Assembly: GCA_945932315.1 (NCBI GenBank)
Contig: CAMEPU010000005.1
Coordinates: forward strand, 1 to 32,077
Length of the DNA stretch: 32,077 nucleotides
Reading direction: 5' to 3'
Source: an uncultured Clostridia bacterium
GTDB taxonomy: Bacteria; Bacillota; Clostridia; Oscillospirales; Butyricicoccaceae
Shown here: one piece after another, positions 1 through 32,077 of the stretch
Numbering within the stretch: position 1 is the stretch's first letter
Layout of the letters: each line of letters starts with the position of its first letter
The notes under the pieces: generated by a model
Databases searched by the model: none
What the model was told of the DNA's origin: nothing
Seen by the model: the letters and a program-made list of their open reading frames with translations, nothing else
Translations under genes and position numbers: made by a program

Positions 1-1
1 C

Positions 2-643
2 GAACAGGGTGAACCGGCGGTCTCCGCGCCTGAGCACGAGGAGGAGCCCGCACCGGACGCGGGCTCTGCGCCTGAACATGCTCAGGAACCGGACGCAGGG
101 GCCGCAGCTGCGCCAGTCGACTCCAATATGGAGATCAATCCGGACACCGGCAAGGACGCCTATCAGACCGAGCCCGTGCCCGAGGGAAAGCCCGCCCCGG
201 TCGAGCCGCAGGACGCCGAGGTCAGCAACGCGGCGCTGACCTGCACGCTGTCCATCAGCTGCGCGACCATTCTGGACAACATGGCGCTGTGCGACCCGGA
301 GAAGGTCGAGCTCGTGCCGGCGGACGGCTGGCTGCTCGAGCCCTTGACAGTCACCTTCTATGAGGGGGAAAATGTATTTAACGTGCTGCAGCGCACCTGC
401 AAGCAGCAGAAGATCCATATGGAATATGAGGACACGCCGATCTACAACAGCGCCTACATCGAGGGGATCGGCAATCTCTATGAATTTGATGTGGGTGAAA
501 AATCCGGCTGGATGTACAAGGTGAACGGATGGTTCCCGAACTACGGCTGCAGCCGGTACCAGCTCGAGGACGGCGACGAGGTCTGCTGGGTCTATACCTG
601 CGACCTGGGCGCCGACGTGGGCGACAACTCGATGACGGGTTGA
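2..643 (+). CDS. DUF4430 domain-containing secreted/surface protein, 3' part (5' end outside window)
   Basis: Frame open from base 2 through Glu/Pro/Ala-rich linker into a C-terminal domain (FYEGENVFNVLQRTCKQQKIHMEYED...GWMYKVNGWFPNYGCSRYQLEDGDEVCWVYT) typical of DUF4430/transcobalamin C-terminal-like domains; stop TGA at 643. Confidence 0.85.
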   Translation, partial: EQGEPAVSAPEHEEEPAPDAGSAPEHAQEPDAGAAAAPVDSNMEINPDTGKDAYQTEPVPEGKPAPVEPQDAEVSNAALTCTLSISCATILDNMALCDPEKVELVPADGWLLEPLTVTFYEGENVFNVLQRTCKQQKIHMEYEDTPIYNSAYIEGIGNLYEFDVGEKSGWMYKVNGWFPNYGCSRYQLEDGDEVCWVYTCDLGADVGDNSMTG

Positions 644-728
644 AAACGGAGGGCGCGGCCTGCGCCGCGCCCCAATTTCCTCTTGAAAACAACCCCGCGC
701 GGGGATCCTATAAATCTGTGGAAAGGAT

Positions 729-1655
729 GTGGCGGTTACGCAAAGCAAGGACGCCTTCTCGGGCTACCATCCGGTCATCAATTTCCTGTATTTCGCGCTC
801 GTGCTGCTGTTCACCATGTTCCTGATGCACCCGGTGAGCCTGCTCATCTCTCTTGCGGCGGCGTTTTCCTACGCGGCCTGTCTGAACGGCCGCCGCGCGG
901 TCGGGCGCAGCCTGCTGGTTGTGCTGCCCATGCTGCTGCTGGCGGCGCTGGTGAATCCGGCCTTCAACCACGAGGGCGCGACGATCCTGTGCTATCTGCC
1001 GACCGGCAACCCGCTGACGCTCGAAAGCATCCTGTACGGGCTGGCTGCGGGGATGATGCTGGCGGGCGTGATCGTCTGGTTCCAGTGCTACACCGAGGTC
1101 ATGACCTCGGATAAATTTGTCTATCTGTTCGGACGCGTGATCCCGGCGCTCAGTCTGGTGCTGTCTATGACGCTGCGCTTCGTGCCCAAATTCAAGGCGC
1201 AGCTGCATGTGGTGTCCGAGGCGCAGCGCTGCGTCGGCCGCGACGTGTCGGAGGGCAGCACGGTACAGCGCATCCGCAATGCGGTCACGATTTTGTCCAT
1301 CATGGTCACGTGGGCGCTCGAAAACGCGATCGAGACGGCCGATTCGATGAAAAGCCGGGGATACGGCCTGCCCGGGCGCACGGCGTTTTCGATTTACCGC
1401 TTTGACAGCCGGGACCGCGCCGCCCTCGCGTGGCTGTGCTTCTGCGGCGTTTATATTCTGTCGGGCTGGCTGGCGGGCGGCCTCGACTGGCGGTATTTTC
1501 CGACCGTGCGGGGCGCGGCGGTCACGCCGTTTGCCGTGAGCTTTCAGCTCATCTATCTCGCCCTGTGCCTGACCCCGGTCTTTCTGGACGGACAGGCGGA
1601 CAGAAAATGGAAAAACCCGGATGGGAAGGAGGAAAAAGTATGCTCCATAGTGTGA
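729..1655 (+). CDS. ECF transporter transmembrane component T (EcfT/CbiQ family)
   Basis: GTG start after GAAAGGA; polytopic membrane protein with a CbiQ-like cytoplasmic segment (SLVLSMTLRFVPKFKAQ... ALENAIETADSMKSRGYGLPGRTAFS; Ala-Arg-Gly-like coupling motif SRGYG). Confidence 0.88.
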   Translation: MAVTQSKDAFSGYHPVINFLYFALVLLFTMFLMHPVSLLISLAAAFSYAACLNGRRAVGRSLLVVLPMLLLAALVNPAFNHEGATILCYLPTGNPLTLESILYGLAAGMMLAGVIVWFQCYTEVMTSDKFVYLFGRVIPALSLVLSMTLRFVPKFKAQLHVVSEAQRCVGRDVSEGSTVQRIRNAVTILSIMVTWALENAIETADSMKSRGYGLPGRTAFSIYRFDSRDRAALAWLCFCGVYILSGWLAGGLDWRYFPTVRGAAVTPFAVSFQLIYLALCLTPVFLDGQADRKWKNPDGKEEKVCSIV

Positions 1656-2626
1656 ATCTGCCGCTGTGTGAAAGCGTGTTGGCCGAATACGGCGGCCCGG
1701 AGGAACTGCGGCGGGAGCTGGAGACGCTCGGGCTGGACGGCGTCGAGGGCATCTGGGGCGGCGAGGACATCCCGTCCGGTTTTTCGCGCGCGCTGCTGAC
1801 CGGCTACCATCTGACATTTTTCCCCGATTGGCTCGATTTCTACCGGGGCGACCGGGCGGCGCTCGAGCGCAAATACGGCAGTCTGGACGCGGTGCGGGCG
1901 TTCTACGGGGGCGAAGGCGCGGAGACCCTGCTCGCGCTTTACCGCGACGACCTCGCGCGGGCGCGCAGTCTGGGCGCAAAATACGTCGTCTTTCACGTCT
2001 CCGACGTCTCGATCGAGGAGGGCTATACCTACCGTTGGCTGCACACCGACGAGGAGGTCATCGACACCTCCGTCGAAATCATCAACCTCCTGCTGCGGGA
2101 CGTGCCACCCGACTTTGAGTTTCTGGTGGAAAACCAGTGGTGGCCGGGGCTGACCTTCACCGAGCCGGAAAAGACGGCGCGGCTGCTGGACGGCATCGAC
2201 TATCCGCGCAAGGGGATCATGCTGGACACCGGACACCTGATGAATGCCAATCCCCGCATCCGGACGCAGGCGGACGGCATCGCCTATATCCGGGAGATGC
2301 TGGCGCGGCACGGCGGTTTGAGCCGGATGATCCGCGGGCTGCACCTGCACCAGAGCGTCAGCGGGGCCTATGTGCGCCGAAACACCGGCTTTCTGCCGCC
2401 CGGTCTGCCCGACGATCCGGTCGGGCAGTTCGTGCAGAGCTACGCCCCCATCCAGCAGATCGACCGGCACCGGCCGTGGACAAACCCGGCGGTCGCGGAG
2501 CTGCTCGCGGAGATCGCGCCGGCGTATGTGACCCACGAGCTGGCCGCGGCCACCCGGCGGGAGCGCTTCCGGGCGGTGCGCCGCCAGATGCGGACGATCG
2601 AGAGGGGAGGGCTGTGCCGTGGGTGA
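1640..2626 (+). CDS. Xylose isomerase-like TIM barrel protein (AP endonuclease 2 superfamily); candidate CbiR-type cobamide-remodelling enzyme
   Basis: ATG at 1640 after GGAGGAAAAAGT, overlaps end of ecfT. Motifs VVFHVSD, FLVENQWWPG, GIMLDTGHLMN, LHLHQSVSG resemble metal-binding His/Glu/Asp of PF01261 proteins. CbiR call is by operon context. Confidence 0.75.
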   Translation: MLHSVNLPLCESVLAEYGGPEELRRELETLGLDGVEGIWGGEDIPSGFSRALLTGYHLTFFPDWLDFYRGDRAALERKYGSLDAVRAFYGGEGAETLLALYRDDLARARSLGAKYVVFHVSDVSIEEGYTYRWLHTDEEVIDTSVEIINLLLRDVPPDFEFLVENQWWPGLTFTEPEKTARLLDGIDYPRKGIMLDTGHLMNANPRIRTQADGIAYIREMLARHGGLSRMIRGLHLHQSVSGAYVRRNTGFLPPGLPDDPVGQFVQSYAPIQQIDRHRPWTNPAVAELLAEIAPAYVTHELAAATRRERFRAVRRQMRTIERGGLCRG

Positions 2627-5279
2627 CGAAACAAACGTATGCCTCGAGATCGAAGGACTGACCTTTTCCTATCCCGAGCAGCCCGCGCCCGCGCTCGCGG
2701 ACCTCTCGCTCACCGTGCGCAAGGGCGAATTTCTGGTGCTCTGCGGGCCGTCCGGCTGCGGCAAGTCCACCCTGCTGCGCCAGCTCAAGACGGTGCTGAC
2801 GCCGCACGGCGCGCGCCGGGGCAGGATTTTGTTTGAGGGCAAGCCGCTTGAAACCTACAGCGCGCGCGAACAGAGCGGGCGCATCGGCTTCGTCCAGCAG
2901 AGCCCGGAAAACCAGATCGTCACCGACAAGGTGTGGCACGAGCTGGCCTTCGGGCTGGAAAGCCTGGGGCTGGATACCCCGACGATCCGCCGCCGGGTGG
3001 CCGAGATGGCCTCCTTTTTCGGCATTCAGACCTGGTTTTATAAAAATGTCACCGAGCTTTCGGGCGGGCAGAAGCAGCTTTTGAATCTGGCCGCCGTCAT
3101 GGTGATGCAGCCCGACCTGCTGATTCTGGACGAGCCGACGAGCCAGCTCGACCCCATCGCGGCCGGGGATTTTCTGGCGACCGTCGGCCGGATCAACCGC
3201 GAGCTGGGCACGACCGTCCTCCTGACCGAGCACCGGCTGGAGGAGGCGTTCCCGCTGGCGACCTCGGTCGCCGTGCTGGACGGGGGGCGGCTGCTCTGCG
3301 CGGGCGCGCCCGCCGAAGTCGGGCGGCAGCTCAAAAGCGCGGGGCACGCGATGTTCCTCGCCATGCCGTCCGCCATGCGGATCTGGGCGGCGGTCGAGAA
3401 CGACGCGGCGTGCCCGGTCACCGTGCGGGACGGGCGCGCGTGGCTGGCGCAATACGCGCAGTTAAACGGCCTGCGCCCGCTGCCGCCCGAAAGGAGCACC
3501 GTCCGCGCGGAGGAAACGGTGCTGTCCGCCGAGGGCGTGTGGTTTCGGTACGAAAAGGATCTGCCCGACGTGGTGAAGGGGCTGGATCTCGCCGTTCAGA
3601 AGGGCGAATTTGTCGCGCTGCTCGGCGGCAACGGCACGGGCAAGACCACCAGCCTCAAGCTGCTCGCCGGGATTCTGAAGCCCTACCGGGGCGCGGTGGC
3701 GGCGCGCGGCCGCGTCGGCGTGCTGCCCCAGAACCCACAGGCGCTGTTCGTCAAAAAAACCGTCCGCGAGGACCTGCTCGAGATTTTGAAGGACCGGAAG
3801 CTGAACCGGGAGGAGCGGGACGCAACTGCCGCACGCGCGGTGCGGCTCTGCCGGCTGGAAACCCTGCTCGACCGGCACCCCTACGACCTCTCGGGCGGGG
3901 AACAGCAGCGCGCGGCGCTCGCCAAGATCCTGCTGCTTGACCCGGAAATTCTGCTGCTGGACGAGCCGACTAAGGGGCTGGACGCCGAATTCAAGCTGGT
4001 TTTCGCCGAGATTTTGCAGGTGCTCCTGCGCCGGGGCGTGACCATCCTGATGATCAGCCACGACGTCGAGTTCTGCGCGCGCTATGCCCATCGCTGCGCC
4101 CTGTTTTTCGACGGCAGCATCGTGACCGAGGCCGCGCCGCGCGCCTTTTTCTCGGGCAACAGCTTTTACACCACCTCGGCCAACCGCATGGCGCGCGCGC
4201 TGCTGCCCGAAGCGGTCACACCCGAGGACGTGATCGCGGCCTGCGGCGGGGCGCTGCCCGAACCGCCCGCGCTGCCCAATGATGATTCTGAACTGCCCCT
4301 GCCCCGGAAGGAGTCGCCCGATTGGAAGCCCGCGCCCCTGCCCTGGTGGCGCAGGCTCCTCGCGGCGGTGTCCGGGCTGGCCTCGGTTTTCCTGTTCCTG
4401 CAGGCGGTGAACGTGACCGACCTGACCGCGCTCGTCGGGCGGGAGGGGGCGACCGCGCTCGCGGGCGGCCAGCTCGGGCGCTACGGCGTTCTGATCGCCT
4501 GCCTGTTCACCTTCGCCTTTTCGATCTCGCGGCGCAGCCGCCGCCCCGGGTATCTGGTGCAGACGCCCCGGGAAAAGCGGAAGCTCTCGCGGCGCACGCT
4601 GGCCGCGGCCGGGCTGATCCTCCTGCTGATCCCGCTGACTTTGTTCGTGGGCGAAACCTATCTCGCGGGGAGAAAATATTATTTTATCGCGCTTCTGATC
4701 CTGTTTGAGATGATGATCCCGTTCTTTCTGGTGTTCGAGGGCCGAAAGCCGCAGGCGCGCGAGCTCATCATCATCGCCGTGCTCTGCGCGCTCGGCGTGG
4801 CGGGGCGCGCGGCCTTCTTCATGCTGCCGAGCTTCAAGCCCGTGATCGCGCTGACGGTCATCGCGGGCGTGGCGTTCGGCGGCGAGACCGGCTTTCTCGT
4901 CGGCGCGATGACGATGCTGGCGTCCAATGTCCTGTTTTCGCAGGGGCCGTGGACGCCGTGGCAGATGTTCGCGATGGGCATCATCGGCTTTCTGGCGGGC
5001 GTGCTGTTCCGGAAGGGGCTGCTGCGCCGCGGCCGGGTCTCCCTCTGCGTCTTCGGCGCGCTGTCCGCCATCCTCGTTTACGGCGGGATCATGAATCTGG
5101 CGTCCGCGCTGATGGCGGCGGGCGCGTTCAGCCCGGGCGTCCTCCTGACCTATTACATCACGGGCTTCCCGGTGGACTGCATCCACGCCGCCGCCACCTG
5201 GCTCTTCCTCTGGTTCGCCGCCGAGCCCATGCTGGAAAAGCTCGACCGGATAAAGGTCAAATACGGGCTGGTGGAATGA
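2619..5279 (+). CDS. Energy-coupling factor transporter: two ABC ATPase domains fused to a C-terminal ECF S component
   Basis: Two Walker A (GPSGCGKST; GGNGTGKTT), two signature (LSGGQ; LSGGEQQ) and two Walker B (LLILDEPTS; ILLLDEPTK) sets, then a multi-TM C-terminus (RELIIIAVLCALGVAGRAAFFMLPSFKPVIALTVIAGVAFGGETGFLVGAMTMLASN) typical of S components. Confidence 0.9.
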   Translation: MGDETNVCLEIEGLTFSYPEQPAPALADLSLTVRKGEFLVLCGPSGCGKSTLLRQLKTVLTPHGARRGRILFEGKPLETYSAREQSGRIGFVQQSPENQIVTDKVWHELAFGLESLGLDTPTIRRRVAEMASFFGIQTWFYKNVTELSGGQKQLLNLAAVMVMQPDLLILDEPTSQLDPIAAGDFLATVGRINRELGTTVLLTEHRLEEAFPLATSVAVLDGGRLLCAGAPAEVGRQLKSAGHAMFLAMPSAMRIWAAVENDAACPVTVRDGRAWLAQYAQLNGLRPLPPERSTVRAEETVLSAEGVWFRYEKDLPDVVKGLDLAVQKGEFVALLGGNGTGKTTSLKLLAGILKPYRGAVAARGRVGVLPQNPQALFVKKTVREDLLEILKDRKLNREERDATAARAVRLCRLETLLDRHPYDLSGGEQQRAALAKILLLDPEILLLDEPTKGLDAEFKLVFAEILQVLLRRGVTILMISHDVEFCARYAHRCALFFDGSIVTEAAPRAFFSGNSFYTTSANRMARALLPEAVTPEDVIAACGGALPEPPALPNDDSELPLPRKESPDWKPAPLPWWRRLLAAVSGLASVFLFLQAVNVTDLTALVGREGATALAGGQLGRYGVLIACLFTFAFSISRRSRRPGYLVQTPREKRKLSRRTLAAAGLILLLIPLTLFVGETYLAGRKYYFIALLILFEMMIPFFLVFEGRKPQARELIIIAVLCALGVAGRAAFFMLPSFKPVIALTVIAGVAFGGETGFLVGAMTMLASNVLFSQGPWTPWQMFAMGIIGFLAGVLFRKGLLRRGRVSLCVFGALSAILVYGGIMNLASALMAAGAFSPGVLLTYYITGFPVDCIHAAATWLFLWFAAEPMLEKLDRIKVKYGLVE

Positions 5280-5300
5280 TCCGTCCTTTGTTTCTGATAC

Positions 5301-5345
5301 AAAAATCCCCTGAGATGCGGTTTCGTGCGCATTTCAGGGGATTTT
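5301..5345. terminator. Bidirectional intrinsic terminator between convergent operons
   Basis: AAAATCCCCTGAGATGCG-GTTTCGT-GCGCATTTCAGGGGATTTT inverted repeat flanked by A and T tracts. Confidence 0.85.
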
Positions 5346-5350
5346 GTCTG

Positions 5351-6049
5351 TCATTCGATTTTCAGCATGCGGTAGCCGATGCCGATGTGGGTCTGGATAT
5401 ACTGGGGGGAGTCGGGCGCGCTCTCGAGCTTCTTGCGCAGGGTCGCCATGAACACCCGGAGGGAGGCGACGTCGTTTTCCCAGTTGGTGCCCCAGACGCT
5501 CTGGGTGATGAACTTGTGGGTCAGCACCTTGCCGGTGTTGCGGGCGAGCAGGCAGAGCAGCTTGTATTCGAGGGGCGTCAGGTGCAGCTCCTCGCCGTTT
5601 AAGGTGACGCAGCCCGCAGCGTAGTCGATGACGAGGCCGCCGTTGACGAACACGGCCTGGGGCGCGCCGCCCGTCTGCATGAGGGCCAGCCGGCGCTGGG
5701 TCACGCGCAGGCGCGCCAGCAGTTCCTCGACCGAAAAGGGCTTGGTCAGGTAGTCGTCGGCGCCCGCGTCGAGCGCGTCGATCTTGTCGGTGTCCTCGCT
5801 GCGCGCGCTGATGACGATGATCGGCACGTTCGACCAGGTGCGGATGCGGCGGATGACCTCGACGCCGTCGATATCGGGCAGACCCAGATCGAGCAGGATG
5901 ATGTCGGGGTTGTGGGACGCGGCCTCCATGACCGCGCCCTCGCCGCTCACAGACGTGATGAAGCGGTATTCGTGCGCCCGCAGGGTGGTCGTGATCAGGT
6001 TGCGGATGGGCGCGTCGTCCTCGACCACCAGAATTGTCAATTTACTCAT
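5351..6049 (-). CDS. kdpE: OmpR/KdpE-family response regulator
   Basis: MSKLTILVVEDDAPIRNLITTTLRAHEYR...DIILLDLGLPDIDGVEVIRRIR...KPFSVEELLARLRV plus C-terminal winged helix; start CAT at 6047-6049, 8-nt overlap with the sensor kinase. Confidence 0.9.
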   Translation of the reverse strand: MSKLTILVVEDDAPIRNLITTTLRAHEYRFITSVSGEGAVMEAASHNPDIILLDLGLPDIDGVEVIRRIRTWSNVPIIVISARSEDTDKIDALDAGADDYLTKPFSVEELLARLRVTQRRLALMQTGGAPQAVFVNGGLVIDYAAGCVTLNGEELHLTPLEYKLLCLLARNTGKVLTHKFITQSVWGTNWENDVASLRVFMATLRKKLESAPDSPQYIQTHIGIGYRMLKIE

Positions 6050-8024
6050 GCAGCGTGACCTCCTCGACCGGAAGCGTGAAACGGAAAACCGTGCCCTGCG
6101 GCGCGTTGTCGGCGACCGAAATCTGGCCACCGTGCGCCTCGACGATGGCCCGGCAGAGATACAGCCCGAGCCCCAGACTCCGGCGGTTGTCCGCGATCTT
6201 GTTTTCGCCGCAGTAGAATTTCTCAAAAATCTGCTGCTTTTCGGCGTCCGGGATGCCCGGACCGTCGTCCGCGACCGAGATCTCGGCCATGTTTCCGGCG
6301 CGGCGGGTCGAGACCACGATGGACGAGCCTTTGGGCGTGTACTTGATCGCGTTGTCCACCAGATTGGCGAGCACCTGCACGATGAGCTGGGCGTCCGCCC
6401 GGACGAGCAGGAAGGCGTCCTCATAGACGGCGGTGAGTTTGTGGCCGGCGGCCTTGCGTCCGATGTGCTGGATGGTCTCGGCGACGATGTCGTCGAGCAG
6501 CTCGGCCGTGGTGCGCAGCGTCATGCGGCCCTCCTCGATGCGGGTGGCCGAGAGCAGGTTCTCGACCAGATTGATGAGCCACATGGAGTCGGTGTAGATG
6601 TCGGTATAAAGCTGGCGCTTGGTCTCCTCGTCGAAACGGTCGGCGTTGCCGAGCAGGTTGCTCGCGTTGCCCGAGATCGAGGTCAGCGGCGTGCGCAGGT
6701 CGTGGGAGATCGCGCGCAGCAGGTTGGCGCGCAGCTGCTCGCGCTCGGCCAGCACGACCGAGGCCTCCTTCTCGCGGGCGTTCTTCTCGTTTTCGAGCGC
6801 CAGCGCGCACTCGCCCAGAATGGACAGCAGGATGCTTTGTTCGGAGGCGTCGAGCGGGTCGTTTTCGGCCTCAATGCCGACCGCGCCGTACACGCGCTCG
6901 TTCACGCGCAGCGCCAGATACAGGTACCGCGCGTCCGGAAGGGTGTCGGTCGTCGCGCCCGCCGCGTGGTTGTGCTCGAGCACCCAGCGGACGGTCGGCC
7001 ACTCGTGCTCGAGGTCGTAGGGCGCGTCCGCCCGGTCGTTCGCCGGGAAGAGCCGGGGCGCGGGGCGGCCGGCGGCCGCCGTGTCGAACACCACGATGTT
7101 GCGCCCGAGCAGCTTGACGATCTGCCGGGCGGTGGCCGTCAGGATTTCGTCCCGCCCCTTGGCCTTGGCGAGCATCTGGTCAGTGTCGAGCAGGATCTTG
7201 GTGCGGTGGGCGATCCGGGCCGACTGGCGGGCCTGCTCCTTGTAGCGGCTCGCGAAGGTGCCCGTGATGAACGCGGTCAGGAACATGACGACGAAGGTGA
7301 CCGGATAGCCGGTCTCATAGGCCGTCAGGGTGAAGCGCGGGATCGTGAACAGGTAGTTGAAGATGAACACGCTTGCGATCGACGACACCAGACTGTAAAT
7401 ACGGTGCGGGGTCGCGATCGCGGTCAGCAGCACGCCCAGAATGTACACCATGATGATGTTGGCGTTTGTGAAATTCAGATGGTAAAACGCGATGCTGAGC
7501 GCGGTGGCCGCAGCCAGAATGCCCGCGCTCTTGGCGATGTTCTGCAGGATGTCGGCGGTCTGGCTCTGCCGGGCCCGGCGGGGACGGTAGGCCGTGTCCG
7601 CGTCGTGATCGGGGATGATGTGGATATCGAGCTCGGGCGCGTAGGCGATGAGCTGATCGGTGAGCGGCGGCCGCCCGGGCAGGCGGCGGCGTGTGGCCGC
7701 GCTGCGGCCGAGCACGATCCGGGTGACGCCGGCAATGCGGGCGAACTGGGCGATCTGATAGGGGACGTCCTCCCCGAACACGGTTTCAAATTTGGCGCCC
7801 AGCTGTTCGGCCAGATGGCGGTTGTCCTGCAGGCGCTGCTTGTTCTCGGGCGAGGCGACCGCGTGGTCGGGGGTCTCGACGAACAGCGCGGTGAACTGCG
7901 CGTGGAACGCGTCCGCCATGCGGGCGGCCGTGCGGATGATGCGCGCGTTGGAGGGCGCGGAGGACAGACAGACCAGAATATGCTCGTCCGTCCGGTTCAC
8001 CGGATTCTGTTTTTGGGGTTCCAT
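6042..8024 (-). CDS. KdpD-like sensor histidine kinase lacking the N-terminal KdpD (PF02702-type) domain
   Basis: 660 aa: N-terminal universal-stress-protein-like domain (HILVCLSSAPSNARIIRTAARMADAFHAQFTALFVET), DUF4118-like TM region, GAF-like region, HisKA (LLRAISHDLRTPLTSISGNASNLL), HATPase (VDNAIKYTPKGSSIVV, DDGPGIP, GLGLYLCRAIVEAHGG). Confidence 0.9.
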   Translation of the reverse strand: MEPQKQNPVNRTDEHILVCLSSAPSNARIIRTAARMADAFHAQFTALFVETPDHAVASPENKQRLQDNRHLAEQLGAKFETVFGEDVPYQIAQFARIAGVTRIVLGRSAATRRRLPGRPPLTDQLIAYAPELDIHIIPDHDADTAYRPRRARQSQTADILQNIAKSAGILAAATALSIAFYHLNFTNANIIMVYILGVLLTAIATPHRIYSLVSSIASVFIFNYLFTIPRFTLTAYETGYPVTFVVMFLTAFITGTFASRYKEQARQSARIAHRTKILLDTDQMLAKAKGRDEILTATARQIVKLLGRNIVVFDTAAAGRPAPRLFPANDRADAPYDLEHEWPTVRWVLEHNHAAGATTDTLPDARYLYLALRVNERVYGAVGIEAENDPLDASEQSILLSILGECALALENEKNAREKEASVVLAEREQLRANLLRAISHDLRTPLTSISGNASNLLGNADRFDEETKRQLYTDIYTDSMWLINLVENLLSATRIEEGRMTLRTTAELLDDIVAETIQHIGRKAAGHKLTAVYEDAFLLVRADAQLIVQVLANLVDNAIKYTPKGSSIVVSTRRAGNMAEISVADDGPGIPDAEKQQIFEKFYCGENKIADNRRSLGLGLYLCRAIVEAHGGQISVADNAPQGTVFRFTLPVEEVTLHE

Positions 8025-8072
8025 AGCGCCCGCCTCCTTTGCCCTTATTCTAGCACAACGCGGCGGTCCCGG

Positions 8073-8627
8073 CTACCGCAAAGCGGAAAACTCCTGCTCC
8101 GAATCGCCGTCCAGCGGATCGCCCGGAACCGGCACATAGTTTTGCAGGATGAAGGCGATCCGGTCCCAGAGCGCGGGGGCGGCTATGCGGGCGCACAGGA
8201 TGGAGACCTCGAGGTCGGGCGTGTCTGCGCCGACGACGACCGAAACCTGTTCCATCGCAATCGGGCCGAAGGGGTCGGCGAGGCGTCCGCGGTCCTCGGA
8301 CGGCAGACTGGCCAGACTTTTTTTCGTGAGCAGAACGGCGTCTGCGGCGTCGTTCTCCAGCTTCTGAAGCAGTTTTTGGGCGCTGCTGCCCGAGCTGATG
8401 GTCAGCTCGACGTCCCCGTGGGTTTCGGCGTAGCGGTCGAAGGCCTGCGTGATGTACTCGGCCATCAGGGGCTTTTCGAGGGCCAGCCGCATCCGGGTGA
8501 CGTTCGGGTGATCATGCTGTTCCAGTTCCTTCCGGTTGGTCTTGAAAAACCGGTCGAGCCGGGTCGCGACCAGAGAAACAAACAGAAAAACCGCCAGGAT
8601 CAGCGCGAGTAAAATACCTTCTCTCAT
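8073..8627 (-). CDS. Hypothetical membrane-anchored protein in Trk/Kdp-type operon (possible periplasmic-binding-like fold)
   Basis: 184 aa, N-terminal TM (MREGILLALILAVFLFVSLVATRL); segment TISSGSSAQKLLQKLENDAADAVLLTKKSLASLP vaguely resembles ModA/PstS-like binding proteins; same strand and tightly packed with neighbours. Confidence 0.65.
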   Translation of the reverse strand: MREGILLALILAVFLFVSLVATRLDRFFKTNRKELEQHDHPNVTRMRLALEKPLMAEYITQAFDRYAETHGDVELTISSGSSAQKLLQKLENDAADAVLLTKKSLASLPSEDRGRLADPFGPIAMEQVSVVVGADTPDLEVSILCARIAAPALWDRIAFILQNYVPVPGDPLDGDSEQEFSALR

Positions 8628-8655
8628 CTTTTCATTCCCCTCTTTCCATGGTGCG

Positions 8656-9303
8656 TCAGATGCGGAAGCACTTCTGGATGGCCTTCTGCTGGCCGAGCAC
8701 CAGAATGGAAGCCTCCGGTTCGAGCACGGTTTCCGGTGTGATGTTCATGTCGAGCGCGCCGTTTTTGCGGAGGCCCAGAATATTGATGCCGTACTTGCGG
8801 CGGATGTCGAGCTGGACGATCGTCTTGCCGCACCAGTTCTCCGGGATGGACAGCTCGAAGATCGAATATTTGCTGTCGAGCTCGATGTAATCGAGGATGT
8901 GATTGGAGGTGCAGCGGATCGCCGTCCATGCGGCGAGCTGCTTCTCGGGATAGACCACCTCGTCGGCACCGTTGCGCAGCAGGAACTTCTCCTGCACGCC
9001 GGTCGAGGCGCGGGCGATGACCTTGGGCGCGCCCAGCTCCTTGAGCAGCGAGGCCGTCTCGAGGGAGTTCTGGAAATTGTCGCCGATCGCGACGATGCAG
9101 GCGTCAAAATTGCCGACGCCGAGCGAGGACAGAAATTCCTCGTTCGTGCTGTCGCCGATCTGCGCGTTCGTCACAAAGGGCAGCACCGCGTTGACCCGTT
9201 CCTCATTCGTGTCGACCGCCATGACCTGATGGTTCAGGTCGTTCAGCTTCATGGCGATGTGCCGCCCGAAGCGGCCGAGACCGATGATCAATACAGATTT
9301 CAT
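8656..9303 (-). CDS. trkA: TrkA/KtrA-family K+ uptake regulatory (RCK) protein
   Basis: MKSVLIIGLGRFGRHIAMKLNDLNHQVMAVDTNEERVN Rossmann NAD-binding start, TrkA-N and TrkA-C domains. Confidence 0.92.
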   Translation of the reverse strand: MKSVLIIGLGRFGRHIAMKLNDLNHQVMAVDTNEERVNAVLPFVTNAQIGDSTNEEFLSSLGVGNFDACIVAIGDNFQNSLETASLLKELGAPKVIARASTGVQEKFLLRNGADEVVYPEKQLAAWTAIRCTSNHILDYIELDSKYSIFELSIPENWCGKTIVQLDIRRKYGINILGLRKNGALDMNITPETVLEPEASILVLGQQKAIQKCFRI

Positions 9304-9318
9304 GATGTGAATGCTCCT

Positions 9319-10647
9319 TTATCCAACTGTCAGTTTTTCCTGCGGCAGCCGGGCCGTGGCGCACTGCTGGCTGGAGACCGTCGCGAAAATCAGAGTCAGG
9401 CCGCCCACCCGGCCGAAGTACATGAGTGCGATCAGAATGGCACGGGAGAGCGCGCCCAGCCCGGGCGTGATGCCGAGCGTCAGGCCGACCGTGCCGATGG
9501 CGGACGCGGTCTCAAACAGGCAGGTCAGCAGGGGCAGGCCCTCGACCCGGCTCATGACAAAGCCGCCCGCCAGAAACAGCGTGAGATACATGGTCAGGAC
9601 GGTGGCCGCGCTGCGCACGGCGTCGTCCGCGATCCGCCGCCCGAAAAACTGGGTGTGCGCCCGGCGGCGGAAGACCGCGCCCGCGGTCGCCAGCAGCACG
9701 GCGAGGGTGGTCGTTTTCATACCGCCCGCCGTCGAGCCGGGGGAACCGCCCACCAGCATCAGCAGGATGAGGATGGCCGCGCCGGTCTCGCTGAGCTGGG
9801 AGAGATCGGCCGTGTTGAAGCCCGCCGTGCGGGGTGTGACCGACTGAAACAGGGCGAGCCAGACGCGCTCGGCCGCCGGCGTTTCGGCAAATTCAAAGAA
9901 GAACAGGTAAAGCGCGGGCAGCGCGATCAGCAGCGCGGTGGTCACCAGAATGATCTTGCTCTGCATCCGGTAGCGCCGGAACCGCAGCCCGTGCTCCCGG
10001 ACATCCGCCCAGGTCATAAAGCCGATGCCGCCCGTGATGATGAGCGCCATGACGGTCAGGTTGACCGCCGGATGGGAGGCGAAGGCGGTCAGGGAGGAAT
10101 AGGGCGCCTGCCGGCCCATCAGGTCAAAACCCGCGTTGCAGAAGGCCGAGACCGCGTGGAATACGCTGTACCACAGCCCTTTTCTGGGACCGAACTGCCC
10201 GATGAACACGGGCGCGAGCGCCGCCGCGCCCAGCAGCTCAAAGAGCAGCGTCATTTTGAGGATGAAACCGGTCAGCCGCACAATGCCGCCGACCTTGGGG
10301 GCCGCGATGGCCTCCTGCATGATGCTGCGTTGCTTGAGGCTGATCCGCCGCCCCGAGATCAGCGCGAGCGAGACCGCCACCGTGACCACGCCCATGCCGC
10401 CGATCTGGATGAGCAGCAGGATGACGCTCTGCCCGAAGGCCGACCAGTAGGTCGCGGTGTCATGTACGACCAGCCCGGTCACGCAGACGGCCGAGGTCGC
10501 CGTAAAGAGCGCGTCAAAGAAGGGCGCGCCCGCGCCGTCCCGCGTCGCAAAGGGCAGGGTGAGCAGCAGGCTCCCCAGCAGGATCATCCCGGCAAAACCC
10601 AGGATGATGATTTGCGACGAGGTCAATCGCTTTTTCAACCGGCTCAT
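9319..10647 (-). CDS. trkH: TrkH/KtrB-family potassium transporter
   Basis: 442 aa polytopic; FDALFTATSAVCVTGLVVHDTATYWS, HAVSAFCNAGFDL, SVTPRTAGFNTADLSQLS, ETASAIGTVGLTLG selectivity-filter-like repeats. Confidence 0.93.
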   Translation of the reverse strand: MSRLKKRLTSSQIIILGFAGMILLGSLLLTLPFATRDGAGAPFFDALFTATSAVCVTGLVVHDTATYWSAFGQSVILLLIQIGGMGVVTVAVSLALISGRRISLKQRSIMQEAIAAPKVGGIVRLTGFILKMTLLFELLGAAALAPVFIGQFGPRKGLWYSVFHAVSAFCNAGFDLMGRQAPYSSLTAFASHPAVNLTVMALIITGGIGFMTWADVREHGLRFRRYRMQSKIILVTTALLIALPALYLFFFEFAETPAAERVWLALFQSVTPRTAGFNTADLSQLSETGAAILILLMLVGGSPGSTAGGMKTTTLAVLLATAGAVFRRRAHTQFFGRRIADDAVRSAATVLTMYLTLFLAGGFVMSRVEGLPLLTCLFETASAIGTVGLTLGITPGLGALSRAILIALMYFGRVGGLTLIFATVSSQQCATARLPQEKLTVG

Positions 10648-10730
10648 AAAAAAATGCTCCGTTCGTGATAATTTCTCAGTTTCATTATCGCAGGCAGCCT
10701 GTGAAATCTGTATTAGGGTCGCGGCTCTCG

Positions 10731-10752
10731 CGTTAAGATTGCATTAAGATGC
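10731..10752 (-). promoter_or_regulatory. Candidate OmpR-family (KdpE) tandem direct-repeat operator upstream of trkH
   Basis: Two adjacent 11-bp repeats cgttaagattg|cattaagatgc (minus strand GCATCTTAATG|CAATCTTAACG). Confidence 0.45.
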
Positions 10753-10755
10753 AGG

Positions 10756-10800
10756 ACGAAAAACCGCCCCGGCCTGTGTCCTGCACAGGCCGGAGCGGCA
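10756..10800 (-). terminator. Intrinsic terminator downstream of LMW-PTP gene
   Basis: CCGC-CCCGGCCTGTG-TCCTG-CACAGGCCGG-AGCGG hairpin; T run on the minus strand (GGGGCGGTTTTTCG). Confidence 0.75.
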
Positions 10801-10817
10801 CTCGCTCTTGGAAGAAT

Positions 10818-11282
10818 TTATTCGTTTTCCGCGCCGGTCAGCGCGCGCAGCAGCCCGCGGCAGCCTTCCTCGACGTCCCGCCAGGTCGCATCGAAATCGC
10901 GGGTGTACCACGGGTCGGCCACATCGCCCGGCCGCCCGGTATACGCCATCAGCAGGCGCAGCTTTCCGTCCGGGTCGCCGCCGCAGATGCGGCGCATGTT
11001 GCGAAGGTTGGCCCCGTCCATACCGATCAGAAGGTCGTATTTGGCATAGTCGGCGCTCCGGAGCTGCCGCGCCGTCTTGCCCGCGCAGTCGATGCCGTGC
11101 TCGGCCAGCTTGCGGCGGGCCGGCGGATAGACCGGGTTGCCGAGCTCCTCCGCGCTGGTCGCAGCTGAGTCGATTTGAAACCGCGGCGCGAGCCCGGCTT
11201 TTTTCACCAGATCCTTCATCACGAATTCGGCCATCGGGCTCCTGCAGATATTGCCGTGGCACACGAAAAGTACTTTTATCAC
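10818..11282 (-). CDS. Low molecular weight protein tyrosine phosphatase
   Basis: VIKVLFVCHGNICRSPMAEFVMKDLVKKAGL, C(X)5R P-loop, and DPWYTRDFDATW general-acid region. GTG at 11280-11282 preferred by the GAGGG spacing; alternative GTG at 11291. Confidence 0.9.
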   Translation of the reverse strand: MIKVLFVCHGNICRSPMAEFVMKDLVKKAGLAPRFQIDSAATSAEELGNPVYPPARRKLAEHGIDCAGKTARQLRSADYAKYDLLIGMDGANLRNMRRICGGDPDGKLRLLMAYTGRPGDVADPWYTRDFDATWRDVEEGCRGLLRALTGAENE

Positions 11283-11394
11283 GGTGTTCACAACCCTCTA
11301 TATTCCGAAAAACCATGATATTTCATGTTTTTCAGAACTTTTCTTTCGTTTTGTTTTTTCGTAAGTCTCTGCAAATCTACGCTACCACACCACG

Positions 11395-11418
11395 CATTGG
11401 TGTAGTAATGGTGTAGTA
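11395..11418 (+). repeat. 24-bp direct repeat, copy 1
   Basis: CATTGGTGTAGTAATGGTGTAGTA; itself a tandem of TGGTGTAGTA; located just beyond the integrase stop codon. Confidence 0.8.
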
Positions 11419-11424
11419 AAAAAA

Positions 11425-11556
11425 TCAGCCGACCACTGCACTTTTCTGACGAAATTCAGCGATTTTCGCCAGCTGTTTTGCCGCGTGCGCGTAGCTTGCG
11501 TGGGTGTATACATTCAGTGTAACGCCCGCATCGGAATGACCCATAGCTACACGGAA
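11425..11556 (-). pseudogene. C-terminal remnant of a tyrosine recombinase/integrase
   Basis: Minus strand reads ...VAMGHSDAGVTLNVYTHASYAHAAKQLAKIAEFRQKSAVVG*, the canonical xGHSxxxxTLxxYTH C-terminal catalytic segment; an in-frame stop lies upstream and no full gene is present. Confidence 0.8.
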
Positions 11557-11589
11557 TCATGTGCAGTAATTATGGCAGGTGGATGGAGA

Positions 11590-11770
11590 GAAAGAGCGTG
11601 CGAGTACCCGGGGAGGCCTCACGGACAAGGGGAGTTATTTTTACGAGCCATGGTTGAAACAAGATTTATCGTGAGGAGTCAGATGAATCCATAGTACCGC
11701 GTCAGTCGACGGACGTGGGAAGGGAGGAACCCTTGGAGGTGGTAGTAAATGAAGGTTACCGAAGTTGAGA
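11590..11770 (+). pseudogene. Probable group II intron / LtrA-type remnant
   Basis: GAGCGTGCGAGTACCCGGGGAGGCCTCACGG followed by ...REESDESIVPRQSTDVGREEPLEVVVNEG (frame of CGTGAGGAGTCAGATGAATCCATAGTACCG), reminiscent of the pre-RT region of bacterial group II introns; no RT domain present. Boundaries approximate. Confidence 0.4.
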
Positions 11771-11872
11771 GGAAAGAAAGCACAAAACATTTCCCTGGTT
11801 TCTTAATTGAGATAAAAGCAGAGAAGGACTTCTCTGGCAAGAGATCCCGCATTGCCGCTGAAAAATAAAAAA

Positions 11873-11910
11873 GACAACTGCCCGGTGCGAATACGCATCG
11901 GGCGGTTGTC
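11873..11910 (-). terminator. Intrinsic terminator of SLH-phosphoesterase gene
   Basis: GACAACTGCCCGGTGCG-AATA-CGCATCGGGCGGTTGTC; minus-strand 3' flank is TTTTTTA. Confidence 0.8.
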
Positions 11911-11967
11911 GGAAAAGGGGAGGTGCGGAACTGAAAGGATACTTTAGAAAAATAGAAAGAGGCTTGT

Positions 11968-14900
11968 TTATGCGGCAATGCGCATGAGGATGGCTGCCAG
12001 CTCGGCGCGGGAGGTCAGGTCGGTCGGTGCGAACAGATTGCCCGGCTTGCACTGTACAAGACCGGTCTTGGTGCAGTAGGCTACGCCGTCTACTGCCCAG
12101 GAGGAGATCTTGCCGCTGTCGGCAAAGGTCGAGATCTCGGACGGATCGGCCGAAACATCGGCGCCGGACAGCTTGAGCTGACGGGTCAGCAGGGTTGCGA
12201 TCTCTGCGCGGGTGATCGTCGCTTCGGGCGCGAACTTGTTGTTGCCGACGCCCTGCATGATACCGGTCTGCGCCGCCCAAGCGATCGCGGCGCGCGCCTG
12301 ATGGGTCACGGGTACATCATCGAAGCTCGCCAGCTCTACGTCGGGCTGACCAGCCAGATTGTACAGTGCGGATGCGACCTGCGCGCGGGTCAGCGCCTTG
12401 CTGCCGCCGAAGACGTAGGGCTGTTCGCCGCCCATGATCTGGTTTTCGGTGACATACTTGGCAGCGTCATAGTACCAGTCGCTGGTGGAGATATCGGTGT
12501 AATCGGAGACCTTTTTGCCCTCCTGCTGGTTGTTGCGGATCTCATAGGTGTCAACAGCCTCGAAGCTGTTCCAGTCTTCCGTATCCTGCTTCTGATAAGC
12601 GGTGCCCTTGATGGCATCCTCGGAGAATTCCAGAATGGTGAATACCTGCTTGTCCTCGGTGTCCGCATAGAAATCGGTGTTGTAGTCCGAGCGCTCGGGG
12701 AGGTATTCATAGAACTTGTTGCCGGTCGTGCCGCCAGTGAGGTAGGTCGTGCCGTCACCGGTGTTGACCTTGACGTCGTTCTTGACGGTCGAGCGGATGT
12801 AGATGTGGTCGTGGCCGTTGAGGAACAGGTCGACATCCATCGCGTCGATCGAGTATTCGCTGTCATTGATGTAGTAGTCGCGGACTTCCATCGGATCGTG
12901 GTTGGAGGTGTACGGACCAGCGTGGGTAATGACAACGCGCCACTTCTTGTCGGAGGCTTCCAGCACGCTCTTGCACCACTGCAGCTCCTTCTGGATGATC
13001 TCAGCCTTCTTGTCGGCCGGGGTGACTTCGTCATTCAAGACGACGAAGATCGCATCGCCGTATTCAATATAACCCATCGTGCGGTCAAACTCGGGATAAC
13101 CAGTCTTGGCGCCCGACATATTGAAGCGCTGTGCGAAGGAGATGAAGTCCCAGTCGCCCTTCATTTCATGGTTGCCGGCGACGGTTAAGGTCGGATACTG
13201 AGCGAAGAGATCGCCCATGACCTCGAAACAAGCGTCCCATTCGGTCGACTTGTAGCCGTTCTGGGTGGTATCGCCCGCGGAGATCAGCATAGCGGGATCA
13301 GGACAGATCTTAAGCGCCTGCTCGAGAGAGCTGAGGCAGCTCATGTAATTCTTCACGGACTCGGACTGCGGATCGGAGTAGAAGATGACCTTGAAGCTCT
13401 CAGCGTCTTCCGCCTTGGGCGCGGTGAAAGTCTTTTCCTCGCTCATGAACTCTCCGCCATCGCCAACGCGGTAAACGTACTCGGCGGACGGGGTGAGATC
13501 GGCGATCTCAACGCGGTGTGTGGCCTTTTCCTTATAGCCTGCGGTGACTGATTCCACATAGGAGGTGCCGGTCTTGGTCTGCCATTCGGAAGCGCCCTTG
13601 ACCTTGTACTGGATCACGGTCTTGGTGACGCGCGGATCGGTCAGCCAGTTGAAGCGCAGGCCGCCCTGCTTGGTGTCCGGGGTGATGGTGATCTGCATGG
13701 GGTCGCCCTTGACCTTGCCGTCATCGACGTTCAGAACAATGGGGGAGGAAGCATTGGTCGGCTTGGTCACGGTCTCCTTGTCGGTCTTGACCGCGATGTA
13801 GTAGAACAGATCGCCCGCCTTGTCGGTCGGCAGGGAGGCGGTGTAGGTGGCGCCCGATGCCTTCATGGCAACCGAGGTGTCGACCTTGGCCGCATCGTAG
13901 CCGTAGTACAGGGTGACGCTCTCGATTTTGTCGGTGGAGAGGACGCGCGCGGAAACCTCGGCCTTGCCGTTCTGCGGCGCGGTGTTGAGCGCGCGGGAGA
14001 TGATGCGCGTGCCGCTCATGGTGTAATCCACTGCGGGGAAGATGGAAGCGTCAAAGCCGCGCAGAATGGGCTGCTTGGTTTCATCGCTCCAGTCCCAGAC
14101 CGTGTCCATGTCCCAGCCCAGCGCAGTATAGGTCGACTTGCTGGTCATTTTCTCGGTGGAGACGTCTTCCCACAGGATGGGCTGCTCGGTCGGCTCGTTG
14201 CCCGAAAGCAAGGTGCCTTCCCAGGCGATGTTGCCGGTGATGTTGGTGGCGGCCTCGTCGTCAAGCTGGCCGACGATCTTATCGACATCCTGCATGCCCT
14301 TGATGAAGCTCTGCGCGGAAACGCTGTCCTTGAGCGTCTCACCGGCGTTGAACGAACCGGCGATGCCACCCGCGTGACCGACGGTGCCGCTCGTTGCGGT
14401 GGTGTCGATCGTGCCGGCCGCGAAGCAGCGAGCCAGATAACCGCCGCCGTCCTGAATGCCGGCGACGCCGCCCGCGTCATAGGGCGCGGAAATATCCGCG
14501 TTGATGTAGCAGTCCTCAACGTGTCCGACGATCGGGCCTTCGCCCTCCTTCAGCTTGCCGCAGATGCCGCCCGCCGTGTGCGAATTGGACAGATCGAGGC
14601 ACTTGATCTCGCCGGTGACGACGCAACCGGTGATCGTGCCGTAGTTGACACCAGCCAGTGCGCCGACGTTCTGCTGACCGGTCACATAGCAGTCGAGCAG
14701 AGCGACATCCTTGATATACGCCTGATCATCCTCGTTGCCGACATAGCCGAACAGACCGGAGTATTTTTTCTCATATTCAACGCGCAGACCGGTGATTGCG
14801 TGGTGCTGACCGTCAAACGTGCCGATAAATCCGGCATCCTTTTTGGCCGCGATCGGCTTGAAGCCCTTGATGCCGCTCATATCAATGTCAGCGGTCAGAA

Positions 14901-15102
14901 CATAGTGGCCGTCGCGGGGCGCGCCGTCTTTCCAGTTGCCGGACAGATACAGGAGCTGCTGCGGGGTGGAGATCTCATAACAGCCGGTTGCGCTGTTATA
15001 AGTCGGGGGAGTGCCTTCGTCCTTTGCCGCAAATGCCGGTGCGGGAACCATTGACAGCATCATCATTGCGGACAGCGCGAAACTGATCAATCGTTTTTTC
15101 AT
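11968..15102 (-). CDS. Secreted SLH-domain metallophosphoesterase (GLUG-like N-terminus, FN3/purple-acid-phosphatase-like domain, calcineurin-like phosphoesterase, C-terminal SLH repeats)
   Basis: Signal peptide MKKRLISFALSAMMMLSMVPAPAFA; phosphoesterase motifs SDPQSES, SAGDTTQNG, VAGNHEMKG, VITHAGPYTSNHDP, FLNGHDHIYIRS; C-terminal SLH repeats (YTDISTSDWYYDAAKYVTENQIMGG..., ALTRAQVASALYNLAGQ, ATITRAEIATLLTRQL, LTSRAELAAILMRIAA*). Confidence 0.92.
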   Translation of the reverse strand: MKKRLISFALSAMMMLSMVPAPAFAAKDEGTPPTYNSATGCYEISTPQQLLYLSGNWKDGAPRDGHYVLTADIDMSGIKGFKPIAAKKDAGFIGTFDGQHHAITGLRVEYEKKYSGLFGYVGNEDDQAYIKDVALLDCYVTGQQNVGALAGVNYGTITGCVVTGEIKCLDLSNSHTAGGICGKLKEGEGPIVGHVEDCYINADISAPYDAGGVAGIQDGGGYLARCFAAGTIDTTATSGTVGHAGGIAGSFNAGETLKDSVSAQSFIKGMQDVDKIVGQLDDEAATNITGNIAWEGTLLSGNEPTEQPILWEDVSTEKMTSKSTYTALGWDMDTVWDWSDETKQPILRGFDASIFPAVDYTMSGTRIISRALNTAPQNGKAEVSARVLSTDKIESVTLYYGYDAAKVDTSVAMKASGATYTASLPTDKAGDLFYYIAVKTDKETVTKPTNASSPIVLNVDDGKVKGDPMQITITPDTKQGGLRFNWLTDPRVTKTVIQYKVKGASEWQTKTGTSYVESVTAGYKEKATHRVEIADLTPSAEYVYRVGDGGEFMSEEKTFTAPKAEDAESFKVIFYSDPQSESVKNYMSCLSSLEQALKICPDPAMLISAGDTTQNGYKSTEWDACFEVMGDLFAQYPTLTVAGNHEMKGDWDFISFAQRFNMSGAKTGYPEFDRTMGYIEYGDAIFVVLNDEVTPADKKAEIIQKELQWCKSVLEASDKKWRVVITHAGPYTSNHDPMEVRDYYINDSEYSIDAMDVDLFLNGHDHIYIRSTVKNDVKVNTGDGTTYLTGGTTGNKFYEYLPERSDYNTDFYADTEDKQVFTILEFSEDAIKGTAYQKQDTEDWNSFEAVDTYEIRNNQQEGKKVSDYTDISTSDWYYDAAKYVTENQIMGGEQPYVFGGSKALTRAQVASALYNLAGQPDVELASFDDVPVTHQARAAIAWAAQTGIMQGVGNNKFAPEATITRAEIATLLTRQLKLSGADVSADPSEISTFADSGKISSWAVDGVAYCTKTGLVQCKPGNLFAPTDLTSRAELAAILMRIAA

Positions 15103-15275
15103 CGTGGAACCTGACTTTCTTTTTTGTGGGGTGACAATTGTTCGAAAAAAATGAATTTGTTTTCGGACAAAAGCGCGGTAAAATTTGCGTAAAAAATATC
15201 AATGATTAAAAAAGTTTCAGATAATAGAAAAAGCACCTCCGATTACATAATATCTCCATATTCTCATCTCGTAAT

Positions 15276-15295
15276 ATACGCAAACGTTTGCGTAT
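15276..15295. promoter_or_regulatory. LacI-family-type operator in the promoter of the SLH-phosphoesterase gene
   Basis: Perfect 20-bp palindrome ATACGCAAACGTTTGCGTAT with central CG; on the minus strand it lies between TTGTAC (-35-like) and GTATAT/TATATT (-10-like). Confidence 0.7.
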
Positions 15296-15572
15296 CGTAC
15301 AATTATCATAATGCAAAAAAAGGAAAAAGTCAATGTTGCAAATCACAATTTACCACGATGAAATTTGTGCAAGAGCACAAAGCGGTGCGGTCTTCCGTTT
15401 CGTGCTGGAAAGCTGGAGAATGTGCTGTTTTGTATACGGGGAGTTTTCGCCAACGCCATAACTCGTCCGCCATTCTCACGTCTCCCTTCTCTCTTTTCAA
15501 GACCGGTTTTCCGCAAAAATTATTTAATATTTTTCAAGGATACAAACCAAAACTCGCTTTTCATCATACATC

Positions 15573-15629
15573 AAAAACCACTGCATTTTGCCTTGGGTTT
15601 TCACCAATTTGCAATATGCAGTGGTTTTT
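15573..15629 (-). terminator. Hairpin/terminator downstream of DUF6809-like ORF
   Basis: AAAAACCACTGCAT ... ATGCAGTGGTTTTT inverted repeat. Confidence 0.6.
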
Positions 15630-15639
15630 ATACTCTGTA

Positions 15640-15906
15640 TTACATTTCTTCCATGACTTCCAGCATCATTCTGGCGCCGAGTTTAAAGCTGTTCTGGAAC
15701 AGCAGGCACTCCACCATGGTTTGAAACTCCCGCACACTGTCTGTATACCGGGAAAACAGCTCCTTCTGGGCATCCGTCATGGTTGCTTGGAGCGTTTCTT
15801 CGTTCCGACTGATGAGTCGGAGTGCCTCTTTGTATCCCTCACAGGGAGAGGTGCTATACTCGGTCGGTTGGATGTTGCCATACCAAAATTCTTCTAGAAT
15901 TCTCAT
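15640..15906 (-). CDS. DUF6809-like small protein
   Basis: 88 aa MRILEEFWYGNIQPTEYSTSPCEGYKEALRLISRNEETLQATMTDAQKELFSRYTDSVREFQTMVECLLFQNSFKLGARMMLEVMEEM; recognised small mobile-element-associated Firmicutes family. Confidence 0.7.
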   Translation of the reverse strand: MRILEEFWYGNIQPTEYSTSPCEGYKEALRLISRNEETLQATMTDAQKELFSRYTDSVREFQTMVECLLFQNSFKLGARMMLEVMEEM

Positions 15907-16094
15907 ACGGCATCCTCCGCAAAGATCAGTTCCCGAAGAACGATCTCTTCGGCGCGATTTCGGATGCTATTCATCGCCCCAATCCAAGCCAGTTGGTCGG
16001 CGGCTTTCAGTTTCTCCGTCACGCCGATATCGGGAATCTGGTAATCCCCCAACAGTGTATCCTCGATCTCGTTTTCTGCGATTTTTGCCTTCAT
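15903..16094 (-). pseudogene. TnpV-like protein, C-terminal portion
   Basis: MKAKIAENEIEDTLLGDYQIPDIGVTEKLKAADQLAWIGAMNSIRNRAEEIVLRELIFAEDAV matches the remembered TnpV C-terminal pattern (EQLKAxxQxxWxxxMNxIRxRAxEIVxxELI); N-terminus missing. Confidence 0.6.
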
Positions 16095-16136
16095 GTTTTT
16101 AACCTCGTTTTCTAAAAATCTGTCACACCGAGGTTC

Positions 16137-16160
16137 CATTGGTGTAGTAGTGGTGTAGTA
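16137..16160 (+). repeat. 24-bp direct repeat, copy 2
   Basis: CATTGGTGTAGTAGTGGTGTAGTA; one mismatch to the copy at 11395. Confidence 0.8.
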
Positions 16161-16210
16161 CCACTTTTTGAAGGCCAGAAAACCCGCGATATTATCGCAC
16201 TTTCTCGATT

Positions 16211-16255
16211 TCAAAAGATATTGCCGTGACAGACGAATAAGATTTTTGTCATCAT
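16211..16255 (-). pseudogene. Truncated 5' end of an LMW-PTP gene (remnant A)
   Basis: Minus strand TTGAGGAAGAAAA-ATG: MMTKILFVCHGNIF*; retains RBS and the PTP P-loop start, diverging after CACGGCAATATCT. Confidence 0.8.
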
Positions 16256-16729
16256 TTTTCTTCCTCAAATATACCAATTTATATAAATCTATGCCTGATT
16301 ATGCGCGGCAGACGAACATTCGCCTGTGGCAGAGAACCGCTCCCCAGCATCTTGTTTTGAGCATCATTGCGGGTGTGCCGCAACGATAAAGCCGGACGGT
16401 CTGTATGTTGATATGAGGTTCACCTCGATTTCTTCGTTGTTTTCCCCTCTATAATTGATGAGCATAAGAAGGGGCGATTTTTCCAACTTCTCTTAAAATT
16501 TTGGAATTTTATAAAAATGTCTGTTCCCGTCGGATTCCTTCTAATTATAACGAGAATTTGCGAATCAGTCTATTGTGTTTAAACACCAAACAAAATAAAA
16601 ATGTGATTGCTGACCATTAAAACCGGTATAATTTTGTGATTCATGGTTGTATTTTATGAGTTTTGTACATATAATAAAAGTGTGATCAAACAACACGAAA
16701 ACTCCAATAAAAGTGTGAGGAGCGAAGCT

Positions 16730-18094
16730 ATGGAACGATTTATTCTGAAAAAGCTGCTCGACTGGAAGAATTCTCCCTATCGAAAGCCTTTGATCCTGAA
16801 AGGCGTGCGTCAGGTGGGTAAGACCTGGGTTTTGAAAGAGTTTGGCAAGCGTTACTATGAAAATACTGCTTACTTTAACTTCGATGAAAACGAGGAATAC
16901 AAACAGTTTTTCGAGACGACGAAGGACGTTGACCGCATCCTGCAGAATCTGATGCTGGCAAGTGGTCAGAAGATCGTGCCGGAAAAGACCCTCATCATTT
17001 TTGACGAGGTGCAGGATTGCCCCAAGGTCATCAATTCCATGAAGTATTTCTGCGAGAACGCGCCGCAGTATCATATCGCCTGTGCCGGTTCACTGTTGGG
17101 CATTGCACTGGCAAAGCCATCTTCTTTCCCTGTAGGTAAAGTCAATTTCATGCAAATCGATCCCATGACCTTCTCGGAATTCCTGATTGCAAATGGCGAT
17201 GAAAATCTTTCCAAATATCTGAAAAGCGTGGATACGATCGAGCCGGTCCCCGATGCGTTCTTTAATCCTCTGTATGAGAAATTGAAGATGTACTATGTCA
17301 CCGGCGGTATGCCTGAATCTGTGCTGATGTGGACAGAGGCTCGTGATGTTGCTGCCATGCAGGAAGCCTTGTCCGGCATCATCGGAGCCTACGAGCGCGA
17401 CTTTGCTAAGCATCCCAACATCAGCGAGTTCCCGAAGATCTCGATGATCTGGAAATCCATTCCCTCTCAGCTGGCCAGAGAGAACAAAAAATTCATCTAC
17501 AAGGTTGTCAAAGAAGGAGCAAGAGCCCGCGAATACGAGGACGCTCTGCAATGGCTGGTCGATGCCAGGCTGGTGCATAAGATTTACCGCAGCACTGCTC
17601 CCGGCCTGCCGGTGGCTGCATATGATGACCTGTCCGCATTTAAGATTTATCTGGTGGATGTTGGACTGCTTCGCCGTTTGGCACAGTTGGCCCCTACGGC
17701 TTTCGGGGAAGGCAACCGCCTGTTTACCGAATTCAAGGGCGCATTGTCCGAAAATTTTGTGCTGCAGTCCCTGGTAACACAGTTCGAAGTGGTTCCCCGC
17801 TACTGGACACAGAGCAATCCTCCCTATGAGGTGGATTTCCTGATTCAGCGCGAGAATGACATTTTCCCGGTGGAGGTCAAATCCGAAACCAACACCACCA
17901 GCAAGAGCCTTAAGAAATTCAAGGAGCTGTTCCCGGATCAGGTCAAGCTCCGTGTGCGCTTCTCGCTGGATAATTTGAAGCTGGATGATGATGTACTGAA
18001 CATTCCGCTGTTTATGGCAGATGAGGCAGATAGACTGATTGGCTTGGCATTGAAAGCAAGAAAAATAGCGCAGCCGGACAAGGAGGAACTATGA
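16730..18094 (+). CDS. AAA family ATPase with DUF4143 C-terminal domain
   Basis: MERFILKKLLDWKNSPYRKPLILKGVRQVGKTWVLKEFGKRYYENTAYFNFDENEEYKQFF...LIIFDEVQDCPKVI... and PPYEVDFLIQRENDIFPVEVKSE nuclease-like DUF4143 segment. Confidence 0.9.
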   Translation: MERFILKKLLDWKNSPYRKPLILKGVRQVGKTWVLKEFGKRYYENTAYFNFDENEEYKQFFETTKDVDRILQNLMLASGQKIVPEKTLIIFDEVQDCPKVINSMKYFCENAPQYHIACAGSLLGIALAKPSSFPVGKVNFMQIDPMTFSEFLIANGDENLSKYLKSVDTIEPVPDAFFNPLYEKLKMYYVTGGMPESVLMWTEARDVAAMQEALSGIIGAYERDFAKHPNISEFPKISMIWKSIPSQLARENKKFIYKVVKEGARAREYEDALQWLVDARLVHKIYRSTAPGLPVAAYDDLSAFKIYLVDVGLLRRLAQLAPTAFGEGNRLFTEFKGALSENFVLQSLVTQFEVVPRYWTQSNPPYEVDFLIQRENDIFPVEVKSETNTTSKSLKKFKELFPDQVKLRVRFSLDNLKLDDDVLNIPLFMADEADRLIGLALKARKIAQPDKEEL

Positions 18095-18129
18095 TTGGAG
18101 CAATTATTGGCGACATCGCCGGTTGGTGA
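18091..18129 (+). pseudogene. 12-codon stub of an ADP-ribosylglycohydrolase-family gene
   Basis: AAGGAGGAACT-ATG overlapping the ATPase stop; reads MIGAIIGDIAGW*, the family's characteristic N-terminus, then stop. Confidence 0.6.
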
Positions 18130-18253
18130 TTCGTTTTTTTCGTGTTATTTGTGCCTTTTATGACAAAGTTCATCATAGACCGGCTTTTGTGTCGTAAAAT
18201 CAGGTGGTCAAAATCGAAAAATATTGATGCATCAAGGGATTGCGGGCTCAGGT

Positions 18254-18292
18254 TTATACCGTGCCGTGACACACAAAGAGTATTTTTATCAT
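18254..18292 (-). pseudogene. Truncated 5' end of an LMW-PTP gene (remnant B)
   Basis: Minus strand GATGAGGAGCCTGAAACGG-ATG: MIKILFVCHGTV*; diverges after TGTCACGGCA. Confidence 0.7.
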
Positions 18293-18468
18293 CCGTTTCA
18301 GGCTCCTCATCCTGCGACTGCTCCTTTTTTCCTGCGAAGCATGCGGTTTTCCATTATTTTTATTATAAAGTTTCCCTTCCAAACCTTCAATATCAATCTC
18401 TTCCGGTAGACAATACGGAAGTTCAATGATAAAATTATTCATGTAGATCATTCAAAGGGAGGGCATGA

Positions 18469-20019
18469 TTGATGAACAAGATCAGTACGGATTCCTGGAA
18501 GCAGGAACTTCCGATGTTTCGGGAAAAAACAGAAGCATTTTATGCCGGAGAGCTCGATAAAAACGCCTATAAGGGATTTTCCGGCAAGTTCGGCAGCTAT
18601 GCGCAGAAGGGCGGAACGGCGCATATGCTGCGCCTGCGCATGACGGCCGGCCGGCTGACGAAGGAGAAAATGGCCTTTGTGGCGGACGCGGTTCGGAATC
18701 ACGGGGTCGATCTGCTTCACTTTACCACCTGCCAGACCGTCCAGCTGCATAACCTGAAGAAGGATTCGGTCTATGACATTATGGAGCATGCCCTCGACAG
18801 CGGCATTGTCACGATGGGCGGAGGCGGAGACTTCCCGCGCAATGTGATGTGCTCCCCGCTCTCCGGCGTGGAAAAGGGAGAGTACTTTGACGTGCTGCCG
18901 TACGCCGAAGCGATGGCCGAATACGCGATGCATTTCATCAACGCGGAGAAAATGCCGAGAAAGCTGAAGATCGGTTTTTCCAGCTCTCCGTCCAATATTA
19001 CGCATGTCACCTACCGGGATCTGGGCTTTGCCGCGAGGGAGGACGGCACCTTTGACGTCTACTGCGCGGGCGGCCTCGGCAACAACCCGAAATTCGGCGT
19101 GAAGGTCGCGGAAGCGGTCAACCCCGATCAGATCCTGTTCTACGCAAAGGCGATGTGGCTCACGTTCCGCGCCTACGGCAATTATGAGAACCGCGGCAAG
19201 GCGCGCACCCGCTACATGGTTGAAGCGCTGGGCGGCGCCGAAAACTACAAGAAGGCCTATCTGGAAAAGCTGCAGGAAGTGCTGGACTCGGGCGAAGACC
19301 TGACGCTTCATCTGAGCGTTCCGGAGATCACCAAGCGGGGCGACGGCTCGACCGCTTCCGGGCCGCGCGTGATCGCGCAGAAGCAGGAGGGCCTGTATGC
19401 GGTAAAGTGGCATCCCATCGGCGGCTCTCCGGTCCCCGCGGATTTCTGCGCGCTGTATGACGTCATCAAGGACATGGACGCGGTCGAACTGCGCCTCGAC
19501 CCGAATGAGTTCGTATACGTGATCAACTTGACGGGCGCGGAGGCCGAAAAGGTTCTGGAAGCGACGAAAAACGGCGCGGAATCCCTGTTTGAGGAGTCCG
19601 TCAGCTGCATCGGCGCGTCCATCTGCCAGCAGGGCGTGCGGGATTCGCAGGCGCTCCTGCGGGCGTGCGTCCATGCGGTGCGCGAGGCCGGGCTCCCGTG
19701 CGGCGCGCTGCCCCTCATCCATATTTCGGGCTGTCCGTCCTCCTGCGGCACCCATCAGACCGGCGCGCTGGGCTTCCGGGGCGGCGTGAAGATGATCGAC
19801 AAGGTGGCGCACCCCGCATTCGTTCTGTATGTGAACGGATGCAGCCTGCAGGGTCAGGAGACCATGGGCCGCGAGGCCGGCACCATGCTGGAGGCCGACA
19901 TCCCCGCGTTCCTCGTCGCGCTGGGAACGGCCGTGGCCGAAAGCGGCCTGTCCTTTGAAGAATGGAACGCGAAGGACCCGTCGGCCATCGACCGGATCGC
20001 AGCCCCGTACCTGAAGTGA
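18469..20019 (+). CDS. Siroheme/[4Fe-4S] nitrite/sulfite reductase
   Basis: Preceded by GGGAGGG; cluster motifs CIGASICQ (C-x5-C) and SGCPSSCGTHQ (C-x3-C); LRLRMTAGRLT and PRNVMCSPLSG typical of NirA/CysI family. Confidence 0.9.
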   Translation: MMNKISTDSWKQELPMFREKTEAFYAGELDKNAYKGFSGKFGSYAQKGGTAHMLRLRMTAGRLTKEKMAFVADAVRNHGVDLLHFTTCQTVQLHNLKKDSVYDIMEHALDSGIVTMGGGGDFPRNVMCSPLSGVEKGEYFDVLPYAEAMAEYAMHFINAEKMPRKLKIGFSSSPSNITHVTYRDLGFAAREDGTFDVYCAGGLGNNPKFGVKVAEAVNPDQILFYAKAMWLTFRAYGNYENRGKARTRYMVEALGGAENYKKAYLEKLQEVLDSGEDLTLHLSVPEITKRGDGSTASGPRVIAQKQEGLYAVKWHPIGGSPVPADFCALYDVIKDMDAVELRLDPNEFVYVINLTGAEAEKVLEATKNGAESLFEESVSCIGASICQQGVRDSQALLRACVHAVREAGLPCGALPLIHISGCPSSCGTHQTGALGFRGGVKMIDKVAHPAFVLYVNGCSLQGQETMGREAGTMLEADIPAFLVALGTAVAESGLSFEEWNAKDPSAIDRIAAPYLK

Positions 20020-20057
20020 GCGGCCGTCCGCCGGAAAAAATTTGGGAAAGAAAGCGG

Positions 20058-20086
20058 TTGACAAACCGGGAGAAACGTTTTATACT
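20058..20086 (+). promoter_or_regulatory. Sigma-A promoter of trp operon
   Basis: TTGACA - 17 bp - TATACT immediately upstream of the T-box leader. Confidence 0.8.
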
Positions 20087-20092
20087 TTATCC

Positions 20093-20375
20093 CAGTAAAC
20101 CGTTGAGGCGGAGATAACGGCGATCATGCCTATACAGAGAGTCCGTGGTGCTGAGAATCGGGCAAGAAACAAGTCGTCAAATGGACCGCTGAGGGTGCAG
20201 TCAAATGCGCGGGCTTCCGCGCAGAGTATTCTGCAACGTGAGGGCATACGTCAGTTGCCGGGGATATGTTGGTATCCTGCAAGCGCATGGTTTTTCCCAT
20301 GAATCAAGGTGGCACCGCGGATAAACGTCTTTATTCGTCCTTGACAGAAGCAATTCTTCTGTCAAGGGCGTTTTT
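20093..20375 (+). ncRNA. Trp-specific T-box riboswitch leader
   Basis: AGAGAG...GGTGCTGAGAA distal Stem I signature, specifier UGG in CAAA-TGG-ACCGCTGAG (20182-20184), T-box AAGGTGGCACCGCGG (20306-20320) and terminator CGTCCTTGACAGAAG-CAATT-CTTCTGTCAAGGGCGTTTTT (20336-20375). Confidence 0.93.
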
Positions 20376-20382
20376 GTTTGGA

Positions 20383-20423
20383 AACTCCTTTGACAGAGCA
20401 CGTCAGAGGAGTTTTTTCTTTTT
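20383..20423 (+). terminator. Second terminator-like hairpin between T-box and trpE
   Basis: AACTCCTTTGAC-AGAGCAC-GTCAGAGGAGTT followed by TTTTCTTTTT. Confidence 0.6.
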
Positions 20424-20435
20424 GGGAGGTTACAG

Positions 20436-21905
20436 ATGATGAAGATCATGCCCGCGCTGGACGAGGTCCGGGAGATCGCTGCGAGCGGCGCGTACCGGGT
20501 TCTGCCGGTCAGCTGTGAGATTTTGTCCGACTGCTGCACGCCGATCGAGGCGCTGCGCGTGCTCAAAAACGTATCGACCCACTGCTATCTGCTGGAATCG
20601 GTCGCGGAGCGGGAAAAGTGGGGCCGGTACACCTTCCTGGGCTTCGATCCCAAGCTCGAGATCACCTGCATCGACGGCACGGTCCGGGCGGGCGATATCC
20701 AGCTGAAAACCGACGATCCGTCCGCGTTTCTGCGCCAGATTCTCGCCGAATACAAGAGCCCCCGTTTCGATTACCTGCCCTCCTTCACGGGCGGTCTCGT
20801 CGGATATTTTTCGTATGATTACCTCGGTTACAGCGAACCCGCCGTACGGACCGACGTGCAGGACACCGAGGCCTTCAAGGACGTCGATCTCATGCTCTTT
20901 GACAAGGTGATCGCGTTTGACAACTTCCGCCAGAAGATCATCCTGATCGTCAATATGTCGCTCGAGGACCCGGAAACCGGCTACAACAAGGCCGTGCTCG
21001 AGCTCAAACAGCTCTGTGAGCTGCTCCGCACCGGGGAACAGAAGCAGGAGGAGCCCGGCCGCCTGCTGGGCGAGGTCACGCCGCTGTTCGACCGGGAGAC
21101 CTACTGCTCGATGGTCGAGCAGGCCAAACGCCACATCCGGGAGGGCGACATCTTCCAGATCGTCCTGTCGAACCGGCTGAGCGCTCCGTTTGAGGGCAGC
21201 CTGCTCGACACCTACCGCGTCCTGCGGACGGTCAATCCGTCGCCTTACATGTTCTATTTCTCGGGCACCGACGTCGAGGTCGCGGGCGCGTCGCCCGAAA
21301 CGCTGGTCAAGCTGGAAAACGGCGTGCTGCACACCTTCCCGCTCGCGGGCACCCGGCCGCGGGGCAAAACCGAGGCCGAGGACAGGGCGCTCGAAGCCGA
21401 GCTGCTCGCCGACGAAAAGGAGCTGGCCGAGCACAACATGCTGGTCGACCTCGGCCGCAACGACCTCGGCCGGGTGAGCAAATTCGGCTCCGTGCAGGTG
21501 GAGACTCTCCACTCGATCGAGCGCTACTCCCACGTGATGCACATCGGCTCGACCGTGCGGGGCGAGATCCGGGAGGACTGCGACGCGCTCGATGCGATCG
21601 AAGCCGTGCTCCCGGCCGGCACCCTGTCGGGCGCGCCCACGACCCGGGCCTGCCAGCTGATCGGCGCGCTCGAAAACAACAAGCGGGGCATCTACGGCGG
21701 CGCGATCGGCTACATCGACTTTACCGGGAACATGGACACCTGCATCGCCATCCGGATCGCGTACAAAAAGAACGGCAAGGTGTTCGTCCGGAGCGGCGCC
21801 GGCATCGTGGCCGACTCGGTCCCCGAAAAGGAATTTGAAGAATGCATCAACAAGGCGCGGGCGGTCGTGAGCGCCCTCGAGCTGGCCGGGGAGGCGGACT
21901 TATGA
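20436..21905 (+). CDS. trpE: Anthranilate synthase component I
   Basis: Chorismate-binding motifs: GDIFQIVLSNR, GASPETLVKLENG, TFPLAGTRPRG, AEHNMLVDLGRNDLGRV, GTLSGAPTTRACQLI, VRSGAGIVADS. Confidence 0.96.
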   Translation: MMKIMPALDEVREIAASGAYRVLPVSCEILSDCCTPIEALRVLKNVSTHCYLLESVAEREKWGRYTFLGFDPKLEITCIDGTVRAGDIQLKTDDPSAFLRQILAEYKSPRFDYLPSFTGGLVGYFSYDYLGYSEPAVRTDVQDTEAFKDVDLMLFDKVIAFDNFRQKIILIVNMSLEDPETGYNKAVLELKQLCELLRTGEQKQEEPGRLLGEVTPLFDRETYCSMVEQAKRHIREGDIFQIVLSNRLSAPFEGSLLDTYRVLRTVNPSPYMFYFSGTDVEVAGASPETLVKLENGVLHTFPLAGTRPRGKTEAEDRALEAELLADEKELAEHNMLVDLGRNDLGRVSKFGSVQVETLHSIERYSHVMHIGSTVRGEIREDCDALDAIEAVLPAGTLSGAPTTRACQLIGALENNKRGIYGGAIGYIDFTGNMDTCIAIRIAYKKNGKVFVRSGAGIVADSVPEKEFEECINKARAVVSALELAGEADL

Positions 21906-22492
21906 TTTTACTGATCGACAACTATGACAGCTTTTCCTATAACCTCTATCAGCTCATCGGGGAGCTCGAGCCCGATATCCGGGTCATCCGCAACGACGAG
22001 CTGACGGTCGAAGAGATCCGGGCGTTGAGGCCCGACCGCATCATCCTGTCGCCCGGCCCGGGCCGCCCCGAAAACGCGGGCGTCACGATGGAGGCCGCGC
22101 TCGAGCTGGGAAAGGAAATCCCGGTGCTCGGCGTGTGTCTCGGGCATCAGGCCATCTGCGCGGCCTTCGGCGCGACCGTGACCTACGCCAAAAGGCTCAT
22201 GCACGGCAAGCAGTCCGAGGCGCGGTTTGACCCGGCCTGCCCGCTGTTCGCGGGCTGTCCCGAGACCGCGCCCGTCGCCCGGTATCACTCCCTCGCGGCC
22301 GACGCCGCCACCCTCCCGGAGTGTCTGAAAGTCACCGCCCGCACGGAGGACGGCGAGGTGATGGCCGTGCAGCACCGCGATTACCCCATCTTCGGCGTGC
22401 AGTTCCACCCCGAATCCATCATGACGCCGGACGGCAGGACCATGTTGAAAAACTTTATCCATCTCGAAAAGGAGCAGATAGATCATGATTAA
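21902..22492 (+). CDS. trpG: Anthranilate synthase component II (glutamine amidotransferase)
   Basis: [52 protein letters not shown]. Confidence 0.96.
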
Positions 22493-23516
22493 GGAAGCCA
22501 TTGTAAAAATTGTGAACAAGGAAGACCTCACCTACGACGAGGCCTACGCGGTCATGAACGAGATCATGAGCGGCGAGACCACCCCGACCCAGAACGCGGC
22601 TTTCCTGGCGGCGCTTTCGACCAAGAGCGCGCGGGCTGAGACCACCGACGAGATCGCGGGCTGCGCGGCCGCGATGCGCGACCACGCGGTCAGGGTCGAG
22701 ACCGATATGGATCTGTTTGAGATCGTCGGCACGGGCGGCGACGGGGCGCACAGCTTCAATATCTCCACCACCTCGGCGCTGGTGGCCGCGGCGGGCGGCG
22801 TCAAGGTGGCAAAGCACGGCAACCGCGCCGCGTCCTCGCAGTGCGGCACGGCCGACTGTCTGGAGGCGCTGGGCGTCAACATCCAGCAGAGCCCGGAACG
22901 CTGCATCGAGCTGTTAAACGAGGCCGGCATGTGCTTCTTCTTTGCGCAGAAATACCACACCTCCATGAAATACGTGGGCCCGATCCGCAAGGAACTGGGT
23001 TTCCGCACGCTGTTTAACATTCTGGGGCCGCTGACCAACCCGGGCAGCCCCAAGCTGCAGCTGCTCGGCGTCTATGACGAATATCTGGTCGAGCCGCTGG
23101 CGCAGGTGCTGATCAATCTTGGCGTGAAGCGGGGCATGGTCGTCTATGGGCAGGACAAGCTCGATGAGATCTCGACGAGCGCGCCGACCACGGTCTGCGA
23201 GTTCCAGAACGGCTGGTTCAAGTCTTATACCATCGCGCCCGAGGATTTCGGCTTTGAACGCAGCACGAAGGAAGATCTGGTCGGCGGCACGCCCGAGGAG
23301 AACGCGCGGATCACGCGGGCGATCCTGAGCGGGGAGAAGGGCGCCAAGAGAAACGCGGTGCTGATGAACGCGGGCGCGGCCCTGTACCTCGGCGGCAAGG
23401 CGGAGAGCATGAAGGAGGGCGTCCGGCTCGCGGCCGAGCTCATCGACTCGGGCAAGGCGCTTGAGACGCTCGAAAAACTGATCGAGGTCAGCAACCGCCC
23501 GGAGGTGGAGGGATGA
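22485..23516 (+). CDS. trpD: Anthranilate phosphoribosyltransferase
   Basis: [50 protein letters not shown] and NILGPLTNP. Confidence 0.96.
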
Positions 23517-24295
23517 CCATCCTCGATCAGCTCGCGGCGCACGCCCGGGAGCGCACCGAACAGGCGAAACAGCGGGTGCCGCTCGAGGAACTCAAACAGC
23601 GGGCGCTCGCCCTCCCGAAAGGGGACTTTGCCTTTGAAAACGCGCTGCGAAAGCCCGGCCTGTCCTTCATCTGCGAGTGCAAAAAGGCCTCGCCCTCCAA
23701 GGGGCTAATCGCGCCCAACTTTCCGTACCTTAAGATCGCGCGGGAGTACGAAGCCGCCGGAGCCGACTGCATCTCGGTGCTGACCGAGCCCAAATGGTTC
23801 CTCGGCAGCGACAGCTATCTGCGCGAGATCGCGTCGGCCGTCTCCGTCCCTTGCCTGCGCAAGGACTTCACGGTGGACGAATACATGATCTATGAGGCAA
23901 AGCTGCTGGGCGCGTCGGCGGTGCTGCTGATCTGCTCCATCCTGTCGGAGGAGCAGATCCGGGAATATCTCGCCGTGTGCGACGCGCCCGGCCTGTCCGC
24001 GCTGGTCGAGGCGCATGATGAAGCCGAGGTGCGGATGGCGCTGCGCGCGGGCGCGCGGGTGATCGGCGTCAACAACCGCAATTTGAAGGATTTTTCGGTC
24101 GACACCGAAAACAGCCGCAGGCTGCGGGCGCTGATCCCGTCCGACGTGCTGTTCGTCTCCGAAAGCGGCGTGCGGGACGCGGCGGACGTCGAAACGCTGC
24201 GCGGGATCGGGGCCGACGCGGTGCTGATCGGGGAGGCGCTCATGCGCGCGCCCGATAAGAAAGCCGCCCTCGCGGCCCTCCGGGGTGTGTCATGA
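23513..24295 (+). CDS. trpC: Indole-3-glycerol phosphate synthase
   Basis: [69 protein letters not shown]. Confidence 0.96.
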
Positions 24296-24899
24296 CCAGG
24301 ATCAAGCTCTGCGGCCTTTCACGGCCGTGCGATATCGAAGCCGCGAACGCGCTGCAGCCGGACTACATCGGCTTCGTGTTCGCGCCCAAAAGCCGGCGGT
24401 ATGTGTCCCCCGAGACGGCCGCCGGGCTCAGAAAGCGGCTCGACCCCGCAATCCGGGCGGTCGGCGTGTTTGTGAACGAGCGCCCCGAAGCGGTCGCGGC
24501 GCTGCTGCGCGCGGGCACGATCGACATCGCCCAGCTGCACGGCGGCGAGGACGCAGCGTACATCGAACGGCTGCGCGCGCTGACCGGACAGCCGATCATG
24601 CAGGCCTTTCGGATGGAAAGCGAGCGGGATATCGCCGCCGCGCAGGCGAGCACGGCCGATTCCGTGCTGCTCGACTCGGGCGCGGGCGGCACGGGAACGG
24701 CGTTCGACTGGACGCTGCTCCGCAGCATCGGCCGCCCGTATTTTCTGGCGGGCGGGCTCAGCCCGGACAATGTGGGAAACGCGGTCCGGCTGCTCCACCC
24801 TTACGCGGTGGACGTCAGCTCGGGCATTGAGACGGACGGAAAAAAAGACCGGAATAAAATGGCGGCCTTCGTGGCCGCCGTGAGAAAGGAAGAAACGGA

Positions 24900-24903
<4 letters not shown>
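24292..24903 (+). CDS. trpF: Phosphoribosylanthranilate isomerase
   Basis: [61 protein letters not shown]. Confidence 0.95.
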
Positions 24904-26082
<1,179 letters not shown>

Positions 26083-26090
<8 letters not shown>

Positions 26091-26853
26091 GATTCCATCG
26101 GCCTTCCGGAATGGAAAGGCGTTCATCCCGTTCATCACCTGCGGCGATCCCGATCTCGAGACGACGGTCGCCGTCGTCCGCGCCGCGGTCGCGAACGGCG
26201 CCGACCTCATCGAGCTCGGCATCCCGTTCTCCGATCCCACCGCCGAGGGGCCCGTCATTCAGGGGGCCAACCTGCGCGCGCTGACCGGCGGCGTCACGAC
26301 GGACAAGATCTTTGACCTCGTCCGGGAGCTGCGTTCCGATGTGACAGTCCCGATGGTGTTCATGACTTATGCGAACGTGGTCTTTTCCTATGGCGCGGAG
26401 CGTTTCCTCTCCACCTGCCGGGACGTCGGCATCGACGGGCTGATCCTGCCCGACCTGCCCTTTGAGGAAAAGGACGAATTCCTGCCGGTCTGCCGCAAAT
26501 ACGGCGTCGATCTGATTTCGCTCATCGCGCCGACGTCCGAAAACCGGATCGCCATGATCGCGAAGGAGGCCGAGGGCTTCCTGTACATCGTTTCGAGTCT
26601 GGGCGTCACCGGCATGCGGAGCGAGATTAAGACCGACCTCGCCTCGATCATTTCGGTCGTCCGCCAGAATACCGACATCCCCTGCGCGATCGGCTTCGGC
26701 ATCTCGACGCCCGAACAGGCGAAGAAAATGGCCGGCCTGTCCGACGGCGCGATCGTCGGCTCGGCCATCATCAAACTGCTCGAGCAGTACGGCCGGGAGG
26801 CCGCCGGCCCGGTCGGCGAATATGTGAAGTCCATGAAGGACGCGATCCGATAA
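26083..26853 (+). CDS. trpA: Tryptophan synthase alpha chain
   Basis: [55 protein letters not shown]. Confidence 0.96.
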
Positions 26854-26854
26854 C

Positions 26855-26886
26855 AAAAAACGCCGTGCGAACGCACGGCGTTTTTT
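26855..26886. terminator. trp operon terminator (bidirectional)
   Basis: AAAAAACGCCGTGCG-AA-CGCACGGCGTTTTTT. Confidence 0.88.
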
Positions 26887-26901
26887 GAATGTTTCACAAT
26901 G

Positions 26902-27624
26902 TTACATCCCGCGCAGGAAGCGCAGAACGGCCAGATTGAAACGGCCGGGGGCTTGGGCGGCGCAGAAGTGGCCTGCGCCCGCGATGGTCTCCCGGCGGAC
27001 GCGGGGCAGCGCCGCGGCGATGCGGTCGGTCTCGGCGGTGCGGATGAGGTCGTGCTCGCCCGTGATGACCAGCGTTTCGGCTTCAATGCGGGAGAGGTCG
27101 GAGAAGGTGACGCCGTAGCTGTGCACCATCAGGCCGAGCACGTCGCGCCGGTGGGCTGCTTCCGGGTCGCTCCTGCCCAGCAGGGAGAGCAGGCCGTAGG
27201 CCGGGTAGAGGGGAAGCTGCACCCAGGGCTGCACGCCCTCGAGCATGCGCACGTTCGCGCCGTTTAAAATGAGCTTGTCCACCCGCTCGGGCCAGCGCAG
27301 GGCGAAGGTCAGCGCGACGTTGCCGCCGTCCGAAAAGCCCAGAATGTGCGCCCGCTCGATCCCGAGCGCGTCCATCACGTCGAGCAGGTCCTCGGCCATC
27401 CGGCCGATGGAAAGCCCTTCCTCACCCGGCGTCGAGCCGCCGTGGCCCCGGCTGTCGACCGTGATCACCCGGTAAAAGTGGGAAAAGGGCTCAAACTGCG
27501 CGCGAAAATACAGGCCATCCTCCCCGTTGCCGTGCAGCAGGATGAGGGGCTCGCCCGCCCCCGCCTCCCGGCAGAGCAGGCTGGCTGTGCCGCTGGCGAT
27601 GCGATATTCCTGCATAACGATCAT
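26902..27624 (-). CDS. Alpha/beta hydrolase
   Basis: LILLHGNGEDGLYFRAQFEPFS, VDSRGHGGS, ILGFSDGGNVAL nucleophile elbow, GEHDLI, GAGHF. Confidence 0.88.
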   Translation of the reverse strand: MIVMQEYRIASGTASLLCREAGAGEPLILLHGNGEDGLYFRAQFEPFSHFYRVITVDSRGHGGSTPGEEGLSIGRMAEDLLDVMDALGIERAHILGFSDGGNVALTFALRWPERVDKLILNGANVRMLEGVQPWVQLPLYPAYGLLSLLGRSDPEAAHRRDVLGLMVHSYGVTFSDLSRIEAETLVITGEHDLIRTAETDRIAAALPRVRRETIAGAGHFCAAQAPGRFNLAVLRFLRGM

Positions 27625-27634
27625 CCTTTCCGAT

Positions 27635-28336
27635 TCAAAGGCCGAACATGGTGAACAGGGCCGAGACGGCGGGAGCCAGCAGAAGGGCGGGCAGCATGTT
27701 GGTCAGGCGCACCTGCTTGATGCCCAGAATGCGGAAGCCCGCGATAAAGGTGAGCACGCCGCCGACGGCCGAGAAATCCGCGATCATGGTCGGGCTCATA
27801 ACGGGCACGATGAGCCCGGCGGAGAAGAACAGGATCATGAAAATGATGCACTGCGGAATGGCGATGGCCGCGACGATCAGGCCGAGCGAGGGCGCGAAGA
27901 TGGCGGCCGTGGGCAGATCCAGAATGGTCTTGGCCAGCAGCACCGAGCCGTCGCCCGTCATGCCCTCATTGAGCGCACCGAAGATGCCGGTGCCGCTCGC
28001 GCAGAACAGCACGAGAACCGAAAGCAGGCTGTTCATCTGCTCGGCGGTCATGCTCGAGCCGCGCAGGGCTTTGGTCTGCGCCCAGCGGAGCCCCTGATCG
28101 ATCCGTCGCTCGATGCAGCACAGCTCGCCCAGAATGGTGCCCACGATCAGGGACAGGATGACGACCGACAGGCTGTGCACGCCGGTCATCAGCGTCACAC
28201 CGATCAGCATCGCGCTGAAGCCGAACACGTTGGGCAGGCTTTCTCGCACCCGTTCGGGCAGATATTTTCCAAACACCGCGCCCAGCACGCCGCCGAGCGC
28301 GACCGCGAGCGAATTCATGATGCATCCGATTGGCAT
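27635..28336 (-). CDS. DUF554 family membrane protein
   Basis: MPIGCIMNSLAVALGGVLGAVFGKYLPERVRESLPNVFGFSAMLIGVTLM...CASGTGIFGALNEGMTGD. Confidence 0.88.
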   Translation of the reverse strand: MPIGCIMNSLAVALGGVLGAVFGKYLPERVRESLPNVFGFSAMLIGVTLMTGVHSLSVVILSLIVGTILGELCCIERRIDQGLRWAQTKALRGSSMTAEQMNSLLSVLVLFCASGTGIFGALNEGMTGDGSVLLAKTILDLPTAAIFAPSLGLIVAAIAIPQCIIFMILFFSAGLIVPVMSPTMIADFSAVGGVLTFIAGFRILGIKQVRLTNMLPALLLAPAVSALFTMFGL

Positions 28337-28393
28337 AGAGTTTTCCTCCCCGTCTTTTCTATCTCCAGTATAACAGAAAATGGGGAAAAAAGG

Positions 28394-28422
28394 AACCTCC
28401 TCCGCGCAATGCGGAGGAGGTT
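28394..28422 (-). terminator. Intrinsic terminator downstream of the foldase gene
   Basis: AACCTCCTCCGC-GCAAT-GCGGAGGAGGTT with T run on the minus strand. Confidence 0.75.
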
Positions 28423-28433
28423 GGATGCGAAAT

Positions 28434-29492
28434 TTATGCGTTGACGTAGCTCATCAGGTTCTCGTAAGAGGTATCGTCGCCGTAGGCGTCGGTGTATTCG
28501 ACCTCAGCCTCGTCCATGGCGGCCTGCAGCTCGGTATAAAGATCCGAACCGGTCGCGAGCGTGATGACTTCGCTGCTGTATTCGTCAAAGAGCTCGTCGG
28601 TCGTCGGGTAGCGGCGGATGATCGACCAGCCCAGCTCGGTCTCGACGACGTCCGAATAATCGCCGATCTCGAGCGCCTTGGCGGCCTCGACAAAGCCGGT
28701 CAGAGAGGTCGAGCCCTCGGTCAGAACGTAGCCGTCCGGATAAGAGACGAGCGCGCCGGTGTCGTCCGTGTGTTCGGCCATCAGGGCTTCAAAGTCGCCG
28801 CCCGCTTCCAGCGCGGCCAGCACCTCGTCGGCCTCGGCGCGCTTCTTGATCAGGCCGGCCTCGTCGAGCGCGGCGCCCGAATCGTCGGTTTTGGCGAAGA
28901 GGATGTGCTTGCAGACGACATAGTTGTCGTCAAAGTACGCGCGCTGGTCGGCGGTGTTGAACTTGGTGCCTTCCTCGCCGTAGTAAGCGTCATACAGCAT
29001 CTGCATGTAAACGGTGATCGCGACGCTGTTGTCATACATGCGCTCGCTCAGGCCGGCTGCCTCCAGCGAAGCTTCCCACGCATCCCGGCCGCCCGCGTTC
29101 TTGATGTCGTCCTTTTTCATCTGGTTCGCGGCGTCGAGGGTCATGCGGTCGATCTTCGGCCGGCCGGCTTCGTCGTACAGATTGAGGATGGTGTGCCACA
29201 TCTTCTCCTGGTTGACGGCGTTTTCAAACAGATAGGAAACCATGGCCGGACCGGTGGTCTCGTCCGAGAACAGCTCGGCGGTATAGCCCTGGGCTTCCAT
29301 GTTTTGATACATGGTCGACAGAAAGTAGGAAAATTCTTCCCGGGAAACGGCGCTGCCGTCAATCGTCATAACCGTCTCCGAGTTTTCGGGCTGCTGATAG
29401 CCGACCTTGGGGATGCCCCACTGCACGGTGGCGCCGACGGCGACCGCGGCCATAACGACGCCCGCCGCAAGGCGCTTGATTATTGTGTTCAT
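28434..29492 (-). CDS. Membrane-anchored/secreted PpiC/SurA/PrsA-like peptidylprolyl isomerase (foldase)
   Basis: N-terminal signal/TM (MNTIIKRLAAGVVMAAVAVGATVQW), SurA-N-like helices, VCKHILFAKTDDSG...ALEAGGDFEALMAEHTDDTG...YVLTEGSTSLTGFVEAAKALEIGDYSDVVETELGWSIIRR parvulin-like domain. Confidence 0.85.
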   Translation of the reverse strand: MNTIIKRLAAGVVMAAVAVGATVQWGIPKVGYQQPENSETVMTIDGSAVSREEFSYFLSTMYQNMEAQGYTAELFSDETTGPAMVSYLFENAVNQEKMWHTILNLYDEAGRPKIDRMTLDAANQMKKDDIKNAGGRDAWEASLEAAGLSERMYDNSVAITVYMQMLYDAYYGEEGTKFNTADQRAYFDDNYVVCKHILFAKTDDSGAALDEAGLIKKRAEADEVLAALEAGGDFEALMAEHTDDTGALVSYPDGYVLTEGSTSLTGFVEAAKALEIGDYSDVVETELGWSIIRRYPTTDELFDEYSSEVITLATGSDLYTELQAAMDEAEVEYTDAYGDDTSYENLMSYVNA

Positions 29493-29601
29493 AGTCTGAT
29501 TACTCCTATAAATAATGTTGCGCGGATTGGATACGGCTTTCATTATAGCACGAAGCGCCGCGCAATACAATGCAGTTCACAGAATCATCATAATTGGGCG
29601 C

Positions 29602-30417
29602 TCAGAGCCGGTCGAGGAAGGAATGCCGCCCGGTATCGTCCCGCCAGCCGAGCACCTTTTTGGTGTCCACATTTTTGACCGCGTTCAGAATATTGGCCTC
29701 GATCTGCGGGTTCTGTGCGGCCAGTCCGGCGATCAGCGCCTTGATCTCGGCCCGCTTGGTGTCCTGCTCGCGCGCGGCCGCCGGGCAGGCGCAGGGCAGG
29801 AAGGTCAGTCCACAGTACGCCGCCCATTCCTTCACGGCGGCCTCGCGGGTGAAATAGAGCGGCCGGATGAGCTCCATCCCCTCGTAATTGGCGGCCGCCA
29901 GACGGGGCAGCATGGCCTGCACCTGGCCGCCGTACAGCAGCCCCATCAGCACGGTCTCGATTGCGTCGTCATAGTGGTGGCCGAGGGCGATCTTGTTGCA
30001 GCCGAGCGCCCGCGCCTGGGCGTACAGATTACCCCGGCGCAGTTTGGCGCACAGGAAGCAGGGGTGCTCGGGCGCGTGCCTGCCCGCGATGCGGAGGACG
30101 TCGGTCTCGAACACGGTCAGCGGCAGCCCGAGCCGCGCCATGTTTTCCTCGATGTGCCGGCGGTTCTCGGCCGGATAGCCCGGGTCCATCGCGAGAAACC
30201 GCACCTCGAAGCCGCCGCGCGCCGCGCAGTCGTCGAGCAGCAGGCCGAGCAGCGCCGAATCCTTGCCGCCCGAGATGCAGACCGCGATCCGGTCGCCCGG
30301 CCGCACCATCTCAAATTCCCGCAGCGCCCGGTTGAACGGGTTGCAGATCTGCCGTGCAAAGCGGGTGTGAACCGCCTGTAAAATTTCTTTACGCTCCATA
30401 TCTTTCCTCATTTTCAT
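29602..30417 (-). CDS. TtcA-family tRNA 2-thiocytidine biosynthesis-like ATPase (PP-loop)
   Basis: CISGGKDSALLGLLL PP-loop, CFLCAKLRRGNLYAQARALGCNKIALGHHYDDAIET; likely start at the internal MERKEILQ. Confidence 0.85.
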   Translation of the reverse strand: MKMRKDMERKEILQAVHTRFARQICNPFNRALREFEMVRPGDRIAVCISGGKDSALLGLLLDDCAARGGFEVRFLAMDPGYPAENRRHIEENMARLGLPLTVFETDVLRIAGRHAPEHPCFLCAKLRRGNLYAQARALGCNKIALGHHYDDAIETVLMGLLYGGQVQAMLPRLAAANYEGMELIRPLYFTREAAVKEWAAYCGLTFLPCACPAAAREQDTKRAEIKALIAGLAAQNPQIEANILNAVKNVDTKKVLGWRDDTGRHSFLDRL

Positions 30418-30512
30418 TGGTGAACATTTTCAGAATTTTCCACTACACGCGGACATGATTCCACACACGGAATACATTTTTGTATATAGTGACTAAATTT
30501 AGATATAACTAT

Positions 30513-30566
30513 TTATTCATTTCGTCCTATTCGCCGCTTGCAAAACCGCATACTCTGCGGTAAGAT
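30513..30566 (+). promoter_or_regulatory. Array promoter 1 with conserved upstream box
   Basis: TTATTCATTTCGTCCTATTCGCCGC + TTGCAA - 17 bp - TAAGAT. Confidence 0.8.
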
Positions 30567-30829
30567 AAAGACAGTTCAGGGAACGAAACACAGACCGCCG
30601 ATCACGAGATTTCCAGCTCCGAAGCATGGATTCACGGACGGGGGGATGGTGTGGAAGGGGGGGCGGCAAGCCCCCGCTTCCGCGATCCAATCATCGGATT
30701 TTCAAACTTTTTGAAGTTTGAAAATCCGGACGCAGCTTGGCGAAAGAATTTTCGACAGGCTGCGTTCAGGGAACTGAACCGAGAGCAAAAACAAACCACA
30801 GATTATCCCAAGAAAGGGGACCACAAATC

Positions 30830-30931
30830 ATGAAAATGTTCGATTACATCAAGGCGATTGCAGAAGTTGAGTATGAGTCCTCGCTGACTCGTCAGATCCA
30901 TAGAAATTCCGCCAACCGCAGCAAGCGCTGA
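30830..30931 (+). CDS. Small peptide 1 (33 aa), uncharacterised paralogue
   Basis: MKMFDYIKAIAEVEYESSLTRQIHRNSANRSKR; RBS AAAGGGG; same length and N-terminal pattern as two downstream ORFs. Confidence 0.75.
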   Translation: MKMFDYIKAIAEVEYESSLTRQIHRNSANRSKR

Positions 30932-31021
30932 AACCAAACGCCCGGCCATGTGCGGCGGGAAACTTCCCCCGCCTCTCTTATCATAAATCCAATCCGTTTC
31001 ATTCGTCTACTTCTTTTTAAA

Positions 31022-31056
31022 TTGTCCACTCCTTTTTCTACTTTCTACTTTCTCTT
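31022..31056 (+). repeat. CU-rich 3'UTR tract, copy 1
   Basis: TTGTCCACTCCTTTTTCTACTTTCTACTTTCTCTT, identical to the copy at 31474. Confidence 0.9.
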
Positions 31057-31062
31057 TAAGTC

Positions 31063-31094
31063 AGGGAGCCCGGCCGGATACGGTCGGGCTCTCT
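31063..31094 (+). terminator. Terminator hairpin of unit 1
   Basis: AGGGAGCCCGGCCG-GATA-CGGTCGGGCTCTCT then GGCGTTTTCC. Confidence 0.7.
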
Positions 31095-31176
31095 GGCGTT
31101 TTCCGTCCGGCACGGACAGGTGTCGCTGAGATAAAATGCTTTTTAGTGAATTATGCATAAAAACTTTTTCTATATT

Positions 31177-31230
31177 TTATTCATTTCGTCTTATTCGCCG
31201 CTTGAAAAAAGCCTGGGGCCGGAGTAAGAT
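31177..31230 (+). promoter_or_regulatory. Array promoter 2 with conserved upstream box
   Basis: TTATTCATTTCGTCTTATTCGCCGC + TTGAAA - 17 bp - TAAGAT. Confidence 0.8.
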
Positions 31231-31303
31231 AAAGACACCGTTGAGAGAACGGGCACAGCAAACGATCAGAAGTGTATCACCCGACGAAGGAGGATTCCCT
31301 GGC

Positions 31304-31405
31304 ATGCTGTTTTATGATTTTGTGCGCGCCATCGCCGATGGAAGGGTTGACGCGAATACAATTCACCGGCTCGTTCAGGAAGCCGACCTGCGCGAAAAGC
31401 GCTGA
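31304..31405 (+). CDS. Small peptide 2 (33 aa), uncharacterised paralogue
   Basis: MLFYDFVRAIADGRVDANTIHRLVQEADLREKR; strong RBS GAAGGAGG; the longer ORF call from 31136 would start upstream of the promoter and is unlikely. Confidence 0.78.
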   Translation: MLFYDFVRAIADGRVDANTIHRLVQEADLREKR

Positions 31406-31473
31406 GCGGCAACCCGACCAAATGCGGCAGACCCCCGCCGCTTTCCATATATTCTTTCTCCACCTTATTCATT

Positions 31474-31508
31474 TTGTCCACTCCTTTTTCTACTTTCTAC
31501 TTTCTCTT
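31474..31508 (+). repeat. CU-rich 3'UTR tract, copy 2
   Basis: TTGTCCACTCCTTTTTCTACTTTCTACTTTCTCTT. Confidence 0.9.
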
Positions 31509-31513
31509 AAAGG

Positions 31514-31546
31514 CGATGAGCCCGGCCGAATCGGCCGGGCTCATCG
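31514..31546 (+). terminator. Terminator of unit 2
   Basis: CGATGAGCCCGGCCGA-ATCGGCCGGGCTCATCG then TCTTTTTG. Confidence 0.85.
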
Positions 31547-31600
31547 TCTTTTTGTCGGGTTTTTGAATTGTGCAAGTATAACAAAAATACAGTTTGATTT

Positions 31601-31654
31601 TTATTTAATTCGTCTAATCTTTCGCTTGTCAAATTTATGTAAAAAGAGTAAGAT
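31601..31654 (+). promoter_or_regulatory. Array promoter 3 with (diverged) upstream box
   Basis: TTATTTAATTCGTCTAATCTTTCGC + TTGTCA - 17 bp - TAAGAT. Confidence 0.78.
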
Positions 31655-31716
31655 AGGTACAGTTCCGAGGGGAACGAAAGAAACGATAAAACACCACTTG
31701 AAAGGGGTCTTAATAT

Positions 31717-31818
31717 ATGAAGTTCTTCGAATCTCTCCAGACGCTGGCCGATATGCAGATGCAGTGCATGATGCCCGGCTATTACACCCGCAGCATCGAA
31801 AAGCGCCATCAGCGCTAA
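31717..31818 (+). CDS. Small peptide 3 (33 aa), uncharacterised paralogue
   Basis: MKFFESLQTLADMQMQCMMPGYYTRSIEKRHQR; RBS GAAAGGGG; 102 nt like the other two. Confidence 0.77.
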   Translation: MKFFESLQTLADMQMQCMMPGYYTRSIEKRHQR

Positions 31819-31892
31819 GAAAACCCCTGTTTTCTTAACCATTCCGGACAATCACGTCCGTTTTCCTTTTCTCACAAGCTGAGAAATCTCTT

Positions 31893-31914
31893 TTGTCCAC
31901 ACTCCTTTTTCTCT
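31893..31914 (+). repeat. CU-rich 3'UTR tract, partial copy 3
   Basis: TTGTCCACACTCCTTTTTCTCT, related to copies 1 and 2. Confidence 0.75.
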
Positions 31915-31923
31915 ACGAGCAGG

Positions 31924-31951
31924 CGCGCCTGACACCGCACGGTCAGGCGCG
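31924..31951 (+). terminator. Terminator of unit 3
   Basis: CGCGCCTGAC-ACCGCAC-GGTCAGGCGCG then TCTGTTCGTTTTTT. Confidence 0.85.
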
Positions 31952-32077
31952 TCTGTTCGTTTTTTAAAAGTTAATTATGCAACGGTATGAAAACGCCCGG
32001 CGCAGATGCCCGGGGGTCATAAGAAAGTAATATCGTATTTTTGCAGGAACGGCATGGCTTCGGTCATGCCGTTTCCT

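Follow-up and report, generated by a model that had tools for sequence, protein, structure and literature searches.

To our knowledge, few dual-function RNAs are known, and those compared here all come from outside Clostridia. In RNAIII/delta-haemolysin of Staphylococcus aureus, a dual-function RNA, the 3′ part is rich in pyrimidines and targets Shine-Dalgarno (SD) sequences. SR1/SR1P of Bacillus subtilis is a sigma-A-driven small RNA (sRNA) that pairs with mRNAs and encodes a 39 amino acid peptide (PMC8501984). The streptococcal csRNAs of the CiaR regulon occur as several related copies per genome with a common operator upstream of the promoter; they are non-coding and have two stem-loops, between which lies an unpaired stretch of anti-SD/anti-start sequence (PMC3091779).

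The window (the whole stretch of DNA analyzed, 32,077 nt) is one entire contig of a metagenome-assembled genome of Butyricicoccus, a gut bacterium that produces butyrate. The sequence-only reading had described three consecutive 102-nt ORFs of 33 codons with similar 3′ ends, each with its own promoter, RBS, and terminator. The ORFs and their peptides are present as described, the 3′ ends are AAGCGCTGA, AAGCGCTGA, and CAGCGCTAA for units 1, 2, and 3, and a sigma-A promoter (-35/17/-10), an RBS, and a terminator are recognizable for each ORF (Table 1). The terminator hairpins are strong in all three units. The predicted transcripts are about 310-330 nt long for units 2 and 3 and about 530 nt for unit 1, the latter being longer because a dispersed repeat sits in its leader. 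The same interruption places the unit 1 promoter about 265 nt before the ATG. The repeat is MITE-like and contains within it a perfect inverted repeat (CGGATTTTCAAACTT/AAGTTTGAAAATCCG), and a short near-duplicate, GTTCAGGGAAC, lies around it at 30574 and 30764. Elsewhere in the window, a fragment at 11646-11725 (+) matches the Rfam group-II-D1D4-1 intron model with 36.7 bits, barely over the gathering score.

Table 1. Features of the three tandem units and the neighboring gene (window coordinates)
Feature	Coordinates	Strand	Details
TtcA-like tRNA 2-thiocytidine synthetase	29602..30417	-	divergent neighbor, marks the syntenic site
Unit 1 control region	30512..30566	+	26-nt box TTTATTCATTTCGTCCTATTCGCCGC 30512-30537; -35 TTGCAA; 17 nt; -10 TAAGAT 30561-30566
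Dispersed repeat in unit 1 leader	30629..30766		about 10 copies in host genome
Unit 1 ORF	30830..30931	+	33 aa, MKMFDYIKAIAEVEYESSLTRQIHRNSANRSKR
Unit 1 CU tract	31026..31054	+	CCACTCCTTTTTCTACTTTCTACTTTCTC
Unit 1 terminator hairpin	31060..31097	+	
Unit 2 control region	31176..31230	+	box 31176-31201; -35 TTGAAA; 17 nt; -10 TAAGAT
Unit 2 ORF	31304..31405	+	33 aa, MLFYDFVRAIADGRVDANTIHRLVQEADLREKR
Unit 2 CU tract	31478..31506	+	same as unit 1 tract across 29 nt
Unit 2 terminator hairpin	31509..31551	+	
Unit 3 control region	31600..31654	+	box 31600-31625; -35 TTGTCA; 17 nt; -10 TAAGAT
Unit 3 ORF	31717..31818	+	33 aa, MKFFESLQTLADMQMQCMMPGYYTRSIEKRHQR; orthologue of sister-species peptides
Unit 3 CU tract	31895..31916	+	GTCCACACTCCTTTTTCTCTAC; CTCTAC in common with sister tract
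Unit 3 terminator hairpin	31915..31960	+	

With the TtcA-like gene as an anchor, we located the site in relatives. All five sister species (loci L110-L114) have one homologous unit upstream of ttcA, divergent from the TtcA-like gene, whereas the window species has three in tandem. In the five sister loci the next gene after the unit is alpha/beta hydrolase-like and convergent. Four of these loci (L110, L111, L113, and L114) have a 5S rRNA past the hydrolase-like gene, on the array side, and the end of a 23S rRNA is also found on this side in L110 and L113. The sister contigs break close to the array locus. The window contig ends 3′ of unit 3, probably because rRNA lies on the array side, as in four of the sister contigs.

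Peptides of 33-35 amino acids are encoded at the site in four of the five sister species (MKFARFLNSLAQAQLTCYAPGVSIYDRYRPRTK and others), and strain ET57 has two such ORFs on one transcript. Among sister orthologue pairs, to which the window copies are tied by homology only, Nei-Gojobori counts put dN/dS at about 0.12, 0.15, and 0.18 where the unit lies next to ttcA. At an unlinked locus, next to a phosphate permease-like gene, the value is 0.19. The synonymous excess is significant for each Butyricicoccus pair (Fisher p 1e-3 to 4e-5). Thus, the reading frames are kept by purifying selection in the sister species. An HMM of the sister peptides scores window peptide 3 higher than any of 4973 random small ORFs (rank 0); copies 1 and 2 rank 62 and 408 and are not outstanding. 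The peptide beside the permease-like gene is likewise linked by this HMM. Copy 3 is a clear orthologue of the sister peptides. Copies 1 and 2 represent paralogues that have diverged, and it is their promoter, position, and tail that place them in the family, rather than their sequence score.

The proposal of a small-peptide family without a named match is borne out: the frames are present in the sister species, with dN/dS in close orthologues at about 0.1-0.2 rather than near 1, and the peptides have no match above the curated cut-offs in Pfam, NCBIfam, or PHROGs. Other details of that proposal need revision. The length is fixed at 33 amino acids within the window but not among the sisters, and the shared N-terminal pattern is weak by itself, finding copy 3 but not copies 1 and 2 in the ranking above. 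The amphipathic head is modest. What was described as a hypervariable remainder is paralogue divergence, as close orthologues are 76% identical.

PADLOC, searched with the window peptides plus a single peptide from a sister species, gave no matches, and a sub-threshold similarity of peptide 3 to DUF760 (19 versus a cut-off of 20.2 bits) was judged to be chance. A family-wide search with an HMM of the three window peptides found only weak and unconvincing matches outside the window, a DNA similarity search found no convincing homologue beyond the host genome, and a search for related loci with the peptide alignment found none. Large microbiome small-ORF catalogues such as GMSC (PMC11364881) may already include some of the peptides, with no function assigned. 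A census of 800 kb of B. pullicaecorum identified six isolated tiny genes, including the paralogue beside the permease-like gene, so such genes are rare.

The three promoters have a 26-nt box directly upstream of the -35 element and a common fixed geometry (box, N11, TTG, N19, GTANNNT). In the host genome this pattern occurs only at the three units, and the reversed-pattern control gave 0 matches. Across 87 genomes of the family, the geometry with no mismatch is confined to these units and one unlinked unit in genome G002; allowing up to two mismatches also recovers the B. pullicaecorum orthologue of the latter. Isolated tiny ORFs (33-43 amino acids) with a box-like promoter at 1-2 mismatches were found in other genera of the family (L259, L266, and L271). 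Their peptides are dissimilar to the family, and we regard them as leads, not members. Most remaining matches in the family at 1-2 mismatches precede ordinary genes, as do matches outside the family with at most one mismatch.

The sequence-only reading covered the peptide half of the locus and missed the RNA half. A CU-rich, anti-SD-like tract is located before the terminator, and across the sisters the ORF is less conserved than either the box or this tract (identity 0.94 for the box, 0.92 for the tract, 0.79 for the ORF, 0.56 for the spacer, and 0.55-0.60 for the flanks). The tract core is identical at 28 of 28 nt in five species. In a collection of 85,462 species, the exact 28-nt pattern occurs in five records, all Butyricicoccus and including B. 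pullicaecorum DSM 23266. Rfam covariance models have no match at or above the gathering score over these units.

The two halves also occur apart. One sister species (G001, locus L114) retains the promoter, tract, and terminator, and the ORF is gone. At the same ttcA site, a second genus (g9) has, in six genomes, an RNA of about 138 nt that lacks the ORF and consists of the box, an A-rich leader, a 5′ hairpin with compensatory changes, a CU tract, and a terminator. The tract is an invariant 31 nt (GCUCAUAUCACCUCUUUUCUCUUCUUCUCAG) in all six genomes, with a predicted mean unpaired probability of 0.78-0.93, and resembles the anti-SD tail of 16S rRNA (AUCACCUCCUUUCU). Three of these genomes contain a 15-codon ORF without an SD, and the frame is not maintained in the other three. 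Conversely, the unlinked paralogue beside the phosphate permease-like gene (pit) in G002 and B. pullicaecorum has the box and a 35 amino acid peptide (MKKNFSNFL...) and no CU tract. In a further genus (g14, loci L124 and L125), a 29 amino acid ORF (MFRLISPDVIDAELQVQGTLMRLRSKKGK) that is under selection (dN/dS of about 0.1) lies at the same ttcA-divergent site, and the leader in L125 is unusually long. No similarity to the Butyricicoccus peptides was detectable in the g14 peptides.

The predicted affinity of the CU tract for SD regions is good (200 gene starts). At these gene starts, the tracts of the window and of Butyricicoccus equal composition-matched shuffles and give no sequence-specific target signal; the affinity therefore reflects CU content, not order. 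The second-genus tract beats 38 of 40 shuffles. In folded transcripts (unit 1 with the dispersed repeat omitted), the predicted pairing of the unit's own SD with the tract is 0.59-0.88 in six of seven units. Unit 3 has a shorter tract and poor own-SD pairing (0.12). This cis pairing is mostly equalled by shuffled tracts, with the exception of unit 1.

On balance, and with modest confidence, we think that each unit is a dual-function sRNA/mRNA gene that was triplicated in the window species. A short unit with its own promoter and terminator is found in the sequence, a small ORF under selection in the sister orthologues, and a candidate pairing region conserved apart from the ORF in the tract, the base-pairing itself being predicted. 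A putative regulator would drive the sigma-A promoter from the box, to which it would bind at about -36 to -61. The transcript would encode the selected 33-35 amino acid peptide and terminate with the CU tract and terminator. In trans, the tract may pair with purine-rich SD regions of other mRNAs. In cis, it could mask the SD that precedes its own ORF, so that an RNA would either be translated or base-pair. After the triplication, the peptides would have diverged. The sequence shows the anatomy, the synteny, frame selection in sisters, a box and a tract that are conserved independently, and RNA-only and peptide-only relatives; expression, a regulator, target base-pairing, cis occlusion, and peptide action are inferred.

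The main rival is a purely cis role, in which the units are plain small-protein mRNAs and the tract acts only within its transcript, by covering the unit's SD or by shaping the 3′ end, and has no targets in trans. Purifying selection on the frames, the SD-tract pairing predicted within the transcript, and the unlinked paralogue that makes a peptide without a tract all fit this reading. We disfavor it and consider it unlikely because ORF-less relatives (the six g9 genomes and sister G001) keep a perfectly conserved tract.

It is improbable that the units encode precursors of secreted signal or bacteriocin-like peptides. The peptides are short, mostly basic, and tandem, with diverged paralogues, as such precursors might be, but no member has a hydrophobic run of more than five residues and the unit 1 and unit 2 peptides have no cysteine. 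By eye, we recognized no dedicated exporter or receptor beside the units, and the library matches include no bacteriocin or signal-peptide family. We give very little credence to pure non-coding sRNAs with fortuitous ORFs: orthologues without the ORF exist and tract conservation exceeds that of the ORF, but the dN/dS values of 0.12-0.19 (with the Fisher p values above), the retained SD, and the peptide without a tract at the unlinked paralogue strongly disfavor this. Type I toxin genes, suggested by tiny ORFs, individual promoters, and tandem copies, are just as improbable given the absence of a single hydrophobic membrane-spanning segment, of a recognizable antisense antitoxin gene, and of more than a single unit at the site in each sister species. 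Leader-peptide attenuation was rejected, as every unit ends in a terminator and the gene that follows it in the sisters is convergent.

The dual-function reading may extend to a modular family, in which one box drives RNA-only, peptide-only, or combined genes in related gut bacteria. The combined form would be multiplying in the window species, with diversification of the peptides but not of the RNA tail or the operator. We propose this wider reading tentatively, at a little less than an even chance. The locus offers natural experiments, with the ORF lost in one species, the tract absent in one paralogue, and triplication in another species, and these variants allow genetic separation of RNA and peptide functions. 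The genus contains a cultured species, B. pullicaecorum.

Compared by description only, RNAIII is longer than the array units and is unrelated in sequence and peptide. The ORF-less g9 RNA is like the csRNAs in its two-stem-loop layout, with CAUAUCACCUC. The CiaR direct repeat (TTTAAG-N5-TTTAAG) is absent, the box here being TTTATNYATTTNGTM, and the ORF of the selected family in the window units has no counterpart in the csRNAs, which are non-coding. By the features tested, the array units are not csRNAs. The peptide differs from SR1P, and a sequence relation to SR1 is unrecognizable as judged by the lack of an Rfam match alone. Like SR1/SR1P, the units have a sigma-A promoter and combine a peptide and proposed pairing on one RNA; unlike it, they are in tandem, and the proposed pairing region is the CU tract adjoining the terminator.

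Follow-up and report, generated by a model that had tools for sequence, protein, structure and literature searches.

A two-dyad promoter module upstream of short-peptide genes points to a family-wide regulon in the Butyricicoccaceae

VcdRP of Vibrio cholerae is a dual-function RNA, in which VcdR pairs through four consecutive cytosines with targets that have been demonstrated (PMC8672173). The locus described here resembles it in comprising a predicted short transcript with a small ORF (29 aa in VcdRP) and, ahead of a Rho-independent terminator, a conserved 3′-proximal segment that contains C, and transcription would likewise be under shared control, exerted for VcdRP by the global regulator CRP (PMC8672173). 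In contrast to VcdRP, the tract is 30 nt of C and U, and the sequences are unrelated. By architecture VcdRP is the closest analogue, a matter of resemblance and not of membership. Small RNAs of Gram-positive bacteria that also encode a short peptide, SR1/SR1P (Bacillus subtilis) and RNAIII/delta-hemolysin, are named in PMC5521070. We found no sequence relation to either, and a further difference is that one promoter module is common to many of our units.

Rgg/SHP and ComR/ComS circuits resemble our units in that a short peptide gene is preceded by a conserved regulator box immediately upstream of its −35. However, our peptides mostly have a basic tail instead of a hydrophobic pheromone tail and, judged by eye, have no export signal; among the genes scanned, a subset of those neighbouring the inspected units, we recognised no RRNPP regulator. 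LsbB-type leaderless bacteriocins are peptides of 30 to 40 aa, usually cationic, with a helical N-terminus and no leader. The peptides described here are similar in all these respects but occupy a fixed chromosomal locus across species with dN/dS of ~0.1-0.2, and no immunity gene was noticed.

Three tandem peptide units upstream of ttcA

The DNA analysed, hereafter the window, is a stretch of 32,077 nt representing one entire contig (C5) of a 1.79-Mb genome that is 80% complete. Three tandem peptide units lie in it upstream of a divergent ttcA-like gene. Each consists of a promoter, a leader with a predicted hairpin near the 5′ end, a Shine-Dalgarno sequence (present before the ORF in all three), an ORF encoding 33 aa, and a CU-rich tract ahead of a very strong terminator. 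The predicted 5′ hairpins occupy the equal place in units 1 to 3 and have different stems. The features are as follows, O2 and O1 denoting the distal and proximal dyads; both were located with a matrix trained without the window.

29602..30417, −, ttcA-like PP-loop gene (tRNA thiolation type; Pfam PF01171, E 1.9e-13), the divergent neighbour marking the conserved locus
30480..30496, +, unit 1 O2 TTGTATATAGTGACTAA (dyad peak, column 11)
30513..30529, +, unit 1 O1 TTATTCATTTCGTCCTA (box 30513-30537)
30538..30566, +, unit 1 promoter TTGCAA-17-TAAGAT
30574..30584, +, unit 1 predicted hairpin near the transcript 5′ end GTTCAGGGAAC (fold)
30595..30763, +, unit 1 5′ UTR insertion of ~170-190 bp (repeat search), flanked by copies of GTTCAGGGAAC and containing a perfect 15-bp inverted repeat
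30830..30931, +, unit 1 peptide MKMFDYIKAIAEVEYESSLTRQIHRNSANRSKR, Shine-Dalgarno AAGAAAGGGG
31022..31059, +, unit 1 CU-rich tract
31060..31102, +, unit 1 terminator hairpin (fold, z −6.5)
31144..31160, +, unit 2 O2 TAGTGAATTATGCATAA (dyad scan)
31177..31193, +, unit 2 O1 TTATTCATTTCGTCTTA (box 31177-31201)
31202..31230, +, unit 2 promoter TTGAAA-17-TAAGAT
31238..31252, +, unit 2 predicted 5′ hairpin CCGTTGAGAGAACGG (fold)
31304..31405, +, unit 2 peptide MLFYDFVRAIADGRVDANTIHRLVQEADLREKR, Shine-Dalgarno GAAGGAGG
31474..31508, +, unit 2 CU-rich tract
31509..31556, +, unit 2 terminator hairpin (fold, z −8.4)
31568..31584, +, unit 3 O2 TTGTGCAAGTATAACAA, intact TTGT-N9-ACAA (dyad scan)
31601..31617, +, unit 3 O1 TTATTTAATTCGTCTAA (box 31601-31625)
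31626..31654, +, unit 3 promoter TTGTCA-17-TAAGAT
31662..31675, +, unit 3 predicted 5′ hairpin GTTCCGAGGGGAAC (fold)
31717..31818, +, unit 3 peptide MKFFESLQTLADMQMQCMMPGYYTRSIEKRHQR, Shine-Dalgarno GAAAGGGG
31891..31916, +, unit 3 CU-rich tract
31915..31966, +, unit 3 terminator hairpin (fold, z −10.0)

The insertion in the unit 1 leader resembles a repeat element. Just before the contig end, AGTTAATTATGCA (31969-31981) repeats the neighbourhood of the unit 2 O2 (31145-31157) and may be the remnant of a fourth unit.

The position upstream of ttcA is common to five sister species and to other genera. In the five sisters a contig end lies 1.4-2.1 kb from ttcA, with a 5S rRNA at this ttcA-side end in four of them and a 23S end in two. 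Their ttcA-linked promoter is homologous and gap-free from about −93 to the start, except for one base in genome G002, and is followed by one peptide (G001, G002, G005) or by two in one transcript (G003). In G004, a profile search found no peptide ORF in the ttcA unit; promoter, CU tract, and terminator are retained. The window copy is a tandem triplication at this conserved site. An alpha/beta hydrolase gene is found at window positions 26902-27624, ~2 kb beyond ttcA on the other side; in sister species a hydrolase-like gene lies between the peptide unit and the 5S rRNA, and this difference in position may mean that the neighbourhood was rearranged.

The initial annotation had described a TTGNNA-17 bp-TAAGAT promoter directly after a 25-bp box in all three units, and its coordinates and consensus proved exact. 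The −35 hexamers, TTGCAA, TTGAAA, and TTGTCA, start at 30538, 31202, and 31626, directly after boxes 30513-30537, 31177-31201, and 31601-31625; all spacers measure 17 bp, and the −10 is TAAGAT in each case (30561, 31225, 31649). The single-base difference reported between units 1 and 2 over ~25 bp corresponds to a box identity of 24/25, the remaining pairwise values being 17/25 and 18/25. Under a first-order Markov null, at least 17 matches have P = 3e-4 and at least 18 have P = 5e-5, and 23 or more were obtained in 0 of 200,000 cases. The genome-wide motif scan that had been proposed found TTCRTCYWATYYKYCGCTTG three times in the 80% complete source genome, at the window units only, and zero times when reversed. 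The box pattern with up to three mismatches followed by TAAGAT occurred in none of the 86 other genomes of the family, by which we mean, in all scans, the Butyricicoccaceae (NCBI lineage, with Butyricicoccus placed there). A chance resemblance or a common promoter background is ruled out by the null and the two scans. These exact patterns suggested a strictly species- or genus-specific motif, an idea overturned by the profile search described below. Two non-Butyricicoccus pattern matches in GTDB genomes (L089, L094) belonged to no recognisable unit. A CGAA direct repeat, previously thought to recur at about one helical turn, was rejected as a recognition feature, as the interval is 9 bp in units 1 and 2 and ~12 bp in unit 3, out of register, and the repeat is not the conserved symmetry.

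Near-identity of the boxes might reflect nothing but recent tandem duplication, with no special role for the box: the units stand in tandem, and the similarity of units 1 and 2 extends to the CU tract and the terminator. However, their conservation is mosaic. Units 1 and 2 are 96% identical over the box, 92% over the CU tract, and 81% over the −10 to +20 segment, against 59% in the −35/−10 spacer, 66% in the coding sequence, and 59% in the 3′ UTR, where shuffled sequences give 50-58%. The initial description of the surrounding DNA as otherwise divergent thus holds for the spacer, coding sequence, and 3′ UTR but not for the −10/+20 segment and CU tract. As the pieces between the conserved ones have diverged, the box owes its conservation to selection or conversion and not just to a recent origin. 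In addition, the module with equal spacing precedes non-homologous peptides in other genera. Simple recent duplication is rejected on the mosaic conservation, and we regard it as highly improbable. More plausibly, one ancestral unit upstream of ttcA gave rise to all three by tandem triplication, after which the promoter elements, the position of the 5′ hairpin, and the CU-rich 3′ tract would have been kept while the peptides diverged.

The two-dyad module and its putative regulator

A sequence-only model of eight ttcA-linked promoters (R1) gave weaker matches in other genera, many of which precede short ORFs on inspection. The module common to these promoters is made up of two 17-bp dyads TTRT-N9-AYAA, O2 followed by O1, and then a sigma-A-type promoter with a 17-bp spacer. 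Assuming that transcription starts ~7 nt after the −10, O2 extends from −93 to −77 (centre ~−85) and O1 from −60 to −44 (centre ~−52); the centres are 33 bp apart, or 35 in peptide subfamily C. In an alignment of 30 promoters, the TT, the T, the G of the −35, the GTA, and the T were invariant and the base before the −10 was always G, and conservation of the −35/−10 spacer was at background. With arms of either 4 or 6 bp, a symmetry scan of 45 start positions had its two highest peaks exactly at O1 and O2.

Read against this alignment, the 25-bp box is the promoter-proximal half of a family-wide module and is not unit-specific, its consensus in the window being a species-specific version of O1 plus linker. 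In the window species, O1 has lost its AYAA right arm (CCTA, CTTA, CTAA), and O2 is intact in unit 3. The shared drift of O1 may either predate the triplication or reflect a changed mode of binding. A matrix built from 22 training promoters, with the window and all sister ttcA-linked units excluded, placed the three units at the top of the 32-kb window (43, 39, and 35 bits; next, −11). Its upstream part alone scored them at 35, 32, and 26, followed by 9 for the opposite strand of unit 1's own site.

A refined model, R3, was used to scan 394 genomes of the order, some of them incomplete, the E-values of such sequence-only models being rough. Among 21 family matches at E ≤ 1e-6 outside the training set, 18 precede a 28-48-aa ORF with a Shine-Dalgarno sequence, compared with 5.6% of random sites; about half of these 18 are orthologous members of subfamily C and hence not independent. 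The other three matches are the ttcA-linked unit of G044, assigned by position, and two groES promoters. As the models also match groES promoters, part of the score reflects a generic strong A+T-rich promoter. The upstream motifs could be viewed as an extended core promoter, i.e., a UP element or contacts of an alternative sigma factor, with no dedicated regulator, and the A+T-rich stretches upstream of the −35, the invariant G before the −10, and the weak groES scores are consistent with it. We nonetheless consider this quite unlikely, given two like dyads at fixed spacing, conserved C and G within O1 that are atypical of UP elements, and the confinement of the motif to a few genes per genome.

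R3 found four matches in the source genome, namely, the three window units and a locus on contig C92 with a canonical O1 TTGTGTATTCCGTACAC and the peptide MKKNFREFLMSTAMFELSMDPATAKMFDRKSR. G003 has the ttcA locus and two loci on its contig C20, and in G029 three short-ORF loci are matched at E ≤ 1e-6. Several unlinked genes per genome are therefore preceded by equal dyads at fixed spacing, the pattern of a shared-operator regulon. We consider it probable that the boxes represent the O1 half of a two-operator promoter controlling a family-wide short-peptide regulon, in which the ttcA-locus RNA is probably a small RNA.

An activator on O1 and O2 is our preferred reading. A dimeric regulator would most likely bind the two 17-bp dyads, which would lie on the same helix face at a distance of about three turns, and recruit RNA polymerase to an ordinary sigma-A-type promoter (TTG-N20-TANNAT). 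Each promoter would yield a single short RNA that carries a small ORF and ends at a strong terminator. Both binding and activation are what we infer from the arrangement of the sites. The initial annotation is partly supported, in that a conserved regulatory region precedes further putatively co-regulated peptide genes, both elsewhere in the source genome and in different genera; the conserved symmetry is TTRT-N9-AYAA instead of CGAA. A textbook class II activator site overlaps the −35 and is centred near −41.5, and the proposed site of this type does not agree with the O1 centre at ~−52 under the start assumption given above. No regulator was found in the window, as first noted.

Repression, e.g., by looping or cooperative binding to O1 and O2 over strong constitutive promoters, would fit the near-consensus promoters. 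It would also fit subfamily B, where a LacI-family gene adjoins the unit in G001 (L145) and G002 (L169), with a homologue near the G007 unit (L160), and a LacI-type sequence CGTACACGTTTACG overlaps the O1-linker region. However, the sites lie wholly upstream of the −35 (−93 to −44), and the LacI gene was found beside subfamily B units only, with none near the window or the inspected units of subfamilies C and D, which makes a repressor unlikely. As the gene was not seen at the other inspected subfamilies, we read it as added local control in subfamily B. The subfamily B unit of G001 and G002 also lies beside a gene resembling a PiT phosphate transporter.

An O2/O1-like promoter, with e.g. TTTGTGCAATTCATA upstream of the −35 in L204, was also seen before a conserved protein of ~85-94 aa (..DFIEAVEnCKGNVfLxTdeGDxxNLKSR..LFRFNL..) in other families of the order (L204, L209, L211, L213). 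The two of these four that were scanned had no credible Pfam match.

Peptides and the CU-rich RNA

Most R3-linked short ORFs fall into several subfamilies of ~30-42 aa. Those seen at the module were A (ttcA-linked), MKFxxFLxxLAQA...; B, MKKNFSNFLxxxAMFELxxDP...; C, MMKGFFNDLVAARMLDLD...RKARR.AK; D, MNKFxKAxxxMSExxMxNxxYVRxL...; F, MNFFxKLxKTYVxxVxNAPYAMSVGKGKTMPRD; and G, MFRFxxKKxxxxA...ATIF. Of the two peptide loci on contig C20 of G003 (L222, L233), one has a tandem pair (MGIRNYLNALIESNM... and MKFKDFFNGMVELEMM...). A single peptide superfamily is not claimed, as profile comparison was too weak (hhalign probability 5-36%). Searches of Pfam, NCBIfam, PHROGs, and PDB gave no peptide match other than a weak one to DUF760 (E 0.0018) in a single member, phage and plasmid collections held nothing useful for the units, and the best Rfam matches at the units were far below the gathering threshold and not credible. 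Across the protein, RNA, and literature collections searched, the peptide gene set had no match. The predicted structure, one helix at pLDDT 71, was uninformative. The G001 and G002 peptides are 70-76% identical to that of G005, and among the three, computed dN is ~0.12 versus dS of 0.6-1.1 (dN/dS ~0.1-0.2). This low dN relative to dS indicates that the peptides look like real genes under purifying selection in these three sisters.

The ttcA-locus transcript carries its CU-rich tract before a strong terminator. The tract is nearly invariant, with a run of ~30 nt identical in all five sister species, and occurs once per genome. Retention of promoter, tract, and terminator without the peptide in G004 suggests that the RNA itself matters. 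Likewise, genus g4 (G043, G047, G049, also G045) has an RNA-only version of the locus, with the CU tract CACCTCTTTTCTCTTCTTCTC and a terminator. Because the RNA is kept in genomes that lack the peptide, it may have a dual function, and its CU-rich tract probably gives the ttcA-locus transcript a small-RNA activity as well. Predicted pairing of the tract with translation starts is stronger than with coding controls (−11.4 versus −5.6 kcal/mol), but shuffled tracts pair equally well. The affinity therefore reflects pyrimidine content, which by itself cannot explain the conserved base order, and a role as a specific anti-Shine-Dalgarno sequence was rejected on the same result. Hfq was found in five of six genomes of the genus and was not found in the incomplete window genome. 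Further candidate CU-rich small RNAs with terminators, matched by a model designated R2, were seen in the family (L137, L139, L134, L132), and L135 (G024:C2:125480-128566) seems to be a tandem array in which three or more short CU-rich RNA units, each with a strong terminator, have no obvious ORF.

Any function of the peptides, and any regulation by the RNA, is what we infer from these patterns. The RNA, rather than the peptide, might be the conserved product of the ttcA locus, a CU-rich small RNA that only sometimes carries an ORF. The peptide-less versions in G004 and g4, the 30-nt run identical across the sisters, and the distribution of Hfq argue for this, whereas the purifying selection on the peptide, the apparent lack of the tract in other peptide subfamilies, and the non-specific pairing potential argue against it, and we hold it possible but doubtful.

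Implications for the Butyricicoccaceae

The Butyricicoccaceae are a family of butyrate producers and gut commensals. Annotation usually overlooks ORFs of the size described here, and catalogues compiled without regard to function give no means of grouping them. It is an evenly balanced proposition that an undescribed Butyricicoccaceae regulator acts through paired TTRT-N9-AYAA sites on at least five dispersed peptide subfamilies and a peptide-optional CU-rich small RNA, with related motifs elsewhere in the order driving the ~85-aa protein. A promoter signature from which such genes can be predicted throughout a family of gut commensals provides an annotation rule. It would join otherwise unrelated peptides into one regulon, so that finding one regulator would make their function testable. 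The occurrence of the ttcA-linked RNA with and without an ORF in relatives represents a natural experiment on the gain and loss of a peptide by a putative dual-function RNA.

Follow-up and report, generated by a model that had tools for sequence, protein, structure and literature searches.

Three head-to-tail units at the end of the contig

The window, by which we mean the whole analysed stretch of 32,077 nt, reaches the end of contig CAMEPU010000005.1, which has the same length, and carries three head-to-tail units at about 30.5-32.0 kb. The order of elements is the same in each unit: a conserved box precedes a promoter of the sigma70 type, and a Shine-Dalgarno sequence precedes an open reading frame (ORF) of 33 codons, after whose stop codon come a hairpin, the CU-rich tract and, last, a strong terminator. 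The promoters of all 3 units have a 17-nt spacing and the common -10 element TAAGAT. The features of the array and the divergent gene beside it are as follows.

29602..30417, - strand: divergent TtcA-like ATP-loop protein, which marks the corresponding site in relatives and has 68-73% identity to its counterparts at the Butyricicoccus loci L024-L027 and L031
30512..30537, + strand: unit 1, conserved box just upstream of the -35 element (TTTATTCATTTCGTC...), repeated at 31176 and, more weakly, at 31600
30538..30566, + strand: unit 1, promoter TTGCAA-17-TAAGAT, from sequence and position
30634..30766, + strand: 133-nt genome repeat within the unit 1 leader, outside the conserved unit; copies on contigs C84 and C100 at 89-90% identity
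30830..30931, + strand: unit 1, peptide MKMFDYIKAIAEVEYESSLTRQIHRNSANRSKR, ribosome-binding site (RBS) AAAGGGG at 30813-30819; peptide-model E 1.4e-10 (the peptide itself is in the model)
30954..30973, + strand: unit 1, post-stop hairpin GGCGGG-AAACTTCC-CCCGCC, loop not conserved
31022..31056, + strand: unit 1, CU-rich tract, 35/35 identical to unit 2 and related to a 30-nt tract invariant in five Butyricicoccus
31060..31103, + strand: unit 1, intrinsic terminator, inverted repeat and T run, with a model match
31176..31201, + strand: unit 2, conserved upstream box, with 94% identity to that of unit 1 across 34 nt
31202..31230, + strand: unit 2, promoter TTGAAA-17-TAAGAT
31304..31405, + strand: unit 2, peptide MLFYDFVRAIADGRVDANTIHRLVQEADLREKR, RBS AAGGAGG at 31287-31293; E 2.6e-9 (the peptide itself is in the model)
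31424..31441, + strand: unit 2, post-stop hairpin GCGGC-AGACCCCC-GCCGC, C-rich loop
31474..31508, + strand: unit 2, CU-rich tract, 35/35 identical to unit 1
31509..31556, + strand: unit 2, intrinsic terminator, inverted repeat
31600..31625, + strand: unit 3, degenerate upstream box with 71% identity to that of unit 1
31626..31654, + strand: unit 3, promoter TTGTCA-17-TAAGAT
31717..31818, + strand: unit 3, peptide MKFFESLQTLADMQMQCMMPGYYTRSIEKRHQR, RBS AAAGGGG at 31701-31707; E 8.1e-13 (the peptide itself is in the model)
31819..31834, + strand: unit 3, hairpin GAAAAC-CCCT-GTTTTC, directly after the stop codon
31893..31914, + strand: unit 3, CU-rich tract, shortened and altered, pyrimidine content 0.77
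31915..31966, + strand: unit 3, intrinsic terminator, inverted repeat

The promoters and terminators are predicted from sequence and are conserved in relatives. The predicted RNA measures ~300 nt per unit, except for that of unit 1, which would reach about 530 nt because the 133-nt repeat is inserted in its leader. The repeat is MITE-like, with an internal inverted repeat (GATTTTCAAAC...GTTTGAAAATC) and weaker copies in genome G005. Compared with Rfam, the units match no family at the gathering score, and the sub-threshold matches fall far below the cut-offs and are unconvincing; elsewhere in the window, positions 11646-11725 match the group II intron D1-D4 family (RF01998, 36.7 bits).

The hairpins, tracts and terminators were all found at the positions that the original prediction had assigned to them. 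The prediction had also placed a hairpin immediately after every stop codon, which is the case in unit 3, whereas in units 1 and 2 the stop codon and the hairpin are 22 and 18 nt apart, and had described all the loops as C-rich, which fits units 2 and 3 but not unit 1 (AAACUUCC). When the first 50 nt after the stop codon were compared with shuffled sequences, the fractions of shuffles folding as well were 0.038, 0.082 and 0.000 for units 1, 2 and 3, respectively, so that only in unit 3 does the fold clearly beat the shuffles. In L025-L027, a hairpin occupies the same place but its loops are not C-rich, and no post-stop hairpin was seen on reading the sequences of L031 and L024 by eye. C-rich loops were rejected as the conserved element.

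The peptide and the CU-rich tract in relatives

The TtcA-like neighbour is closest to proteins of Butyricicoccus and Agathobaculum. Divergent from this gene, L024-L027 have a unit of the same kind. Behind its conserved promoter come one or two peptides, each 33-34 residues long and in most cases of the form MKF..FL..LAQA....PG..., and then the CU-rich tract and the terminator; the next gene is alpha/beta-hydrolase-like, and several of the loci also have 5S rRNA. Butyricicoccus pullicaecorum DSM 23266 has a one-unit version (L026). Among the 3 peptides of the window, that of unit 3 is the closest to the Butyricicoccus peptides. The unit 1 upstream box can be aligned with those of L024-L027 and L031, and its pattern is present at the TtcA-divergent locus in 6/6 genomes of the genus, with at most one other match per genome. 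The window contig may end where it does for a repeat-related reason. At the same site, L031 (G001:C300, from a Butyricicoccus MAG that is ~99% complete) retains the promoter (TTTATCTATTTGGTACAAGTCAATCGTTGCA...TATCATA), the tract and the terminator; its transcript contains no homologous peptide ORF, and with the peptide models none was found at any other place in this genome.

The tract, TTGTCCACTCCTTTTTCTACTTTCTACTTTCTCTT, is 35/35 identical between 31022-31056 and 31474-31508 and partially preserved at 31893-31914, each copy being followed by a strong terminator, in agreement with the original prediction. Equally borne out is the statement that conservation is stronger in the 3′ region than in the coding region, given that the peptides of units 1-3 are only ~20-30% identical. 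Conservation of both the tract and the hairpin loops had been anticipated in homologous loci; it extends to the tract, of which CTTTTCTCTACCTTCTCTTTCTCTTTTTCA is identical at 30/30 nt across the five Butyricicoccus (L024-L027 and L031), but not to the loops. In the same five genomes, pairwise identity at the four-fold sites of the TtcA gene is only 38-57%.

The pyrimidine content of the tract is 0.90 in both unit 1 and unit 2, 0.97 in L031 and only 0.77 in unit 3. Ahead of the terminators of other genes, mean pyrimidine content is 0.49 in the own genome and 0.47 in the relative G004, and the 99th percentile of the best 30-nt window is 0.87 and 0.82, respectively. General pre-terminator composition is thus rejected as an explanation for units 1 and 2; some ordinary genes also have a CU-rich stretch before the terminator (L319, L321, L329 and L334). 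In L025-L027, L031 and unit 3, the tract is mostly unpaired, its predicted accessibility being higher than that of 90-98% of windows; in units 1 and 2 and in L024, it is less so, and its accessibility is ordinary. In the consensus fold of the tract-terminator alignment, the terminator alone is paired, with compensatory changes in 4/11 pairs. Judging from the retention of the tract without a peptide in L031 and from its 30/30 identity set against 38-57% at four-fold sites, the RNA element is selected for itself, independently of the peptide.

The peptide, where present, is by the pattern of its substitutions under purifying selection (pN/pS 0.21-0.25 at pS 0.43-0.55 between L025, L026 and L027). 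Members of the family, as found with the peptide model including the promoter-found loci, occur in 27/87 Butyricicoccaceae genomes. A promoter-model match lies just upstream in 23/33 peptide loci, from Butyricicoccus, Agathobaculum (g5) and a third genus; 10 of the 23 are outside the loci used to build the model, several of these 10 being orthologues of model loci. For the members tried, Pfam, NCBIfam and PHROGs returned no family above the cut-off, the one sub-threshold Pfam match, DUF760, being confined to unit 3 and absent from other members, and helical amphipathicity was not significant in most of the peptides.

With a model of the promoter only, we recovered a second peptide locus in G002, encoding MKKNFSNFLNRMAMFELGCDPGLSHMFHSDARRSK, and loci in two other genera encoding MNFFQKLVKAYVHAVENPPYAMSVGKGKTMPRD and MMKGYFNDLVAVRTLDLNANRVKTMSRKARRAAK, all without the CU tract; the tract was likewise missing from the g5 and g10 peptide loci inspected. 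The second G002 locus (L119, G002:C30) adjoins a gene for a LacI-type regulator and combines the same promoter with a plain terminator. The promoter match in G049 (L144), which precedes a larger, unrelated ORF, is regarded as chance. The g5 relatives of the peptide (L340, L344 and L346-L352) have a conserved purine-rich 3′UTR (AAGGAGTC...ATGACAA.GAAA.CGG.ATGTAA), which resembles a second, tiny 7-codon ORF and, in the kind of its sequence, complements the CU tracts.

With the tract present without a peptide in L031, and the peptide and promoter present without the tract in other genera, the comparison indicates that promoter-peptide and CU-tract-terminator are separable modules, fused in Butyricicoccus. 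In the window, the fused unit is repeated three times, with diverged peptides and a tract that is identical in two copies.

Outside the genus, matches to the covariance model of the tract are a mixture of conserved intergenic RNA candidates and plain 3′ ends of genes, and since the model also matches the latter, its scores alone were not taken as homology. Four g10 species have a short CU-tract transcript candidate without a peptide, nearly identical over ~40 nt; in L174, L176, L177 and L184, this is a ~100-nt intergenic RNA candidate (CTTTTATCTCTCTTTTTTACCCCCCTTTAA...) with its own promoter and terminator. Three g7 species have a CU-tract RNA candidate without a peptide, identical over ~21 nt; it has a conserved upstream motif, TTCTGTTCACGA, and a sugar-phosphomutase-like gene close by on the opposite strand (L178, L182 and L183). 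The g10 and g7 candidates resemble the Butyricicoccus tract and may or may not share ancestry with it. In L148 (G025, g9), a promoter-model match is followed by a CU tract and a terminator, with no peptide and with two tRNA genes just downstream; this locus is a possible link between the two types of module.

Proposed function, target search and alternatives

On this comparative evidence, the units are probably dual-function RNAs, each a message as well as a regulatory RNA. The original prediction of a peptide-encoding sRNA gains evolutionary support, in that peptide and tract are both selected and each persists alone in relatives. The best explanation, to which we would give an even chance, is a separately transcribed RNA that combines a translated peptide with a trans-acting, base-pairing CU-rich tract. 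Each unit would be transcribed and terminated separately, yielding a peptide of ~33 residues and a mostly unpaired CU tract before the terminator; in B. pullicaecorum DSM 23266, an RNA of ~290 nt, from near TATCATATTGGACAG to the terminator, would be expected. By analogy with CU-rich sRNAs of Firmicutes, the tract would pair with purine-rich sequence around the start codons of other mRNAs and lower their translation, and the peptide would be an effector in its own right, co-induced with the RNA via the common promoter box. With the unit in tandem copies, a single RNA signal might be amplified even as the peptides diverge.

The search for targets extended over 1.2 Mb of the own genome (905 predicted genes) and 0.8 Mb of G004, with rough gene calls, namely, longest non-overlapping ORFs with starts picked by Shine-Dalgarno strength. 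In the own genome, the mean duplex energy of the tract is -11.8 kcal/mol at RBSs, compared with -8.2 kcal/mol in coding sequence. Among composition-matched shuffles, however, 50/60 in the own genome and 42/60 in G004 were at least as strong at RBSs as the real tracts. A general affinity for RBSs exists; the exact sequence of the tract is not explained by it. The notion of C/U-rich loops that bind Shine-Dalgarno sequences, on which the original prediction drew, is therefore no more than compatible with these results and with a tract that is fairly accessible in most relatives but not strikingly so in units 1 and 2.

The top-ranked of ~906 genes in the own genome is nanA (-29.5 kcal/mol, a 22-nt match over the RBS), with nanT of the same operon at rank 16; the genes belong to a nanE-nanA-nanT-like sialic-acid operon (L003 / L254, contig C51). 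We rejected nanA as a target, given that 48/150 shuffled tracts reach the same energy against some gene, that 4/5 other genomes of the genus have no nanA match and that the site in G001 lacks such complementarity. The 14/14 match to the dCMP-deaminase-like comEB was set aside as a plain Shine-Dalgarno match. Among the predicted genes of the own genome and G004, no conserved or outstanding target emerged.

This outcome bears on the main rival explanation, which we consider unlikely: the units would be ordinary peptide mRNAs, the peptide their sole product and the tract a cis-acting 3′UTR element, such as a G-poor spacer for terminator folding, a stability element or a rut-like site. The failure of the target search accords with such a role, as do the invariable position of the tract just before the terminator, the CU-rich stretches ahead of some ordinary terminators and the wider spread of the peptide family. 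The strength and sequence identity of the tract are, however, far above those of other pre-terminator regions, the peptide transcripts inspected in other genera manage without it, and L031, a single MAG, keeps it at 30/30 with no peptide to serve.

Alternatively, the tract could be a protein-binding site: Hfq, a KH-domain protein or Rho would bind its pyrimidines, and the RNA would act as their sponge or landing pad rather than through mRNA pairing. A long, exact, unstructured sequence with no recognisable target fits this possibility, and so does the occurrence in the same family of several CU-tract RNAs that are similar but not identical. Most single-strand binding proteins need fewer than thirty invariant positions, and we regard this alternative as decidedly unlikely. 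In favour of the base-pairing reading, Hfq is encoded in 5/6 genomes of the genus; it was not found in the own genome assembly, where, at 80% completeness, the absence is not informative.

It had also been suggested that each tract pairs with the RBS of its own or a sister unit, which would allow autoregulation by arrest of peptide synthesis. The minimum-energy fold of unit 2 does pair GAAGGAGGA of its RBS with the tract, but the centroid fold does not; by energy, pairings with own or sister RBSs are ordinary, at ranks 360, 368 and 551 among 905 genes and, for the relatives, at ranks 254-507 among 636, and the L031 tract persists with no peptide RBS to block, so that the suggested pairing was not upheld and autoregulation is very improbable. 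Finally, a functionless pyrimidine-rich 3′ end spread by recent duplication, as the duplication-like units 1 and 2 and the degraded tract of unit 3 might suggest, is already contradicted by the 30/30 identity in five species at near-saturated neutral sites and has a close to negligible probability.

Known dual-function and CU-rich RNAs

In Bacillus subtilis, the 205-nt SR1 transcript both pairs with target mRNA, its targets being ahrC and kinA, and encodes the 39-residue peptide SR1P, whose partner is GapA; SR1 homologues occupy an identical genomic location, and SR1P is described as confined to Bacillales (PMC8152036, PMC8501984). The units would be like SR1 in combining pairing and a peptide in one RNA, whereas no tandem array is described for SR1. 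According to the available part of its description, VcdRP of Vibrio cholerae encodes a 29-residue peptide and has, in the 3′ part of the RNA, a conserved CCCC pairing site that acts, in an Hfq-dependent manner, on the translation-initiation regions of several mRNAs (PMC8672173). It comes from another phylum and has one short C4 motif instead of the ~30-nt CU tract found here, and that part of the description includes neither tandem nor peptide-less forms, unlike what is seen for the Butyricicoccaceae units.

LhrC1-5 of Listeria is a multicopy sRNA with CU-rich sites that bind G-rich sequence near the start codon (PMC4132741). The window, with 3 units and two identical tracts, resembles it in design only, that is, in several copies and CU-rich sites; LhrC is presented as a regulatory sRNA without a peptide and with three redundant sites that contain UCCC (PMC4132741), a motif missing from the window tracts. 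RNAIII, RsaE, SprD and FsrA are Gram-positive sRNAs of the UCCC type, which direct pyrimidine motifs against Shine-Dalgarno sequences (PMC4132741). They are similar to the units in the pyrimidine motif, but no Rfam family matches the window units at the gathering score or, below it, convincingly. RNAIII also encodes a peptide. By analogy, the units are best read as like SR1/SR1P and VcdRP in logic and like LhrC in multicopy, CU-rich style, and as related to none of them by homology as far as tested, SR1P being judged by its description.

Dual-function RNAs usually come to light singly, by experiment. In the present case, evolution alone separates the two functions, one species having lost the peptide naturally and others lacking the RNA part, and in the tandem array, the RNA part is constant while the peptides vary. 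The carriers are relatives of butyrate producers from the gut, for which a literature search turned up no description of an RNA of this kind. The peptides lack Pfam, NCBIfam and PHROGs entries and the RNA lacks an Rfam entry, and both can be tested directly in a cultured strain. Tentatively, and with less confidence than an even chance would convey, we propose for Butyricicoccaceae a modular system that joins an unchanging, CU-rich regulatory RNA tail to ~33-residue peptides of a rapidly evolving family. If so, peptide-only, tail-only and fused versions would exist in different species, and one transcriptional signal would release the same RNA regulator together with different peptides from tandem copies.
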